Below, piece by piece: positions 1 to 64,000 of a stretch of 64,000 bases of DNA. The DNA is from Candidatus Methanoperedentaceae archaeon. Its GTDB lineage: Archaea; Halobacteriota; Methanosarcinia; Methanosarcinales; Methanoperedenaceae. The number at the start of each line of letters is the position of its first letter. The first letter of the stretch is position 1. Under the pieces are notes generated by a model that made no database searches, was not told the origin of the DNA, and saw nothing but the letters and a program-made list of their open reading frames with translations. A program made the translations under genes and the position numbers. The stretch covers positions 1 to 64,000 of the forward strand of contig PQAS01000048.1 in assembly GCA_003104905.1 (NCBI GenBank), given 5' to 3'.

Positions 1-348
1 TATACCTGCTCCCTGTCCTTCCCAGCCAACTCCCGGTATTTCGATAGTATCGCTCCAGCCTGTTGCAACCCCATTGGAGTTTAGATTCCAGCCTATCTTA
101 TATCTGAACGTATTGGCCCCGGAAGGAGCATCGTACGCCATCAAGATCATATCAGGTTTTGAAACTGTGTCAATTTTCTCAATTGCCAGATCTGCACCCT
201 GTCCTTCCCAGCCAACTCCAGGCACTTCAATGGTCGGAGCCGCGGATCCTGAAATACTGATTGCAGTAAGCACTAATGTAATAGCGACCGCAATACTGAG
301 AATGCAACGGCTCAATTTCTTCATCTTATAGTTTAAAATCTTTCTCAT
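1..348 (-). CDS. Secreted FG-GAP/VCBS-like repeat protein, N-terminal part (cut by window edge)
   Basis: Reads on the minus strand from ATG 348, preceded at the correct spacing by GAGGTGG. It stays open to base 1, so the C-terminus lies outside the window. An N-terminal signal peptide (hydrophobic core about residues 16-34, ending SGSAA) predicts export. The mature part repeats the motif PGVGWEGQGA with a period of 62 residues; the DNA copies lie near 11-36 and 197-224. Between copies comes a KPDMILMAYD segment, resembling the D-G-N-x-K-x-D-L core of FG-GAP/VCBS beta-propeller blades. Such proteins are usually surface-exposed adhesins or binding proteins. The family call rests on this pattern only; specific function unknown. 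Confidence 0.7.
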   Translation of the reverse strand, partial: MRKILNYKMKKLSRCILSIAVAITLVLTAISISGSAAPTIEVPGVGWEGQGADLAIEKIDTVSKPDMILMAYDAPSGANTFRYKIGWNLNSNGVATGWSDTIEIPGVGWEGQGAGI

Positions 349-739
349 TTTCCACCTCACTTTTCTATTGCCCTGACTTCTACGGATTTTGGAACAATTG
401 TTTCTGAATTGAAATTTTCATTGAGATTAAATTCCAATTGATTTCAAACAATCCCCAAATCACACCACACGATTCATCATTGTTTTTTATTATATATAAA
501 CATTTGTGGACTTCATATGAATAAACATATTCTGCATTAATGCAGTTAAAAAATGAACACGAAAATGCAGGAATTAAGTTGACAGTACTGGTTTATTGTG
601 AAATGCAACTTGATATCTGAAATGCCATTGTTAATAACTGTGGAAATTTTTTTCGATGAAATCTACTTAGTCCGGGAAAACCAATACATTTTTTTGGCAA
701 AACCGATATTTATGTTCAAATAAATCAAAATGATATTAA
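349..739. other. Divergent intergenic region with promoters
   Basis: About 390 A+T-rich bases between two divergent genes. No coding pattern or RNA gene was seen. A TATA-like stretch near 703-712 (gatatttatg) lies about 30 bases before ATG 740, which fits a nearly leaderless transcript of the hydrolase gene. The promoter of the leftward repeat protein must also lie here but I cannot place it. Confidence 0.4.
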
Positions 740-1669
740 ATGAAATCCAGACAAAGTAAATCAAGGAAAACAGAAAAAACACCATCCTCCGGTTTGAAGA
801 TTTCCATAATAATTGGAGTGGCACTTATTCTTGTGCTGATTTATGTTCTTATTCCACAGGGAAGTGATAAATGGGGCGTGAATGATGAGGGACTTCTTTC
901 ATATCCGAAGGACCGTGGGGAGGTTGATGTTAAAGTCCTAAAAACCGAACCGGGGCTGGATTATGTTCTTAAGACTGTTTCCTTCCAGAGCAAGGATTAT
1001 ACGGTAAATGGACTCCTTCGCATTCCGGTTAAAGGAAAAAAAATACCTGGTGTGGTAATCCTACCCGGAGCTGCCGTTCCAAAGGAAGGAACACAAACGC
1101 TTGCGGATATCTTTTCCGGGATGGGATATGCCACCATAGGTATTGATCAGCGGAACCGTGGGGGAGTGGATATGGAATATGATTATGATCTATGGAAAAA
1201 TGGAAAAGAGCCGGTGGAGCATAAAATGGTTTTTGATGCACTGCGGGCTGTGGATGTTTTAAGACAGGAGTCTTCGATAGACCCCGGGAAGATAGCAATT
1301 CTTGGTGAGAGCAATGGAGGGCGTTTTGCGATCATTGCAGCAGCAGTCGACCCGGAAATTTCCGGAGTGATAGGCATCAGTATGAGCGGTTATGATACTG
1401 AGTCCCATATCCGTGAAATCAGTAATGCAAATCTCATTAAATTCTATCGTTCGATTGATCCGGAAACCTATCTTAAATTACTTCCTCCAAGAAAAATCGT
1501 GATGCTTCATTCAGTAAATGACACAATTATTCCAATTGATCTTGCCAGGAATACATTCAATAAAGCTATTGATCCAAAACAGTTTTACAGCATTGCCACC
1601 GGCACACATGGATATAGCGAAGGAATGAAGGAGCCTCTTGAAAGAGAATTGAAACGTATGCTTGGGTAG
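740..1669 (+). CDS. Membrane-anchored alpha/beta hydrolase
   Basis: 309-residue protein with a basic N-terminus, one transmembrane anchor (about residues 20-40), then an alpha/beta-hydrolase domain probably facing outward. The nucleophile elbow GESNGG gives the GxSxG Ser; the acid is probably Asp in VNDTIIP and the base His in THGY near the C-terminus, so the triad looks complete. It resembles prolyl oligopeptidase/acyl-peptidase-like or dienelactone hydrolase-like esterases; the substrate cannot be told. It stands alone and converges on the agmatinase gene. A TATA-like element about 30 bases upstream suggests leaderless transcription. Confidence 0.8.
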   Translation: MKSRQSKSRKTEKTPSSGLKISIIIGVALILVLIYVLIPQGSDKWGVNDEGLLSYPKDRGEVDVKVLKTEPGLDYVLKTVSFQSKDYTVNGLLRIPVKGKKIPGVVILPGAAVPKEGTQTLADIFSGMGYATIGIDQRNRGGVDMEYDYDLWKNGKEPVEHKMVFDALRAVDVLRQESSIDPGKIAILGESNGGRFAIIAAAVDPEISGVIGISMSGYDTESHIREISNANLIKFYRSIDPETYLKLLPPRKIVMLHSVNDTIIPIDLARNTFNKAIDPKQFYSIATGTHGYSEGMKEPLERELKRMLG

Positions 1670-1765
1670 CGTCTGTGATGCTCAGGTACTGGAAACCCTG
1701 AATATAGCTAGAAACATTTGCCCTTCAAAAAGTACGGAATACGAATAAAACAGTCAGCAATAGAC

Positions 1766-2623
1766 CTAACCTGTTCTTGCATGCGCAGCTATGAAATCGC
1801 GGACAAGCTTTGCGCCAAGAACGGATGTTCCTCCTGAATCAAATGCAGGAGCGATCTCAACAAGGTCAAAACCTACAACATAAGGCGCAATGGATGCTAT
1901 AACAGCCCTTACATCGCGCGGAGTTATCCCATAGGGTTCGGGTGTTCCAAGAGCAGGCGCATAAGCAGGATCGATCGCATCCATATCTATTGATAAATAT
2001 ACCGGCCCTTTGATATAATCATGAAATTCGGAAATTATTGCCTCGATGCCTTTTGTATGAACATCTTCCGCTGAGAACATCCTGATCTTATTTTTACTAA
2101 CATAATCATATTCATCGCGTGTTCCGCTCCTTATGCCGATAGAGACATATTTAATGGTCAGATCTTCAATTACATGTCTGGATATGCATGCATGGCTGTT
2201 TTTTTCGTTCATGAACTCTTCTCTCATGTCCATGTGTGCATCAAGCACTACAAATCCAAGTTCAGGATATTTATTTTTGCAGGCTTTTACGAATGGATAT
2301 GAAAGTGAATGCTCGCCTCCAAGCATTATTGGGATCTTCCCATCATTGACAAATTTATCAGCATGTTTTGAGATGGACAACAGAGTCTCATCGATTCTGT
2401 CAGCGACTTCAAGATTGCCGGCATCATGGATATCCACATCTGCCAGGTCATAATCAAAAAAACTACTATATGTCTCAAAACTATATGATGCCGCTCTCAT
2501 CTCATCAGGTGCCAGCCTGCTCCCGAGCCTGTAACTTGAAGTGCCATCAAACGGCACCCCGCAAATCACATAATGGGCTTTTTCATAATCGGAATTTGCA
2601 TCCGCGAAAATGATCTTATCCAT
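1766..2623 (-). CDS. speB: Agmatinase / arginase-family ureohydrolase
   Basis: 285-residue ureohydrolase with all manganese-binding motifs: GGEHSL (His105), DAHMD (Asp128, His130, Asp132) and SIDMDAIDP. The predicted reaction is agmatine to putrescine plus urea. Its ATG directly abuts the stop codon of the aIF5A gene, so the two are co-transcribed and probably translationally coupled. In haloarchaea, published work proposes that aIF5A is first modified with agmatine and that an agmatinase-like enzyme then trims the side chain toward (deoxy)hypusine. The gene pairing here makes that role as likely as free polyamine synthesis. Substrate not provable from sequence. Confidence 0.9.
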   Translation of the reverse strand: MDKIIFADANSDYEKAHYVICGVPFDGTSSYRLGSRLAPDEMRAASYSFETYSSFFDYDLADVDIHDAGNLEVADRIDETLLSISKHADKFVNDGKIPIMLGGEHSLSYPFVKACKNKYPELGFVVLDAHMDMREEFMNEKNSHACISRHVIEDLTIKYVSIGIRSGTRDEYDYVSKNKIRMFSAEDVHTKGIEAIISEFHDYIKGPVYLSIDMDAIDPAYAPALGTPEPYGITPRDVRAVIASIAPYVVGFDLVEIAPAFDSGGTSVLGAKLVRDFIAAHARTG

Positions 2624-3010
2624 CTAAATACGCATGTCGATTTTCATTTTACCCATGGAGATCAAATATGAAATATCTTTTCCAGCTTCAACCTTATCTT
2701 TTAGATCTTCCGGTATTTTTAGCTCAAGTGTAGAATAGTCGGCCATATCCATGATCTGGCATACATCGCCCTTTACCGCCAGGACCTGTCCGTTCTTCCT
2801 TTCTACGATTGGGACATAAGTCTTATCCGTAACCGGCTGAACGATCGAGCGTTTTGTGCCGTCAAAAATGCCTATAGCATCGATCCTGGCTTTTGCCGAG
2901 CCATGTTTTCCAGTTTTTGCATGAGAAATACTTTTAATAACACAGGGTTCTTCATCTATTAAGACATATTTTCCTTCTTTTAATGTCCGGACTTCAACTT
3001 GTTCCTTCAT
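2624..3010 (-). CDS. eif5A: Translation initiation factor aIF5A
   Basis: 128-residue aIF5A, the archaeal counterpart of eIF5A/EF-P, which relieves ribosome stalling. The hypusination loop is intact (SHAKTGKHGSAK, modified Lys expected at residue 35). An N-terminal KOW-like barrel is followed by the C-terminal OB fold. Length is normal. The gene has an AAGGAG ribosome site just before ATG 3010 and a TATA-like sequence (aatatataag on the minus strand) near 3040-3050. It is divergent from the RNase P genes and is followed without gap by the agmatinase gene. Confidence 0.96.
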   Translation of the reverse strand: MKEQVEVRTLKEGKYVLIDEEPCVIKSISHAKTGKHGSAKARIDAIGIFDGTKRSIVQPVTDKTYVPIVERKNGQVLAVKGDVCQIMDMADYSTLELKIPEDLKDKVEAGKDISYLISMGKMKIDMRI

Positions 3011-3107
3011 TGTTTAATCTCCTTGCCTCATGATAGCTTCTTATATATTAAATATGTCGTTCATAATGACATAACTATATCATTCGTAAGTAATATAAAG
3101 CCGGATA

Positions 3108-3761
3108 ATGTCGCAGTTTGATCATAAATTCTATGACTTTTTAACACATCCTGACAGTCCCGGCCAGATGGCAGCAGAAGCAAAGAGGTATGGCTATTCG
3201 GGAATAGTCGTGACCAGCTCCAAAACGAATGAAGAAATTCTTCTTCCGGAAGATTTTTCTATTTATAAGGGTATTGAGATACAGGCAAAGCCATCAAGGA
3301 TCCGGGAACAAATAAAAAAATTAAAGAACTCAGGTATTATCTCGATAGTGAGAGGAGGGGAAGAAGAAATAAACCGGGCAGCTGTGGAATCTGTCGGTCT
3401 TGACATACTTTTGCAGCCTCTTGAATTTAATAATGTTCTTGCAAAAGCCGCAAGCGATCATTCTATAGCTATCGGATTCAACCTTGGCTCACTTATAAAA
3501 CTTAAGGGGGATGCGCGGATAAGGGAATTGAATTATATGAAAACCAATATCAAACATGCCAGGAAATACAATCTCGAAATGATCCTCACAGGTGATTCCG
3601 GTTCGGTTTATGACCTTCGTTCCCCCAGGGAAATGGCGGCGCTTTCAAGCCTTTTCGGGATGACGCAATCCGAAGCTGTTGATGCAATGAGCGCTATTCC
3701 CCTGGGTATCCTTCGAAGGAAAAGCCCCAATTATGTCCAGGAGGGTATTGAAATATTATGA
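3108..3761 (+). CDS. rnp3: RNase P protein component 3 (Rpp30)
   Basis: 217-residue homolog of archaeal/eukaryal Rpp30, a TIM-barrel protein subunit of RNase P, which removes 5' leaders from pre-tRNAs. Recognised from the N-terminal KFYDFLTHP segment, the GYSGIVVTSS strand and the C-terminal segment ending in a P-N-Y-V pattern. It opens the exosome/proteasome superoperon and overlaps the next gene (rnp2) by 4 bases (ATGA), the usual Rpp30-Pop5 order in euryarchaea; Rpp30 and Pop5 bind each other in the holoenzyme. Confidence 0.95.
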   Translation: MSQFDHKFYDFLTHPDSPGQMAAEAKRYGYSGIVVTSSKTNEEILLPEDFSIYKGIEIQAKPSRIREQIKKLKNSGIISIVRGGEEEINRAAVESVGLDILLQPLEFNNVLAKAASDHSIAIGFNLGSLIKLKGDARIRELNYMKTNIKHARKYNLEMILTGDSGSVYDLRSPREMAALSSLFGMTQSEAVDAMSAIPLGILRRKSPNYVQEGIEIL

Positions 3762-4120
3762 AAACCCTGCCAACCTTACGTGAAAAAAAGAGGTATTTAG
3801 CGTTTGAAATTAATTCGGAGAATTCTATTTTAAGGCAGGACCTGGTCAGGGAGATCTCAAATTCGATAATATCCCTATTCGGTGATATTGGAGCAAGCCA
3901 GATAAGACCCGCATTAATGTCTTTTGAAGGGAGATCAGGAATACTTCGCTGCGCCCGGGAAAAAACAGTTGAAACAAGGGCAGGTCTGGCCTGTATCAAT
4001 AATATTCGGGGAATACGTGTTTCTATCCGGGTACTTGGCATATCCGGTACCATTAAAGGTGCAACGGAAAAGTTTATACAACAATCACTCATTAAAGAGT
4101 CAGAACCAGAAAGGAGATGA
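3758..4120 (+). CDS. rnp2: RNase P protein component 2 (Pop5)
   Basis: 120-residue Pop5 homolog, the partner of Rpp30 in the RNase P core. Typical features are the KKRYLAFEI start, the FGDIGASQI segment and the GRSGILRC strand of an RRM-like fold. The start overlaps the rnp3 stop codon. The stop at 4118-4120 sits within the GGAGATGA ribosome site used by the proteasome gene, so translation of the three genes is closely coupled. Confidence 0.95.
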
Positions 4121-4124
4121 TAAT

Positions 4125-4898
4125 ATGCAAATGGCACCACAAATGGGATATGACAGGGCAATAACTGTTTTCAGTCCTGATGGAAGATTGTTTCAGGTCG
4201 AATATGCGCGTGAAGCGGTCAAACGCGGAACAACGGCAGTTGGGGTTAAAGCCGTGGATGGGGTGGCACTATTGGTTGATAAGCGTGTTACCAGTAAATT
4301 ACTTGAGGCGGAATCAATTGAAAAGATATTCCAGATTGATGATCATATCGGTGCTGCCTCATCAGGTCTTGTTGCCGATGCCAGGGCACTGATAGATCGA
4401 GCCCGCGTTGAAGCCCAGATAAATAAAGTAACTTATGATGAACCCATAGGTGTTGAGGTACTCTCCAAGAAGATATGTGATTTCAAGCAATCGTATACAC
4501 AATATGGTGGGGTTAGACCTTTTGGAACTGCTCTTCTTATTGCTGGAGTTGACGATCACAAGGCAAGACTTTTTGAAACCGATCCCAGCGGCGCTCTCCT
4601 TGAATATAAGGCCACAAGCATCGGTTCGGGCAGGACCGAGACCATGGAGGTCTTCGAGAAAAAATATACTGATAATATCAAACTGGAAGATGCAATTATT
4701 CTCGGGCTGGATGCGCTTCACAGCACGACCGAAGGAGTTTTTAACGCTTCAACAATAGAAGTGGGGATAATTGAACTTTCAACCAGGAAATTCAGGAAAC
4801 TCACCCCTTCGGAAGTGGAGAAATATGTTGAAAGGGTTATAAAGATGCATGCTTCTGAAACCAAGGGAAAGGATAAGAAAAAGAAAGCAGAAGAGTGA
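4125..4898 (+). CDS. psmA: Proteasome alpha subunit
   Basis: 257-residue alpha subunit of the 20S proteasome, forming the outer gating rings. The start at ATG 4125 is chosen because GGAGATGA lies 4 bases upstream and the protein then begins with the family sequence [20 protein letters not shown]; the frame remains open further upstream but that stretch is rnp2 in another frame. The N-terminal H0 helix and [12 protein letters not shown] gate segment are intact, and the tail is very Lys/Glu-rich. The beta subunit is not in the window. Location inside an exosome operon is the known euryarchaeal arrangement linking RNA decay and proteolysis. Confidence 0.97.
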
Positions 4899-4904
4899 GT
4901 GAAT

Positions 4905-5600
4905 ATGGTTACTCTAGATGAGTCCATAATAGCGCGTCTTAAGACCCATGGGAAAACTTTTGAGGTTTTTGTAGAACCGGAGGGAGCACTGGCCCTAAAA
5001 AAGGGTGATTCTGTAAAGATCGAGAATATCCTGGCGGTGGAAGATGTGTTCCTTGATGCCAGGAATGGTGACAGGCCTGCTGAACAGGATGTAATTAACG
5101 CATTCGGTACAACCGATGCATTGAAGATCGCAGAAAAAATCGTCATGGAAGGAGAGCTTCATCTTACAACTGAACAGAAAAAGAAGCTGCAGGACGAAAA
5201 AAAACATAGAGTAATAAGCATCATTGCGACCAATGCCATCAATCCCCAGACAAAGGGGCCGCATCCGCCCGCACGGATCGAAGCCGCCATTAATGAAGCT
5301 GGGGTGCATATTGATCCCATGAAAAATGTGGATGAACTCGTAGAGATCGCAATGAAGGCTATAAGGCCCCTCATACCGATACGTTTTGAGGAAGTAAAGA
5401 TCGCAATCAAGCTTCCGGCGCAATTCGCTACAAAAGCATACGGCAGTGTTGCAGGATTTGGAGCCCTGACAAAGCAGGAATGGCAAAATGACGGTTCCTG
5501 GATAGGGGTTATAACAATTCCGGCAGGAAGGCAGGATGAACTGTATAGTCTCCTGAACCGGCTAACAAAAGGGAGTGCGGAGACAAAGTTCTTAAAGTGA
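4905..5600 (+). CDS. sdo1: Ribosome maturation factor SDO1 (SBDS homolog)
   Basis: 231-residue SBDS-family protein: N-terminal FYSH domain (starting MVTLDESIIARLK), central helical bundle with the INPQTKGPHPPARIE motif, and C-terminal RRM-like domain ending FLK. It acts in late 50S maturation by helping release the anti-association factor aIF6. ATG 4905 is preferred to an in-frame GTG at 4899 because homologs begin MVxLD and the GAGTGAGTG stretch can then serve as ribosome site. Sits between psmA and rrp4, the conserved archaeal order. Confidence 0.95.
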   Translation: MVTLDESIIARLKTHGKTFEVFVEPEGALALKKGDSVKIENILAVEDVFLDARNGDRPAEQDVINAFGTTDALKIAEKIVMEGELHLTTEQKKKLQDEKKHRVISIIATNAINPQTKGPHPPARIEAAINEAGVHIDPMKNVDELVEIAMKAIRPLIPIRFEEVKIAIKLPAQFATKAYGSVAGFGALTKQEWQNDGSWIGVITIPAGRQDELYSLLNRLTKGSAETKFLK

Positions 5601-5605
5601 TGTAA

Positions 5606-6451
5606 ATGGAAAAAAAATTAGTAATTCCGGGTGATTTCTTATCAGATGATGTAAAGCTTGCTGATGAGGGTACATATATTGAAGATAGTAAAGTATTTTC
5701 ATCTGTCTTTGGAATAGCATCTTTGAAAAACCAGATCAAAGTCGTGCCGCTCTCAGGCAAATATATACCCAGGCAGGGCGACCTTATCATAGGTATTATT
5801 ACCGAAGTCTCTTTTTCTAACTGGATAGTGGATATTCGTTCCCCGTATGAGGGTTTACTGCATATCTCCGAGTTCCCAAGAAGAATAGACAACTCGGAAA
5901 TGTCAAAATACCTTAAAGTCGGTGATTCAATAATGACGCTAGTTAAGGATGTTGACTCGATCATGAAGGTAGAACTTACATTGAATGACCAGAGACTGAG
6001 GCAGATAAAAGACGGACGGGTAATTGAAGTTACGCCTTCCAAGGTGCCAAGACTAATAGGCAGAAGCGGCTCCATGATCGCTATGCTTAAGAATGAGACA
6101 AATTGTAATATATTTATCGGGCAGAATGGAAGAGTATGGCTTACAGGCAAAGAAAAGAATCTCGATCTTGCTGCCAGGACGATCCAGAAAATAGAGAAAG
6201 AATCTCATATTCCGGGTTTGACAGACAGGATAGTTAAGTTTTTGAAAGAAGAAAAAGGGATACCGGTAAAAGGACCGGCAAAAAGGAAAGTGGAAAAAGA
6301 AGCGGTTAAGAAGATAGAACCGGAACCTGTCCAGGAAATGACCAGTGAAGAAACAGCAACCGAAGAAACGCCAAGAGAAGAAGCAGAAGAACCCGGGAAG
6401 GTTGAAGAGAATAAATCCGGTGGAATCCTGGATGAACTGCTGGATAAATAA
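5606..6451 (+). CDS. rrp4: Exosome RNA-binding subunit Rrp4
   Basis: 281-residue cap subunit of the archaeal exosome. It shows the N-terminal domain (VIPGDFLS), an S1 domain (about residues 60-135, GIITEVSFSNWIVDI) and a KH domain with the motif RLIGRSGSMI. The cap recruits RNA to the Rrp41-Rrp42 hexamer. Residues from about 225 to the end form a Lys- then Glu-rich low-complexity tail, longer than in many homologs and probably disordered. First of three consecutive exosome genes. Confidence 0.96.
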   Translation: MEKKLVIPGDFLSDDVKLADEGTYIEDSKVFSSVFGIASLKNQIKVVPLSGKYIPRQGDLIIGIITEVSFSNWIVDIRSPYEGLLHISEFPRRIDNSEMSKYLKVGDSIMTLVKDVDSIMKVELTLNDQRLRQIKDGRVIEVTPSKVPRLIGRSGSMIAMLKNETNCNIFIGQNGRVWLTGKEKNLDLAARTIQKIEKESHIPGLTDRIVKFLKEEKGIPVKGPAKRKVEKEAVKKIEPEPVQEMTSEETATEETPREEAEEPGKVEENKSGGILDELLDK

Positions 6452-6503
6452 TATGTTTTGTATGAAATTATGAGGAAAGAGGAAGAAAGAGAAGAGGAAT
6501 CTT

Positions 6504-7235
6504 ATGGTAAAACCAGAAAAGTTAATTGAAAACGGTATTCGCCTTGATGGCAGAAAACCAGATGAAATCAGACCCATAAAAATAAAGGTGGGCGTATTGA
6601 ACAGAGCTGACGGTTCATGTTATTTTGAATTCGGAGGAAACAAAGTAATTGCAGCGGTATACGGTCCTCGAGAGGTACATCCCCGCCATATGCAGAAATC
6701 AAACAGCGCAGTTGTGCGATATAGATATAATATGGCATCGTTCTCAGTTGAAGATAGAAAACGCCCGGGGCCCGACAGGAGAAGTATCGAAGTGTCAAAG
6801 GTTAGCAGGGAAGCGCTGGAACCTGTGATATTTCAGGAATATTTCCCCCGTTCAGCCATAGATATCTTTGTAGAAGTTCTTCAGGCGGATGCAGGTACAA
6901 GGACGGCGGGAATTAACGCAGCATCTATTGCCCTGGCTGATGCAGGCATACCAATGAAAAGCCTGGTTTCGGCATGTGCTGTTGGAAAAGTCGATGATAC
7001 GCTTGTTCTTGACCTGAATAAAGATGAAGATAACTATGGACAGGCAGATATGCCTATAGCCATGACGCCTGATGGAAATATCACGCTTTTGCAGATGGAC
7101 GGTCATCTCACCAGGGAAGAATTCAAAGAAGGGCTTGAGATGGCAAAAAAAGGATGTCTTATGATAGCTGAAATGCAAAGAGCCGCACTCCTGGAGAAAT
7201 ATTCTTCCCTTATAGAAGGTGAAGTCAATGAGTAA
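6504..7235 (+). CDS. rrp41: Exosome catalytic subunit Rrp41
   Basis: 243-residue RNase PH-fold subunit with phosphorolytic 3'-to-5' exoribonuclease and RNA-tailing activity. Recognised from [13 protein letters not shown] at the N-terminus, the GPREVHPRH phosphate-binding loop, and [13 protein letters not shown] with [14 protein letters not shown] carrying the catalytic Asp residues. It overlaps rrp42 by 8 bases. The GAGGAAT ribosome site is a few bases before ATG. Confidence 0.97.
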
Positions 7236-8007
7236 CGAAATAATGTCCGAACTTCGGAAAGATTATATTTATAATCTCATGATAAAAGGGGAGAGAGAGG
7301 ATGGGCGCAAATTCGACGAGTACAGGGAGATAACAATTGACACAAATGTTATTGAAAAGGCGGAAGGCTCCGCGCGCGTCAAACTCGGGGACACGCATCT
7401 TGTCGTAGGTGTTAAGATCCAGACAGGTACACCTTTCCCCGATACACCTGACCAGGGAGTGATCATCACTAACCTGGAACTTATTCCTCTTGCTTCGCCT
7501 GTGTTTGAATCAGGTCCTCCGAGGGAAGATGCCATTGAACTTGCAAGAGTAGTGGACAGGGGCATCCGTGAATCTGAGTCAATTGACCTTTCCAAGCTGT
7601 GTATAACACCAGGCGAAAAAGTCTGGATGGTTTTCATTGATGTGCATGTACTTGACGATGGCGGAAACATTATGGATGCAGCATCTCTGGGGGCTATAGC
7701 TGCTCTTATGACCGCAAAATTGCCCGCACAAAGGTTTGGCGTGGGCGAAGATACGCCGGTTCCAATGAGGGATGTTCCTGTGGCTGTAACGGCGGTCGAG
7801 ATAGGAGGGACCATAATGCTTGACCCTTCGCTGAATGAACAAAGCATAGCAGGAACAAAATTGACCGTAATTTCCAATCAGGATGGGGGATTATCCGGCA
7901 TGCAAAAAAGTGGTGTTCTTCCACTTACGACCGAACAGATAAATTATATAGTGGATATTTCAATTGAGAAGGCAAAAGAATTAAGAGAAAAATTCCTGGA
8001 GATATAA
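7228..8007 (+). CDS. rrp42: Exosome non-catalytic subunit Rrp42
   Basis: 259-residue RNase PH-fold partner of Rrp41; the alternating hexamer is the core of the archaeal exosome. Typical features are [13 protein letters not shown] and the [12 protein letters not shown] strand; the catalytic acidic residues of Rrp41 are absent, as usual for Rrp42. ATG 7228 is chosen over in-frame GTG 7219 because AAGGTG (7216-7221) gives a properly spaced ribosome site. The start lies inside the end of rrp41. Confidence 0.97.
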
Positions 8008-8009
8008 TC

Positions 8010-8318
8010 ATGGCTAAAATCAGTTCAAAAGGACATAAATCAAGATCGGCCGGAAGATTTGGTGTAAGATACGGAACCAAGAGCCGAAAACTTATTGCAG
8101 ATATTGAAGAAAAAATGCATGCCGAATATACATGTTCAAAATGCGGTGCAAAGAAAATTTCAAGGATCGGGACAGGTATATGGCAATGTAAGAAATGTGA
8201 ACACACTTTTGCGGGAGGCTCATATGTTCCTCAAAGTCCGGCGCATATGACAGTCTTAAGAGCGGTTCAGGGTGTAAAAACTGAAATTTCCAAGCAAATG
8301 GCACAAGGAAAAGCATAA
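8010..8318 (+). CDS. rpl37ae: 50S ribosomal protein L37Ae
   Basis: 102-residue L37Ae with a C4 zinc ribbon (CSKCG ... CKKC). The Arg/Lys-rich start (RSAGRFGVRYG) is the rRNA-binding tail typical of the family. Follows rrp42 by 2 bases and precedes rpoP, an order conserved in many archaea. Confidence 0.96.
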   Translation: MAKISSKGHKSRSAGRFGVRYGTKSRKLIADIEEKMHAEYTCSKCGAKKISRIGTGIWQCKKCEHTFAGGSYVPQSPAHMTVLRAVQGVKTEISKQMAQGKA

Positions 8319-8330
8319 TAAGGATTCAGT

Positions 8331-8468
8331 ATGGTTTATAAATGTACCCGTTGCAAGCGGGCAGTGGAGATAGATTATGAATATAGCGGTGTCCGTTGCC
8401 CTTATTGCGGCCACCGTATCCTGGTAAAGGAAAGACCTGTACTTGTTAAACAGGTCAAAGCTGAATGA
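8331..8468 (+). CDS. rpoP: DNA-directed RNA polymerase subunit P (Rpb12 homolog)
   Basis: 45-residue zinc-ribbon subunit of RNA polymerase: [10 protein letters not shown] ... [10 protein letters not shown], two CxxC pairs. The length is normal for archaeal RpoP. AAGGA lies upstream, and the TGA stop (8466-8468) overlaps the ATG of the Brix gene at 8465, so the two are translationally coupled. Confidence 0.95.
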
Positions 8469-8893
8469 TCGTTACCACTGCACGAAAACCATCATCAAAA
8501 ACACGAATATTCTGTAAACATTTAGGCCGGTTCACAGGTTGGACATATGTGACCCGTGGAAAAGCCAGCCTTTTAGAGTTTGCAGATAAACCTTTTTTAT
8601 TAGTAGGCGAATACAAAGGAAACCCTGGCAGCTTTAGTTTTTTTTTGAAAGGTAAATGTGTTCTCTCAATCCGCGCCAATGTATCACTCGATAGGGATAT
8701 CGGTATTGGAAATGAACCTGTAATCCAGGGAGATAATTCTATGGCACTTGATCTAATTAAAATAACAGGATTAAGAACAGGAGAAAAGTCAAAAAGGATT
8801 ATCCTGGTTAATGATAATATTGAATTTATTGATGATGGTGAATCATATATCAAATTAAAAGTACTGGAAGTACGGGGCGAGGGCAGTGTTTGA
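8465..8893 (+). CDS. Brix-domain ribosome biogenesis protein (archaeal Imp4-like)
   Basis: 142-residue short Brix-domain protein. The start, [20 protein letters not shown], is the characteristic archaeal Imp4-like opening. Eukaryotic relatives (Imp4, Rpf1, Ssf1) act in pre-rRNA processing; the archaeal protein is thought to act in ribosome assembly but the exact role is unsettled. Overlaps rpoP by 4 bases and the downstream gene by 8 bases. Confidence 0.85.
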
Positions 8894-9833
8894 TTTATTT
8901 AAGAAAGAAGAGATCAATTCCCTGAAGGCAAGAATATCCCAACTTGAAGAAGAAAATAGAATACTTTCCCTGCAGCTTGGTAAAAAAGATGAAAAAGCCA
9001 AGAAAACGATTGCAATAAAACAGGATGTTGACAGGGAATTAAATGAGGCCAGGAATAAGATATCTTCACTTACGAATGAGATACAAACACTGAAAAATGA
9101 AACATCACAGGAATTTAAATTCAGGCTTTCCGAAAGTTTATCAAAAAACAGGCTTGAAGAGATTATTTTTTCGCTGGCTGGATTTCAGACGAAAATATCC
9201 ACATTAATAACAGTTTATCTGGAAAAGGACAAGTTATTGGAGGATGTGGCAAAGGATACAATCAACCTTTTTGACAGTTGCGCCCTGCATCTTATCGAAA
9301 AAATAGAATCATCCACCGGAAAAATAATTCTGTATGATACCAACCGGATCATTAATCTGGTAGTAATACCTGTTTTTCCAATTCTTCAATCTGAATGTGT
9401 CCTGAACAGGCAATTCGATCTTGGGCCATTAAGAAAAAATCTGGAATATGACAAAATCCTTGTTGTGAATGCCCATGCAGGTGAAACCATTATAGGAATT
9501 GTTGAAGCGGATACTTTTGTGGAGCATGAAATCGTAAGAAGTAATGTTATGGGAAAGCATAAACAGGGAGGATGGAGCCAGAAGCGATTCCAGAGCCTTG
9601 TGGAAGAGGATGTAAGACACCATGCTGATAAAGTAAGGGCTGTACTTGAACCCATGATCTTGAAACATAAAGATATACAATATGTCCTTGCGGGCGGTGA
9701 GGGGAAATTGATAAAAATGATCATGGAGGGATATGATTATCATCTTGTTATGAAAAGTATGGATACTATTTCAAAAGGTAATGCCGATCAGTTGTTAAGG
9801 GATGTGATGGCCGTAAGATGTTACTGGGTTTAA
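8886..9833 (+). CDS. Vms1/VLRF1-like peptidyl-tRNA hydrolase candidate (eRF1-type domain)
   Basis: 315 residues: an N-terminal Lys/Glu-rich coiled coil (about 1-80) followed by an eRF1/Vms1-like domain. The key loop is GKHKQGGWSQKRFQ; it resembles the release-factor GGQ loop with its downstream basic Q/R helix, but with Trp where Gln would be. Vms1/ANKZF1 and related VLRF1 proteins release nascent chains from stalled large subunits. The gene overlaps the Brix gene and closes the exosome/proteasome superoperon, a suitable place for ribosome quality control. The family call is from motif memory and would need a profile search. Confidence 0.65.
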   Translation: MFDLFKKEEINSLKARISQLEEENRILSLQLGKKDEKAKKTIAIKQDVDRELNEARNKISSLTNEIQTLKNETSQEFKFRLSESLSKNRLEEIIFSLAGFQTKISTLITVYLEKDKLLEDVAKDTINLFDSCALHLIEKIESSTGKIILYDTNRIINLVVIPVFPILQSECVLNRQFDLGPLRKNLEYDKILVVNAHAGETIIGIVEADTFVEHEIVRSNVMGKHKQGGWSQKRFQSLVEEDVRHHADKVRAVLEPMILKHKDIQYVLAGGEGKLIKMIMEGYDYHLVMKSMDTISKGNADQLLRDVMAVRCYWV

Positions 9834-9923
9834 TCCTTGTGGGATCAGAAGCACGAAAGGTGTTCATTTAGTCATACATAAATACCAGAAGACAAATAGT
9901 TATATTGTCTTCGGGTGAGAAAA

Positions 9924-10166
9924 ATGAACCAAAAAACGGTCTTAAGAATAAATGAAAAAATCTTAAAGAATACTCTGAAATGTAAGAAAGATTTTTCCTG
10001 TCTGTCAGGTAAAAGCCTTTGTCAGGTTGAATTTAATGTTGGAGATAAGATCCATTTTGTAAAATGCATGAGCAATGAACCCTGTAATTACAGGGTATCA
10101 TTTGGTTATTCTTTTGTTTGTCTTTGTCCTGTAAGAAAAGAACTTTTTAATCGTTATAATATTTGA
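9924..10166 (+). CDS. Small cysteine-rich protein of unknown function
   Basis: 80 residues from ATG 9924, preceded by GGGTGAG; an in-frame GTG at 9915 is less likely. It has no signal peptide or membrane segment. Seven cysteines (KCKKDFSC, LCQVEF, KCMSNEPC, FVCLCP) suggest a structural metal site such as zinc. It stands alone after the superoperon and converges on the S-layer-like gene. Not recognised as a named family. Codon use looks ordinary and the start signals are good. Confidence 0.6.
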   Translation: MNQKTVLRINEKILKNTLKCKKDFSCLSGKSLCQVEFNVGDKIHFVKCMSNEPCNYRVSFGYSFVCLCPVRKELFNRYNI

Positions 10167-10169
10167 TCC

Positions 10170-10202
10170 TAAAAAAAAGAAGTAAAGAATTCTTTACTTC
10201 TT
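10170..10202 (-). terminator. Perfect 26-bp palindrome with T-run, terminator of the S-layer-like gene
   Basis: 10177-10202 is a perfect 26-base palindrome (13-base arm AAGAAGTAAAGAA). Read on the minus strand it contains the stop codon of the 1301-residue protein (10194-10196) and is followed by about 9 T residues (10170-10178 read backwards). It also lies just beyond the end of the rightward Cys-rich gene, so it could act in both directions. Confidence 0.65.
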
Positions 10203-13200
10203 GAACAAGAGATTGAATTTCTGGCTCAATAGTCCGAATTTCTGTTTCAACAATTCAAGGCTCAATAAACCTTTTGAAGTCAGGACATAAATGATCACAG
10301 CTCCGATGCCAGTAGCTATTGCGGCTATCAAAAGATAATTGGTTGGTTTTTGCTGCACGACCAATAAATTGCTCTTTCCCAGGATCTCCACTGTGATATT
10401 TGCGGGTGTAGCTTCTTTTCTGGTAAAATTGATCTCTAAGTTCTCACCAGCTCCCAATGTGACTGATTGATTTTCAACAGCAGTGCCGTTTATGATTAGC
10501 TCAACAGGAAGCGTGTCCAGCTTAGTGCCAGCATTGGTAATATTGGACTTGATTATGAAATCATCACTCGTGAAGACAGGATTGGGAGTGATATAGATAT
10601 CAAGAGCCTTGAATTCCGAATATGGAGCTATTATATCTATATCCCTTGAAACAGTAATATAGGATTTTTTTGATGCTGTTATTGTATGGGTCCCGCTTGT
10701 CTCCAGCCTGTAATTCAATTCGCCAGTGCTATTGGTTGTACCAATACTTGTATTGTCAAATAGAACGGATGCATCGCTCATGGCAGTACCGTTATAAAGG
10801 ACTTTTATGTTTATTTTTTCATACTGGTTTGCTTTTGTAGGCGTTTCAATGGTCAGCCTGTAATCCACATATTTCTCAATCTCAATATTCTTTGTTGCTT
10901 TTTCATAACCTGTCTTTGTTGCTGTAATGGTGTTTGTTCCATTTTTTAAATTCTTGGGTATACTGTAATTGATCATGCCGTCCTTATCAGTCGTGCCGAT
11001 ATCGGTATCTAATGTCACAGATGCATTATCAACAGCTTTTCCCCCGGCTGTTACTTTTATATTGATGTTATCCCCGGCCATTATTTTTGAAGGGGCATCG
11101 ATCACGAGCTGGTTCTCTATCATATCAGCTGTTACATCGACTGCGAAGTAGAACCTGAGCGCATCAGCATTATCTGCAACTTTAATCCTGAGGTTTCCCA
11201 TGAGCACATCATTCTTATTCTTGTCAAGACCGATACTGCCGTCGTTGCTCATTGTTATTTTATCACCTGTGACGCTTCTTACTTCCATCTTGCCGAACTG
11301 GTCTGCTGATTTAACAGTGGTGGGGCTATCTGATATCTGGAACATCCCTTTTAAGAATGCGGCCTGCATTTCCTCGCCTGAGAATACACTTTCAAATCTT
11401 ACCATTATCAATGGCAGGCTATCCGTACCCCCCACCGGCTTGGCATAAACATACGTCTCCCCTGCAGAGAGCGGGGTCGTATCCACTTCCGAGCCGTCTT
11501 TCAGGAGTGAAAGAAGCATTGATCTTCCTTTCAGGTCAATATCAGTCGCCTTGAGAACATAACCTTCTTTGAGGGGGAGGGTGCCTCCCACTGATATTGT
11601 GCGCTTGGTATCGTCATCGATAAGGACTTTATGAAGGTTATTGTTTGCAAGCGTGCTGATGCCAGCGAAATCTGTGCTTGGTCTTGTATTGATTTCTCCG
11701 GAGCTGGATATTCCGGTGTTCTCTGTGTAGCCTGCAAAATATTTATCGGCCATGAAGCCGATGACCTTATATTTCCCAAAACCTGAATAAGTGAATTTCA
11801 CTTCATCGGTTGTTGTTGAATATTCAAGGCCCTTATCAGGGATACTTCTTCCGCTTACTTTATCAAGAAGTTTCAATTTTTCGCTGCCTATACCATCATC
11901 AAGATCATAGAAGAACCCTACACTTGTTTTTCCGAGATTCATTCCAAAATTGTAAGGCGTCCATTCCATAATTGGATTGGGTTCATCCCTGTAAACAGTA
12001 CTCCTGACCTCGAAGTCCCCTGTTTTTTCAACAGAAAGGGCAAAGCGGACAACCGAATCATTGTCAGCAACGATAATTTTTACATCGCCCATGATGGTGG
12101 CGGTGGTTCCCTTGCTAAGCCCGATGGTTCCGCTGTTTTCCATCTTTATTCCATCCTTGTTCGCAGTGGTTACTTCCATGTTGCCGAACTGATTTCCGGT
12201 TTGTACTATTGTAGCGTCTTCGGATATCTGGAACATGCCTTTTAGGAATGCGGTTTGCATTTCCTGGCCTGAGAATACATTGTCAAACCTTACCATGATC
12301 AATGGAAGGCTCTCAACACCGCCAACGGTCTTTGTATATACATATGTCTCATCTGCAGAGAGGGGTGATGTATCGACTTCATTTCCGTCCTTTAAGAGTG
12401 ACAGGAGCATTTGCCTTGCGTTCAGATCAATATCTTTTGCTTTGAGGACATAACCTTCTTTCAGGGGGATAGTTCCTCCAACAGATACGGTTCGCTTTGT
12501 ATCATCGTCGATCAGCACCTTATGGAGCTGATTGGATGCAACTGTACTAATCCCATCGAAATCCGTACTTGGCCTGGTATTTTTTGAGGAGGTATTTTCA
12601 GTATAGCCTGCAAAATACTTGTCTGCCATAAAACCTATGACCTGATATTTTCCGAAGGCTGTATGGGTAAAGGTCACTTCCTGTGGGGATGTCGAATAAA
12701 CAAGCTTACCTTCAGCGATAGTCCTTGAAGTGTTACTGCTCAAAGTAATTTTTATGTTCTCGTTGCCCACATCGTCCTTTGCATTATAATAGAACCCTGA
12801 GAAGCTCTGTGGAGTCCACGTATATGCAAGAGCGAAATCATCCGGTTTGCTGCCATCCCAGATGCGGTTGCCCGTACTATAGGTTGTGGGGATGTTTTTT
12901 ATTGTAAATTCAGCAATAATGGTGCCGTTTGGATTAGTTAGATTAGCAGTGATTTTGTAGGTTCCTTTTTTGTCTCTGCTGAAATTATATGTTGATTCTG
13001 CGCCAGGAGCTACGGATTCTTTGGGTCTCAGAGGATCAGTGGCATTATTTTCTTCATGCCAGGTCAAATTCCCACCCTGGCTTCCTATTGTTACAGTGAG
13101 AATTTTTGATTCCCCAACTGTGATAGTAGAAGTAGATGTTTTTGAGGGGTCTTGACTTATTGTTGGTGCAAGATTTTTTGTTGTAAAATTTTGAATTGGT

Positions 13201-14099
13201 GAACTGGAATTAAAGCTTTGATTGGTATTATTATAAGCAAAAACACTATAATAATATTTTGTTCCTTCTGTCAAACCGGAAAGCTTTATCTTTGTTGATG
13301 TTCCGATAACAGTTGACTGCAATAGTGAGTCATTCAGACCATATTTGACATTGGTTTTGGCATTGCTTTGATTTACCACAAATGATATATTTATGCTTGT
13401 GGATGCTAAATTTTCCTCATTAACTCCTGAAATATTTGGGGCCGTTGCGTCAAGAGTGGTAAAACTGTAAGTTGAGGAATTTGTATGAAGACTCATATTA
13501 GTATTATTGTAAGCAGTAACATTATAATAATATTTTGTCCCATGTGATAATCCTATAAGATGTATAACTTTATTTGAATGTGTGTCATTGTCCCATTCAT
13601 CCAAAATCATCGTGGATACACTTGTTCCATATAGGACTTTTGTACGTGCATTGCTTTGATTGACACTGAAGTTGATATATGCGCTTGTATCAAGAGGAGT
13701 TTCTGAAGGGTCAGTAGTAATGGTTGGAGCAGTTTCACTGGAAGTAGAATCAGTCACGATCCACAGCCACTCTGTAAAATCCGTGTCAGATGCATTGCTT
13801 GCATTTGCAGAAATTACAGTTATATTATAATGTCCAGCATTTTTGGTAAATGTTCTATTTGGTGAACTTACATCGTATTCGGTAGATCCATTTTTTGATC
13901 CATTAATATACCATTTTACAGTATTATTTATAGGAGTATTATCAGTTATCGTTATGTTGAAGTTTCTCGGTTCTCCCGAATTACTATATACTGGGCCTCG
14001 ATCACCGGATGGATTATTCTTTATTCCAACTACATTGATTACGAATCCGAAAATCAATACCAAAATCGTAAATCCTAAAACAAATTTTTTATTTACCAT
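10194..14099 (-). CDS. Giant S-layer-type surface protein with two S-layer duplication domains
   Basis: 1301-residue exported protein. In order: N-terminal signal/anchor (about 7-27); PKD/Ig-like domain (37-118); two fibronectin III-like domains with YYYNVTAYNNT and YYYSVFAYNNT strands (about 122-308); Ig-like domain (310-405); two tandem Methanosarcina-type S-layer duplication (DUF1608) domains (about 412-990), each with FGKY-VIGFMADKYFAGYTEN and LHKVLIDDDTKRT-SVGG; repeated Ig-like modules with GYEKATKN-type turns; CARDB-like module; transmembrane helix (about 1258-1278) and a basic Leu/Phe/Lys tail. Unlike the protein at 34298, it has no PGF-CTERM signal. Many N-x-S/T sites suggest glycosylation. 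A TATA-like element near 14198-14208 and GAGGGG ribosome site precede it. Confidence 0.88.
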   Translation of the reverse strand: MVNKKFVLGFTILVLIFGFVINVVGIKNNPSGDRGPVYSNSGEPRNFNITITDNTPINNTVKWYINGSKNGSTEYDVSSPNRTFTKNAGHYNITVISANASNASDTDFTEWLWIVTDSTSSETAPTITTDPSETPLDTSAYINFSVNQSNARTKVLYGTSVSTMILDEWDNDTHSNKVIHLIGLSHGTKYYYNVTAYNNTNMSLHTNSSTYSFTTLDATAPNISGVNEENLASTSINISFVVNQSNAKTNVKYGLNDSLLQSTVIGTSTKIKLSGLTEGTKYYYSVFAYNNTNQSFNSSSPIQNFTTKNLAPTISQDPSKTSTSTITVGESKILTVTIGSQGGNLTWHEENNATDPLRPKESVAPGAESTYNFSRDKKGTYKITANLTNPNGTIIAEFTIKNIPTTYSTGNRIWDGSKPDDFALAYTWTPQSFSGFYYNAKDDVGNENIKITLSSNTSRTIAEGKLVYSTSPQEVTFTHTAFGKYQVIGFMADKYFAGYTENTSSKNTRPSTDFDGISTVASNQLHKVLIDDDTKRTVSVGGTIPLKEGYVLKAKDIDLNARQMLLSLLKDGNEVDTSPLSADETYVYTKTVGGVESLPLIMVRFDNVFSGQEMQTAFLKGMFQISEDATIVQTGNQFGNMEVTTANKDGIKMENSGTIGLSKGTTATIMGDVKIIVADNDSVVRFALSVEKTGDFEVRSTVYRDEPNPIMEWTPYNFGMNLGKTSVGFFYDLDDGIGSEKLKLLDKVSGRSIPDKGLEYSTTTDEVKFTYSGFGKYKVIGFMADKYFAGYTENTGISSSGEINTRPSTDFAGISTLANNNLHKVLIDDDTKRTISVGGTLPLKEGYVLKATDIDLKGRSMLLSLLKDGSEVDTTPLSAGETYVYAKPVGGTDSLPLIMVRFESVFSGEEMQAAFLKGMFQISDSPTTVKSADQFGKMEVRSVTGDKITMSNDGSIGLDKNKNDVLMGNLRIKVADNADALRFYFAVDVTADMIENQLVIDAPSKIMAGDNINIKVTAGGKAVDNASVTLDTDIGTTDKDGMINYSIPKNLKNGTNTITATKTGYEKATKNIEIEKYVDYRLTIETPTKANQYEKINIKVLYNGTAMSDASVLFDNTSIGTTNSTGELNYRLETSGTHTITASKKSYITVSRDIDIIAPYSEFKALDIYITPNPVFTSDDFIIKSNITNAGTKLDTLPVELIINGTAVENQSVTLGAGENLEINFTRKEATPANITVEILGKSNLLVVQQKPTNYLLIAAIATGIGAVIIYVLTSKGLLSLELLKQKFGLLSQKFNLLFKK

Positions 14100-14274
14100 T
14101 ATTTTCTTCCCCTCTGATCATTTTCAATTTATTCTCCTGTGGTTGCTATATCACAAAATGCGTATAACAAGACCTCTGTGTCATAAGAACGCATCATATA
14201 TAAATAATTTCTGCGATTAAAGCCAACTTGTGCCAGTTTAAATCAAAGATAGCGGAATTTTATTATCATTAACG

Positions 14275-14856
14275 TTAAAAAATCTCCAAAAAAGTTTTCA
14301 CTTCATCAAATTTTGCACCCTTTCTTATGATCTTCATGTTAACCAGGTCAACTACTGTGGAAGGTTCGCCCAGACATTCCCCGCCATCTATGATATAATC
14401 CGCGCTGATCTTGATCTCATCCACTCTTCGTGGCGGGGCTTCTCCTGAAAAGTTGGCGCTCGTAGATGTTATCGGCACCCCGGCAAGTTCTATGAGCTTA
14501 ATTGTGGTTTTGTGCGCCGGGAAACGTATACCGACCAATTCCGAACCCGAAGTGAGCATATCGTTGACGATTTTTTTCTTTTTCAGGAGGACTGTCACGG
14601 GTCCGGGGAGGAACTTTTCAATAAACCGTTTTTCCTTTTCCCCGATATACACAAGTCCTTCCATCATTTTAAAATCAGATACGGCAACAGAAACAGGTTT
14701 ATCTTTATCGCGCTTCTTAATGGCGAATACTTTTTCAAGGGCAGCGGTCGAGAATATATTTGCCCCGATGCCATATACGGTTTCTGTGGGATAAATTACT
14801 ATACCATTTTTCTTGATGATTTCCGAGGCTTTCCTGATATCCGTGCCTATCTGCAT
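14275..14856 (-). CDS. sua5: Threonylcarbamoyl-AMP synthase (Sua5/YrdC)
   Basis: 193-residue YrdC-domain protein that makes threonylcarbamoyl-AMP from Thr, bicarbonate and ATP for t6A37 of ANN-decoding tRNAs. Signature segments are YPTETVYGIG near the N-terminus, KKRDKDKP, and ITSTSANFSGE. It lacks the C-terminal Sua5 domain, so it is the short YrdC form. Downstream, in the same direction, of the ferredoxin gene, with about 120 bases between that probably hold its own promoter. Confidence 0.93.
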   Translation of the reverse strand: MQIGTDIRKASEIIKKNGIVIYPTETVYGIGANIFSTAALEKVFAIKKRDKDKPVSVAVSDFKMMEGLVYIGEKEKRFIEKFLPGPVTVLLKKKKIVNDMLTSGSELVGIRFPAHKTTIKLIELAGVPITSTSANFSGEAPPRRVDEIKISADYIIDGGECLGEPSTVVDLVNMKIIRKGAKFDEVKTFLEIF

Positions 14857-14975
14857 GGCTGAACCTCCGATTTTAAAAAAATGACATCATAAATAACTTC
14901 AGCATGAATGGAGAATTTATTCAATAATATTACATACATTTGTCAGATACATAAAAAATCTGCGGTCTTTGAACT

Positions 14976-15212
14976 TCATGCCGTAACGATCGTCAGGGAT
15001 GTTACCGGGCAGTTGCGTGTGCATATACCACAGGCGATGCATGCATCAGGATTGATAATTGCTGCGCCGTTCGTCACGGAAATTGCAAGTTTGGCTGTAT
15101 TTATGTCAAAATCATCAGCTTTACCCAGTTTAATATTTGTCGGGCAGACCGACACACATATTCCACATCCGTTGCAGATATCCGATTGCATTAATTTCTT
15201 GTCTTTTGCCAT
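14976..15212 (-). CDS. 2[4Fe-4S] ferredoxin
   Basis: 78-residue ferredoxin with two CxxCxxCxxxCP clusters (CNGCGICVSVCP and CIACGICTRNCP), separated by about 27 residues, giving two low-potential [4Fe-4S] sites. It follows the CetZ-like gene by 38 bases on the same strand and is probably co-transcribed with it. An electron carrier beside a cytoskeletal gene has no obvious explanation; it may simply share a promoter. Confidence 0.9.
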   Translation of the reverse strand: MAKDKKLMQSDICNGCGICVSVCPTNIKLGKADDFDINTAKLAISVTNGAAIINPDACIACGICTRNCPVTSLTIVTA

Positions 15213-15250
15213 AATGTGTGATACCTCTTTGAGTGATATGAATATTTCGA

Positions 15251-16348
15251 TTAATACTGGGGCTCCAATCCTTCGAGCCGATTTATGATTTCCTGGTTTA
15301 ATCCTGTTGTTTGTTCCTTTTTATCCTTTTCTTTGTGCACCGCATCAATACCAATTTCAAATAATTTGTCCAGTTCAGTGGAGGTACTTATCGAAAGTAA
15401 TGTCAGCACCCTTGGCATTTCTCCGTTGCGTAAGAGAATGCCTTTGAATATCTGTCCTATTTCGGTGGATAATTTCTCAACCTCACTTGTAATATCAGTG
15501 ATGTTCAGGTATTTCGGATCCCCTTCAATTATTATCATCGCCCTGTTCGATTCCTTATAAGGCTCAAGCTTAAAAAGAAGACCTGCATATGAAATACTGT
15601 GCTGGATAACAGATTTAATGGGCATATTTTTATCACCCTTGCCAAATCCCATAGTAGCAAGCTTTGTTCCCCCGGACATTACAGTTTTAAAATCCCCTAG
15701 GTCAGTCACCATCATCATTTCGCTGTCAAGCGCCTTCAATAGAAAGAGAAATCTCCTGGCAACAGTAGAATTTATTTCATCATATGCATTTTTGATATCC
15801 TTTCCAAGATGTTTCAGATATTGATTATCAACAAGTATTGTACCGTCGCTATTTCCATCCATTATTTCTTTTACGCAAAAGATGGAATTTTGCAGATAGA
15901 TCGAACCCTCTTCCCTGAACGGAAGTACTATGATCCCATAAACATTATACTTATATCGTTCTTTCATCGCGTTTATCAAAAGGGGCGCAAAAGAAGAACC
16001 GGTTCCGCCTGATGAGGAAGCCATAACAAAAGCAACATCAAAATCACCGCGCTCCTCGATAATACGAAGCAGGAGTTCTTTATTATCCTCAAAAGTTTTC
16101 TTTCCGACATTCCTGTTCGCTCCCACGCCATGCAGATGCGGCACCTGGATCCTGTCTTTTGCCTTTGTATGCTTCAATTCTTTAAGGTCGTTAACAGCAG
16201 TGTTGATCGCGAGTGTTTCAACGTGGCTTTTAAACCTCTGGCTTCCATAATACTTTGCCAGGGCGCCCCCGCCGAATGCTTCCTTGTTAATTGAATCAAG
16301 GATCCTGTTCCCGCATTGTCCAACTCCGATAATAAGTACATTCAGCAT
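15251..16348 (-). CDS. CetZ-like tubulin/FtsZ-superfamily GTPase
   Basis: 365 residues. N-terminal nucleotide loop IGVGQCGNRI, a tubulin signature loop of the form SSSGGTGSS (instead of GGGTGSG), and a T7-like catalytic loop TDLGDFKTVMSGG retaining two Asp residues. This fits the archaeal CetZ/noncanonical FtsZ group more than canonical FtsZ1/FtsZ2. CetZ proteins influence archaeal cell shape and motility. It begins 7 bases after the stop of a membrane protein gene and is followed by the ferredoxin, implying a three-gene operon. Nucleotide hydrolysis and polymerisation are expected but not shown. Confidence 0.82.
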   Translation of the reverse strand: MLNVLIIGVGQCGNRILDSINKEAFGGGALAKYYGSQRFKSHVETLAINTAVNDLKELKHTKAKDRIQVPHLHGVGANRNVGKKTFEDNKELLLRIIEERGDFDVAFVMASSSGGTGSSFAPLLINAMKERYKYNVYGIIVLPFREEGSIYLQNSIFCVKEIMDGNSDGTILVDNQYLKHLGKDIKNAYDEINSTVARRFLFLLKALDSEMMMVTDLGDFKTVMSGGTKLATMGFGKGDKNMPIKSVIQHSISYAGLLFKLEPYKESNRAMIIIEGDPKYLNITDITSEVEKLSTEIGQIFKGILLRNGEMPRVLTLLSISTSTELDKLFEIGIDAVHKEKDKKEQTTGLNQEIINRLEGLEPQY

Positions 16349-16355
16349 ATTTCCT

Positions 16356-17519
16356 CTAGAATGAATATTCCCTATGTCTTTTGATAATAAATAACGCCAT
16401 TCCGACTATAATTATTATTGCCGGAACAAGGACATACAGATAATCTTTTTCATTTTCTTTCACAATAATGGAATCGGAATTTGCAGAGAAACCTGTTGAA
16501 TCATCGGAATAACTGGTTTTTAAAATTATTGAGTAATTTCCAGGTTCAAGCGCTTTCAGGGTCGCAGAATATTCTTCAGACTCACCCGAATCTATTTTTT
16601 TATATACCTGCCGCAGATCTCCTTCTGTTACTTCCATTCCTTTCGGAAGCGCTCCTTCTATAAGTATTGACTCCGCAGATACATTCCCATTGTTTGTGAT
16701 TTTCACTGTGACTTTTGCCGACTCACCTGTGAGTAAATTATTTTTATCAAGTGTAATAACCGTGCTAAGGTTGGATTTTTCTTTCTTTTCATTAAGAACA
16801 GTAATTGAAAGGGAATTTGACCGTGCAGTATTAGAGCCATACCTTATTGTCGTAGGTTCAATATTAAATGAGCCCGGTTCCACGGCTTTCAAGGCAAATA
16901 ATAGCTCCAGACGTTCGCCTGCTTTCAGTTCATTCTGTAAGATCGGGGGAAAACTTGAGCCTGGCGCTCTCGCAAATCCTTGCGGCAGTTTTTCATCCAA
17001 TGAAAGGTTGTAGGCTGTCCCATTACCTGTGTTTTCCAGATTGATCTTAAATTCTACAACATCCCCCATATTCATTGTTGTTTTATCAGCTGATTTTGTC
17101 AATTCTATGTTAGGAATTTTCTCTTCGACCGCAGGAATTTCGACATTGTAATTTATCGGCTCATGCCATTCATCAGGATATTCTATTGTAATCCTTACAC
17201 TATCCTGTTGAATAAAGGATGAATTGAGCATGATTTTATTAAAACGATCGGATTCTAATGCATCTCCTTCATATAATGTATGGTTATCTGTTAATCCTCC
17301 TGAAATTAGATGGAGTCTGACATAAGATTTAATGGATTCACCTATTTCGAAGACTTCCACTTTGTAATATCCGTTCATGAAATCCAGGCCGGTATGATTT
17401 TTCATGAAAAAAGATTCGGTTCGTACAGCATTTACCTGGATCGGAAAAATTAATAAAATAATTATTAGAATTGATAATTTTTTCGATAAGTCATAGTCAA
17501 TTTTGGGTTTCGGAATCAT
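16356..17519 (-). CDS. Exported protein with CARDB/DUF11-like repeats and C-terminal anchor
   Basis: 387 residues: signal peptide (core about 15-33), an N-terminal beta-rich domain, two related beta-sandwich repeats (about 133-245 and 250-350; both with the pattern 'N-x-G-N-x-x-A-x-x-L/I' and 'L-P-x-G'), then one transmembrane helix (about 358-378) and a 9-residue basic cytoplasmic tail. The repeats resemble CARDB/DUF11 modules common in archaeal surface proteins. Its tight linkage to the CetZ-like gene makes it a candidate outer partner of that filament; this is inference. Confidence 0.75.
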   Translation of the reverse strand: MIPKPKIDYDLSKKLSILIIILLIFPIQVNAVRTESFFMKNHTGLDFMNGYYKVEVFEIGESIKSYVRLHLISGGLTDNHTLYEGDALESDRFNKIMLNSSFIQQDSVRITIEYPDEWHEPINYNVEIPAVEEKIPNIELTKSADKTTMNMGDVVEFKINLENTGNGTAYNLSLDEKLPQGFARAPGSSFPPILQNELKAGERLELLFALKAVEPGSFNIEPTTIRYGSNTARSNSLSITVLNEKKEKSNLSTVITLDKNNLLTGESAKVTVKITNNGNVSAESILIEGALPKGMEVTEGDLRQVYKKIDSGESEEYSATLKALEPGNYSIILKTSYSDDSTGFSANSDSIIVKENEKDYLYVLVPAIIIIVGMALFIIKRHREYSF

Positions 17520-17590
17520 TAATAAAACAGTCTATAATATCTATAATATTTAAGGCTTATGAGTATCATTTTTATAATGAAAAAAATATT

Positions 17591-19402
17591 TTACATTTCA
17601 ATCCGGGATAGTATCCCATGAAGTTTGTGAGGCGGAAGTTTATAGAATTGCACAAAGGCAGGCGTAAGCTTCTTGATCATAGAATATATCCTCCAGATAA
17701 CATTATCGGAAACGATATCTTCAAGACCATAGAAGATGGTCTTTTCCTCAATTCCATTTTCCTTTAATAGAGCTTCAACATCAACGACTTCCATATATCC
17801 CATATATATCTCAAATACCCTTAACCCATCCGCAAGTTCGCTCTTGAACGAGCCGGAAACGCCGTATGGATTCTCTGTTTTTATAAGGGAAACAATTATG
17901 TTGTCCTCATAAATGATATTATTATTGAACATGGTATTTGCCATGTAAGGTGGGATCTTTATTATTTCCCTTGCAAAGAAAAGGGCTGTGCCTTTTATTT
18001 TAGGCATATTCTTATATAATTCATTATATTCCTTAAGAAAATCATCAAGCAACATAGGCGAAATTGCCTTATACAGCCTTTTTTGCCCTGAAATATAAAT
18101 CATGATTATACTGAATGGAATTAAAGCCAGGAGTATTGACCAGTAACCGCCGTAAGGTATCTTATGGAGACTTGAGAGGAGAAACGCTATATCGATAATT
18201 GTGATAAAAATGGCGATAGTGAATTTTGACATTTTGTTCTTCAGGAAAAATATCCATGACATCATGATACCTGTCAGTACCATGTCTCCTGTGACAGCGA
18301 GGCCGTATGCTGCAGCAAGACTGCTTGATTCCTTGAATAAGATCATGACCATAAGAACTGAAAAAAGCAGGAACCAATTCACTGAATCTATATATATCTG
18401 CGACTGGAGCTTCTTTGATGTATAATCCACTTTGAGCATTGGCAAAATACGGGTCGTTATTCCCTGATACACGATAGAGAACATCCCGCTGATCATTGCC
18501 TGTGATGCGATCACCGTCGCAATAATGCTAAGCACCAGAAACGGTATATAAAGGACCTGTGCCTGGTGGAATATCATTTCAAAAAGTACGCTTTTTGCTT
18601 CGGGATGGCTGACCACATAAGCCCCCTGGCCCATGTAATTCAACAACAGGGTAACAAATACGAATTTCCATGCCTTCACTATAGGAACTCTTCCCAGATG
18701 ACCCATATCTGCGAACAGGGCCTCCCCTCCTGTGGCGCAAAGTATCACCTGGGAAAGCACAAAGAATCCCGGAATACCATTCTGCAATAAGAAAGCAATC
18801 GCATAGTATGGATTTATGGCTTTCATGACAGCTGGAACCTGAATAATTGAAACTATACCCGAAACTGCAAGCGAAATAAACCATATAAACATCAATGGTC
18901 CGAATGCCCCTGCAACTTTTTCCGTCCCTTTTTTCTGGACGCCAAAAAGGAATATCGCAATAATCGCCGCGATCATGACTAACATTTTTTGCCCAGTCCC
19001 TTCAAGTCCGGGGATCAATTTCATCCCTTCAACTGCACTGAGAATGCTAATTGCTGGTGTGATCACACCATCCCCGAAAAGCAGGGATATACCAATGAAA
19101 GAAAGGAGAGAAACAAATCCTACCTGTCTTCCTGACCTCAACATGGGAATAAGTATCTCACGAAGGACTATGGTTCCTCCTTCACCTTTCTGGCCAAGAT
19201 TCATCGCAAGCCATGCATATTCAATAGAAACAATTAAAATAAGTGTCCATATTATAAGTGACAGGATACCCAGGATATGTTCTTCGGTAAGACTTGTCAT
19301 TGCCAGGACGACTGTCAGGGTATAGATGGGGCTTGTTCCGATATCACCAAATACTAAACCCAGCGATCTTATAATTCCTTTAAAAGTTTCCCTGTCAAGC
19401 AT
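17591..19402 (-). CDS. kup: KUP-type potassium uptake protein (copy 1)
   Basis: 603-residue KUP/HAK/KT family transporter, which couples K+ uptake to H+. The hallmark GLVFGDIGTSPIYTL opens the protein and is followed by 12 predicted membrane spans (LLFGDGVITPAISILSAVEG, SQVILCATGGEALFADMGHLG), then a cytoplasmic C-terminal domain. A closely similar second copy starts upstream at 21390. The two differ mainly in loops and the C-terminal domain, suggesting an old tandem duplication. Confidence 0.95.
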   Translation of the reverse strand: MLDRETFKGIIRSLGLVFGDIGTSPIYTLTVVLAMTSLTEEHILGILSLIIWTLILIVSIEYAWLAMNLGQKGEGGTIVLREILIPMLRSGRQVGFVSLLSFIGISLLFGDGVITPAISILSAVEGMKLIPGLEGTGQKMLVMIAAIIAIFLFGVQKKGTEKVAGAFGPLMFIWFISLAVSGIVSIIQVPAVMKAINPYYAIAFLLQNGIPGFFVLSQVILCATGGEALFADMGHLGRVPIVKAWKFVFVTLLLNYMGQGAYVVSHPEAKSVLFEMIFHQAQVLYIPFLVLSIIATVIASQAMISGMFSIVYQGITTRILPMLKVDYTSKKLQSQIYIDSVNWFLLFSVLMVMILFKESSSLAAAYGLAVTGDMVLTGIMMSWIFFLKNKMSKFTIAIFITIIDIAFLLSSLHKIPYGGYWSILLALIPFSIIMIYISGQKRLYKAISPMLLDDFLKEYNELYKNMPKIKGTALFFAREIIKIPPYMANTMFNNNIIYEDNIIVSLIKTENPYGVSGSFKSELADGLRVFEIYMGYMEVVDVEALLKENGIEEKTIFYGLEDIVSDNVIWRIYSMIKKLTPAFVQFYKLPPHKLHGILSRIEM

Positions 19403-19572
19403 GATTTTAGTCTATCTGTTAATAATATCGACCCTTTCTCCCCTAAAAGAATCTTATTTCACTTTAATGTTTTCTAAAAAAAATCAAAGAAAATCCTGAA
19501 AAACCGAGGGAATCGATGAAGTTTTCAACGAGGATCAATTGCGCTCAATTATCAGACAACCTGTTGGGCAGT

Positions 19573-21390
19573 TCACATTTCAATCCTGGACAGTACGCCG
19601 TGGAGCTTATGGGACGGAAGTTTATAGAAAAGGACAAATGCCGGAGTATTTCTTTTGATAATTGAATATATATTCCAGATCAAATTCTCCGAAGCAATGT
19701 CTTCAAGACCATAGAAAATGGTTTTTTCTTCGACTCCTGACTCTCTTAAGATGGATTCAACATCAACCACTTCCATGTACCCCATATAGATCTCATAAAC
19801 TCTCAACCCATCTCCAAGCTGGCTTTTGAAAGAACCTGAAATACCGAAGGGATTTTCTGTCATTATAAGGGAGACGATAATGTTATCCTCATAAAGTATA
19901 TTGTTATTGAACATCGTATTTGCTATATAAGGGGGTATCTTTTTTACATCTCTTGCAAAGAAAAGGGCAGTCCCTTTTATTTTGTTTATATTATTATATA
20001 TTTTATTATATTCTTCAAGAAATACATCGAGATCCAAAGGTGAAAGGGCCTTGTATAGCCTTTTCTGACCGGATGTGAAAATCATAATTATACTGAAAGG
20101 TATTATCGCAAGAACTATTGACCAGTAGCCTCCATAGGGTATCTTGTGAAAACTTGATAACAGGAATGCCAGGTCAACAACTGTAACCGTTGCAGCGATA
20201 CAGGTTTTTAACTTATCACTTTTCAAATAAAATATCCATGTCATCATGATTCCAGTCAGGGTCATGGTCCCTGTAACGGCAAGACCGTATGCTTCAGCAA
20301 GCAGATACGATTCCCTGAAAATGAACATAACGGCCAGAACTGAAAATAATAAGAACCAGTTTACAAAATCGATGTAAATTTGAGACATCAACTCACTTGA
20401 GGTATAATCAACTTTAAGCATGGGAAGAACACGCGTTGTAATTCCCTGATACACTATGGAGAACATCCCGCTTATCATGGCCTGCGATGCAATGACAGTC
20501 GCAAAGATACTTATTATAAGAAATGGAACATAAAAAAACCGTGCCTGGTGAAATATCATTTCAAAAAGTACATTGTGCGCATCGGGATGCGCAATGATAT
20601 AGGCTCCCTGTCCGAGATAATTTAACAAAAGGGCAAAAAAAACAAAATACCATGCCCGGATAATTGGAAGTTTTCCAAGGTGTCCCATATCTGCATATAA
20701 TGCTTCTCCACCTGTCGCACAAAGAATAACCTGCGATAGCAGGATGAATCCTGTGATACCGTTTTCCACCAGGAATTCAATGCCAAAATATGGATTTAAG
20801 GCCTTTAGAACACTCGGAAAATCAATAATATTTATGAGTCCGGAAATTGCCAGTAGTGCAAACCACAGAACCATGACAGGTCCGAATGCCCATGCGACTT
20901 TTTCCGTTCCTTTTTTCTGAAATGCAAACAGCAGGATAGCGATAAATGCCGCTATGATAACGAGCGTATTTGTCCCTGTTTCCTCAAATCCGGGAATAAG
21001 GGTCAAACCTTCAACAGCACTGAGTATGCTAATTGCGGGTGTGATCACACCATCCCCGAAAAGAAGAGAGATCCCAATAAAAGTAAGCAATGTGACAAAT
21101 GATATCTTCCTGCCCGATTTCAGCAAAGGGATTATGAGTTGCTGGAGAACAATGGTCCCTCCTTCACCTTTCTGGCCAAGGCTCATTGCAAGCCATGCAT
21201 ACTCGACTGTTACCACGATAATAAGGGTCCAGATAATCAGGGAAAGAATTCCAATAACATTGTCTATTGAAGGAGAAATCAATTTCAATAGAAAAATAAC
21301 TGTAAGAGTATAAATGGGGCTTGTTCCGATATCCCCGAAAACCAGTCCCATCGATTTTATAATTCCCTTATAGTCATTTTTATCGAACAT
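19573..21390 (-). CDS. kup: KUP-type potassium uptake protein (copy 2)
   Basis: 605-residue paralog of the adjacent KUP protein, with the same GLVFGDIGTSPIYTL start, LLFGDGVITPAISILSAVEG and SQVILCATGGEALYADMGHLG motifs and the same length. It transports K+ with H+ across the cytoplasmic membrane. 170 bases separate the copies, enough for separate promoters, so they may serve different potassium or pH conditions. Confidence 0.95.
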   Translation of the reverse strand: MFDKNDYKGIIKSMGLVFGDIGTSPIYTLTVIFLLKLISPSIDNVIGILSLIIWTLIIVVTVEYAWLAMSLGQKGEGGTIVLQQLIIPLLKSGRKISFVTLLTFIGISLLFGDGVITPAISILSAVEGLTLIPGFEETGTNTLVIIAAFIAILLFAFQKKGTEKVAWAFGPVMVLWFALLAISGLINIIDFPSVLKALNPYFGIEFLVENGITGFILLSQVILCATGGEALYADMGHLGKLPIIRAWYFVFFALLLNYLGQGAYIIAHPDAHNVLFEMIFHQARFFYVPFLIISIFATVIASQAMISGMFSIVYQGITTRVLPMLKVDYTSSELMSQIYIDFVNWFLLFSVLAVMFIFRESYLLAEAYGLAVTGTMTLTGIMMTWIFYLKSDKLKTCIAATVTVVDLAFLLSSFHKIPYGGYWSIVLAIIPFSIIMIFTSGQKRLYKALSPLDLDVFLEEYNKIYNNINKIKGTALFFARDVKKIPPYIANTMFNNNILYEDNIIVSLIMTENPFGISGSFKSQLGDGLRVYEIYMGYMEVVDVESILRESGVEEKTIFYGLEDIASENLIWNIYSIIKRNTPAFVLFYKLPSHKLHGVLSRIEM

Positions 21391-21500
21391 GATTCAATAT
21401 CCATTAATGAATGATTTTCTCTAATTGATTTCATTCAAAGGTTTTAATGCTTTCCTAAACCTAAAAAAAGGGAAAAGAGAAATATTTCGAAGAAAAATGG

Positions 21501-22637
21501 TCATTCCACAAACGGTTTTCCAGACTTCAATATCACATCAGCAACTTCGGGTCTCATGGAATCCGCTGGTGGTCTCTTGCCTGCTTCTATCATCTGCCTC
21601 ATCTTTGTGCCAGAGAAATCCACCCTGTCAGAATGCGGACAGACCTTATCGTTTGATATGCCTCCGCACTTGTTGCAATAGAAGAATGACATAAAAAACA
21701 TTGGCTCAATTCCGATATCAGGGAACTCCTTGAATATTTCCTGTGCAGCAAACGGATGATAATAACTTCCCACGCCAGCATGGTCTCTTCCTATAATGAA
21801 ATGAGTGCAGCCGTAGTTCTTTCTCACGATAGCATGGAATATGGCTTCCCGGGGGCCTGCGTAGCGCATTTCAGTCTGGAAAATGCCAAGAACGACCCTG
21901 TCCCTGGGATAATAATTGTCTATCAGGACTTCATAGCTTTCGAGTATCACATCGTCCTTGAAATCACCCTTTTTCTTCTTGCCGATAACAGGATTTATGA
22001 AAAGCCCATCGACCATTGTGAGAGCGGATTTTTGAAGGTATTCATGGCCAAGATGTGCAACATTTCGTGTCTGGAATCCGACTACTTTTTCCCAGCCTTT
22101 TTCCTTGAAAAGATTCCTGGTTTCCCGGGGCTTCATCGCATATTTGAAATAGGGGGTTTCCGATTCGTTTATCAGGCTTATTTTTCCTCCAAGCAGCGTG
22201 TCATTCATGGAATAGGTCTTTGCCACACCAGGGTGGGCGGCATCGTTTGTCCCGTATACCTGCTCTGCGCAGGCTCTTTTTTCATAGCCATAGATTTCTT
22301 CTACCTGCATAATGGCTACGAGATTATTATCATTTTTAAGGAGAATTTCATCTCCTTCTTTGATATTCCTGTTATCAGTGTCAAGCACGATGGGAAGAGT
22401 CCATGGAAGGCCGTTTGAGAGGCGCTTGTTGTACAGTATGCTTTCATAATCATCCAGGCAGTTGAAACCTTCAAGGGGGCTGAACAGCCCGGAAGCGATA
22501 TTTTCAATATCTTTCATCAGGTCGTTACTGACCTGGACATCCTGGTATTCGGAAACCTGCTCCTGGATTTTATTTCGTTTTTGTTCTGTCAAAGTCCTGT
22601 CGATTAATTTTCCACCGTGAGGTTGTATTTGTGTCAT
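21501..22637 (-). CDS. sat: Sulfate adenylyltransferase (ATP sulfurylase)
   Basis: 378-residue ATP sulfurylase making APS from sulfate and ATP. It has an N-terminal PUA-like domain, the substrate motif QTRNVAHLGHE (usual QxRNPxHxxH), GRDHAGVG, and a CNKCG...CPH zinc-binding segment near the C-terminus as in archaeal and dissimilatory-type enzymes. No APS kinase domain. The genes for APS and sulfite reduction are on the same strand about 2 kb upstream (24417-26004), separated by unrelated genes. A TATA-like sequence lies near 22676. Confidence 0.95.
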   Translation of the reverse strand: MTQIQPHGGKLIDRTLTEQKRNKIQEQVSEYQDVQVSNDLMKDIENIASGLFSPLEGFNCLDDYESILYNKRLSNGLPWTLPIVLDTDNRNIKEGDEILLKNDNNLVAIMQVEEIYGYEKRACAEQVYGTNDAAHPGVAKTYSMNDTLLGGKISLINESETPYFKYAMKPRETRNLFKEKGWEKVVGFQTRNVAHLGHEYLQKSALTMVDGLFINPVIGKKKKGDFKDDVILESYEVLIDNYYPRDRVVLGIFQTEMRYAGPREAIFHAIVRKNYGCTHFIIGRDHAGVGSYYHPFAAQEIFKEFPDIGIEPMFFMSFFYCNKCGGISNDKVCPHSDRVDFSGTKMRQMIEAGKRPPADSMRPEVADVILKSGKPFVE

Positions 22638-22754
22638 TGTAATCCCAGATTTTGGCCTAAATTGTAATTGCTGAGTTATAATTGTTTGTTAATAGGCAAT
22701 GAATTTTGAAATATTCAGAATCTCTATTCAGAAGAATATTTGACTATTGAATGA

Positions 22755-23090
22755 ATGATGGGTTGGATAATAGATGAAAAAGATATGAATACCTTCGATA
22801 ATGTATCCGGGCAATATAGAGAAAAAGCAATAATTCAGAATACTGCAGCTTCAAATCTCTTTTCACTCATTGAAATACGAAAATCTGATAGCATAATCGA
22901 CATCGCCTGCGGACCGGGTCATATTACATACAGGCTCAGTAAAATAACAACTGGAAAAGTGACTGGCATTGACATTTCCGAAGGTATGATCCGCCAGGCA
23001 AGAAATCTGTATCCCGGGATAGATTTCAGGAAAAAAAGTTGATGTGGCGAAGTCAAGTATTAATAATATAACGTTCTTTAATTGCAGGTG
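22755..23090 (+). pseudogene. Truncated, frameshifted class I SAM-dependent methyltransferase
   Basis: The intact frame (22755-23042) gives 95 residues with the methyltransferase start and SAM motif I (IIDIACGPGHIT) plus motif II (VTGIDISEGMI), then stops right after DFRKK. At a run of seven A (23031-23038) a one-base shift continues as KVDVAKSSINNITFFNCRWYQ, which resembles the usual motif III/IV region. The rest of the domain (100+ residues) is missing because the Yip1 gene begins at 23098. It looks like a decaying fragment; a sequencing error at the A-run would not restore the missing half. Confidence 0.7.
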
Positions 23091-23097
23091 GTACCAA

Positions 23098-23688
23098 ATG
23101 GATTTCTATGAAAAAGTGAAAGGATTATTACTGGAACCTTCAAAGACCTTCGATGCTTTGAAAGATGAGCCTCTTGATGGAGCCTTAAAATATTATATTT
23201 GTATTGCTGCTATATATTCTGCGCTTTTTGCGCTTTTGCTGGGGTTTGCAGGTAGTCTTTTTGGTTCAATGATGGGATTTGGGAACCTGGGAATGATGAT
23301 GGGAGCAGGTGCAGGGATAGGCGCTGCAATAACATTTTTTGTTGTATTCATGGTAATGGCGGTCGCGGGTGCGTTCATAGGGGGTGCGATACTTCACATT
23401 TTCGTGTATATCGCGGGGGGAAGAAAAGGGTTGACCCAGACAATAAAGGCAGGAATGTATGGATCAACGGCGCCGTTATTGTTCGGGTGGCTGCCCATTA
23501 TAAACATTATTGCAGGGATATGGTCACTGGTTACGGAGATCATCGGAATACGACAGCTGCACGAAATCACGACGGGAAGAGCTGTCCTTGCCATGGTCTT
23601 ACCTCTGGTAATAACCTTCATTCTGGCCTTAGTTATTGCCGGGTTCTTTGTCATCGCTACCAATACTGGATTGCGTCCCCTCCCGTAG
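23098..23688 (+). CDS. Yip1-domain integral membrane protein
   Basis: 196 residues from ATG 23098, with AGGTGG seven bases upstream. The short cytoplasmic N-terminus (KVKGLLLEPSKTFDALKDE) is followed by about five membrane spans rich in Gly, Ala and Met, matching archaeal Yip1/YIF1-like proteins. Function in archaea is unknown; some are thought to act in membrane organisation. The frame is open further upstream only because it runs into the methyltransferase remnant. Confidence 0.75.
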   Translation: MDFYEKVKGLLLEPSKTFDALKDEPLDGALKYYICIAAIYSALFALLLGFAGSLFGSMMGFGNLGMMMGAGAGIGAAITFFVVFMVMAVAGAFIGGAILHIFVYIAGGRKGLTQTIKAGMYGSTAPLLFGWLPIINIIAGIWSLVTEIIGIRQLHEITTGRAVLAMVLPLVITFILALVIAGFFVIATNTGLRPLP

Positions 23689-23717
23689 AAAGAAAGTAAG
23701 CTTTTATATTTTCAAGA

Positions 23718-23740
23718 GGGTGGCCGGACAAGCGCCACCC
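23718..23740 (+). terminator. Stem-loop after the Yip1 gene
   Basis: GGGTGGC (23718-23724) pairs perfectly with GCCACCC (23734-23740) across a 9-base loop, 30 bases after the Yip1 stop. No long T-run follows, so a transcript-end or stability hairpin is more likely than a classical terminator. Confidence 0.45.
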
Positions 23741-24012
23741 TTGTTGAAATTGGAGAACAACCTATCCATTTATCCAATATTCAAAATGTATTTGGGTGAA
23801 TATATAGATTAGCTATAATTTTTATGCTCAGTATTGTCATAATGCGCACCATTGGGCAGGAAAATTATAAATATTATTATGATAATTGTAAGTATGAGCA
23901 GGCATTCTTTTTAATGTCACTCCCACACACCTATCCAACGCCTGCTCTATCCAACTCATATTTTTCAAGGGATAATAGGAAATATATATGTTTGAAACAA
24001 CTTGAATGAAGA
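23741..24012. other. Intergenic region with long-range inverted repeat
   Basis: No convincing gene. GAGCAGGC (23896-23903) is matched by GCCTGCTC (23940-23947) across 36 bases, and CTATCCAAC occurs twice (near 23931 and 23947). Upstream lies a very A+T-rich stretch that could hold a promoter. This may be a structured leader or small RNA ahead of the RHH gene, or an old insertion scar. Confidence 0.35.
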
Positions 24013-24375
24013 ATGAAGACAATAACGATAAGACTTGAAGACGATGTGTTCAATAAAATCGATGAGCAAAGGGGTACAATATTAAAAAGTGATTTTTATC
24101 GTGAATTAATTGAATACCACTTGAATAAATCTGAATCTGATTTGAATACTGATGAATACAGGAAACTTGAAAGTGAATACGAAAAACTAAAATCTGAATA
24201 CGAAGTATTTAAAACCGAATTGCAGCACACAGAAGCAATACGAAAAATTCAGGAAGAAAGAATAAGAGATCTTCAAAACCAGGTTGGTTTTTTGCAGCTT
24301 GAATTCCAAAAAGTGAGTGACAGGTTACTTCTTCCATCCCCTGAAAAGAAGTGGTGGCAGATATGGAAAAAATGA
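24013..24375 (+). CDS. Ribbon-helix-helix protein with coiled coil and Trp-rich tail
   Basis: 120 residues: an N-terminal ribbon-helix-helix DNA-binding domain (MKTITIRLEDDVFNKID ... YRELIEYHL, about 1-38), a long Glu/Lys-rich coiled coil (about 45-100), and a C-terminus ending PEKKWWQIWKK. The RHH part resembles antitoxin/CopG-type DNA binders. The tail closely resembles that of the RHH protein at 29781. No toxin gene is adjacent. Target and role unknown. Confidence 0.75.
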   Translation: MKTITIRLEDDVFNKIDEQRGTILKSDFYRELIEYHLNKSESDLNTDEYRKLESEYEKLKSEYEVFKTELQHTEAIRKIQEERIRDLQNQVGFLQLEFQKVSDRLLLPSPEKKWWQIWKK

Positions 24376-24389
24376 GGCTGCTACCTCAT
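24372..24389. terminator. Hairpin between convergent genes
   Basis: ATGAGG (24372-24377) pairs with CCTCAT (24384-24389) over a 6-base loop, starting within the stop codon of the RHH gene and between it and the convergent reductase gene (end 24417). T-rich sequence follows. A modest terminator candidate. Confidence 0.4.
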
Positions 24390-24416
24390 TATTCCATTAC
24401 TTGTTCTTAATAGATC

Positions 24417-25136
24417 TTACTTCTTCACGTTCCCAGCATGCAGCCCACATTCCTTCTTTGTTGCATCTTCCCACCACCAGCGTCCTTCCCGTTCATGCTG
24501 GCCTGGAAGCACAGGTTTTGTGCATGGTTCACATCCGATGCTTACAAATCCTTTTTCATGCAATTTGTTATAAGGAACATTGTTCTCTATTATATAATCC
24601 CATACTTGTTTCGAAGTCCAGCTGGCCAAGGGATTGAATTTTATCAGGTTTCCTGTGCCGAATGTCGGGTCTTTCTGAATGACAGGAACATTTGCCCTTG
24701 TTCCCGGGCTCTGGTCTTTTCTCTGTCCTGTTATCCAGGCATCTACCGTGTTAAGGGCGCGTTTCAAAGGATCAACCTTTCGCACATCGCAGCATTCCTT
24801 ATGACCATCCTTGTAAAATGAAAACAACCCTTTTTCTTTAACCAATTTTTCAGTCAGGTCACGGTTGGCGAAAAACACTTCGATCTGAATATTATAGGTC
24901 TTTCTGACCTCTTCGATGAACTGATATGTTTCAGGATGAAGTCGTCCTGTATCAAGTGAGAATACCCTGAAATCCGACCTTATCTTTTTTGCCATGTCGA
25001 TCAATACAACATCCTCAGCGCCGCTGAAGGATATGGCTATGTTCTTGAAATTCCCAAGCGCCAGCCCGAGTATCTCCTGCGCGGATTTATTCTCATAATC
25101 TTTAGCCGATTTTTCAATGTTAAGTTGTTCTGACAT
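24417..25136 (-). CDS. cysH: APS/PAPS reductase (CysH family)
   Basis: 239-residue PAPS reductase-family enzyme reducing (phospho)adenylyl sulfate to sulfite. The P-loop-like [14 protein letters not shown], the [15 protein letters not shown] motif and [13 protein letters not shown] are present. The pair of Cys in ECCDVRK plus GCEPCTKPV gives the four-Cys [4Fe-4S] set characteristic of APS reductases, so APS is the more likely substrate. It follows the sulfite reductase gene by 10 bases, forming an operon. Confidence 0.92.
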
Positions 25137-25146
25137 TATTTTCTCC

Positions 25147-26004
25147 TTATCCTAAAATATCCTTCCTGAATTTCTCAAATCCCACACGTTCAAGGCAATC
25201 CCCGAATCTTTCGCCTATTTTTGTATTCTTTTTTGACCAATCGATTATCTTCCTGAATATTGCCACTGTCTCCTGGTCAGATCTGGTAGCGGTTAACTCT
25301 TTTCCAAGCATCGGATGTCTTCCTATCTTTCCGCCTACAAAGATCTTTTGGCCTTTCCATTCCTCGATTATAAGGTCAGATGGGCATGCTCCGACGCAGG
25401 CTCCGCACAAATTGCATTTATCCCAGAGTATTTTTATTTTGTCATTTTCAAGAATGATCGCTTTTTCAGGACACATGAATGTGCATGTCCCGCATCCTGT
25501 ACATTCCTCAGTGTTTATTGCGGGCTTTAGCACTCCCATTACCCCAAAATCATTTTCCTGCGGTTTTGCGCAGGCATTTGGACACCCTGTAACCGCGAAT
25601 TTGATCTTTACCGGCATATCCTCGCCAAAGAATTCCTTATCAAGTAATCCGCCTATTCTATAGGTGTCGATGATGCCGTAATTGCATTCCGAATTTCCCG
25701 GACATGAAGTAATATTTCGAACCCTCGGACCGCATGAGCCTGGGGGCGTGCCATTATCTTCAAGTTCTTTTGTTATTATATCAAGATTGTGAATATCCAC
25801 ATTGGGGATCTGTATCCCCTGGCGCATCGTAACATGCACATTTCCGGTTGCGTATTTCCGGGCTATTCGGGCTACCCCTGAAAGCTGTTCTGATGTTAAA
25901 TTACCGCAGGGCATGCGTAACCTGACCACAAATAGATCTCTTTGCCTCTGCTTCATGTAACCGGATTTCTTTAAAGTTGCTATGTCAAGTTTTTCTAGGG
26001 TCAT
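25147..26004 (-). CDS. Small siroheme sulfite reductase with ferredoxin domain (Dsr-like)
   Basis: 285 residues. N-terminal sulfite/nitrite reductase half-domain with substrate Arg residues (MRQGIQIPN), then siroheme-[4Fe-4S] ligands SCPGNSEC (Cx5C) and TGCPNAC (Cx3C). A two-cluster ferredoxin insert follows ([24 protein letters not shown], about 165-215). The length and layout fit the archaeal Dsr-like/assimilatory-type (alSir) proteins and the catalytic half of F420-dependent Fsr. Together with cysH and sat it supports sulfate assimilation; the electron donor is not evident. AAGGAG precedes the ATG and a TATA-like sequence lies near 26029. Confidence 0.85.
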
Positions 26005-26201
26005 GGTGCTCCTTAATATATAGGTTGATATTTAAACAATTCTGATTCGTAAATATGCGGTGCTAAAATATACCTGATGGATGCGGCAATATTTGTTAAT
26101 ATCATTAGAATTGTAAACACCAATGATTGATCATAAAAATTTAGCCATTTGAAGAAAAAGTTTTAAGCTGTCTGATATTGATTATAGTTATTGTGGAATC
26201 A

Positions 26202-27188
26202 ATGCAAAACCAAATTCTCTGGCTTAACAGGAAAGAAGTTGAATCGCTTCTTGACATGAAAGGAGCGCTAAAAGTCGTGGAAGAAGCATTCAGGCAGCAT
26301 GGGCTCAAAAAAGTCCAGATGCCTCCAAAGCTTTATTTATATTTTAAAAACCACAATGGAGACCTGCGAACAATGCCCGGATATCTTGAAGAACAGGATA
26401 TTACCGGCGTAAAGATAGTGAATGTCCATCCCGATAACCCGAAAAAAGGACTTCCGACAGTGATGGCCCTTGTTATCCTGAATTCCACTGAATCAGGTGC
26501 GCCTCTTGCCATTATGGATGGAACGTATCTTACCGACATGAGAACGGGTGCAGCCGGCGGGATTGCCGTCAAGTATCTTGCCCGGAAGAACTCAAGAACA
26601 GTGGGCTTTGTGGGAACGGGTAACCAGGCGAAAAGCCAATTGCTGGCGATAAATGAAATGATAGATATACATGAGATAAAAGCCACGAGCGCGTCGGAAA
26701 AGGAGACCCTTGCATTCAAGGACGATATGGAACTGAGAATAGAATGTGAAATTGCACCTAAAAAAACTATCAGGGAAGTGTGCGATTGTGATGTTCTCGT
26801 AACTACAACCCCTTCAAGAGAGCCAATTGTGATGAACGATTGGTTATCGGAAGGTACTCATATCAATGCGATAGGCGCGGATGCCCCTGGAAAAGAAGAG
26901 CTTGATCCGCGGATACTGAAGAGATCAAAGGTCGTTGTTGATGATATCCAGCAGGCTTCACATTCGGGAGAGGTCAATATGCCAATATCCAGAGGATTAT
27001 TTTCTGTGAAAGATATTTTCGGTGAACTTGGCGGGGTAATTGTTGGGAAGAAGAAAGCAAGGATGAATGATTCGGATATTACCGTATTTGATTCGACAGG
27101 ACTTGCTATTCAGGATGTTGCGACTGCGAATCTGGTGTATCAGAAAGCATTGGAAGCAAAGATGGGAATAAAATTGCAGGAGTTCTGA
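26202..27188 (+). CDS. Alanine dehydrogenase / ornithine cyclodeaminase-family enzyme
   Basis: 328 residues from ATG 26202 (an in-frame TTG at 26178 is possible). The mu-crystallin/ornithine cyclodeaminase fold is shown by TDMRTGAAGGIAVKYLA, the Rossmann motif GFVGTGNQAKSQL, and INAIGADAPGKEELD. Archaeal members include NAD-dependent L-alanine dehydrogenase, ornithine cyclodeaminase and related imine reductases. Motifs visible here do not decide between them; alanine dehydrogenase is the commonest role in archaea. Divergent from the sulfite reductase operon. Confidence 0.85.
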   Translation: MQNQILWLNRKEVESLLDMKGALKVVEEAFRQHGLKKVQMPPKLYLYFKNHNGDLRTMPGYLEEQDITGVKIVNVHPDNPKKGLPTVMALVILNSTESGAPLAIMDGTYLTDMRTGAAGGIAVKYLARKNSRTVGFVGTGNQAKSQLLAINEMIDIHEIKATSASEKETLAFKDDMELRIECEIAPKKTIREVCDCDVLVTTTPSREPIVMNDWLSEGTHINAIGADAPGKEELDPRILKRSKVVVDDIQQASHSGEVNMPISRGLFSVKDIFGELGGVIVGKKKARMNDSDITVFDSTGLAIQDVATANLVYQKALEAKMGIKLQEF

Positions 27189-27277
27189 TCTTTCGGATTT
27201 CAGGAAGCATTTATCGGGACAGGGCAGATTTAATAAGGATGCAGAGGATATTCTGACCAAGAAAGTGAGAAAGTAAC

Positions 27278-28093
27278 ATGATAGAAAATATCATTTGGCC
27301 GGCGCTTGGTTTGCTTGTTATAGCTTCGCTTATCCCAAGGCATAATAAGGTCAAACTTCCTCTTATGGGAATAAGCTGGATATTCTTTTCAATACACTGG
27401 ATGCTTCAGTGGAAGCATTATTACGAACTTGAAGATTATGTTAATGTATTCTTGACAATTTTTGCCGGGGTCTTTAGTATATTCATAGGTTACCTGCTGA
27501 TAAAAAAGGACAGGTTGCTATTCAGGAATATCAATGGAATAGATACATTGACTTCTATTTCCATGATGACTACAGCTGCTGCAATAGGCGGTATTTCTTA
27601 TTTTCTCTTCGCAAAGATCCCTTCATTGAATTTGTGGATAATCTCCACAGTAACTGATCAGACCGTATGGATGGGATCATCTCTTGGAATATTGATAACA
27701 AGGCTTGATTGGAACCTTATATCAGTAAATGGCTATAAGGTGGAGATAATCCTTGCATGCACGGCTATCGAAAGTATCGCATTATTTTTAGGGATAATAG
27801 CGAGTGTCAATGCGTCATTTAAAAGGCTGGCGACGGCTTTTATGATATCCGTTCCGGTAATATATGGTTTGAACCTGATAAGAAATGTTTTTGTGGTTGA
27901 AGCTTATGGGATGACATGGTTTGGAGACCCTGAAATGAGTTTCTATATTGCGCATACTATTATCGCAAAAATCGGCTCATTGATCGCATTATTCGTGATA
28001 GCTTACGCTGTCTTCAAGATACTGCCGGAAATTATCGATATGATTGATGGGATACTGAATCTTGTAGGAGGGATTTTCAAGAATGATGGCTAA
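27278..28093 (+). CDS. artA: Archaeosortase A
   Basis: 271-residue membrane protein with about 8 spans. The exosortase-type catalytic residues are visible: Cys161 in ACTAIES, Arg202 in LNLIRNVF and His226 in YIAHTIIAK. ArtA cleaves PGF-CTERM tails, and in Haloferax substrates become lipid-linked with dependence on PssA and PssD. The two homologous lipid genes directly follow (overlap of 11 bases with asd), and a PGF-CTERM protein lies at 34298, so substrate and enzyme are in the same window. Confidence 0.93.
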   Translation: MIENIIWPALGLLVIASLIPRHNKVKLPLMGISWIFFSIHWMLQWKHYYELEDYVNVFLTIFAGVFSIFIGYLLIKKDRLLFRNINGIDTLTSISMMTTAAAIGGISYFLFAKIPSLNLWIISTVTDQTVWMGSSLGILITRLDWNLISVNGYKVEIILACTAIESIALFLGIIASVNASFKRLATAFMISVPVIYGLNLIRNVFVVEAYGMTWFGDPEMSFYIAHTIIAKIGSLIALFVIAYAVFKILPEIIDMIDGILNLVGGIFKNDG

Positions 28094-28727
28094 AGGTTCG
28101 TTTTCATGGATATTGGGAATATTTCTGCTTACCATCTTTTCCTGGATCGGATTTAGTAACCTGAGCGGCCAGCTCTCATTGTTCTTCTTTCTTTTATTCG
28201 AAATAGGGGTAATACTCTCGCTGTTTTTTATTATATTTTTTCGCGATCCGGAACGAATACCATCCGGGGATGAGGATGATGCAGTTTCGCCTGCTGATGG
28301 AAAAGTAATATCTATCAACCAGAGGACAGTATGCATTTTTATGAATATCCACAACGTTCATGTGAACCGCGCTCCTCTTGCTGGAATAGTTACTCATATA
28401 GATTATAAACCGGGAGGTTATATCCCTGCTTTTAACAAGGATTCCGATGTAAATGAAAGGAACCATGTTGTTTTTGATACTGCGTCGGGAACTCTTGAAT
28501 TAACGCAAATAGCAGGTGTCCTGACAAGGAGGATCGTTTCTTATATCAGCGAAGGAACACATGTCAAAAGAGGTGAGCGCATCGGAATGATACGTTTTGG
28601 CTCACGAGTGGATATCACGATACCGGAAGGGTATGTTTTTACAGTCGGACTAAATGATAATGTAAGAGCGGCACAGACCATAATTGCCAGGAAAATAGAA
28701 AAACACAAGGTAATATCTGAAAAATAG
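28083..28727 (+). CDS. asd: Archaetidylserine decarboxylase
   Basis: 214-residue phosphatidylserine decarboxylase-family protein converting archaetidylserine to archaetidylethanolamine. Two N-terminal membrane segments precede the catalytic domain (SPADGKVI, IHNVHVNRAPLAG); RFGSRVD holds the Gly-Ser self-cleavage site that makes the pyruvoyl group. Overlaps artA and is 10 bases before pssA, with a GGAGGG ribosome site inside the end of artA. Confidence 0.93.
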   Translation: MMAKGSFSWILGIFLLTIFSWIGFSNLSGQLSLFFFLLFEIGVILSLFFIIFFRDPERIPSGDEDDAVSPADGKVISINQRTVCIFMNIHNVHVNRAPLAGIVTHIDYKPGGYIPAFNKDSDVNERNHVVFDTASGTLELTQIAGVLTRRIVSYISEGTHVKRGERIGMIRFGSRVDITIPEGYVFTVGLNDNVRAAQTIIARKIEKHKVISEK

Positions 28728-28737
28728 GGAAATAGGA

Positions 28738-29424
28738 ATGGGACAAAATATATTAAAACTTATTAAACTGGCTGATATCATAACTCTTATCAATGCTTTA
28801 ATGGGATTTGCCTCGATAATAATGACGCTGCGGGGGCAGATAGAAAGCGCGCTGGTTTTGATACTTCTTGCAGTGATAGCCGATGCCGCTGACGGTGCAG
28901 TAGCGAGGTATTCCGGATTTGGTGTTCTTGGGGCGAATCTTGACTCATTATCCGATGTTATATCGTTCGGGGTTGCGCCGGCAGTTATTGCATTTGTTTC
29001 ATTTTCAAAATTTGGGTCTCTGGCAGGAGTTTTTCCCGGTCTTTTCATGGTTTGCGGTACATTACGTCTTGCCAGATTCAATGTCTCCGGGAAAAAGGAT
29101 GGATTTGAAGGAATTCCCATAACTGCAGGTGGTTTAATGGTAGCATTATTTCTCCTGGTAAAAGATCTTGTTCCATTTTTTGAATATTGTTTTGCTGCGC
29201 TTCTTTTTATTTTATCGGTGTTGATGGTAAGCACGATAAGTTATCCTAAAATTAAAAAACCCATAATCCTTGCACCAATGGCAATAGTTCTCATATTCAG
29301 TATCGCGGCTTTTTTTTTCGGGTCTTTGGACCTTGTGAAAAAAGGTTCGTTGTTGCTGTTCATACTTATTATGGCTTACTTTTTATTCCCGGTTTGGAGG
29401 AAAATATATGTCCGAAATAAATAA
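28738..29424 (+). CDS. pssA: Archaetidylserine synthase (CDP-alcohol phosphotransferase)
   Basis: 228-residue membrane enzyme joining CDP-archaeol and serine. The CDP-alcohol phosphotransferase signature DG-x2-AR-x8-G-x3-D-x3-D is complete (DGAVARYSGFGVLGANLDSLSD). About eight membrane helices. With asd it provides archaetidylethanolamine, the lipid implicated in anchoring of archaeosortase substrates. Its end overlaps mptD by 17 bases. Confidence 0.93.
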   Translation: MGQNILKLIKLADIITLINALMGFASIIMTLRGQIESALVLILLAVIADAADGAVARYSGFGVLGANLDSLSDVISFGVAPAVIAFVSFSKFGSLAGVFPGLFMVCGTLRLARFNVSGKKDGFEGIPITAGGLMVALFLLVKDLVPFFEYCFAALLFILSVLMVSTISYPKIKKPIILAPMAIVLIFSIAAFFFGSLDLVKKGSLLLFILIMAYFLFPVWRKIYVRNK

Positions 29425-29764
29425 CCGTGACAGGGCTGTTTTTGAAGCAGGAATAAAGCTCGGAGCTTTGTATCACCAGTTCGTTGGCACTCCTATCAAT
29501 ACGGATATGCTTGATGGTCTTGCCAGGATGATAGAAGAAAGCATAGGGGTTCAGCCGTTTGTAAGAAGCATCAGTGTTTCAATAGATGCCGAAATGGTTG
29601 AAAAAAATCAGAATCAGGAATTCGGATATTGCGAATTGGAGGGCCGCATGCTTCATGTAAGTTTGCAAGTGCTTTATAAGAATATCATAGCTCATGCGGA
29701 AATGAGTTACGATGAAGAAAAGGATTATCCTTTAATGAGCGTTAAGAAGATCGAGGAAATGTGA
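29408..29764 (+). CDS. mptD: Dihydroneopterin aldolase, archaeal type
   Basis: 118-residue MptD-family protein (formerly DUF372), which splits 7,8-dihydroneopterin during tetrahydromethanopterin synthesis. Recognised from GIKLGALYHQFVGTP. GGAGGAAA directly precedes the ATG inside the end of pssA. Tetrahydromethanopterin is the C1 carrier of methanogens and methane oxidisers, supporting the taxonomic inference. Confidence 0.88.
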   Translation: MSEINNRDRAVFEAGIKLGALYHQFVGTPINTDMLDGLARMIEESIGVQPFVRSISVSIDAEMVEKNQNQEFGYCELEGRMLHVSLQVLYKNIIAHAEMSYDEEKDYPLMSVKKIEEM

Positions 29765-29780
29765 AATCTTGTTTTTTTCA

Positions 29781-30134
29781 TCACCAGAACTTCCACCATT
29801 TTTTCTCTTCAGGCGGAGGCGCCGTAAGCATTCGTTGTGTCTGGATATGAAGGACCTGTTCCTGATGGAGCAGCTTAAGAATATCATCTATTTTTGATCT
29901 CAGGAATTCTACTTCATTTTTTATTCTTTGTATTTCATCGTTTTTCGCCAGGTCATTTTTACTAATATTGTTAACACTGCTTTCACCTGGCATTTCAACA
30001 ACGCTTTTATTTTTCCTGTCAAAATAAAATTCAAGGGCTTCAGTTACAACATCGATTTTTGGCCTGCCGCTGTTGTCAATTTTTTCCTGCAGTTCTAATG
30101 GTATCCTCACATTAAGCTGTTTTTTTTCTCCCAT
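29781..30134 (-). CDS. Ribbon-helix-helix protein with Trp-rich tail (second copy)
   Basis: 117 residues: N-terminal RHH-like region (QLNVRIPLELQEKID ... VTEALEFYF, about 5-40), a Ser/Asn linker, a helical/coiled-coil section (about 65-100), and the C-terminal tail PPPEEKKWWKFW. The layout matches the protein at 24013, but the middle parts differ strongly, so selection seems to hold the RHH and tail. Lies alone, convergent with mptD. A 16-base duplication including the start region (AGCATGGGAGAAAAAG) precedes and overlaps its 5' end. Confidence 0.75.
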   Translation of the reverse strand: MGEKKQLNVRIPLELQEKIDNSGRPKIDVVTEALEFYFDRKNKSVVEMPGESSVNNISKNDLAKNDEIQRIKNEVEFLRSKIDDILKLLHQEQVLHIQTQRMLTAPPPEEKKWWKFW

Positions 30135-30234
30135 GCTTTTTCTCCCATGCTTATATAACTGAATAACTATTTAATATCTCTTTCTGTCAGGAGCAAAACA
30201 TAAAAAGCTGAAGAAACGATTTAATCACCTATTC

Positions 30235-30951
30235 ATGCTTACCTTTCGAATAGTACTTGTTGAACCGCTTTACAGCGGAAACATAGGTTCGGTAGCTCGA
30301 GTTATGAAAAATTTTGGGTTCAGTGAACTTGTTCTCTTAAATCCCTGTGAAATCGATATGCCTGCACGCGTAATGTCGGTTCATGCGTATGATATTATCG
30401 AGAATGCAAGGATCGAATTCTCTTTTAATGACGCTTTAAAAGGCTCAAATATTATTGTCGGAATGACGGGACTTCCGGGGAAAACTGATAATAAACACTT
30501 CAGGATCCCTGCATATAGCCCCAGGCAATTGAAAGAAAAACTGGCTGAAAATAATGGTATAATATCTCTTGTTTTCGGAAGGGAAGATGCGGGGCTTCGA
30601 AACGAGGAACTTGAATTGTGCGACATAATAGTTAATATCCCTACAAGCCAGGTTTACCAGAGCATGAATCTTTCTCACGCTGTTGCTGTGGTTTTGTATG
30701 AGCTGAGCGATATAAAAGCCGGAGACAGGTATATAGCCGACCATTTTGATATCGAGCTTCTATATGAGCACATTGATGAAGTACTCGATGATATTGAATA
30801 TAAGGAGCATAAAGAAGACAAGACAAAGCTTATGTTAAGCAGGATATTAGGACGTGCTGAATTAACAGCACGAGAGGTACAAACCCTTCGTGGGATACTG
30901 CGGCGCATCCAGTGGAAATTAAGAACAGGTGAATATGGAAAATCCCATTAA
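30235..30951 (+). CDS. trmJ: tRNA 2'-O-methyltransferase TrmJ (SPOUT)
   Basis: 238-residue SPOUT-class RNA methyltransferase. N-terminal VLVEPLYSGNIGSVARVMKNFG is the TrmJ/TrmH opening; LVFGREDAGLRNEEL and IPTSQVYQSMNLSHAV form the knotted SAM site. Archaeal TrmJ methylates C32 of tRNAs. It overlaps the methanogenesis marker 14 gene by 17 bases, so it is the first gene of that operon. Confidence 0.92.
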   Translation: MLTFRIVLVEPLYSGNIGSVARVMKNFGFSELVLLNPCEIDMPARVMSVHAYDIIENARIEFSFNDALKGSNIIVGMTGLPGKTDNKHFRIPAYSPRQLKEKLAENNGIISLVFGREDAGLRNEELELCDIIVNIPTSQVYQSMNLSHAVAVVLYELSDIKAGDRYIADHFDIELLYEHIDEVLDDIEYKEHKEDKTKLMLSRILGRAELTAREVQTLRGILRRIQWKLRTGEYGKSH

Positions 30952-32440
30952 ATTCGTACTCGGCTGCATATTTGGCAGGAAGCCGAGAATTGCACAAAGT
31001 CAGATAATCAGACCTTCCGAACTGAAAGGTGATATTAAATTGGGCGAATTTATTCCCTTCTTTATAGTTGCATCCATAGAAGTAGGGAATACTACTACCA
31101 AATGCATCCTGACAGCCACAAATATGAAAGACGGGCGCACACGCGTTTTGAACAAGACCGTTAAAATGACACGGGACGTCAGGAAACCGAAACCTAACGA
31201 AAGGATCTTTGGTTCCACCCTTAGTGGTGTCTCATTAACTAAAGAATCCATTGCCGAACTCGTAAGGGATACTCTGATTGAAGCGCATGAGGCTGTAAAC
31301 CTTGATATCACGACAGATCTTGATTTTGCAGTAAGATCAACTGGTGTCGTTGCAGGTTTTTCATCGCCGCATGAAGTCGGGGAATTTATTAAGGCGCTTG
31401 CGGACGGGTGCCTGCTTGCGGGGATCCCGCCAAAGAAGATGGTTCCGGCAATGTCTATTGATAATATCCCGGCTAAATTCAAAGACAAAACGCTGATAGA
31501 TAAGATCATATTTACAGGAGCTGTCGGGGGTGTCCTTCCCCCTATTGGTTCAACAGGAGTTGAGATCGTCGCAAACGAAATGGAAGGCGAACTCGCAACT
31601 GCAGGTATCAAAGAGGGTGCCAAATGGTCCGGCGTAGATTTCAGGAATCCTGTTTTTTCAATGGATTTCGGGACGACCCTTAAAGGCCGTATTACCAATG
31701 ATGAAATCCCTTATGCCAGGACTATTGCGAATCTTTGTGGTTTTGCAGGGGCGATTCCTGATGCTGTTATAAAAGGAACAGGTCTTGTGGATAAGAGATA
31801 CGGAGCTGCCCTTGATCTTTTCAGCGATAATAAAGAACGCATGATATGGCTTTCAAAAGGAAGTGTTATCAGGAAATATTCTGATGAGATACTATCACGT
31901 GTCAAAATAGAGATCGTACCTGATAATGTAAGTCGATACGGAAGCGTACCGGTCGATCCTGTTGCTGCAAGAAATATAGGTGTAATACTTATCGGTTGCG
32001 ATGTTGGAGATAACGGAAGTCTCCTGCATGAATTGACGGATATTGGCTCGGAATTATACTCAAAACACGGGTTAAGAACAATGTTTGCTTCTCTTGACCT
32101 CGTATCTGCTTCGATGGTGAGGAGAATCTTGAAACTTGCCATCGAACATAAGCTTTTTTCCGGGAAGACTTCTATCGGATTGACAGGAAGAGCTGCCATT
32201 ACAGGCTGTAAACCTTTCCTGATATTGAAAAGTATTGAAAAGCTGGGGGTCTTTAAAGAACCCAGGGACCATGTAGTGTTCGTGGATGATGGTCTGGCCC
32301 GCGGCGCCGCCGTTATGGCGCGCTGCATGAACTCCATGGGGGTACCCGGGAATCCCATCGGGGGTATAAGGGGCGGTGGCTGCGTCCTGAAACAGCGTAT
32401 TGATCACTATGAAAAATCAAAAGAGAGGAATGTATATTGA
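30935..32440 (+). CDS. Methanogenesis marker protein 14
   Basis: 501 residues from ATG 30935 (AGGTGA just upstream). An ASKHA-like actin-fold protein: EVGNTTTKC near residue 55 and FVDDGLARGAA near the C-terminus resemble phosphate-binding loops. This is a marker family found in methanogens and relatives. It probably takes part in a cofactor or enzyme activation process but the exact role is unknown to me. The stop overlaps the TTG start of the DUF1890 gene. Confidence 0.9.
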   Translation: MENPIKFVLGCIFGRKPRIAQSQIIRPSELKGDIKLGEFIPFFIVASIEVGNTTTKCILTATNMKDGRTRVLNKTVKMTRDVRKPKPNERIFGSTLSGVSLTKESIAELVRDTLIEAHEAVNLDITTDLDFAVRSTGVVAGFSSPHEVGEFIKALADGCLLAGIPPKKMVPAMSIDNIPAKFKDKTLIDKIIFTGAVGGVLPPIGSTGVEIVANEMEGELATAGIKEGAKWSGVDFRNPVFSMDFGTTLKGRITNDEIPYARTIANLCGFAGAIPDAVIKGTGLVDKRYGAALDLFSDNKERMIWLSKGSVIRKYSDEILSRVKIEIVPDNVSRYGSVPVDPVAARNIGVILIGCDVGDNGSLLHELTDIGSELYSKHGLRTMFASLDLVSASMVRRILKLAIEHKLFSGKTSIGLTGRAAITGCKPFLILKSIEKLGVFKEPRDHVVFVDDGLARGAAVMARCMNSMGVPGNPIGGIRGGGCVLKQRIDHYEKSKERNVY

Positions 32441-32889
32441 AAGCACTTTTAATGATGGGATGCCCTGAATTGCCAGTCCAGACAGCAGCGGCATTGTATA
32501 TCGCCAATAAATTGGACCGGGAAGGATTTGAAGTTATATCCGCAGGGAATAAAGCTGCCATAAGCCTTCTTCTGAATTCCGATCCTGAGAAACATTATAT
32601 CAAGAAAGTGATGGACCTTGACAGGTGTATCGGCGCCCTTGCTGAAAAGACAATGGATTTTGACCTGTGTTTTGTTTTTATCCATAGCGATAGCGGTATT
32701 TCATATCTGGCAACGATAAAATCGATTTCTAAGGCGAAGACAATAGCCGTAATTTTTGGAAAAGAGATAGAACCTCTCATTGAAGCAAGTGCGGATTCTG
32801 TCATAATTGCCGCAAAAGCTGTTCATAATCCTACACCGCTTCGGGCAAAGATTGACGGGGTGAAGTCATGGGCTGCGTTGACGAGATGA
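32437..32889 (+). CDS. DUF1890 family protein
   Basis: 150 residues starting at TTG 32437 (family members begin MKALxxxGCPExPVQT, as here), overlapping the marker 14 stop by 4 bases. A Rossmann-like fold is suggested by alternating strands and helices. Found mainly in methanogens and methane-oxidising archaea, next to DUF1894. Function unknown. Confidence 0.87.
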   Translation: MKALLMMGCPELPVQTAAALYIANKLDREGFEVISAGNKAAISLLLNSDPEKHYIKKVMDLDRCIGALAEKTMDFDLCFVFIHSDSGISYLATIKSISKAKTIAVIFGKEIEPLIEASADSVIIAAKAVHNPTPLRAKIDGVKSWAALTR

Positions 32890-33146
32890 ATTATGAGATA
32901 TTGCTGCCCAATAGCTCTTTTAAGGAATGTGCTGAATATATAAAGAAAAATTTCAAAGAAATATATTATGTTCCGGCAGGCTTCAAGATATTTGACAATT
33001 ATCTTGTCGGGATCCCGCCAATACCGATAGCTGTGGATAATGATGATATTATCATGCCTTATGTAAAGCCATGCCATGGGTGTTTTGTGCTGAGGGTACC
33101 AGGAAAAGAGGAAATAGGGGGATTGAGGAGATCAGAGACGTTTTAA
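32868..33146 (+). CDS. DUF1894 family protein
   Basis: 92-residue protein beginning MGCVDEMNYEILLP with GGGGTGA just upstream, overlapping the DUF1890 gene by 22 bases. Contains the conserved GIPPIPIAV and VKPCHGCFVLR segments; the Cys pair might bind metal. Genomic partner of DUF1890 in methanogens. Function unknown. Last gene of the trmJ-mmp14-DUF1890-DUF1894 operon. Confidence 0.87.
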   Translation: MGCVDEMNYEILLPNSSFKECAEYIKKNFKEIYYVPAGFKIFDNYLVGIPPIPIAVDNDDIIMPYVKPCHGCFVLRVPGKEEIGGLRRSETF

Positions 33147-33176
33147 TTTATTATGGAGTCTCATAAAAGGAATATC

Positions 33177-33232
33177 AACCACAGAGTTCACAGAGCGTTG
33201 ACGTTTTTCTCTTTGTAACTCTGTGGTTTTTT
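33177..33232 (+). terminator. 12-bp perfect inverted repeat with T-run (REP-like)
   Basis: AACCACAGAGTT (33177-33188) and AACTCTGTGGTT (33217-33228) are perfect complements over a 28-base loop, and the right arm runs into six T (33227-33232). It lies 30 bases after the DUF1894 stop and before the convergent AIM24 gene. The ACCACAGAG core resembles dispersed REP-like elements seen in many genomes. Confidence 0.6.
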
Positions 33233-33277
33233 CAAACCAGAAGATAATAAATAAACCTTGAAGGTAAAAGAAAAATC

Positions 33278-33973
33278 CTATCCACCCTTTGGCAGGAACG
33301 GTGTCAGCCAGGCAAGGAACGAATTCATGCTTCTTGTCTGCAAATAAAGAGTACCTGTTCCCCGAAATTCTGCTACAAGCCCTTCACCGCTGAATATAGT
33401 TGATTTGAGGCCGCCTACTCTTTTTACGCTGTAATCCAATTCTTCAGTGAAAGCTACCATGTGCCCGGTATCAATAGTAAAAGTTTCTCCTTTCATCCTG
33501 ACTTCGTGTATGGCTCCGAAACTGGAGATGAAAGCGTCACCTGTCCCTGCCATCTTCAGGAGAAATAAACCTTCGCTTGAGAAAAATGATTTTGCTCCTC
33601 CCCATTTTGTATCAAGGCTCAGCTGCGGGGAAGAGGCCATGTAGCTTCCACTCTGTATAAATAGTGTCTCTCCATTCAGCCTGTGATGGGAGATATCTCC
33701 CTGGTATGGCGGCGCAAGTCCCACGATTCCTTTCGAATTAGCCGTAAAAGTATTGGTGAAGAAAGACTCCCCGCCAAGCAAACCCCGTGTAAGCGCACCT
33801 AATACACCGCCTTTTGCTTTTGTGGCTATCTCTATCCCTGGCGACATATATACCATGGCGCCTGATTCGGCTTCGATTCGTTCCCCTGCTTCCAGCTTTA
33901 CTTCAAGCAAGGTATAAGCTGGCTTATATAATATTTCATGCTCCATGTTCGATAAATTCTCAGCTACTGTCAT
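33278..33973 (-). CDS. AIM24 / TIGR00266 family protein
   Basis: 231 residues rich in Gly-turn beta strands (AESGAMVYMSPGIE, SSEGLFLLKMAGTGDAF, FSGEGLVAEFRGTGTLYLQT), the tryptophan RNA-binding attenuator-like fold of the AIM24 family. Present in all domains of life; the archaeal function is unknown. Stands alone, convergent with the DUF1894 gene. Normal length. Confidence 0.88.
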   Translation of the reverse strand: MTVAENLSNMEHEILYKPAYTLLEVKLEAGERIEAESGAMVYMSPGIEIATKAKGGVLGALTRGLLGGESFFTNTFTANSKGIVGLAPPYQGDISHHRLNGETLFIQSGSYMASSPQLSLDTKWGGAKSFFSSEGLFLLKMAGTGDAFISSFGAIHEVRMKGETFTIDTGHMVAFTEELDYSVKRVGGLKSTIFSGEGLVAEFRGTGTLYLQTRSMNSFLAWLTPFLPKGG

Positions 33974-34059
33974 AAATCTGGCGTTTATTTATAACTATCA
34001 AATCGACAATAAGTGAAGTCCGAATCGTCAATTGCGCCCATGCATGCATGTTTTGACCA

Positions 34060-34297
34060 CAAAAGATTTAAAAGGGTACTTACTATAAACGGATTGTAAT
34101 CCATAATAGGATTTAATAGAGGGTGATGAAATCGACTTTTATGACGGCCATTAAATTGGCTGTTCAGTGAAAGACGGTTTAGCGATGCAGGCGGAACGAA
34201 AGTCCGGCCTTTTGATAACTATCACTCCTGACCGTAAAATCGGCATATCTCGAAGGAGATCAAAATAGAACCATAAAAATATGGAGGTAAAGAAATA
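34060..34297 (+). promoter_or_regulatory. Promoter and long structured leader of the S-layer gene
   Basis: TATA-like elements at 34067-34075 (atttaaaag) and 34082-34088 imply a start near 34095-34110, hence a leader of about 190 bases. A palindrome GGATTGTAATCC sits at 34091-34102. The leader can form several short helices: GCCA/TGGC near 34147-34160, CGGA/TCCG near 34191-34206, and CTCC-CCG/CGG-GGAG near 34225-34258. GGAGGT (34282-34287) is the ribosome site for ATG 34298. No known riboswitch was recognised. Confidence 0.5.
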
Positions 34298-35512
34298 ATG
34301 ACTAAACGAATATTAAGTGTTGCGTTAGCAGTGTTAATGCTAATAACAATAGCATTTACTGCAAGCGCAGCGACAGATGTAACAAAAGTGGAGGTCCGAG
34401 GTACTGTATTTGATGCAGAACCAGCAAGTCAGGCCGCTGTAACGCCTACCTGGAATGCTCAGACATTTGCCGGATTCTTCTATGATTTGAAGTATAACAG
34501 ATCAACTGAGACGATGTATATCCAGGAAACCCTGGCTGCACTTCAGACTAACAAGACAATTCAGGAAAAGAAATTGTACTACGAAACAGGAAAGGCCCTG
34601 ATTCAGTTCAAAGTGAATGAGAAAGAAGCCAATGTAACAGTAGATGGCGAAGAAAATTATTCACTCGTAGGCTGGCAGGCTGAGAAATGGATCGCAGTCA
34701 ATGATGTAGCCAATAAGATTGCCAAACTTGCCTTTGAGATGGGTAAGGATGACAAGAAGACACTCGCAACAGGCGAGACCTGGGCACTTGGCTCTGGCTA
34801 TGAGTTAACAATCAATGCCGTAGATGCAAGAGCATCACCAAGACAGGTATGGTTCACACTGAAGAAAGATGGAGCTTTAATCGATGAAGGCATCGGTCAG
34901 GCCCCAACAGATAGCACATCAACAGCTAAACAGAAGGCAGTATACTACAAGAAAGCAACAATTCTTGGCGAAAGCGATTCACTTCTGTTCACAGTATATG
35001 TTGATTCAATCTTCTCAGGCTCGGCCTCAGACATGGTACAGTTCAAGTACGCATGGCTGATCGACCAGGGTTCTGCAAAAGAAATAAAAGGTTCAGATAT
35101 TTATGGAGCCTTTGAAGTTACACAAGCCACTTCCGAAAAGATTGTACTCTATAACAAGAACTCGGTAAGCTTGTCCCAGAATACTGAAACAACCTTAATG
35201 GGAGATATGAAATTCAAGACCGCAGACTCTACGAAACTCAGATTCTACCCCAAGGTTGACTACGTAATCTCAGGAAATGTAACAACACCTTCAGGAACCG
35301 GAACAGCCACAGTAAAGGGAACTGCAAAGGCAACAACAAACGTGACCTCAAACGTCACCGCAGTTGCGCCAACAGTAGTTGCACCAACAGCTGTACAAAC
35401 CACAGAATCAAAACCAACAACAGCACCAACAACAGTGCCTGGTTTTGAGGCAGCGTTTGCAATTGCAGGCTTGCTTGCAGTAGCATACATCGTGTTGAGA
35501 CAGAGAAAGTAA
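34298..35512 (+). CDS. S-layer protein with PGF-CTERM anchor signal
   Basis: 404 residues: signal peptide (about 1-24, ending AFTASA), one Methanosarcina-type S-layer duplication (DUF1608) domain (about 28-320; WNAQTFAGFFYDLKYNRSTE, YSLVGWQAEKWIAVND, VYVDSIFSG), a Thr/Ala/Pro-rich stalk with N-x-T sites (about 322-378), and a C-terminal PGFEAAFAIAGLLAV segment with a basic end, the PGF-CTERM signal. ArtA encoded at 27278 is the expected processing enzyme. The strong ribosome site, long leader and terminator suggest high expression, so it may be a main S-layer component. Confidence 0.92.
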   Translation: MTKRILSVALAVLMLITIAFTASAATDVTKVEVRGTVFDAEPASQAAVTPTWNAQTFAGFFYDLKYNRSTETMYIQETLAALQTNKTIQEKKLYYETGKALIQFKVNEKEANVTVDGEENYSLVGWQAEKWIAVNDVANKIAKLAFEMGKDDKKTLATGETWALGSGYELTINAVDARASPRQVWFTLKKDGALIDEGIGQAPTDSTSTAKQKAVYYKKATILGESDSLLFTVYVDSIFSGSASDMVQFKYAWLIDQGSAKEIKGSDIYGAFEVTQATSEKIVLYNKNSVSLSQNTETTLMGDMKFKTADSTKLRFYPKVDYVISGNVTTPSGTGTATVKGTAKATTNVTSNVTAVAPTVVAPTAVQTTESKPTTAPTTVPGFEAAFAIAGLLAVAYIVLRQRK

Positions 35513-35524
35513 ATAAATAAATTC

Positions 35525-35556
35525 GAAGGGAGCAATCCCTTCACTCTTTTTTTTTT
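35525..35556 (+). terminator. GNRA-capped stem-loop terminator after the S-layer gene
   Basis: GAAGGGA (35525-35531) and TCCCTTC (35536-35542) form a 7-bp stem with loop GCAA, a GNRA tetraloop, followed by ten T (35547-35556). It is nearly identical to the stem-loop at 36006. Confidence 0.8.
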
Positions 35557-35574
35557 GAATAAATTATAAAAGTT

Positions 35575-35602
35575 ATACTTAAATAGATATACTTAAATAG
35601 AT
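35575..35602 (+). promoter_or_regulatory. Tandemly duplicated 14-bp TATA-like element
   Basis: ATACTTAAATAGAT occurs twice head to tail (35575-35588, 35589-35602). Each copy contains a TATA-like core (cttaaatag) and lies upstream of the 115-residue membrane protein gene (ATG 35649). Confidence 0.5.
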
Positions 35603-35648
35603 AAATGGCATAAAAAGATATGGGAAGAAAACTCCCGGAGGAAACTGA

Positions 35649-35996
35649 ATGAAGCTGAGTAAACAAAGTTTAATTATTGCAACAACTGTACCGCTGATAT
35701 TTGGAGTATTGATCCTATATAATTTCATCAGTGCCATAAACATATTGCGCCCGGTAGCGCCATCTACGGCAATGATATACAGCCAATTATATGTTATCGG
35801 ACTTCTATTAATCCTGACTTTTGCAGTATACTGGTGCATAATGATGTATCTGATATATCTGCTTCAGGAGAATCTTCTTGTGCTGGACAAGAGTCTTGAT
35901 AGGGCAGCGGATGTCGGTGCTAAGCACCTTTCAGAGTCAAAAAATCTGCTGAACCAGGTCATAAACATTCTAAAAAGATATGAAACAGTCCAGTAG
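35649..35996 (+). CDS. Small membrane protein with C-terminal coiled coil, unknown function
   Basis: 115 residues, GGAGGAAACTG just before the ATG. Two membrane spans (about 8-30 and 46-72) and a cytoplasmic helical C-terminus (about 75-115) likely to form a coiled coil. Not recognised as a named family. It lies between two copies of the same GNRA-capped terminator and directly after the S-layer gene, which hints at a surface-related role but proves nothing. Confidence 0.65.
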   Translation: MKLSKQSLIIATTVPLIFGVLILYNFISAINILRPVAPSTAMIYSQLYVIGLLLILTFAVYWCIMMYLIYLLQENLLVLDKSLDRAADVGAKHLSESKNLLNQVINILKRYETVQ

Positions 35997-36005
35997 TATT
36001 CGTAC

Positions 36006-36037
36006 GAAGGGAGTGATCCCTTCACCGTTCTTTTTTT
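36006..36037 (+). terminator. GNRA-capped stem-loop terminator (second copy)
   Basis: GAAGGGA (36006-36012) and TCCCTTC (36017-36023) with loop GTGA, again a GNRA tetraloop, followed by seven T (36031-36037). It ends the small membrane protein gene and precedes the methyltransferase promoter. Confidence 0.8.
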
Positions 36038-36077
36038 GGGCAAACTTATAAATCCTTTTATTCAAACATTGGGTTTA

Positions 36078-36878
36078 ATGGATAAAATAGCATGTTCGGT
36101 AAATTCATTCTATGAACGATACCCCTATCCCTCTCTTCCGATCAGGAATGAGCACGATCTTGCAGGAAAACTTCACGCAAATGTGATGTCAAAAATTCTT
36201 TCCACTGCAGGATTGAAACCCGCTTCCCTTTCAGGAAAAGACATTCTTGATGCCGGATGCGGCACAGGAGAAAAATCCTGCTATTTTGCATATCATGGAG
36301 CTAAGGTGACATCTCTGGACATGAGTTGCTCATCAATTTCGAAGGCAAAAAAACTTGCACAAAAGTTTGATCTGATTGTGGAATTTAATAGATGCGATAT
36401 CATTGATTTCAAGACCGAAATAAAGTTCGATCATATCTTCTCTCTGGGGGTGCTGCATCATACAAATGACCCTTACGGCCGATTCCGGGTGCTTGCTGAT
36501 CTGTGCAAACCCGGCGGAACAATAACCATAGGATTATATAACCGGTATGGGCGTTTTCTTCACAGGGCAAAAAGGATGTGGATAAAATTAAATGCGGGGG
36601 AAGACATTGACCGGAGAATGTCCTTTGTTGAGAATTCAATTTATGGCGGAAAATTCAGGAATATACATGAACAGGCTTATGCGGCTGACAAATACGCCAA
36701 TCCTTACGAAAGTTATCATTCGGTTATTGAAGTGATCGACTGGTTCAATAAGAACGAAATCTCCTATATAGGTTCATTTCCCCATACCGATATTGGCATA
36801 TTTCGATCTTTTTTGACCCAATTGAAATGGTTCAAAAGCAGAAACGGATTTTTTATACTTTCGGGGAGAAAAAATTGA
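36078..36878 (+). CDS. Class I SAM-dependent methyltransferase
   Basis: 266 residues from ATG 36078, about 25 bases after a TATA-like tttataaatc, so probably leaderless; an upstream in-frame TTG (36036) lies in the terminator T-run and is rejected. Motif I is ILDAGCGTGEKS, the acidic loop VTSLDMS, and motif IV/post I SLGVLHHTNDP. The N-terminal FYERYPYPS motif occurs in a group of methyltransferases of unknown substrate. Its stop codon overlaps the TTG start of the lipoate ligase-like gene. Confidence 0.82.
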   Translation: MDKIACSVNSFYERYPYPSLPIRNEHDLAGKLHANVMSKILSTAGLKPASLSGKDILDAGCGTGEKSCYFAYHGAKVTSLDMSCSSISKAKKLAQKFDLIVEFNRCDIIDFKTEIKFDHIFSLGVLHHTNDPYGRFRVLADLCKPGGTITIGLYNRYGRFLHRAKRMWIKLNAGEDIDRRMSFVENSIYGGKFRNIHEQAYAADKYANPYESYHSVIEVIDWFNKNEISYIGSFPHTDIGIFRSFLTQLKWFKSRNGFFILSGRKN

Positions 36879-37669
36879 AATGGCGTTTCATTGATCTGGA
36901 TAAAACCGATGGCTTCAAAAGCGCAGCACTTTTTGAATCTATTGCAAAATATGTTGGTGGAAACGTTTCTCCTGAAACCATCCTTTTCTGGCGCGTCATG
37001 TCGCCTGTAGTATATCTTGGTTATCATCAATGTGTGGAGGATGAAATAAATGTTGATCATTGCAGAAACCATAATATCGGGATAGTGCGCAGGATCCTGG
37101 GAGGAGGATGCGGATTTTGCGATGAGAACCAGATTCTTTTCTCCTGTATTGGCAAAGACAGCGGCATTATACCTCCCGATATTCAGGCTGCTTATACAAA
37201 AGTACTTGGCGCAGTGGTGAACGCTCTTTATACCCTTGGAACTGAAGGTGAAATTGAACCGGCACGAAATGCCGTATATTCAAAAGGAAGAAAGATATCA
37301 GGAAATGCACAGGGACGTCTTGATGGTGCGGTTCTTATCAATGGAAGCCTCCTGATGGATTTTGATTTTGAGCTTATGGACAGGGTACTTAAAAATCCAA
37401 CAAAAAATTTGTATCCTGTGGCCAAGGCCCGGGAAGGGATGATAACCCTGAAGGATATTGGAGTAACAGACATCGATTTTGCGAAAAAAGCTCTCCTGGA
37501 TGGTTTTGAAAAAGCGCTTGGGATAACAACATATGAAGGAATGCTGGCGCAAAACGAAATCAATACTGCAAATCAGTTAATGGAGAAGTACCGAAGTCAT
37601 GATTGGATATACAGGATGGACATTAAACGGGCGCACAGGAAAAGATTTTCCGTGCTTCCTCCTCAGTGA
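36875..37669 (+). CDS. Lipoate-protein ligase A-like protein
   Basis: 264 residues of the biotin/lipoate ligase (LPL-A) fold. The start TTG 36875 (GGGGA upstream) is chosen because the protein then begins MKWRFIDLDKTDGFKSAALFE, aligning with LplA openings. Motifs: RRILGGGCGFCDEN (usual RRxTGGGAVYHD), NAVYSKGRKISGNAQGR with the conserved ligase Lys. The loop holds two Cys and lacks the usual His, so the substrate may differ from lipoate. The 3' end overlaps the convergent larC gene by 47 bases. Confidence 0.8.
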   Translation: MKWRFIDLDKTDGFKSAALFESIAKYVGGNVSPETILFWRVMSPVVYLGYHQCVEDEINVDHCRNHNIGIVRRILGGGCGFCDENQILFSCIGKDSGIIPPDIQAAYTKVLGAVVNALYTLGTEGEIEPARNAVYSKGRKISGNAQGRLDGAVLINGSLLMDFDFELMDRVLKNPTKNLYPVAKAREGMITLKDIGVTDIDFAKKALLDGFEKALGITTYEGMLAQNEINTANQLMEKYRSHDWIYRMDIKRAHRKRFSVLPPQ

Positions 37670-38825
37670 GCCTGATAACATCCCTTACAGGAATACCGGA
37701 TTCCACAGATGCCATTTTGCAGTCCTCGAACTCAGCGGATATATTTAACAAAACACCACTCAGGTCCCTTGCAACTTTCACCGTAATTTGGAACTCTTTG
37801 CCTTTCAAAATAATCAGGACTTTACCCATTTCTCTGTGTGCTATCAACCTGTGCTTAATCGGTATTATCCTAACGCCAAGCGAACCCGTTTCTTCAATGA
37901 TCTTCCGCGCAAGCCCTGATGAATCCTCAGGTTTTGCAATCACCTGGATAATTTGACCGCTTCGTCCTTTTTTCATAGTTGCAGGTATGATCGAAACATC
38001 TTTTGCGCCCGATTTCAATAATTCTTCGATCAGGTTCCCCAGAACCTGGCCTGTGACATCATCCACATTTGTTTCAAGCATTTCGATCATATCTGAAATT
38101 AGCGCATCATCTGTCTCTCCACTGATAATTCGCAAAACATTTGGCGTATGAAGATCTTTGCTTCCTGCACCATAGCCTATTTTTTGTGTTTTCATCACAG
38201 GGCAGGCTCCTTTTTCATTCACAAAATGGGCAAGAAGCGCAGATCCGGTAGGCGTGAGTAATTCTCCATCGGCAGGGCCCGTCTGCCATGGCAGTGAATA
38301 TTCTTTTAATATCTCAAGCGCAGCCGGTGCCGGTACGGGAAATTTTCCATGTGAGAATTCAATAAATCCTTTTCCCACGGATATGGGTGTGCAGTATATT
38401 CTGTGATCATTCAAACCAAGATCATGAAATGCGGTACAAGCTCCAATAATATCCGCTATGGCATCTTCCTGCCCCAGTTCATGAAAATGCAGTTTATCGA
38501 GAGTTGTGCCATGAATTCTTGCTTCGGCTTTTCCAAGTATGTTAAAGACCGAAATGGCATCCTTGATAATAACAGGAGTAAGATCCAGGCATCTTATCCT
38601 GGCAATGATTTCCGAAAATCTAATATGTCCTTCTTTTTGTATTGATACATCGACCGAGCAGGCACTGATTCCTTTTCTGTTCGATCTTGATATTTTAACC
38701 TCAACATTCGCGGCGAGCTCCATGGCTTTTCTGGTTTTTTCAGCATCTGCTCCAAGATCAATAAGTGCACCTATTGTCATATCACCCGAAGCGCCGCAAA
38801 AAGGGTCAAAAAGTATTGTCTTCAT
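37623..38825 (-). CDS. larC: Nickel pincer cofactor biosynthesis protein LarC (nickel insertion protein)
   Basis: 400-residue LarC-family protein (TIGR00299), starting MKTILFDPFCGASGDM. In bacteria LarC is a CTP-dependent nickel insertase that completes the nickel-pincer nucleotide of lactate racemase. In archaea without larA nearby, as here, the client enzyme is unknown. Other hallmarks are KLHFHELGQEDAIADI, TPTGSALLAHF and LETNVDDVTGQ. Length is full. Confidence 0.9.
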   Translation of the reverse strand: MKTILFDPFCGASGDMTIGALIDLGADAEKTRKAMELAANVEVKISRSNRKGISACSVDVSIQKEGHIRFSEIIARIRCLDLTPVIIKDAISVFNILGKAEARIHGTTLDKLHFHELGQEDAIADIIGACTAFHDLGLNDHRIYCTPISVGKGFIEFSHGKFPVPAPAALEILKEYSLPWQTGPADGELLTPTGSALLAHFVNEKGACPVMKTQKIGYGAGSKDLHTPNVLRIISGETDDALISDMIEMLETNVDDVTGQVLGNLIEELLKSGAKDVSIIPATMKKGRSGQIIQVIAKPEDSSGLARKIIEETGSLGVRIIPIKHRLIAHREMGKVLIILKGKEFQITVKVARDLSGVLLNISAEFEDCKMASVESGIPVRDVIRLTEEEARKIFSCAPV

Positions 38826-39023
38826 TTACTGACCCATATTCTCATCATAATTTATAAGCACTTTCAGGATTTCCGTTTTTAAGAGTATCGCAAAAAGGAC
38901 TAACAAAACCATTCGAGATTATTAATTGTTAATGTGAGCTATTGTATCACAAAACTTAAAATAATCAAAGACTGTAGGGATTAAAATATAATGTGCATTA
39001 CTGATACCGGCTTTGGGACAATA

Positions 39024-39332
39024 TTATGGGATCGACTTAAATTTACCCAACGCAACTTCATCTTCATATAACAAAATTAAATCTCGAACATAGAATTCTG
39101 CATTATATTCTTTTAAGAAGTTAATCACTTTTTCGGCAAAATCCTTTTTGACTATGATAACTCCACCAATAAGTTTTATGTGTGGTATATTATCCAAAAA
39201 ACCTTGTCTTCTATATTGATATTTACCTCCGTGGGAAGTGGTATTTTGTCCATAGAATTTTTTACAAAATTGGTTAATGGATTTTTGTTCTGTTTTTTCT
39301 TTGAATCGGAATACGATAATGTTACCGTTCAT
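39024..39332 (-). CDS. IS passenger ORF, small conserved protein
   Basis: 102 residues from ATG 39332, on the opposite strand to the transposase and wholly inside the IS (it ends 15 bases from the left tip). No signal peptide or membrane segment. Basic N-terminal half (KFYGQNTTSHGGKYQYRRQG) and alternating strand/helix C-terminal half (IIVKKDFAEKVINFLKEY). Its start codon touches a perfect 22-bp palindrome that also precedes the transposase TATA box, so an autoregulatory or transposition-control role is plausible. I do not recognise the family. Confidence 0.65.
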   Translation of the reverse strand: MNGNIIVFRFKEKTEQKSINQFCKKFYGQNTTSHGGKYQYRRQGFLDNIPHIKLIGGVIIVKKDFAEKVINFLKEYNAEFYVRDLILLYEDEVALGKFKSIP

Positions 39333-39353
39333 TATGGGTAATATTACCCATAA
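39332..39353. promoter_or_regulatory. Perfect 22-bp palindrome between IS genes (operator candidate)
   Basis: Half-site TTATGGGTAAT is followed by its exact reverse complement, giving a perfect palindrome over 39332-39353. It touches the start codon of the leftward ORF (39330-39332) and lies next to the transposase TATA-like element tatataaattta (39355-39366). Confidence 0.7.
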
Positions 39354-39377
39354 GTATATAAATTTAGCGATCAATTA

Positions 39378-40517
39378 ATGAATATGCCTTCCAAACATAT
39401 TGGAGAAGAACTTAGGGAGATCATAAAGAACGTTCGGGGTGGATCTTTAGAATACAGGAATAGGGATGAAGCTGAAACAGACTGGGCCAAATATGACTCT
39501 TCTCAGATCAAAGAAATGGCAAACTACTTGGACAATTTAAGGGGTATAGTTGATGAGGCTGACAGAAGAATACGAGGTAGAACTAAAGCTGAAAAACGTG
39601 GCCCAGGGAGACCAGAAACTAATCCTGCGGATATTGCTAAAACACTTATTTTACAGACATACACACAATCGCCTAACAGAGTTGCAGAAGGTTTGTTGCT
39701 TCTGTTTCGAGAGAAATTAGGTATAAGCGAGCATTTTACATACAAGACAATCGAACGAGGTTATGATCGGGATGGAGTCAATAAAATTCTGGATGAAGTC
39801 GTGGCAATTACCAATGAATGTGTAGAAAATGAGGAAAAAACTTGTTCATTTGATGGTACAGGTTTTAGTGCTTCCAATAAGGAAAATTATGCGGCAAAAA
39901 GGCAAAAACAGAATTCAATTAAGAATCTGAAGAAAACACAGTCTGTAAATAATGAACAATGTCATGATAGTTTTCCGATTTCAGATTCAACTTCAAAAAT
40001 GGGCTTTTCCTATTGTGTAATGGGTATAGGAGTCCAACATAAGTTAATTTCAGGAATGTCTGTTAGCCCTGATCATTCTATTGGTGAAACCACAATGTTT
40101 CCAGATGTCTATTATCAGACTCTGCAAAATTATCCGAATTTAGAAAATGCCCTCGGAGATGGGATATATTCTGCTCGCTGGATTACGGATATTGTTTCGA
40201 AAAGCAATGTTACTCCATACTTTTTACCAAAAAGTAATGTAACTTTCCAAAGCAAAGGATATGCGGGATGGTATGATATGCTCTTCTCGTTATGGAATGA
40301 TTCTCAAATGTGGTTGGAACACTATCATATGCGATCAATTTCAGAAACTGTGAATTCGATGGTTAAGTGTCGATTTGGGGCAACTCTAAGGAAAAGACTT
40401 GATCCCAGAAAAGCAACTGAAACTAAGTTGAAACTTGTAGCCCATAATATCAGAAGGATTGGCTACATTGAGATTTTGAATGGCATCAAACCTCATTGGC
40501 CAAGGAATGGGGGTTAG
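39378..40517 (+). CDS. DDE transposase of the insertion sequence
   Basis: 379 residues (a second in-frame ATG at 39384 could also serve). N-terminal helical region with a GRGRPE-like basic stretch (KRGPGRPE), then a DDE/RNase H fold: first Asp in SFDGTGF, second in GDGIYSAR, Glu in RSISETVNS. The ORF is intact and the element has matching ends and a target duplication, so it may still be active. Probably transcribed nearly leaderless from the TATA-like element at 39355-39366. Confidence 0.9.
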   Translation: MNMPSKHIGEELREIIKNVRGGSLEYRNRDEAETDWAKYDSSQIKEMANYLDNLRGIVDEADRRIRGRTKAEKRGPGRPETNPADIAKTLILQTYTQSPNRVAEGLLLLFREKLGISEHFTYKTIERGYDRDGVNKILDEVVAITNECVENEEKTCSFDGTGFSASNKENYAAKRQKQNSIKNLKKTQSVNNEQCHDSFPISDSTSKMGFSYCVMGIGVQHKLISGMSVSPDHSIGETTMFPDVYYQTLQNYPNLENALGDGIYSARWITDIVSKSNVTPYFLPKSNVTFQSKGYAGWYDMLFSLWNDSQMWLEHYHMRSISETVNSMVKCRFGATLRKRLDPRKATETKLKLVAHNIRRIGYIEILNGIKPHWPRNGG

Positions 40518-40599
40518 AGTAATTTTGTCCCAAAGCCACTGATACCAAAAAGCTTTTATAGAGAATATTACTATCTACAAGTGGGAAAGTTTGGTGCGT

Positions 40600-41136
40600 A
40601 TGATGAAAAAAAATGTTTCATTAGCAATAATCTTGATTATATTTTTTTCAATAGCTGGATGCATATCTTCAGGGCCGGAAACACCCCACCCTGCACAATC
40701 AACACCCATACAAACACATATTATAGGTCAAACTGTGAGCGATGGAAACAGCAGGATGACGCTAAACAATGTCAGATATACCCGGTTAATTGATGAGAAG
40801 AAAAATGAATCTCATGTGGTTAGATCTGAATCTGATAAACAATTTTTGATAGTAAATATAACAATAGAAAATATAAGTCCAAATATAAATATGTCCTATA
40901 ATGGGTATCAATTCCTTATGCTTGATTCCAAAGGTATTATTTACGAAGAAGATTCGTCGGCATCAAAGCAATTGGAAAAGCAGTTTAATGGAAATGATAT
41001 GGTCCCGGGAGATAAGAGAGAAGGAGAACTATCATTCCAGATACCTGTTGAGGCAAAAGGATTAAGACTCAGATTTGAATATTCTCAAGAATCTTCCCGT
41101 GTTCTTCGCCTGGAGATTTTCCAGCTGGATCGATAA
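40600..41136 (+). CDS. Lipoprotein with DUF4352-like domain
   Basis: 178 residues from ATG 40600. A lipobox-like signal (LIIFFSIAGC) predicts lipid attachment at Cys, followed by a Pro/Thr linker and an immunoglobulin-like domain of the DUF4352 type (FLIVNITIENIS ... FLMLDSKGIIYEEDSS ... GELSFQIPVE). Such domains sit on archaeal surfaces with unknown function. Alternative starts at TTG 40591 and GTG 40594 exist. Just downstream of the IS target duplication. Confidence 0.75.
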   Translation: MMKKNVSLAIILIIFFSIAGCISSGPETPHPAQSTPIQTHIIGQTVSDGNSRMTLNNVRYTRLIDEKKNESHVVRSESDKQFLIVNITIENISPNINMSYNGYQFLMLDSKGIIYEEDSSASKQLEKQFNGNDMVPGDKREGELSFQIPVEAKGLRLRFEYSQESSRVLRLEIFQLDR

Positions 41137-41305
41137 ATTAATTCTACTATGTCATAAAAGATAAAAATCAAATGCAATAGAGTGAGTTGATGTTGATTTA
41201 AAGGTAGAACCTGGCAAAGATCAATATCATAAGATTAGATTTGCATCCGATATGACATCGTAGTAAAAAAAAAGGAGTGACAAAATTGTATATTGAGGTG
41301 AAACC

Positions 41306-42130
41306 ATGGAAAAAAAAATAGAGATTAGTAAGAGGAGAAAACTGCTGGCAAGTATTATGATATTGGTCATAACATTTCCAATATCAATAGTGCAAGCTGC
41401 AGACGACGCAAATAACAAAGAGGTCGGAGTAGAATGGGTGTGGAACTACGCCTCCTGTGGCATTGGTAGTGTATCTAACACAGGAACTGACGCACAGGGG
41501 TTCTATAATGCCCTCGGAAATATAGGCTGGACCAGAGTTTTTAACTGGGGAAATGGCAATGCATGGGAATCAGACTTTGAAAAAGCAGCTGTTGGAGGTT
41601 CAGATAATTTCTATGCAGATGCTGTCGACTTTGCATATTTCGCTGGACACGGATCGCCGAGTGCCTTCTATTTTGGAACTCCTCACGACGGAGATGGAGC
41701 CTGGACATGTCGAGTTCATACATCAGAAGCATCCTGGGGAGAAACTGATCTGGAATGGCTGGTCTTAAAAGCCTGTCAAACACTTCAATTTTCTGATTGG
41801 GGTGTGTTTGATCGATGGAGACCTGCATTCCAGGGTTTGCATCAGATTCTAGGCTATGATACAATTGCCTATGATACTACAAATACGGGAAGTACATTTG
41901 TAAAACATATGACGGGATATTGGACCGGATTTTGGTTCTGGCAGACATGGCATCCACCCAAGCAGATAAAAAATGCATGGTGGCAGGCAAACATAGATAC
42001 TCAACCGTCAGATGTCTGGTCAGCAACTTTGTCTACTTGTGATAGCTGGAATGACTATCTGCCAGGATATGGCAGCGTAAGCAGTGATGCAAGCAGTTCA
42101 TGCATGATTTGGCAAAGGATACAATCTTAA
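41306..42130 (+). CDS. Secreted DUF6345 (caspase/gingipain-like) protein
   Basis: 274 residues with signal peptide (about 12-32, ending VQAAD). The mature part has FAYFAGHGSP and, about 50 residues later, LKACQTL, a His...Cys dyad arrangement like clan CD peptidases (gingipain, caspase). Many Trp and Gly residues. The family is DUF6345 by pattern memory; activity unproven. GAGGTGAAACC precedes the ATG. The gene is followed after 15 bases by the propeptide-like gene, forming an operon. Confidence 0.68.
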   Translation: MEKKIEISKRRKLLASIMILVITFPISIVQAADDANNKEVGVEWVWNYASCGIGSVSNTGTDAQGFYNALGNIGWTRVFNWGNGNAWESDFEKAAVGGSDNFYADAVDFAYFAGHGSPSAFYFGTPHDGDGAWTCRVHTSEASWGETDLEWLVLKACQTLQFSDWGVFDRWRPAFQGLHQILGYDTIAYDTTNTGSTFVKHMTGYWTGFWFWQTWHPPKQIKNAWWQANIDTQPSDVWSATLSTCDSWNDYLPGYGSVSSDASSSCMIWQRIQS

Positions 42131-42145
42131 GAGAGGTGAAAGAAG

Positions 42146-43000
42146 ATGAAATATTCAAAATATATTCTTGCTGTGTTATTTATAGGAATAGCATCGATAG
42201 GAATTATAGGGGCTAATGACATGATGAGGAGTGAAATTCAAGTGCCATTGCCTCAGGTGACTGAGAAAGTAGAACTCAGGATGGCTTTACCGGATGTACC
42301 TGATAAAGTCTTCATTCTAAGCATTGAGGATAAGCAGCTCGATGATGTGAAAGCCAAGAAAATTGCTGAAAGAGTTATTGGAAACAATAAGACAAACAAA
42401 TCATTGAAACTTTTCAGTAAAGGACAAATGAAATATTCAACAGGAAAAGAATGGACAGATAACTTCACCAAAAAAGAGCTACTAAACGAAGAACAGGCCA
42501 AAACCAAAGCCCTGGGATATATCAAAAAGCTCGCTAAAGAAGATTTGATCGATACCAATATGGTCAATTCTTCAAAACTGGAAGTTGTATATGATGAGAC
42601 TTTTGTGATCAAAGATGGAAAGAGTGAAAGCTTTGTAACCAATCAGCATATCAACATGCCCCTTTCGGTTGATGGAATACCTCTGCATGGCGGGGGCGCA
42701 AAAGTCAGGGTCTATCTGGTAAAAGGTGGAGAGATGGCAGGACTTACGAACGGTGTGGGTAAACTAAAAAAGGATAAGCAAGTCCCCATAATAACTCCTG
42801 ATGAAGCTATAAATTCACTGAAAGAGAATGGCTATAAGAATATGACAATAGATTCATTGGAACTGGCATACGAAGTGCTTCCGCCGGAAGAAAATGAGTC
42901 CTTTGTATATCCTACCTATGTATTCAAAGGTGTATTGCATGGACCTGAGGGAGATAATGTGAGCTTCTATACGAATGTACCCGCTGTAAGAAAAGAATGA
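42146..43000 (+). CDS. Exported PepSY/FTP-like protein, partner of DUF6345 protein
   Basis: 284 residues with an N-terminal signal (about 1-23, ending GIIGAND). The charged middle part and a C-terminal module (ITPDEAINSLKENGYKNMTIDSLELAYEV) recall the PepSY/FTP propeptides that fold or inhibit secreted peptidases. It directly follows the DUF6345 gene with GAGAGGTGAAAG as ribosome site. A chaperone/inhibitor made in trans for that protein is the likely role, inferred from context. Confidence 0.6.
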   Translation: MKYSKYILAVLFIGIASIGIIGANDMMRSEIQVPLPQVTEKVELRMALPDVPDKVFILSIEDKQLDDVKAKKIAERVIGNNKTNKSLKLFSKGQMKYSTGKEWTDNFTKKELLNEEQAKTKALGYIKKLAKEDLIDTNMVNSSKLEVVYDETFVIKDGKSESFVTNQHINMPLSVDGIPLHGGGAKVRVYLVKGGEMAGLTNGVGKLKKDKQVPIITPDEAINSLKENGYKNMTIDSLELAYEVLPPEENESFVYPTYVFKGVLHGPEGDNVSFYTNVPAVRKE

Positions 43001-43031
43001 TTTAATTAAATTCTTTTCTTTTTTTTTTTAT
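42988..43031. terminator. Inverted repeat with T-run between convergent genes
   Basis: AAGAAAAGAAT (42988-42998) pairs with ATTCTTTTCTT (43010-43020) across 11 bases and runs into about nine T. It overlaps the stop codon of the propeptide-like gene. On the minus strand it lies just after the end (43034) of the large metallophosphoesterase gene, so it may act in both directions. Confidence 0.7.
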
Positions 43032-43033
43032 TA

Positions 43034-45829
43034 CTACCAGGAGGTTTGATATTTATTTTTATTGAATAATTTGAAAATGGAAGTAGATGTTATTCCCTGT
43101 GTTGATGTCATTTCAGACGTTTGTGTTATTTCCGGTGCAGGTGTAGGCGTGGGTAAGGGTGTAGCGGGTGCAGGTGTAGGCGTGGGTAAAGGTGTAGAGG
43201 GTGCAGGTGTAGGCGTGGGTGAGGGTGTAGAGGGTGCGGGTGTAGTTACTTTGAAGGGATTTGAATGGCAATTATCACAAAATGTTGCTATTGTATGACA
43301 TCCGCTACAGGCGGAAACACTTGCAACTTTTTTATGAACTTTTTTCCAATTACTTGCATGTGGGTATATCCCGGTTGTAGGTGCGGGTAAGGGTGTAGTA
43401 GGTGCAGGTGTCAGGGTAGGTGGCGATGTATTTGAAGGATAAATTGTATATGTTTCGATTTTTGGTGTACTCCATGTTGGATTCTCATGTTTCCATGTCA
43501 ATACCAGGCTATTTTCAGTAGTATATGTATATGTGATAGATGCATACGGGTCTTCTCCATCCACGGTTTTCCGGCCGGATACCCCGGCATTGACATGATA
43601 CACACCGTCCACAGTATTTACTGCCGCGTAATGTGTATGCGCACCGATGAATATCTTTACGTCTTTCGAAACGAATAGATTCTGGAGTTTATCCCTATTG
43701 GCTTTATTTGCATCCAGGGAATCTCCCACATGTCTTTTAGTCGGATATAACGGTTCATGACCAAGAACTATTTTATAGTTAGCTGTTCCGGACAAATCCG
43801 TACTCATCCAGTTATAAAGGGCATCCGGTACGTAACCATTACCATATGCATCATTGTTTTTTCCATCCCAATATTCGTTCATGTTAACAATATGTATTCC
43901 ACCGACATCAACGGAATATGTCGTTTTTTCGGTCCCTGTGGGGCCTCGATTGACTGGCAAGTTAAGTGTCATGGCTTTAATTGCCGCCACATCACCTGAT
44001 GTATCAACTTCGTGATTTCCAACTACATAGAAAATAGGTATATTATTTACATTCGATGCAGAATACGCCTGTTGAGTCTGAGGTATCTTATCCATGTCAC
44101 CAATCATAAATATAGCATCAACCTTACCTGTTGGTGATTGTGGAATAACTTGATTGAAATCTTTTGTTAATTCGCTTATTCCTGAAGTTCCAAATTTAGA
44201 TGGTCTTGCATCACCAAGATATGCGATTGTTGAGCCTGCTGTTACAATCGGCGTGGGTGCAGGCATGGTTGTTGGTTCGGGTAATGGCGTGGCAGGTACA
44301 GGCAATGGTGGAGTAGCTGCAGGTGTGTTATTCAAATCCAGTGTTACATCATCCATCCAGAACGTTCCATAGCCACCCCAGATACTGGCATAGAAGTAAA
44401 TATATGAAGTATCCGCCCCTGTCTGGAATTCCAATGTTTTTTGTTCCCAGTCATTTGTACCTCTGCTGAATAATGGAAGGTTGGTCAGTCGCAGCAAATT
44501 CTTATCAGAATTCAGCTCGCCGAATGTGATGGTTGGCAGATTAGTGCCTTCTGTACCCAGGGTTTTTCCCCATGTGGAGAATGTATAATTCGTAAATGGT
44601 TGTGCACTTATTTTTTCAGATTCCGGGTATCCGGATATAATATCAATAGTTCCGGGGATGTTTATTTCTACGGATTTTGAACCGCTATGGGAGATATTGG
44701 ACCATGCCGGGGTATTGCCATACCTATTCACAAAAGTCCAGTTCAATGGAGCGGTTGTTCCGCTTTCAAAGCCAGGATTTAATACCATGTTATTTTTCAA
44801 GCTTAGAGTAACATCATCCATCCAGAAAGTTCCATAACCGCCCGGGATACTGGCATAGAAGTAAATATATGAAGTATCCGCCCCTGTCTGGAATACCAGT
44901 GTTTTTTGTTCCCAGTCATTTGTATCTCTGCTGAATAATGGAAGGTTGGTCAGTCGCAGCAAATTCTTATTAGAATTCAGCTCGCCGAATGTGATAGTTG
45001 GCAGATTCGTGCCGTTTGCGCCCTGGGTTTTCCCCCATGCAGAGAATAGATAAGCTGTAAATGGCTGTACACTTATTCTTTCCGATTTCGGATATCCGGA
45101 TATAAGATCAATAGTTCCGGGGATGTTTATTTCTACGGATTTTGAACTGTTGTGGGAGATATCGGACCATATAGGGGTGTTACCATTCAGGCTAATAAAT
45201 GTCCAGTTCAGCGGAGCTGTTGTTCCGCTTTCAAAACCAGGATTTGCTACCATATTGGTTTTCAAGCTCAGTGTTATGTCATCCATCCAGAACGTTCCAT
45301 AGCCGCCCCAGATATTGGCATATACGTAAATATATGAAGTATCTGCCCCTGTCTGGAATTCCAATGTTTTTTGTTCCCAGTCATTTGTACCTCTGGTGAA
45401 TACGGGAAGGCTGGTCAGTCGCAGCAAATTCTTATTTGCATCAAGCTCACCTAATCTGATAGTTGGCAGATTCGTGCCGTCTGCGCCCTGGGTTTTCCCC
45501 CATGCAGAGAAGGTATAAGTTGTAGATGGCTGTACACTTATTCTTTCCGATTCCGGGTATCCCGAATTAAGATCTGCTGTTCCGGGGATGTTTATTTCTA
45601 CGGATTTTTGACCGGAGTGGGAAATATTTGACCATACCGGGATATTATCATTTGTAGACACAAATGTCCAGTTCAGTGGAGCTGTTGTTCCATCTTCAAA
45701 ACCGGGATTTACAAGAATATTTGATTCCGGATATGCTGCTGCAACGGGGTAAATTAGAAAGAGACCAAAAATTATAAGTGCTTTTATAATCAATGTAATA
45801 GTCCTGACTCTTTTCGCCATCAAATCCAT
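43034..45829 (-). CDS. Secreted metallophosphoesterase with three carbohydrate-binding-like repeats and two c-type heme motifs
   Basis: 931 residues. Signal peptide (1-33); three near-identical 155-residue beta-sandwich repeats (about 38-500), each opening NPGFE-G-T-APLNWTF and closing GTFWMDD-TL, like CBM/discoidin modules; Pro-rich linker; calcineurin-like/purple acid phosphatase-like domain (about 525-770) with YLGDAR, IGDMD, GNHEVD, LGHEPLY and GAHTHY; a short segment with CSGCH and CDNCH (codons near 43298-43312 and 43265-43279); then a Pro/Thr tail from a 33-bp repeat and a short basic end. The first metal motif has GD-x-R rather than GD-x-H. Heme attachment is predicted from the motifs only. 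GGAGAT precedes ATG 45829. Confidence 0.85.
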   Translation of the reverse strand: MDLMAKRVRTITLIIKALIIFGLFLIYPVAAAYPESNILVNPGFEDGTTAPLNWTFVSTNDNIPVWSNISHSGQKSVEINIPGTADLNSGYPESERISVQPSTTYTFSAWGKTQGADGTNLPTIRLGELDANKNLLRLTSLPVFTRGTNDWEQKTLEFQTGADTSYIYVYANIWGGYGTFWMDDITLSLKTNMVANPGFESGTTAPLNWTFISLNGNTPIWSDISHNSSKSVEINIPGTIDLISGYPKSERISVQPFTAYLFSAWGKTQGANGTNLPTITFGELNSNKNLLRLTNLPLFSRDTNDWEQKTLVFQTGADTSYIYFYASIPGGYGTFWMDDVTLSLKNNMVLNPGFESGTTAPLNWTFVNRYGNTPAWSNISHSGSKSVEINIPGTIDIISGYPESEKISAQPFTNYTFSTWGKTLGTEGTNLPTITFGELNSDKNLLRLTNLPLFSRGTNDWEQKTLEFQTGADTSYIYFYASIWGGYGTFWMDDVTLDLNNTPAATPPLPVPATPLPEPTTMPAPTPIVTAGSTIAYLGDARPSKFGTSGISELTKDFNQVIPQSPTGKVDAIFMIGDMDKIPQTQQAYSASNVNNIPIFYVVGNHEVDTSGDVAAIKAMTLNLPVNRGPTGTEKTTYSVDVGGIHIVNMNEYWDGKNNDAYGNGYVPDALYNWMSTDLSGTANYKIVLGHEPLYPTKRHVGDSLDANKANRDKLQNLFVSKDVKIFIGAHTHYAAVNTVDGVYHVNAGVSGRKTVDGEDPYASITYTYTTENSLVLTWKHENPTWSTPKIETYTIYPSNTSPPTLTPAPTTPLPAPTTGIYPHASNWKKVHKKVASVSACSGCHTIATFCDNCHSNPFKVTTPAPSTPSPTPTPAPSTPLPTPTPAPATPLPTPTPAPEITQTSEMTSTQGITSTSIFKLFNKNKYQTSW
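43134..43245. repeat. 33-bp tandem repeat encoding a Pro-rich stalk
   Basis: Three full copies of a 33-base unit (starting ggtgcaggtgtaggcgtggg at 43134) and part of a fourth, read on the minus strand as repeated PTPTPAP(S/A)TPLP. Likely to vary in copy number. Confidence 0.85.
44320..45725. repeat. Three tandem 465-bp coding repeats
   Basis: Matching segments recur with a spacing of exactly 465 bases; the segment ending in atccatccagaa recurs from 44346, 44811 and 45276. They encode the three 155-residue modules of the metallophosphoesterase protein. DNA identity between copies is high, suggesting recent duplication or gene conversion. Confidence 0.85.
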
Positions 45830-45937
45830 TTGTTATCTCCGTTTTTGATTTGTATTATCCAATTTTTTTTCTATCCAGCTATCCAGACTTCTATCAATCG
45901 TATATCTACGAACAGATTATTTATAGTTTACTATTCG

Positions 45938-45949
45938 AGTAAATTTACT
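45938..45949. promoter_or_regulatory. 12-bp palindrome upstream of the metallophosphoesterase TATA box
   Basis: AGTAAATTTACT is a perfect palindrome. On the minus strand it lies about 10 bases upstream of a TATA-like ctataaataa (45919-45928) for the gene starting at 45829. A nearby TTTACT extends the dyad pattern. Operator candidate. Confidence 0.4.
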
Positions 45950-46042
45950 GTCATACTTAATTATGCTATTTATTAAACATTCAAATAACATTCTATAATT
46001 AAAAGATATCGATATTTTTCAAGGTTTTTCAGTTTTTGTAAT

Positions 46043-46951
46043 TCACAAATTCTTCCTGGATAAATAGAAGAAATAACCTATTACACTTATTGTAATAACC
46101 GGCGACACCCACTCTTTTATATGGTATCCGAAACTGTCAAGCACCATTATTATCCCAAGGAAAAATATCGAGTACATAGCCCCGTTTTTCAGGTAAATAT
46201 ATCTTTTGACCCTTTCAATGTTGCTGATCGTCAATTCCCTTACAACAAAAGCTCCTATCCCATTACCGATCAGTATAAGCGGAACAGACAAAGTGAAAGC
46301 AAATGCTCCCACAACGCCGTCAATCGAAAAAGTAGCGTCTATCACCTCAAGATACAGGATCTTGCTCAAATCGCTCATGTTGCTGCCGCCAATCAGCTCT
46401 TTTTCATGTATTTCCGCATTTTGTTTAAATCCGTGGGTAATGAAAAAGGCGGTTGATCCCACGACAGCCCCCATAGCCATAAACGGATTTTTCTGTAAGG
46501 CGAACCATACCGTGACGGTTAAAATAATGGATACTATTGCAAAGAACCATACTCCATGTTTATGGAAAAACCTCTCGCCGCGAAGGCCATAATTCTTAGC
46601 TTCAATAAACAGCCAGTGGAAAAACAGGAATATGAGGAATATCCCTCCGCCAACAAGCAGGAAAGGCGACGATTCTTCGATCACCTTAGCGATCTCAGGA
46701 TCGTTGCTGAAAGTGGCAGTAAGGGCATTGACGGGCCCCAGTGATGGGTTGGTTGCCCAGACTATAGCCCATGGAAGCATTCCTCTTATCACAAAAACCG
46801 CAAAAAACAAACCATAGAAAAGGAACCACTTTCTGGCTCGTTGTGACATCGTTGAAAGGACTTCGGCATTAATTACGGCATTGTCTATACTGCTGATGGT
46901 CTCAAATATGATTAGACCCACAATGGTCAATAAAATTGCGAATATTTCCAT
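46043..46951 (-). CDS. DUF475 / TerC-family integral membrane protein
   Basis: 302 residues with about 8-9 membrane spans. The acidic motifs FETISSIDNAVINAEVLS and LEVIDATFSIDGVVGAFA are the paired TerC/DUF475 signatures, thought to handle metal ions such as Mn2+ (related to TerC and Alx). Substrate unproven. A TATA-like sequence lies around 46997-47010. Possibly paired in function with the CDF exporter at 48622. Confidence 0.88.
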   Translation of the reverse strand: MEIFAILLTIVGLIIFETISSIDNAVINAEVLSTMSQRARKWFLFYGLFFAVFVIRGMLPWAIVWATNPSLGPVNALTATFSNDPEIAKVIEESSPFLLVGGGIFLIFLFFHWLFIEAKNYGLRGERFFHKHGVWFFAIVSIILTVTVWFALQKNPFMAMGAVVGSTAFFITHGFKQNAEIHEKELIGGSNMSDLSKILYLEVIDATFSIDGVVGAFAFTLSVPLILIGNGIGAFVVRELTISNIERVKRYIYLKNGAMYSIFFLGIIMVLDSFGYHIKEWVSPVITISVIGYFFYLSRKNL

Positions 46952-47119
46952 TTCGTTTCCAGCCTTTCAAATGTTTTGTGTTATTATCTTTTTTATGTAT
47001 ATATTTATGCTAAAAAGAAATCAAAAGAGGAATTTTGCATTCGATTTAAATAAACATTAAATAGGATAAGCAATATTAATTAATTCATTATATATATGAG
47101 ACTGATATATGGAGTTTCA

Positions 47120-48325
47120 ATGGTACTGGAAATATCCAATGACAATTCATTAGCAGATGCTTTCACATGGGTCAGTAAAGGTAACACCCATGTTGAAAGC
47201 GGTATGTATATTGAAGCCATCCAATGTTACGATAAGGCTCTTGAAATAAATCCCGGAATGGCTGATGTATGGAATAATAAGGGGCTTGCCATGGCCAGAA
47301 TTGCCAAATATGAAGAAGCAGTAGTTTGTTATGATAAAGCAATAGACCTAAAACCGGATGATGAAGAAGTGATGTACAATAAAGGCATAGCTCTGGCTAA
47401 ACTGGGGCGAACAGCAGAAGCTATTGCCTGTTATGATAAAATAATTGAAAAAAATCCAATGGAGCCCGGCGCATGGTGTATAAAGGGAGATATATTTTAT
47501 GAAAGCGGGAACTTTGAAGAGGCCCTTCATGCTTATGACAGGTCGATAGAAATTAATCCAAAAGACGAAACTGTCTGGAATAACAGGGGATTGACTCTTG
47601 TAAAGCTTGATCGCCTATCAGAAGCGATAGAATCCTATGATAAAGCTCTGGAAATCAACCCGAAAGTTGAGAAAATATGGAGTAATAAAGGGCTTGCGAT
47701 CGCAAAAATGGGACAAACCGGTGAAAAAATCGATCTGCAAAAGATAGCATCTGCCATGCCCGAAGAAGAGAAAGTGCTTGAAGAAATACCTGCTTTTACT
47801 GAACAAATTTCGGTCCCGGTTATTTCCCAGCCTGTTGACATAAAACCTGCTATAATTGAAACTCCTGCAAAACAACCTGAAATAGTCGAGGCAAAAGTTG
47901 AAACCATATCTGAAATCGAAGTCCCAAAACATGAAATCAATGAAGATTCAAAGGATTACCTGATCAAGGGAAATACGTTCTTCTCAAAGCGAAAATATGA
48001 CCAGTCAATAGATTATTTTGACATATCGATCAGGATAGACTCTCAAAATAGTGTTGCATGGAATAACAAAGGACTTGCGCTTGCGAGAATGGGAAAAATT
48101 GATGAATCACTTATCTGCTATGAAAAAGCGCTTGAAATAAATCCCGAAGACCATGTTTTCCTGATAAATAAGGGAAATATACTTTATAAACAGGGGAATC
48201 ACAGGGAAGCATTTAAAGCCTTTGAATCGGCTTTTGAACTGGCTCCTGAAAGCAATAATGCGGTAAAAGGGATGGAACTTTGTCTTAAATCATTAAAAAA
48301 ATCCTTAAAGAAAAAGAAATCGTAG
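47120..48325 (+). CDS. Tetratricopeptide repeat protein
   Basis: 401 residues from ATG 47120 (GGAG five bases upstream; an in-frame ATG at 47096 lies in the TATA-like tatatatatg and is unlikely). Five to six TPR units (about 10-205, each with W-N-N-K-G-x-A and A-L-E-I-N-P), a Pro/Glu/Val-rich linker of about 75 residues, then three more TPRs (about 275-385). No signal peptide: a cytoplasmic scaffold. The Lys-rich end may bind nucleic acid or acidic partners. Partners unknown. Confidence 0.85.
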   Translation: MVLEISNDNSLADAFTWVSKGNTHVESGMYIEAIQCYDKALEINPGMADVWNNKGLAMARIAKYEEAVVCYDKAIDLKPDDEEVMYNKGIALAKLGRTAEAIACYDKIIEKNPMEPGAWCIKGDIFYESGNFEEALHAYDRSIEINPKDETVWNNRGLTLVKLDRLSEAIESYDKALEINPKVEKIWSNKGLAIAKMGQTGEKIDLQKIASAMPEEEKVLEEIPAFTEQISVPVISQPVDIKPAIIETPAKQPEIVEAKVETISEIEVPKHEINEDSKDYLIKGNTFFSKRKYDQSIDYFDISIRIDSQNSVAWNNKGLALARMGKIDESLICYEKALEINPEDHVFLINKGNILYKQGNHREAFKAFESAFELAPESNNAVKGMELCLKSLKKSLKKKKS

Positions 48326-48328
48326 AAT

Positions 48329-48508
48329 TCACTCTTTTTTCGGAGTAATTACGACAGTCTGCGTATTTTCCAGCGGTTTTTTGATTCTGGTTTCGGGAGA
48401 TATCACCAGCAGGGGCTTATTCAACTTATCAGATATACTTTCCAGACTTTCATCTATATTTTCTAATTTTTCCAGGATCTTTCTAAGCAGCTCTTCTTCT
48501 GTATTCAT
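48329..48508 (-). CDS. Small helical protein, unknown function
   Basis: 59 residues from ATG 48508, chosen over longer starts because AAGGGG then lies seven bases upstream. An N-terminal amphipathic helix (LLRKILEKLENIDESLESISDKL) could form a coiled coil; the C-terminus is basic. Convergent with the TPR gene, 3 bases apart. Not recognised. Confidence 0.5.
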   Translation of the reverse strand: MNTEEELLRKILEKLENIDESLESISDKLNKPLLVISPETRIKKPLENTQTVVITPKKE

Positions 48509-48621
48509 AACCATACCCCTTGCATCCCGGAAAAACAGATATTGAATCTGCATTTCAGGGATAGACAAATAATATATAGAAACAAAACAATATAAAACTT
48601 GTTGGGTTGCAGGCATCTAAA

Positions 48622-49485
48622 ATGGAAGACATCAATAAGAATTTGAAAACTGCAATTATCCTGACCGCTCTGGTCTTTTTCCTTGAACTTGCAGGCGGGA
48701 TAATATCCAATAGTCTTGCTCTCCTCTCTGATGCCGCACATGTTTTCATGGATGTTGTAGCCTTATTGCTCACATATGGGGCGATCAGGATATCGGGGCG
48801 CCCATCCAATGGAAGTGTTACCTTCGGTTATCACAGGTTTGAGATTTTCGCGGCTCTTATCAATGGATTGACAATAATCGGGATAGCAGTTTTAATCAGT
48901 TATGAGGCATATGGGAGGATTTTAGATCCCCCTGCTGTAAAGGGTCTTGAAGTGCTATGGATCGCGACTGCAGGATTAATTGTGAATGCATGGGTGGCAT
49001 TAAAATTGCACGGCCATCATGACCTCAATATTAAAGGGGCATACCTGCATGTGATCGGTGATGCCCTTGCATCAATAGCAGTGATAGCAGGCGCATTGGT
49101 CATTATTTTCACCGGGAATAGTGTCATCGATCCCGTTCTTAGTATTGCAATAGGCCTGATGCTCCTTTATGGGGCAGTCAAACTAGTCTTTGGCTCGATC
49201 AGGATACTTCTTGAATTTGCCCCGAAACATGTGGATGTTGATACCCTCACAAAAGTGATAATGGAAATTGAAGGTATCAAAGGATTACATGATATCCATA
49301 TCTGGAGCATCTGTTCAAATATCCATGCCATGAGCGCGCATGTGCTTGTTGACAGGATCCATGTGCAGCAGACAGAGGAATTGATAATGAAGATCAACCA
49401 TACTGTCAGGGAAAGATTCCAGATAATTCATACCACGTTACAATTCGAATGTGCAGAATGTGTTCCAGTGGAACTATTGCACTAA
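48622..49485 (+). CDS. Cation diffusion facilitator (CzcD-like zinc/metal exporter)
   Basis: 287 residues from ATG 48622. CDF signature: LLSDAAHVFMDVVALL in TM2 and HVIGDALASIAVI in TM5 give the paired H-x3-D / H-x3-D metal sites, with a Gly/His loop HGHHD between. The C-terminal cytoplasmic domain (LHDIHIWSICS) is the usual metal sensor. Exports Zn2+, Cd2+ or Co2+ in exchange for H+; exact metal unclear. The last bases overlap the end of convergent cheD. Confidence 0.92.
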   Translation: MEDINKNLKTAIILTALVFFLELAGGIISNSLALLSDAAHVFMDVVALLLTYGAIRISGRPSNGSVTFGYHRFEIFAALINGLTIIGIAVLISYEAYGRILDPPAVKGLEVLWIATAGLIVNAWVALKLHGHHDLNIKGAYLHVIGDALASIAVIAGALVIIFTGNSVIDPVLSIAIGLMLLYGAVKLVFGSIRILLEFAPKHVDVDTLTKVIMEIEGIKGLHDIHIWSICSNIHAMSAHVLVDRIHVQQTEELIMKINHTVRERFQIIHTTLQFECAECVPVELLH

Positions 49486-49970
49486 ATTTCCTTAACGCCA
49501 TGAAAAGCGCTTTTTACATACATTATCCCTGAAGCAATGTGGAATTCCACAGTCCTTCCGTAATTCGAACCCGTGTCACTGGCAACAATAGGGATTTTCA
49601 ATTCGTCGAGCTTTTTCTTAACCGCTGCAATATTTTTTTCTCCCATATTGATAGTATTGCCGCTGATGTTAAACATACTCGCTCCTCCTGCGATTTTTGC
49701 CTCCAGCCTGTTTTTCTGGCATCCTTTTTGCAGAAGAATATCTACTACCATTTCGATAGCTGAATCGGCAAATTTCATCGGATTGCTTTTATTATTTGAT
49801 TCCGCTATGCTTGGAAGAAGTATATGGGAAAGTCCCCCGAACCTTGCAACCGGGTCTCGAATTGAAATCGCCACACAAGACCCAAGACCTATAGTAACAA
49901 GTATGGCTGGATTATGAACAACCACAAGTTCTGCAATTCCAATAATTATCTTCTCAGGGTTTGGATCCAT
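49482..49970 (-). CDS. cheD: Chemoreceptor glutamine deamidase CheD
   Basis: 162-residue CheD. Catalytic Cys in IGLGSCVAISIRD, His in GLSHILLP, and Thr/Ser residues further on. It deamidates receptor glutamines and binds CheC to raise its phosphatase activity. Normally next to cheC in archaeal che clusters, but here 1 kb of foreign sequence (vapBC, intron remnant) lies between. Its own promoter must lie in 49971-50195. Confidence 0.93.
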   Translation of the reverse strand: MDPNPEKIIIGIAELVVVHNPAILVTIGLGSCVAISIRDPVARFGGLSHILLPSIAESNNKSNPMKFADSAIEMVVDILLQKGCQKNRLEAKIAGGASMFNISGNTINMGEKNIAAVKKKLDELKIPIVASDTGSNYGRTVEFHIASGIMYVKSAFHGVKEI

Positions 49971-50195
49971 ACATTATAATTAGTTTATTTTCGGATATAA
50001 GTGAGCCCCATTATTATGCTCATCATTATAATGTAAAATTTGATGAAAAATATATTCATTTTCTTCTCATAAGCTTCATCTTGCCCTCTTTTATTTTGGG
50101 AGGAATGCTTGTAAGGTAAGCAATTTGGATGCGACTCAAAAATGCTTGATAACAGATAAATACTTTGAGACATAAAATAACATTGAGAAAACAAT

Positions 50196-50423
50196 ATGCT
50201 AAGTGAAACACTAATTTCAAAAGGATATCAGACAGTAGTACCTGCAAAAATAAGGAAAGCCCATAAAATAATGCCAGGAGATGTGCTAGAATGGATCGAT
50301 AGCGAAAAAGGAATAATTGTACAGCCAAGGAAAAAAAGGACATTGAATGATATAATTGGGCTGATAAAAACAGAAGGAGATGCAGTAGAGTCTAAAAAGC
50401 GGATCCAAAAGGGGCTTAAATGA
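50196..50423 (+). CDS. vapB: AbrB/MazE-type antitoxin (VapB)
   Basis: 75-residue swapped-hairpin (AbrB/SpoVT) protein: LISKGYQTVVPAKIRKAHKI is the DNA-binding module, and the C-terminal tail would block the toxin. The stop overlaps the toxin ATG (4 bases). TATA-like gataaata lies about 40 bases upstream. It is the typical antitoxin of a type II pair that represses its own operon. Confidence 0.88.
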   Translation: MLSETLISKGYQTVVPAKIRKAHKIMPGDVLEWIDSEKGIIVQPRKKRTLNDIIGLIKTEGDAVESKKRIQKGLK

Positions 50424-50806
50424 TCTTTGCGGATTCATCTTTTTTTATCGCAACATTAAGAGAAAAGGATAGGTGGCATAAGGATGCTGTGAGGCTCACT
50501 GGAAAAATCAAAGAACATTTACTCATTTCAGAGCTGATTATGAGTGAAAGCATAACAATGGTGGGCTCATTTGAAGCTGGAAAGGCAGGAAAATTTCTTT
50601 ATGAATACTTTCGGGACAATTGCAGAATAGAATTCATAAACGAGGAGATAATGGAAAAATCGATGGATACATTCTTGAAATACGACGGCTCGATATCACT
50701 GGCTGATGCATCATCCATTGAAATTATGAAAAAGTATGGAGTCAAGAAGATTATTTCATTTGACAGTGATTTTGATAAAATACAAGAAATCAATAGGATC
50801 CATTGA
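50420..50806 (+). CDS. vapC: PIN-domain toxin (VapC)
   Basis: 128-residue PIN-domain RNase. Acidic residues of the active site: Asp in IFADSSFF, Glu in LIMSESITM, Asp in SLADASS and Asp in SFDSDFDKI, so it looks intact. VapC toxins cleave tRNA or rRNA. Co-translated with VapB. The pair reads against the surrounding che genes, consistent with insertion. Confidence 0.88.
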   Translation: MIFADSSFFIATLREKDRWHKDAVRLTGKIKEHLLISELIMSESITMVGSFEAGKAGKFLYEYFRDNCRIEFINEEIMEKSMDTFLKYDGSISLADASSIEIMKKYGVKKIISFDSDFDKIQEINRIH

Positions 50807-50879
50807 AAATTGGTGATCAACTCTTAATTTCTATCCGACATAAAAATAGTTATAGACATATCAAAGCTAAGAAATGCTT

Positions 50880-50950
50880 GAGCGGTATGCGGTGAAAGTC
50901 GCAAGTACCGTTCGAGGGAATGCGGGAGATCGCTCTTTCTTATTTGACTA
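50880..50950 (+). ncRNA. Group II intron remnant: domain V and probable domain VI
   Basis: 50880-50914 reads GAGCGGTATGCGGTGAAAGT then CGCAAGTACCGTTCG. This folds as group II intron domain V: AGC catalytic triad at the 5' strand, GAAA tetraloop, two-base bulge (AG), and a 3' strand ending GTTCG. The more usual GCCGTA/TACGGT pairing is GCGGTA/TACCGT here, a compensatory change showing a once-functional helix. A short hairpin ending TTATTTGACTAT follows, consistent with domain VI. No maturase ORF and no 5' end were seen nearby, so this is a relic. Confidence 0.75.
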
Positions 50951-50993
50951 TTAAAAGCAATGAAGCTGGAAGCTCCAGGCTTTCAGCCGTAGT

Positions 50994-51611
50994 TCATTTC
51001 CCAATCATCTTATTAATAGCATCCAGCATCTTTGTAAGGGAGGCTGAATCCGTAAATATCAATATTTTCCCGTCAATTTTTTCAGAATTAATGTCAAATT
51101 CTGTCTTGAGGAACAAAACGTCTTCAACGTCCGGGCTCATAAGACATACAATCTGGTTAATTATTGAATCTGAAATATCGTATATTTCTGATGGAGTTGA
51201 CAGCCCTATCGATATGGACAGGAAATTTGAAAGTGAGCTAATGTATGTGCCGCCCATGATATTTCCCAGTTCCTTTAAAACAGAAGTCTCCATTTCATCG
51301 AATCCTTTTGTCAAGTCGGATTCCCCGATCACAAGTTTAATCAGGAACTTTGCCGTTTGCTTTGACAATAAAAGGAGCATAAACCCTTTTGCATCGCCTT
51401 TAAGTTCGAGGATTATCCCTATAACAGGGTCTTCATTTTTCACAAGTATTGGTACCTTTAACAAAGGTATCAGTTTAAGTTCAGGTAATGATATCCCTAC
51501 CTGTTTATTTACCATCTGGGATAAGGAGGTTGTTGCATGCCCGATCCCAATGTTGCCAACTTCTTTCAGCGCATCTGTCTGAAAATCCGTGAGCGTTTTT
51601 ACGTCAGTCAT
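50994..51611 (-). CDS. cheC: CheY-P phosphatase CheC
   Basis: 205-residue CheC-family protein with two phosphatase sites of the E-x2-N pattern: LKEVGNIGIGHA near residue 15 and LKELGNIMGGTY near residue 110. It dephosphorylates CheY and binds CheD. Start overlaps the cheR stop (ATGA). Last gene of the cheY-cheB-cheA-cheR-cheC operon. Confidence 0.92.
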   Translation of the reverse strand: MTDVKTLTDFQTDALKEVGNIGIGHATTSLSQMVNKQVGISLPELKLIPLLKVPILVKNEDPVIGIILELKGDAKGFMLLLLSKQTAKFLIKLVIGESDLTKGFDEMETSVLKELGNIMGGTYISSLSNFLSISIGLSTPSEIYDISDSIINQIVCLMSPDVEDVLFLKTEFDINSEKIDGKILIFTDSASLTKMLDAINKMIGK

Positions 51612-52450
51612 AATCTTTCCTTCTTTGTATAAATTCTTTCTTTCAAATCAAAACGTTTAAATGATTGGCTTGCCGGGCCGACCAGTGTTTCTGTTTTTCC
51701 CATAACAAAATATCCCCCTTCATTCAGAGCATCATAAAAATTCATATACAATATCTCCTGCAATTTTTCTTCAAAATATATTGTAACGTTCCTGCAAAAT
51801 ATTATATCAAATCCTGTTAATTTAGGCCCGGATATCAAATCATGGCGTTTCACTTTCACCAGCTTCTTTAATTCATCAATGACCTTGTAATTGTCATCTT
51901 TCCTGATAAAAAACCGGGCGATCCTTTCCTTTTCTAATTTTTCTAACTGCTTGGGCTGGAATACGCCATTTTCTGCTTTTTCAAGGGAGTCTTCATCGAT
52001 ATCAGTACCAAGAATAGAAATATTATATCTTCTGGCGGAACTTCCCAGATATTCATTCAAAAGAATTGCGATTGAATAAGGTTCTTCCCCATTTGAACAT
52101 CCTGCGCTCCAGACTTTGATGACCCTATTATTTCCTTTGTACTTGATCAATTCAGGAAGGATATTGTTCCGGACTGATTCATATGTTTCGGGGTTCCTGA
52201 ATAATTCCGTGACATTAACCGTTAACGTTTCCTTTAGCTGTTTTTCTTCATCAGCATTCTTTAAAAGCACCTGAGCATAATCCTTATAGGATGCTGATTG
52301 AGTCGCACGAAGCCTTACAGCAAGCCTTCTTTTCAAGTGAGGCTGTTTATAGTCTTCGCAATTAAAACCGATCTTTCGTTTTATGATTATCTTTAAATCT
52401 GCAAATTCCTTTTCATTTTCATGTATATTAACTGGTGTGAAATTCGTCAT
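51608..52450 (-). CDS. cheR: Chemotaxis methyltransferase CheR
   Basis: 280-residue SAM-dependent receptor glutamate methyltransferase. N-terminal helical CheR domain (NCEDYKQPHLKRRLAVRLR), then VWSAGCSNGEEPYSIA (motif I), TDIDEDSLEKA and the DIIFCRNVTIYF segment. No pentapeptide-binding domain. Overlaps both neighbours by 4 bases. Confidence 0.95.
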   Translation of the reverse strand: MTNFTPVNIHENEKEFADLKIIIKRKIGFNCEDYKQPHLKRRLAVRLRATQSASYKDYAQVLLKNADEEKQLKETLTVNVTELFRNPETYESVRNNILPELIKYKGNNRVIKVWSAGCSNGEEPYSIAILLNEYLGSSARRYNISILGTDIDEDSLEKAENGVFQPKQLEKLEKERIARFFIRKDDNYKVIDELKKLVKVKRHDLISGPKLTGFDIIFCRNVTIYFEEKLQEILYMNFYDALNEGGYFVMGKTETLVGPASQSFKRFDLKERIYTKKERL

Positions 52451-54396
52451 AATAATGTCACCACATCAAGTATCAATGCAACATTACCATCTCCAAGTAT
52501 AGTGGCACCTGCAAAACCTTTGATTCCTTTAAGAATATTATTATCAAGATTCTTGATTATGACTTCCTGCTGACCGATAACCTGATCAACTACAAGTCCT
52601 ACATTACTGCCGGCGCGTTCAACTACCACTATGAGGAGTTCTTGCGAACCATTAGTTTTGATATTGAAGAGTTTATGCAACCGGACTAAAGGCAGTACCT
52701 CTCCCCGGATCAAAATTACCTCTTCGCCTTTGATAGTCTTTATATCCTCTTTCTTAATCGATAGATCCCTTATTACATTAGTGATGGGTATTGCATAGAT
52801 CTCGTTTCCTACCTTTACCATCAGGGAATGTATTATAGCGACCGTCAATGGAAGCTTCAGTACTAACGTTGTCCCCTTTCCCAGAACGGAGTCAAGTTTT
52901 ATCGAACCCCCCATGCCGCCAATCTTGGTTCTTACAACATCCATTCCAACTCCTCTTCCTGAGATCTCCGTTACTTTCTCAGCAGTACTGAACCCGGGCA
53001 AAAACGACAGGTTGATTGCTTCATTATCCGAAAGCTTTGATGCCTCTTCCTGTGTCATTATTCCCTTTTTTATGGCAGACTCCCTCATCTTTTGGGGGTC
53101 CATCCCTTTACCATCATCCATCGCTTCTATAACAACATGATTCTTTTCCCTTCTGGCGGTTAATTTGACCGTACCTTTCGGGTTCTTTCCATTCTGTTTT
53201 CTTACATCAGGTAATTCTATCCCATGGTCCACGCAATTCCTGAGGATATGTACCAGAGGATCTCCGATCTCATCCAGTACAGTTCTGTCCAGTTCAATAT
53301 CTCCGCCTTCCAATATCAAATCGATTTCTTTCTCTTCTTTTTTCGCAAGATCCCTTATCATTCTGGGGAACCGGTTGAAAATCTGGTCAATGGGCACCAT
53401 TCTTGATGCCATTATTTCTTCCTGCAGATCGTTCGTAAGCCTATTAAGACTGGCAAGAGCCTCTTCAAGAGCATCTAATTTATACACACTGGCAAGCTGC
53501 ATCAATCTGATCTTGTTTATGATAAGTTCCCCTACGAGATTCATAAGGGAATCCAGGCGTTCTATGCTTACTCGTACACTCTGTACGCTTTTTATAGAGT
53601 TTTTGCTGCCTTCATTTGCAGAATTTTTATCTTCTATTTTTGTCTTCGCGCTCGAACCCTGATGGGATTTAACTTCAACTTTAATTATTTCAGATACTTT
53701 TTTTGCAGCATCTTCTAATTTTTTTGCCTCTTCTTTTGATGATATAATAACATTGAATTCACGGTCGAATTTTTCATCTTCCAGATCCTTTACGGGAGGA
53801 ATTGTTTCAATAATATCTCCAAGCTCCGACAAATTTCTCATTACCACGGTTGAGCGGGCGGATTTCAACATACAGGATTCATGAAGTGTGACAGTTATTT
53901 CAAAAATGTTGCATCCGTCTGTTTCCGTGGAATTTTTTGGCACAGGCGTATTATTATCCACATTTTCATGCACCACATTATCAGTAGAAAGGTCCTTTTC
54001 CGTATTTGATGCTACAGGATCATTTTGTGACAACAATGAAATTTTATTGATAAGGGAAGAAATATTAATATCAGAAGATTTTTCCGGTGCGTCCACCATT
54101 AGTTCAAGTGTATCAAGGCATTCAAACAGTATATCTATTGAAGAAGAATCAAGCTTTGTTTCATTTTTCCGGACCCTGTCCATCAGGTTTTCCATATTAT
54201 GGGTGAGTTCTTTAATATTGGTAAAACCCATCGTTGCAGACATGCCTTTGAGGGTATGGGCCGCCCTGAACATTATATTTATTGTTTCACTGTTCTGCGG
54301 ATCTTTTTCAAGATATAAAAGTGCTTCATTCATCGATTGAAGATGTTCCGCGGATTCAACCGCGAACATTTCCTTATATTCAGACATGTCATCCAT
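52447..54396 (-). CDS. cheA: Chemotaxis histidine kinase CheA
   Basis: 649 residues with all five CheA parts: Hpt (phospho-His in AAHTLKG, about residue 47), a P2-like CheY/CheB-binding domain (about 165-250), dimerisation helices (about 275-340), ATPase with N-box HILRNCVDHG, G1 DDGKGMD and G2 GRGVGMDVV, and a CheW-like regulatory domain at the C-terminus. No separate cheW gene or chemoreceptor is in this window, so partners must lie elsewhere. Confidence 0.95.
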   Translation of the reverse strand: MDDMSEYKEMFAVESAEHLQSMNEALLYLEKDPQNSETINIMFRAAHTLKGMSATMGFTNIKELTHNMENLMDRVRKNETKLDSSSIDILFECLDTLELMVDAPEKSSDINISSLINKISLLSQNDPVASNTEKDLSTDNVVHENVDNNTPVPKNSTETDGCNIFEITVTLHESCMLKSARSTVVMRNLSELGDIIETIPPVKDLEDEKFDREFNVIISSKEEAKKLEDAAKKVSEIIKVEVKSHQGSSAKTKIEDKNSANEGSKNSIKSVQSVRVSIERLDSLMNLVGELIINKIRLMQLASVYKLDALEEALASLNRLTNDLQEEIMASRMVPIDQIFNRFPRMIRDLAKKEEKEIDLILEGGDIELDRTVLDEIGDPLVHILRNCVDHGIELPDVRKQNGKNPKGTVKLTARREKNHVVIEAMDDGKGMDPQKMRESAIKKGIMTQEEASKLSDNEAINLSFLPGFSTAEKVTEISGRGVGMDVVRTKIGGMGGSIKLDSVLGKGTTLVLKLPLTVAIIHSLMVKVGNEIYAIPITNVIRDLSIKKEDIKTIKGEEVILIRGEVLPLVRLHKLFNIKTNGSQELLIVVVERAGSNVGLVVDQVIGQQEVIIKNLDNNILKGIKGFAGATILGDGNVALILDVVTLL

Positions 54397-54408
54397 AAAA
54401 TATTTCCT

Positions 54409-55485
54409 CTATGTAATTTGTGTTATATTTTCGGCTATTTTGCCAATTGGCAAAATGTAGTCAGCCAGTTTTTGTTCAATTACGGACCTGGGCATGCCGT
54501 AAACCACGCAAGTTGACTCTTCCTCAGCCATCACTTTGCCGCCTGCAAGTTTAAGTTTTCTGATACCATCGGTTCCGTCCGAACCCATTCCTGTAAGTAT
54601 TACGCCGAGTGAGTTCTGTCCGAAGATCGGCGCTACCGAATTGAGAAGAACATCAATAGAAGGCCGTACACCCTGGACTTTTACACCCTTTGTCAGGGCG
54701 ATTACATCCTTGAGGTCGCCATTGATTTTCTGCTGTTTTATAATCATATGAAAATCTCCGGGAGCGATATACACAGTTCCGGATTGCAGAATATCACCAT
54801 CTTCGGCCTCTCTTACTTTGATACTGGATATGGAATTCAAACGATCTGCCAGGGATTTGGTAAATCCGGGAGGCATATGCTGTACAACAAGGACCGGGGC
54901 ATGCAAATTGGAGGGTAGCAGGGGAATGACCTGCTGCAATGCCCTTGGGCCCCCTGTAGAGGATCCAATCACTATAATTTTATGAAATATGCTCTTTTTA
55001 GCAGAATCGTTTTTCTCTTTCAGGGATTTAACTTCAACGATATCGGATTTTTTCTCTTCTTCGATAAAACCAAGCTTACGGACCTGTACGCTTGAAGCGG
55101 CTTTTACTTTTTTCACAATCTCATCCTTTATCTTTGCCATATCAAGGCTGATATTTCCGGAAGGCTTGAGAATGAAATCAACTGCTCCATACTGAAACGC
55201 TGTCATGGTGACATCAGCCTGGTTTGATTCGGCGCCGCTTAGCATGATAACCGGTGTGGGACATTCACTCATGATATAACCAAGCGCATGTAAGCCGTCA
55301 AGTCCGGGCATTTCGAGGTCCATAGTGACTACATCCGGTTTTAGATCGGTAACCTTTTCAATGGCCTCCTGTCCATTTCTTGCCTTGCCGATTACTTCTA
55401 TATCGGGAGATTCTGCCAGAATATTAGTGATGATTTTACGCATAAAAGCTGAATCATCAACAACGAGTACTCTTATCCTGGGCAT
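54409..55485 (-). CDS. cheB: Protein-glutamate methylesterase CheB
   Basis: 358 residues: receiver domain (VVDDSAFMR, phospho-Asp in VVTMDLEMPG) then methylesterase with catalytic Ser in GSSTGGPRAL, His in VVQHMPPGFT and Asp in GMGSDGTDG. Removes receptor methyl groups opposite CheR and deamidates Gln in some species. Spaced 12 bases from both cheY and cheA. Confidence 0.95.
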   Translation of the reverse strand: MPRIRVLVVDDSAFMRKIITNILAESPDIEVIGKARNGQEAIEKVTDLKPDVVTMDLEMPGLDGLHALGYIMSECPTPVIMLSGAESNQADVTMTAFQYGAVDFILKPSGNISLDMAKIKDEIVKKVKAASSVQVRKLGFIEEEKKSDIVEVKSLKEKNDSAKKSIFHKIIVIGSSTGGPRALQQVIPLLPSNLHAPVLVVQHMPPGFTKSLADRLNSISSIKVREAEDGDILQSGTVYIAPGDFHMIIKQQKINGDLKDVIALTKGVKVQGVRPSIDVLLNSVAPIFGQNSLGVILTGMGSDGTDGIRKLKLAGGKVMAEEESTCVVYGMPRSVIEQKLADYILPIGKIAENITQIT

Positions 55486-55497
55486 AGGTAAACCTGA

Positions 55498-55854
55498 TCA
55501 CATATTCTTGGAAACAGCTTCCAGTACTTTTGCAGCATCAAATGGTTTTATTATAAAATCTCTTGCACCTATCTTGATCGCATCATTCACAACAGTCTGC
55601 TGGCCTATTGAACTACACATGATAACTTTTGCATTACTATCAAAAGCCATTATTTGTTTGAGGCATTCAATACCGTCAATGTTTGGCATAACTATGTCCA
55701 GGAATACAAGGTTGGGTTTATGTTCCTTGTACTTTGCAACACCGTCTGAACCATCGACTCCTTCAACCAATTCGTGCCCTGTAGGTGAAATGATTTTCTT
55801 AAGCATCATTCGCATGAATGCTGCATCATCTACAAGCAATATTTTTCCTGCCAT
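55498..55854 (-). CDS. cheY: Response regulator CheY
   Basis: 118-residue single receiver domain: DDAAFMR acidic pocket, phospho-Asp in LVFLDIVMPN, Thr/Ser switch in IMCSSIG and Lys in IIKPFDA. Archaeal CheY signals to the archaellum motor through CheF and ArlC/D/E, none of which are in this cluster. GGAGGAAGA precedes the ATG, and a TATA-like tgtatatacc (about 55934-55943) suggests that the che operon has its own promoter. Confidence 0.95.
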   Translation of the reverse strand: MAGKILLVDDAAFMRMMLKKIISPTGHELVEGVDGSDGVAKYKEHKPNLVFLDIVMPNIDGIECLKQIMAFDSNAKVIMCSSIGQQTVVNDAIKIGARDFIIKPFDAAKVLEAVSKNM

Positions 55855-55973
55855 TCTTCCTCCAATATATTATTTTAGATTTCATTATTTGAAAGTTCAT
55901 TTCATTATTATGTATGCTATTCTTTACCACATTGGTATATACAAAAGTGTGATGTATGTGTGAAATTGCATGA

Positions 55974-57626
55974 TTACATTCCCAATAGCGGTCCCATTCC
56001 TTGCAGCGTTAATTCGGCAGTCAGCGCAGAAATCCATACAAGCCCCACAAAATGAGTATATGTATTAAAATGATGACCTCCATCAACGATTCTTATTAGC
56101 ATTGCTGACATCAGCGAATGGCAAACCATCATTATCATAAGCATCGTTGTCATTAATGGAATATTGGTAGCCGAGATAGTAGCAATTGAAATCCCTATGT
56201 CGATATCAGGGATCGAAACAGTAGAAAACATTTTTGCCAGCATTGAAATTATGGACACAGCAAGAAACATTGTCGCCGCAATCCCTGCCGTCATGCCATA
56301 GAGCACGCCTATAAGGCTTGAAGCGCTGCTGTATCTCAATTTTCTCAATGAAAGTATAGTCATAAAATTCCTGCTGATGATATCTCCGATAATGGCCGGT
56401 TTTCCACCTACATTTGTCCCCTCCACGAACATTGTTGCAAAGCGTTCAATAAGATTACTCCCTGTTCCTGCTGCAAAATGCTCCCATGAACGCATTGTAT
56501 TGAGTCTTGATCTAAGTCTTTTATACAAGTTATTAACATTTTCTGAAAGTGGACCGAAATCATGTGAGGTCAGTTCTTTCAATGATTCAAGAATCAGTCC
56601 GCTTCTTGAGCCGGCAGCTCCACCCAGTGACCTGATGAAGGCGCCAAAATTATTGTCATATCTTTTGATCTTGTTTTCTTCAGTCCGGGCTATCAGTCCG
56701 GTAAGTAAGAGCGGGGTTAATGAAGCTGCGAACATGATAGTTGTTGGTAATTTAGTAAAAACAAGTACAATTCCCGTTAAGATTATACAAAGAAATAAAG
56801 AAACCGGCAAAGACCACTTGATCCTGCGATCAGCTACAGTCTCAATTTCAAGTGTATGCCATATCCTGTCGGCCGGCACTTTTGACCTTGCATACAATAA
56901 TATCACTAATTCCGTGCCAATGAAAATGGCTATTGCACCGCCAAGCAGCGTTATGGAATCCATTCCTGTAATTATTGGCATGATAATGGCAAATGCCACA
57001 ATGAATATAAGGGACATGCACATTGAAATGAACATTTCTTTGATCATATCGATGGAATTCAAAGAGTCCTGGTACATTGTCGTGAAATCATTCATTACAA
57101 CGGTTTGTTCTGAAATAACGAACTCTTCAAATAACTGCCCGGCCTGAACCGAATGTGCCATCCTGTCAAGAAAATCTGAAAAAAGCACTGAAGGCGTCCG
57201 CTGTGCTATGAACCTGCAAGCCACCGGGAAACTTACATGCCAGTAATAAATAAGGGCATGTATCCTTCCTGTCTCTTTTGCCAGGTAACCATAGGCTTCG
57301 GTATGTGATAGCTTGAGTAACAGATCAACCCTTGTCATTTGTGACGTCGCCAGAACGCCCATGTGCGTAATATAATAATGAATATTATTGTCAATTTCTT
57401 TTTTCTTGCTCTCCAGGCCTGTGACCGGATAAACTAAAACAACGGCAAAAAGCGCAATGGGTACGAGTATTACACCCACTACCATCATTCCTTCCATGAT
57501 GGAAGGAACAAGAACCAGGATTACAGCCGGAAATAAAAACGCTAAAATAATTACCGGTATTACAAAATTCTTAAAATAGTTTTTTTGCGAGATTCCTAGG
57601 CAGTGAAATATGACTTTTGTGTTCAT
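55974..57626 (-). CDS. arlJ: Archaellum membrane platform protein ArlJ (FlaJ)
   Basis: 550-residue polytopic membrane protein, homolog of type IV pilus platform proteins, with about nine membrane helices in two blocks separated by cytoplasmic helical T2SF domains. Anchors the motor and works with ArlI. Starts 3 bases after the arlI stop. Last gene of the arl operon. Confidence 0.94.
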   Translation of the reverse strand: MNTKVIFHCLGISQKNYFKNFVIPVIILAFLFPAVILVLVPSIMEGMMVVGVILVPIALFAVVLVYPVTGLESKKKEIDNNIHYYITHMGVLATSQMTRVDLLLKLSHTEAYGYLAKETGRIHALIYYWHVSFPVACRFIAQRTPSVLFSDFLDRMAHSVQAGQLFEEFVISEQTVVMNDFTTMYQDSLNSIDMIKEMFISMCMSLIFIVAFAIIMPIITGMDSITLLGGAIAIFIGTELVILLYARSKVPADRIWHTLEIETVADRRIKWSLPVSLFLCIILTGIVLVFTKLPTTIMFAASLTPLLLTGLIARTEENKIKRYDNNFGAFIRSLGGAAGSRSGLILESLKELTSHDFGPLSENVNNLYKRLRSRLNTMRSWEHFAAGTGSNLIERFATMFVEGTNVGGKPAIIGDIISRNFMTILSLRKLRYSSASSLIGVLYGMTAGIAATMFLAVSIISMLAKMFSTVSIPDIDIGISIATISATNIPLMTTMLMIMMVCHSLMSAMLIRIVDGGHHFNTYTHFVGLVWISALTAELTLQGMGPLLGM

Positions 57627-57629
57627 ACT

Positions 57630-59270
57630 TCATACCTCAAATGGAATACCTTCAAGACCTCTTGCCTGATAAGCCCAAATTATGTCTCTTACTTTATAAT
57701 AATCCAGGATATTTTCTTCAACCATCCTGGTAAGGATTTTGGCACGCAATGCAAGGTCGTCATATATCAGGCGCTTATCATCATAACCCTGTTTGGCAGC
57801 TATCTTGTCAAGGAGGAAACTATTGTTCATACCTCTGAAACGGTGTTTGTCATTTGTGAAATCCCACTCAAAAACTCCACGCGTTATTACGCCACCCGCT
57901 TCTTCCAGATATCCTTCAATTTCATCAACCGAAGTGCATCTTCGTAAATATTTTCCTTTTCTATAAATTGCCTGGAGGATTAAAGCCGCATTGAGGTTAT
58001 CTGCAAATGTTGCCGGAATATTGATAGGTTCACCGGAAAGCCTCTGAAGAAGTTTCTTAACCGATGAAGCATGGAATGTGGCAAGAACCGCATGTCCTGT
58101 CTGCATGGCCTGGAATGCGACAGCGCCCTCTGCGCCGCGGATTTCACCTACAATGATATAATTTGGTCTTGACCGAAGGGCTACTTTCAGGAGAGTGAAT
58201 GTATCTACTTGTGATTCTACCGGGCCATCTTCACGCGTGATTAATTGCTGCCATGCCGGCTGCGGTGGAGCTACTTCAGCAGTGTTCTCAACAGTATACA
58301 TCTTTGATTTGCTGCTAATGAATGGCAATGCTGCGTTAAGCATTGTTGTTTTGCCGCTTGCCGTTTCGCCGCTGAAGAAAATACTCATCTGGTTCTCAAG
58401 CAGGATCCAGAGATATGCACACATGTTGGCATCAACACTCCCCCATTTAATAAGCTGGGGAATGCTCGCAGGTATTTCCATGAATTTTCTCATGGTGAAG
58501 CTGGAACCTTTTCGGCTAACATCAGTACTATAAATAGCACTGATCCTTGTGCCATCAGGAAGAGTCCCATCTATGATAGGGCGTGCATCGCTTACTGGCC
58601 TGCCGATGCGTTCACCCATTGTATGAAGCCAGTGACTCAGGTTTTCCTGTGTGCCAAAAGTCAGATTTGTTGTAAGCATACCCATGATCTTATGGACAAT
58701 ATAAATACCGTTAACGCCTATACTGTGAATATCTTCAAGGTAAGGGTCTCTTATTACAGGTTCTATCGGGCCCTGGCCGATTACATCCCTGTCCAGGAAA
58801 TATGAGATCTTGTCATATTCATCCGGGGTTAAAGATATGGCTTTTACACCCAGGAATTTATCAAATATTCCAATTGGTGCGAATTTTCCCTGGATTTGAA
58901 TGGATTCGTTAAAAAGTTTCATCATTAACTTTCTCAATTGTTCCTCATTTTCAGGAACGATTTCATCCGCAGCCTTTTCGAGAATAATATCCATTATATT
59001 CTTATATTTTTTTGACTCATCAGGTGAAAGAACAGGCTCAACCGCGATATAGAATATTTGTTTTGTGACCTTGTCGCCTTTTAAATGAATAAATATCGGG
59101 TCGCCCACAGGATAAATAATGGAAGGTACAGGAATGTCTACAATATCACGGGATAATTTGGGAAAGAAATCAGGCATGACTCCGAGTTCTTTCTTAATCC
59201 TGTCTACATACTCTGTAAGATGCGGATTTCTTTTCAGGGCTTCTTCGAATTTATCATCCATGAGAATCAC
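57630..59270 (-). CDS. arlI: Archaellum motor ATPase ArlI (FlaI)
   Basis: 546-residue type II/IV secretion ATPase that powers both assembly and rotation. Walker A GETASGKTT, Walker B YIIVGEIRGAE, and the His box FQAMQTGHAVLATFHA. The N-terminal domain (about 1-230) mediates oligomerisation. Four bases separate it from arlH. Confidence 0.96.
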   Translation of the reverse strand: MILMDDKFEEALKRNPHLTEYVDRIKKELGVMPDFFPKLSRDIVDIPVPSIIYPVGDPIFIHLKGDKVTKQIFYIAVEPVLSPDESKKYKNIMDIILEKAADEIVPENEEQLRKLMMKLFNESIQIQGKFAPIGIFDKFLGVKAISLTPDEYDKISYFLDRDVIGQGPIEPVIRDPYLEDIHSIGVNGIYIVHKIMGMLTTNLTFGTQENLSHWLHTMGERIGRPVSDARPIIDGTLPDGTRISAIYSTDVSRKGSSFTMRKFMEIPASIPQLIKWGSVDANMCAYLWILLENQMSIFFSGETASGKTTMLNAALPFISSKSKMYTVENTAEVAPPQPAWQQLITREDGPVESQVDTFTLLKVALRSRPNYIIVGEIRGAEGAVAFQAMQTGHAVLATFHASSVKKLLQRLSGEPINIPATFADNLNAALILQAIYRKGKYLRRCTSVDEIEGYLEEAGGVITRGVFEWDFTNDKHRFRGMNNSFLLDKIAAKQGYDDKRLIYDDLALRAKILTRMVEENILDYYKVRDIIWAYQARGLEGIPFEV

Positions 59271-59274
59271 CTCA

Positions 59275-59967
59275 CTATGAAACCCCAGAAATGTTGATCA
59301 TGACGCCGCTTCTTGCTTCTACTTTGAATCCAATCATTGCCCCAACCTGTATTTCAGGACGTGAATATTTATTTATTATCATTGTCCGCAGCATTTCTGT
59401 CCCCATCTGCCGCATTTTTAATGTTATCATGATCTCGGCTGCATCTTTAAATTCGGAAACTACGTGAGTCGGCAACTCAGTGCTGTCCATTGTAATTATA
59501 ATAGTTTTCTGCATACCAGATATTTTCTTAAAAAATGAGATTAGCTCAAGACTTTTAGCTGCGTCGGTCCCGTATCGGATAAGGGCGGAAAGAGTATCTA
59601 TTATTATTATATTTTTTTCATAAAGTCCTTCTGCACCCATCAGGCGCTGGATAAAATCGATTCTGGGTTTGGATTCTTTTAACAATGGAAAAACCGGGAT
59701 ATACAATAACTCTCCTTTTAGCAGCCTGATACCAATCGGATAATCAAGTGATTTCATCTGGCCGATGAAATTCTTTGTGGTCAATTGGGTTGAGATGTAT
59801 GTAACTGTATTTTTATTATCAAGAAGACCAAAAGCAAATCTCTGGCATAATGCGCTTTTTCCACTTCCGCTGGGGCCGTCTATCATTATAAGGGAACCTT
59901 TCGGGAACCCGCCGCCAAGCATCTGGTTCAATTCGTCCCTGTCAAGCACAAAATTATATCCTGCCAT
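59275..59967 (-). CDS. arlH: Archaellum RecA-like protein ArlH (FlaH)
   Basis: 230-residue KaiC/RecA-like protein: Walker A DGPSGSGKSALCQR and Walker B NIIIIDTLSALI. ArlH binds ATP without hydrolysis and regulates ArlI. Directly follows arlG. Confidence 0.94.
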   Translation of the reverse strand: MAGYNFVLDRDELNQMLGGGFPKGSLIMIDGPSGSGKSALCQRFAFGLLDNKNTVTYISTQLTTKNFIGQMKSLDYPIGIRLLKGELLYIPVFPLLKESKPRIDFIQRLMGAEGLYEKNIIIIDTLSALIRYGTDAAKSLELISFFKKISGMQKTIIITMDSTELPTHVVSEFKDAAEIMITLKMRQMGTEMLRTMIINKYSRPEIQVGAMIGFKVEARSGVMINISGVS

Positions 59968-59968
59968 A

Positions 59969-60418
59969 TCAAGTTGTCCTGAAAAGAAGTGTGTCTTCTA
60001 TTCCATTTCCTGTTATGATCCTGAGATTATGACTGCCTGCCGCAAGAGAAGTTGCTGCATCAATTTGCAGGACATCTCCTGAAAGCCACATTTCGCCGCC
60101 CTCAAGAATTGTTTTATTGAGGTTGCCATTTGTAACAATAGTCCCGTCTATAATGACTGAAATATATTGTATGCCGAGCTCTTCTTTCCCGGTATTTTTT
60201 ATATAAAATGAATAATTACCACTGGAATAAGGTATATATTCGGGGTCGTTTATGATCGTGATATCTGTCTTTAACTGTTCAGTTAATGTCTTACTTCCAA
60301 CAATTGCAGCTGATGAGATAGATTGGATATTCAGGAACATTGCTCCAATTACACTTAATGCGATTATTACAGATGTGATGAAAAAGACCATCTGGGTTGC
60401 TGATGCACCTGCTCCCAT
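59969..60418 (-). CDS. arlG: Archaellum stator-type protein ArlG (FlaG)
   Basis: 149 residues: N-terminal hydrophobic helix (about 9-30, SATQMVFFITSVIIALSVIG) and an extracellular beta-sandwich. ArlF and ArlG together bind the S-layer and serve as stator. Follows arlF by 9 bases. Confidence 0.88.
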   Translation of the reverse strand: MGAGASATQMVFFITSVIIALSVIGAMFLNIQSISSAAIVGSKTLTEQLKTDITIINDPEYIPYSSGNYSFYIKNTGKEELGIQYISVIIDGTIVTNGNLNKTILEGGEMWLSGDVLQIDAATSLAAGSHNLRIITGNGIEDTLLFRTT

Positions 60419-60427
60419 TTTTGTCTC

Positions 60428-60826
60428 CTAGGGCAGCGAATAATAATCAGCTGCGCCATTTTCGGTGATTATCTTTACCTTGCCGCTTCCAGTTCCGATA
60501 TTTACATCAATCGATGTTCTGGGGGGCCATACACCGGTGGGATTTACAGTATAAGAGGGGCTTGATTTAAATAGCCCGTTTATAATTACATCAATCTTAC
60601 TGGAATTCAGGGGAATTGACCCATTATTAAATACGGTGATGCTGTTCCCCTCCCATTTTGTGATTACTATTTTTGTATTCAATTTTTCGTTCCACATATC
60701 ATTTGAATTTTTTTTTGCCTCTTGTACCTGATGGAAGGCCATATCTCCCAAAGGATAGAACATAGTCGCCATATAAATTATGGACGCAGTGAAAATAACC
60801 ACAACAGCAGAGGCTGAAAAACCCAT
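60428..60826 (-). CDS. arlF: Archaellum stator-type protein ArlF (FlaF)
   Basis: 132 residues beginning MGFSASAVVVIFTASIIYMATMF, the typical ArlF opening with a membrane helix, and then an Ig-like domain that in other archaea binds S-layer protein. It comes 15 bases after the third archaellin gene, where arlC/D/E would usually lie. Confidence 0.88.
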   Translation of the reverse strand: MGFSASAVVVIFTASIIYMATMFYPLGDMAFHQVQEAKKNSNDMWNEKLNTKIVITKWEGNSITVFNNGSIPLNSSKIDVIINGLFKSSPSYTVNPTGVWPPRTSIDVNIGTGSGKVKIITENGAADYYSLP

Positions 60827-60841
60827 ATTATCCTCTTGCTG

Positions 60842-61453
60842 TTATGGATATAGTCGGACGAATCTGTTTACTCCAAAGGAGTTGGGTGTTGCTATTTCGA
60901 GATTTACAGCCTGCCCAAGTTCCTGGTTCAAAGATAACCAGAAGGTTTTTCTTGGGGCCAGGATTATACCAGGCATAGAACTAGCAGGTACTTTGATTTC
61001 AATAAGATCTCCACTGTTAAGCACCGGCGTAACTGAAGAAAATGAGGAATCTTCATCCCGCACCGATGATGCAGTATATGAAAAATTGGCGCTGGAATTA
61101 GAATAATTCAGATCAAGGCGTACTGTTGTATCCATAACCGTTACAATAACTTGCCTCAAATCTATTGATGTAGTACCTACATCCGGTTTAAGCCTGATTA
61201 ATACATCATCAATTGTGGGATTGATACTGTTAGATCTATCCCCAATGACCGACTCAACGACGATATTCGAAGATATCTGCTGCGTCGCCTCTTTGCTTGT
61301 CTTCGTTGCTTTTTGTTGAAGCGCCCCAGTTGTATATATTAGTACTGTTGCTGCTACTGCAGCTACTAGCACCATTGCGATGAAAATGATCAAAGTTCCG
61401 ACTCCTATATCACCTCTTTCATTGTCCATCAGAAATTTTTGGTTTGCTTTCAT
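60842..61453 (-). CDS. arlB: Archaellin 3
   Basis: 203 residues from ATG 61453 (GGAG six bases upstream; an ATG at 61465 is too close to it). The class III signal ends NERG, so cleavage is predicted before DIGVGTLIIFIAMVLVAAVAA, the hydrophobic helix that packs the filament core. The C-terminal part forms the outer domain (ends VRLYP). Unlike the other two archaellins it has Gly at the -1 position. Confidence 0.92.
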   Translation of the reverse strand: MKANQKFLMDNERGDIGVGTLIIFIAMVLVAAVAATVLIYTTGALQQKATKTSKEATQQISSNIVVESVIGDRSNSINPTIDDVLIRLKPDVGTTSIDLRQVIVTVMDTTVRLDLNYSNSSANFSYTASSVRDEDSSFSSVTPVLNSGDLIEIKVPASSMPGIILAPRKTFWLSLNQELGQAVNLEIATPNSFGVNRFVRLYP

Positions 61454-61487
61454 ATCATTCTCCAAATAAAGAAAAAAAATTCCCCGT

Positions 61488-62093
61488 TTAGGGGAATAGC
61501 TGTATGTAATTTTTCGTTCCCCATGTTGAAGGAGCTATTACTTCCTTCATTATCATAGTACCGGTTTCCGGAACAATCTCAATAAGACCTTTCTCCCTTA
61601 GACCCAATGGGTTGGATGGTTGAATTGTAAGTATTGAGAGTTCGCCTACTTGCAGAACAGTATTTGGTGTTCCTGTAGAGCGTTCTTCGGAATAGTTAAA
61701 TGATGTTGTATTCAGGGGAGCACTTAAGTTGGCTGTGGTGTAATTCATTGTATTTGATGTTTGATTATCAATATATTTCATAACAACAGATTGAAAGTCG
61801 ATGTTTTGCCCGCCAGCAGATAATTGTACGGCGATGGTAAGGTTATCAATTTTTTCTGTCCCTGATTGAGTTCCAATATTACCGATAACCGATACAATAT
61901 TTAAATTGGAAGTGACTTCTGTGGCTGCTTCTTTACCGGTCTGCTGTGCTTTTTGTTGCAGTATACCTGATGTCTGTATCAGCACTGCTGCTGCTACAGC
62001 TGCTACGAGAACCATTGCAATAAATATAATCAATGTCCCTATACCAACATCAGCTGTATCATTTATTAGTATGCTATTTTTTTGTTTATTCAT
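61488..62093 (-). CDS. arlB: Archaellin 2
   Basis: 201 residues from ATG 62093, chosen because AAGGTGA lies six bases upstream; an earlier in-frame ATG (62123) overlaps the previous stop codon. Signal ends NDTA before DVGIGTLIIFIAMVLVAAVAA; the -1 residue is Ala. C-terminus ends IQLFP. Confidence 0.92.
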   Translation of the reverse strand: MNKQKNSILINDTADVGIGTLIIFIAMVLVAAVAAAVLIQTSGILQQKAQQTGKEAATEVTSNLNIVSVIGNIGTQSGTEKIDNLTIAVQLSAGGQNIDFQSVVMKYIDNQTSNTMNYTTANLSAPLNTTSFNYSEERSTGTPNTVLQVGELSILTIQPSNPLGLREKGLIEIVPETGTMIMKEVIAPSTWGTKNYIQLFP

Positions 62094-62119
62094 AGTTTTC
62101 ACCTTCTTAGAATTTTCCT

Positions 62120-62677
62120 TCATGGGAATAACTGATACTGGGTATTTCCTCCGAATGTTGATGGGGCTACTATATCTTTTACTACCATCGTCCCTTTTTC
62201 AGGTATGATCTGCAGGGTAGCGGATTTTCTTGCTGCCAGTTTATTGGTGAGAGTAATTCTAAATTTACCAAGATCACCTGGGGAGAGAATATTTGTATCA
62301 TCATCTAAAGTCCGTTCTTCAGAATAGCTTGGTGAAATAAATGCTGCTGTTGTATCATCTATATATTTCACTTTTGTTTTGCTGATGTCTATTGGATTTC
62401 CACCTGCTGATACCTCGATTGAAAAGTTAAGAGCAGATGCATTTTCTGTATTTGCATCAACGGTAGCAACGATAGATACAATTTTCAAGTTAGAAGATAT
62501 TTCGCTTGTTGCTTCCTTGCCAACAGTTGTTGCTTTTTGTTGTAGAACTCCTGATGTCTGGATCAACACCGCTGCTGCCACGGCCGCTACAAGCACCATA
62601 GCGATGAATATGATCAGTGTGCCAATACCGACATCGGCGTGTTCATTCCTTATTATATTTGTTCCTTTAGCTTTCAT
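62120..62677 (-). CDS. arlB: Archaellin 1
   Basis: 185-residue archaellin with GGAGGCG just before the ATG. Signal ends RNEHA before DVGIGTLIIFIAMVLVAAVAA. First gene of the arl operon. The three archaellins share the N-terminal helix but vary in the outer domain, as usual for major and minor filament subunits; which is the major one cannot be told. Confidence 0.92.
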   Translation of the reverse strand: MKAKGTNIIRNEHADVGIGTLIIFIAMVLVAAVAAAVLIQTSGVLQQKATTVGKEATSEISSNLKIVSIVATVDANTENASALNFSIEVSAGGNPIDISKTKVKYIDDTTAAFISPSYSEERTLDDDTNILSPGDLGKFRITLTNKLAARKSATLQIIPEKGTMVVKDIVAPSTFGGNTQYQLFP

Positions 62678-62699
62678 AACGCCTCCATTTATATGTTTA

Positions 62700-62790
62700 G
62701 TCTTAATTTTATAGAGTTAGGTGGCGTCATTACGCCAATCCTTGCTTCTAATTATCATTATTATGATACTAACATATAAACGGTGTTGTG
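62700..62790 (-). promoter_or_regulatory. Promoter/leader region of the arl operon
   Basis: Two TATA-like elements on the minus strand: ctataaaatt (about 62705-62715) and tttatatgtt (about 62772-62782). If the upper one is used, the leader carries a hairpin GGCGT(CATT)ACGCC at 62723-62736. If the lower one is used, the leader is only a few bases and would cut into the ribosome site, so the upper one is preferred. Confidence 0.45.
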
Positions 62791-62844
62791 AAAAAGGTGT
62801 GAAAAACGTGTGAGAAAAAGGAAAAAATGTGTAAATATCGAGAT

Positions 62845-63477
62845 TCAGGCTAATAAGAATCTGTCATTTTTGAAATATTTTATCTCGGTTTGTGCTGCAG
62901 TGATCTTTTCTTTTAAATTATCCAGCAACTTCTTGCTTCCGGGGTCATGTTCAAGTTTTTTGTCAGGATAAAGCTGCCGCATCAGGATAAACCGCTTCCT
63001 GTCAATGATGCTTTGTTTTAACAGCAAGAATAATAAATACATCATATCCTTTTTGTCCCTGTAATCCTTAAATGTTTCAACGCATTGTTCAAGAAGCGAA
63101 GGGATTTCAATGGCATCTCTTACGGCCATATGGAGGCAATCCAGGGTAACAGGTTTCATCAGATAATCAGACACCTGGGAAAGCCGGAACATATCGTTGA
63201 TCTGGGGTGTTTTTGATGTGATGACCACAACAGGTAAATCGGGATTATATGTCTTTATTTTTTCTATTAGGTCCCACCCGCCTATATCCGAGAGTTCGAT
63301 ATCCATCAAAACCATATCCGGTTTATTTTTCTTAATTCCGGACAGGCACTCCTTTCCGGTAAATGCAGTGGTGACAATGTAAGGATTTACATCCATAAGA
63401 AGCATTTCGGCAAACAGGTCAGCTATTTCCGGTTCACTGTCGACAATCAGTATGGATTTCTTGTTTTCCTGATTCAT
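62845..63477 (-). CDS. Receiver-domain response regulator with helical C-terminus
   Basis: 210 residues: receiver domain (about 8-125; acidic pocket VDSEPE with Glu replacing one Asp, phospho-Asp in MVLMDIELSD, Thr/Ser in VVITSK, Lys in LMKPVT) followed by an 85-residue helical, basic region with no recognised output domain. It lies upstream of the arl operon on the same strand, and may regulate or receive signals for motility. A TATA-like element about 63501-63510 implies near-leaderless transcription. Confidence 0.85.
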   Translation of the reverse strand: MNQENKKSILIVDSEPEIADLFAEMLLMDVNPYIVTTAFTGKECLSGIKKNKPDMVLMDIELSDIGGWDLIEKIKTYNPDLPVVVITSKTPQINDMFRLSQVSDYLMKPVTLDCLHMAVRDAIEIPSLLEQCVETFKDYRDKKDMMYLLFLLLKQSIIDRKRFILMRQLYPDKKLEHDPGSKKLLDNLKEKITAAQTEIKYFKNDRFLLA

Positions 63478-63814
63478 ATAATTTCATTTGGAAGGCACAC
63501 TAATATAAGGTTGAGTATTATTAATATTCACAAACAACGACAATTCAGTGAGATATTTTCATAATAATATGAAAACGATGTTAAGTGAGATATTAAGGAG
63601 CAGTCAAATATATTTAAGTAATTTTTTCTTCAGCTGGCCTGAAATATTGTTCACATTGATTATCATTCCTGTGATTACTGATTAAAAGCACTTTATAATA
63701 GAACTATATTTTTTCACACGCGATAATATTCAGTGAGATTAAATTCCACATGGATATTACATCTCAAGATTATTTTGTTTAAAAAATAATTTCTTAATGT
63801 GAAATTGAGGTGTG
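63478..63814. promoter_or_regulatory. Intergenic region with repeated AGTGAGAT motif
   Basis: TTCAGTGAGAT occurs at 63544-63554 and 63729-63739, TTAAGTGAGAT at 63581-63591, and the reverse complement ATCTCACT at 63831-63838 (just inside the next reading frame). The rest is A+T-rich with no clear gene. The motif copies lie upstream of the response regulator promoter and may be binding sites. Confidence 0.4.
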
Positions 63815-64000
63815 ATGGGATGTACGTTTTATCTCACTCACTATTATATCTGTATGAACCATTCTTTGAAGAGAACCCCCATACTGATTAATGGCAATTT
63901 TACCACCTTTTGCCAGAATCGGCTTCGGGGGTATATTTTCAGTGAGCAAAAACCAATACTTGCAGAACCCGGGGTTAAAACTTTTCTTGAAGACCAGATA
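63815..64000 (+). CDS. Possible gene start, cut by window edge
   Basis: An open frame from ATG 63815 (another ATG at 63854) to the window end, 62 codons without stop. A GAGGTG lies just upstream of 63815, though only two bases separate it from the ATG. The peptide (RLRGYIFSEQKPILAEPGVK) is not recognised. Could be chance; sequence beyond the window decides. Confidence 0.3.
   Translation, partial: MGCTFYLTHYYICMNHSLKRTPILINGNFTTFCQNRLRGYIFSEQKPILAEPGVKTFLEDQI

What the first reader, a model, noticed from the sequence alone, without database searches (positions are those of the whole stretch)
43034..45829. Secreted metallophosphoesterase fused to a two-heme c-type cytochrome segment and triplicated binding modules
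Seen: three 155-residue repeats, a calcineurin-like domain, then CSGCH and CDNCH within about 16 residues, preceded by a His (VHKK) that could be an axial ligand. Known: CxxCH attaches heme c, and some anaerobic methane-oxidising archaea are rich in extracellular cytochromes. Inference: an outer-surface enzyme tethered to, or sensing, the extracellular electron network. I know of no described family with this combination.
Basis: partly seen in the sequence, partly recalled or inferred. Interest (0 to 1): 0.62.

Follow-up and report, generated by a model that had tools for sequence, protein, structure and literature searches.

The report
Secreted phosphoesterase with two-heme tail
A methane-oxidising archaeon encodes a secreted protein in which three sugar-binding modules and a phosphate-cleaving enzyme domain are joined to a short tail that very probably carries two hemes, a combination I found described nowhere and that would physically link an extracellular phosphatase to the cell's electron-carrying surface.

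Summary
ORF 43034-45829 (-), 931 aa, has a signal peptide, three CBM_4_9 repeats, a calcineurin-like phosphoesterase (fold nearest to purple acid phosphatase/GpdQ), a Pro/Thr linker, CSGCH-x5-CDNCH and a Pro/Thr tail. The only four Cys are all in the two motifs. The 38-residue heme module matches the C-terminal two-heme end of a 12-heme cytochrome found in almost every Methanoperedens genome; shared positions include both CxxCH and two upstream His (possible distal ligands). The same architecture, in the same neighbourhood, occurs in Methanoperedens sp. RBG 1, and the module is under strong purifying selection (10 synonymous, 2 non-synonymous changes in 43 codons). Ccm genes are present. Both species have many CBM/phosphoesterase paralogues without hemes, so the module is a graft onto a shuffled surface-protein family. 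I accept heme c attachment (about 0.85). That the hemes dock or wire the enzyme to the extracellular cytochrome network is inference; redox control of the metal site is untested. I rate it a new domain combination of known parts, in two sister species, with precedents in ANME MHC-C (pectin-lyase domain plus hemes) and Teredinibacter CBM-cytochrome proteins. Structure prediction did not resolve the heme segment.

The parts
43034..45829 (-). Whole gene: signal peptide, 3x CBM_4_9, calcineurin-like phosphoesterase, two-heme module, Pro/Thr tail; 931 aa
45734..45829 (-). N-terminal hydrophobic signal sequence (about residues 1-32)
   Evidence: read from the sequence; 64-69% identical to the start of beta-helix paralogues; no cleavage-site program available
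45260..45724 (-). CBM_4_9 repeat 1 (residues 36-190)
   Evidence: fold nearest to porphyran-binding CBM and CBM16
44795..45259 (-). CBM_4_9 repeat 2 (residues 191-345)
44330..44794 (-). CBM_4_9 repeat 3 (residues 346-500)
43436..44236 (-). Metallophosphoesterase domain (residues 532-798): D540 (DxR instead of DxH), D578, N605, H691, H731, H733
   Evidence: PF00149 E 3.1e-10; profile matches purple acid phosphatases E about 1e-6; Foldseek PAP and GpdQ E about 1e-10; motif residues invariant in alignment A4
43364..43435 (-). Pro/Thr-rich linker (residues 799-822)
   Evidence: pLDDT below 50
43250..43363 (-). Two-heme module PHASNWKKVHKKVASVSACSGCHTIATFCDNCHSNPF (residues 823-860 with the next residue)
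43295..43309 (-). First heme c motif, CSGCH (residues 841-845)
43265..43279 (-). Second heme c motif, CDNCH (residues 851-855)
43037..43249 (-). C-terminal Pro/Thr-rich tail, no transmembrane segment seen (residues 861-931)

Best explanation
It is a secreted phosphoesterase of the cell-surface or exopolysaccharide matrix of a Methanoperedens archaeon. Three tandem carbohydrate-binding modules hold it in glycan, and a two-metal phosphoesterase domain cleaves phosphate esters there. A C-terminal mini-cytochrome on a flexible linker carries two covalent c hemes, most likely each with two His ligands. The module descends from, or shares descent with, the C-terminal two-heme end of a multiheme cytochrome. 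It was joined to one member of a domain-shuffling family of CBM/phosphoesterase proteins before the split of the window species and RBG 1. The most likely use of the hemes is to dock the enzyme on, and exchange electrons with, the extracellular multiheme cytochromes. Shown by sequence: architecture, conservation, homology of the heme module, Ccm genes. Inferred: heme loading, His/His ligation, phosphatase activity, glycan target, docking and electron exchange. Probability of two attached hemes about 0.85; of docking or electron exchange given hemes about 0.55.
For: All four Cys of the protein lie in the two CxxCH. The module aligns to the end of a 12-CxxCH cytochrome family, with H824, W828, H832, K833, both CxxCH and F850 among the invariant positions. 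Over 25 such cytochromes of equal spacing the equivalent H, P, W, H, K, F and both CxxCH are 25 of 25. A model of both groups matches in 29 of 31 Methanoperedens genomes and in 2 further genomes of the family, and in none of the other genomes of the class. The orthologue in RBG 1 has the same order, between TerC and LarC neighbours as here. In the module dN 0.020 against dS 0.53 (10 synonymous, 2 non-synonymous). Three CcmE and ten Cytochrom_C_asm matches lie in the genome. At the 23 genomic sites with closely paired CxxCH, the reading frame with paired CxxCH there is a cytochrome with six or more motifs, except this gene and one secreted 302-aa two-heme protein.
Against: AlphaFold2 gives no structure for the heme segment (pLDDT below 50). 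Only two genomes hold the architecture, so conservation is shallow. Motif I of the phosphoesterase is DAR, not DxH, and catalytic competence is unproven. Nothing shows cell-surface location other than the signal sequence and the CBMs. No transcript or protein data were available.
Confidence: 0.5

Rival explanations
1. The hemes are attached but serve only as a structural or adhesive module: a matrix phosphatase whose mini-cytochrome binds it to other heme proteins or to iron minerals, with no electron flow that matters.
For: The module is joined through Pro/Thr linkers, separate from the metal site in sequence. Other secreted two-heme modules in the genus are joined to Ig-like or Pro/Thr regions without any enzyme. 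Phosphoesterase paralogues exist, and presumably work, without hemes.
Against: The homologous module sits in a multiheme cytochrome. Keeping both CxxCH and both His is what electron transfer requires; pure adhesion would not demand it.
Confidence: 0.28
2. Redox switch: the two hemes pass an electron to or from a two-iron site of a purple-acid-phosphatase-like domain, so that phosphatase activity follows the redox state of the extracellular network.
For: Closest solved structures by sequence profile and by fold are purple acid phosphatases and GpdQ. From general knowledge, Fe(III)-Fe(II) purple acid phosphatases are active and Fe(III)-Fe(III) forms are not.
Against: The Tyr ligand that defines purple acid phosphatases (GDxxY) is absent: the motif here is GDMDK. 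Motif I is DAR. Metal identity is unknown, and the linker gives no fixed geometry.
Confidence: 0.1
3. The four Cys do not bind heme but make disulfides or a zinc site, so the CxxCH pair is accidental.
For: No heme-segment structure was predicted. Two heme-free paralogues carry a different four-Cys insert (CYVIPGG...CANCGHH...C) between CBM and phosphoesterase.
Against: Homology to the end of a 12-heme cytochrome including both upstream His. Paired CxxCH otherwise occur only in cytochromes in this genome, and never in the reversed control. Ccm is present.
Confidence: 0.1

Closest known systems
ANME MHC type C cytochromes (Chadwick et al. 2022, PMC9012536)
   Same: Large secreted ANME proteins that join a carbohydrate-related domain (pectin-lyase-like) to c hemes
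   Different: Those are large multiheme cytochromes (the group was picked at more than 10 hemes) and have no CBM_4_9 or phosphoesterase; here two hemes, and the enzyme domain is a phosphoesterase
Teredinibacter turnerae TERTU_3803 / TERTU_2913 (PMC10916295)
   Same: Secreted multidomain proteins with c-type cytochrome domains on flexible linkers; TERTU_3803 also carries CBMs
   Different: Bacterial, other cytochrome domain types (X183, X132), no phosphoesterase reported; discussed in relation to cellulose chemistry
12-heme cytochrome of Methanoperedens (e.g. G000:C2:22.6 kb, L056:3587-4687)
   Same: Its last about 36 residues, HPxDWxxxHK...CxxCH-x3-FCxDCH, are homologous to the two-heme module
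   Different: Membrane-anchored multiheme protein without CBM or phosphoesterase
Purple acid phosphatases and GpdQ glycerophosphodiesterase
   Same: Fold and most metal-ligand motifs of the phosphoesterase domain
   Different: No GDxxY tyrosine; motif I is DAR; about 14% identity by fold alignment
Secreted two-heme + Ig-like proteins of Methanoperedens (G000:C50, G003:C21, G016:C123, G018:C25)
   Same: Signal peptide and a short two-CxxCH cassette joined to a non-cytochrome extracellular part
   Different: Cassette is N-terminal; no CBM and no enzyme

Membership tests
c-type cytochrome | CxxCH heme attachment motifs on an exported protein | tested here: met
   Two CxxCH after an N-terminal signal-like sequence
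c-type cytochrome | Homology to a clear multiheme cytochrome, with candidate distal ligands | tested here: met
   Terminal two-heme segment of the 12-heme family; H824 and H832 equivalents invariant
c-type cytochrome | Heme maturation system in the same genome | tested here: met
   3 CcmE, 10 Cytochrom_C_asm matches
c-type cytochrome | Covalent heme demonstrated | not testable with these tools
   Needs heme stain or mass spectrometry
Pfam Paired_CXXCH_1 (PF09699) | Score above the curated cut-off | tested here: not met
   8.7 bits against 20.6
Metallophos (PF00149) | Score above the curated cut-off | tested here: met
   41.2 bits against 21.5
Purple acid phosphatase | Metal ligands D, D, N, H, HxH | tested here: met
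   Invariant in alignment A4
Purple acid phosphatase | Tyr ligand in GDxxY | tested here: not met
   GDMDK in the window protein; no Tyr at this place in any row
CBM_4_9 (PF02018) | Score above the curated cut-off | tested here: met
   55.7 bits against 25.9, three stretches; fold matches CBM16 and a porphyran-binding CBM
CBM_4_9 (PF02018) | Binds a carbohydrate | not testable with these tools
   Ligand unknown
ANME MHC type A/B/C | Large multiheme cytochrome with S-layer, peptidase M6-like or pectin-lyase domain | tested here: not met
   Two hemes, no such domain

The most novel reading that the evidence does not exclude
The heme pair sets the oxidation state of the phosphoesterase metal centre, so that phosphate release at the cell surface is switched by the redox state of the extracellular electron network: a hydrolase wired to extracellular electron transfer.
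Probability: 0.08. Interest if true: 0.8.

Novelty: new variant of a known kind. Interest (0 to 1): 0.42.

Why it matters
It would extend surface cytochromes of anaerobic methane oxidisers from pure electron wires to tags on hydrolytic enzymes, and would suggest that such archaea mix glycan-binding, enzymatic and heme modules to build an organised electroactive matrix. It makes a testable protein: one enzyme activity, two hemes, and a set of heme-free paralogues in the same genome as natural controls (the nearest has a phosphoesterase domain 90% identical).

Tried and rejected
AlphaFold2 of the phosphoesterase plus heme segment gave a good enzyme fold but nothing over the heme module, so disulfide or zinc against heme could not be judged from it. 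A profile of the module against PDB sequences gave only weak hits (NrfH E 0.06). Pfam and NCBIfam found no family for the module above cut-off. Relatives of the whole protein were absent from viral contigs and phages. Phosphoesterase relatives elsewhere in the phylum are weak, and those read have no CxxCH. I considered an assembly chimera and rejected it: an independent genome, RBG 1, has the same order and neighbours, although its copy is split over two contigs. Paper searches for a phosphoesterase joined to a cytochrome found none. From memory, cytochrome c554-type domains may occur with metallophosphoesterases in some bacteria; I could not test this.

Full report
What is there. The ORF at 43034-45829 (-) is intact and codes for 931 aa. 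In order it holds a hydrophobic signal sequence, three CBM_4_9 repeats with a period of exactly 155 residues, a Pro/Thr linker, a calcineurin-like phosphoesterase, a second Pro/Thr linker, a segment with two CxxCH, and a long Pro/Thr tail.

Chance is excluded. The protein has four Cys in 931 residues and all are in the two motifs. A shuffled protein of this make-up would carry 0.0002 CxxCH on average. In the whole genome, CxxCH pairs 9-30 bases apart occur 23 times against none for the pattern read backwards. The reading frame with paired CxxCH found at those places is a cytochrome with at least six CxxCH in every case except this gene and one secreted 302-aa two-heme protein on contig C50. 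Two of the 23 sites (L189, L191) have a gap that is not a multiple of three and so are not in-frame pairs; the count for these was read from the large cytochrome beside them. Several loci are cut at about 3 kb, so heme counts are lower bounds.

What the heme segment is. A search of the genus with the 41-residue segment finds, besides the orthologue, the C-terminus of a 365-400-aa cytochrome with 12 CxxCH (mostly 36-44% identity, single-sequence E from about 2e-4 to 2e-2; 6e-5 for a shorter relative). Alignment shows the same spaced pattern, HPxDWxxxHK-x7/8-CxxCH-x3-FCxDCH. Over 25 of these cytochromes the first His, Pro, Trp, second His, Lys, both CxxCH and Phe are invariant. The window protein keeps all of these but the Pro. 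A profile of both groups matches in 29 of 31 Methanoperedens genomes and in 2 more of the same family, and nowhere else in 238 genomes of the class. Because the model was built with the window sequence it cannot prove that sequence's own membership, but the single-sequence search does not have that defect. One 12-heme protein scores for class III, c3_2 and c7 families in Pfam. So the segment is best read as a transplanted two-heme end of a cytochrome, not a zinc finger that looks like one. Ccm genes are plentiful: three CcmE and ten Cytochrom_C_asm matches.

Conservation of the whole. The sister genome Methanoperedens sp. RBG 1 has the same protein: third repeat, phosphoesterase, linker, two-heme module (92% and 95% identity in the last two domains). 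Its contig break lies in the repeats. One contig runs through TPR, TerC and a peptidase to the first repeat (L143), and the other starts in a later repeat and runs on to LarC (L137), matching the order in the window: LarC, this gene, TerC, TPR. That the two contig ends are one gene is inferred from this order. In the module there are 10 synonymous and 2 non-synonymous changes (dS 0.53, dN 0.02); in the phosphoesterase dS 0.44, dN 0.036. With 43 codons and two species this is strong but shallow evidence of selection. No other genome of the genus showed the combination.

The family it was grafted onto. Both genomes hold many paralogues of CBM repeats and phosphoesterase in mixed order, with right-handed beta-helix, 3-keto-disaccharide-hydrolase-like and other partners, and none of those read has CxxCH. 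The repeats of the window gene are closest to those of beta-helix proteins (77-80%), while its phosphoesterase is 90% identical to that of a paralogue on contig C54 with a different C-terminus. This is a domain-shuffling surface-protein family, and the two-heme end is one of the interchangeable parts.

The enzyme domain. Sequence profile and fold both point to purple acid phosphatases and GpdQ. Metal-ligand motifs D, D, N, H, HxH are invariant among paralogues, so a metal site is likely. The His of DxH is Arg here and varies in the family (R, E, H), and the Tyr of purple acid phosphatases is absent; it is therefore not a purple acid phosphatase proper. The CBM repeats fold like CBM16 and a porphyran-binding CBM (from a moderate-confidence model).

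How it most likely works. Secretion through the membrane and heme loading on the outside by Ccm; retention in glycan by three binding modules; hydrolysis of phosphate esters; contact with extracellular multiheme cytochromes through the flexible two-heme tail. Only the architecture, the homology of the tail and the maturation genes are shown. Location, activity and electron exchange are inference. Rivals: heme tail as passive docking tag; redox switch on the metal centre; non-heme Cys (unlikely).

Compared with what is known. Heme proteins with carbohydrate-related domains are known in ANME archaea (MHC-C with pectin-lyase domain, PMC9012536) and in Teredinibacter (CBMs and cytochrome domains on linkers, PMC10916295). 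I found no report of a phosphoesterase with heme c in the open-access literature searched. I therefore call it a new variant of a known kind: new combination, known parts, two species.

Noticed in passing
G000:C50:114.9 kb (L055:4630-5538), G003:C21 (L147), G016:C123 (L148), G018:C25 (L154): Secreted proteins with an N-terminal two-CxxCH cassette followed by Ig-like or repeat regions; no Pfam family found for the C50 protein. They look like a small unnamed class of surface mini-cytochromes in Methanoperedens.
   Followed up: partly
L026 / L146 (G002:C27:15370-16709): Two tandem small secreted proteins whose first heme motif is CX3CH (CAGGCH, CAGSCH) rather than CxxCH, with Pro/Thr tails; one also has a further CQLCH motif.
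   Followed up: no
L046:4439-6580 and L041:101-2338: Heme-free paralogues carry a four-Cys insert (SCYVIPGGVPSSM..YVGKTVCANCGHH..STWKPCG) between CBM and phosphoesterase, perhaps a zinc or disulfide module.
   Followed up: no
L048:1797-2693 (RBG 1, C2): A three-CxxCH lipoprotein-like protein with weak cytochrome c' / c554 similarity lies near two tandem phosphoesterase paralogues, a second association of this phosphoesterase family with hemes.
   Followed up: partly
window:39000-43000: A transposase-like gene (39378-40517), a DUF4352 protein, a DUF6345 protein (41306-42130) and an unknown secreted protein (42146-43000) lie between LarC and this gene, but are absent at this place in RBG 1.
   Followed up: partly
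window:10194-14099 (-) and 34298-35512 (+): S-layer proteins: a 1301-aa protein with two S-layer domains plus fibronectin-like and other domains, and a 404-aa S-layer protein with PGF-CTERM.
   Followed up: partly
window:49482-63477: Chemotaxis genes (CheD, CheC, CheR, CheA, CheB) followed by archaellum genes and three archaellin-like proteins, all read from sequence.
   Followed up: no
G000:C54 paralogue (L037:7703-10525) vs window phosphoesterase: The phosphoesterase domain is 90% identical to a paralogue while flanking domains are unrelated or much less alike, which suggests recent domain exchange or gene conversion.
   Followed up: partly
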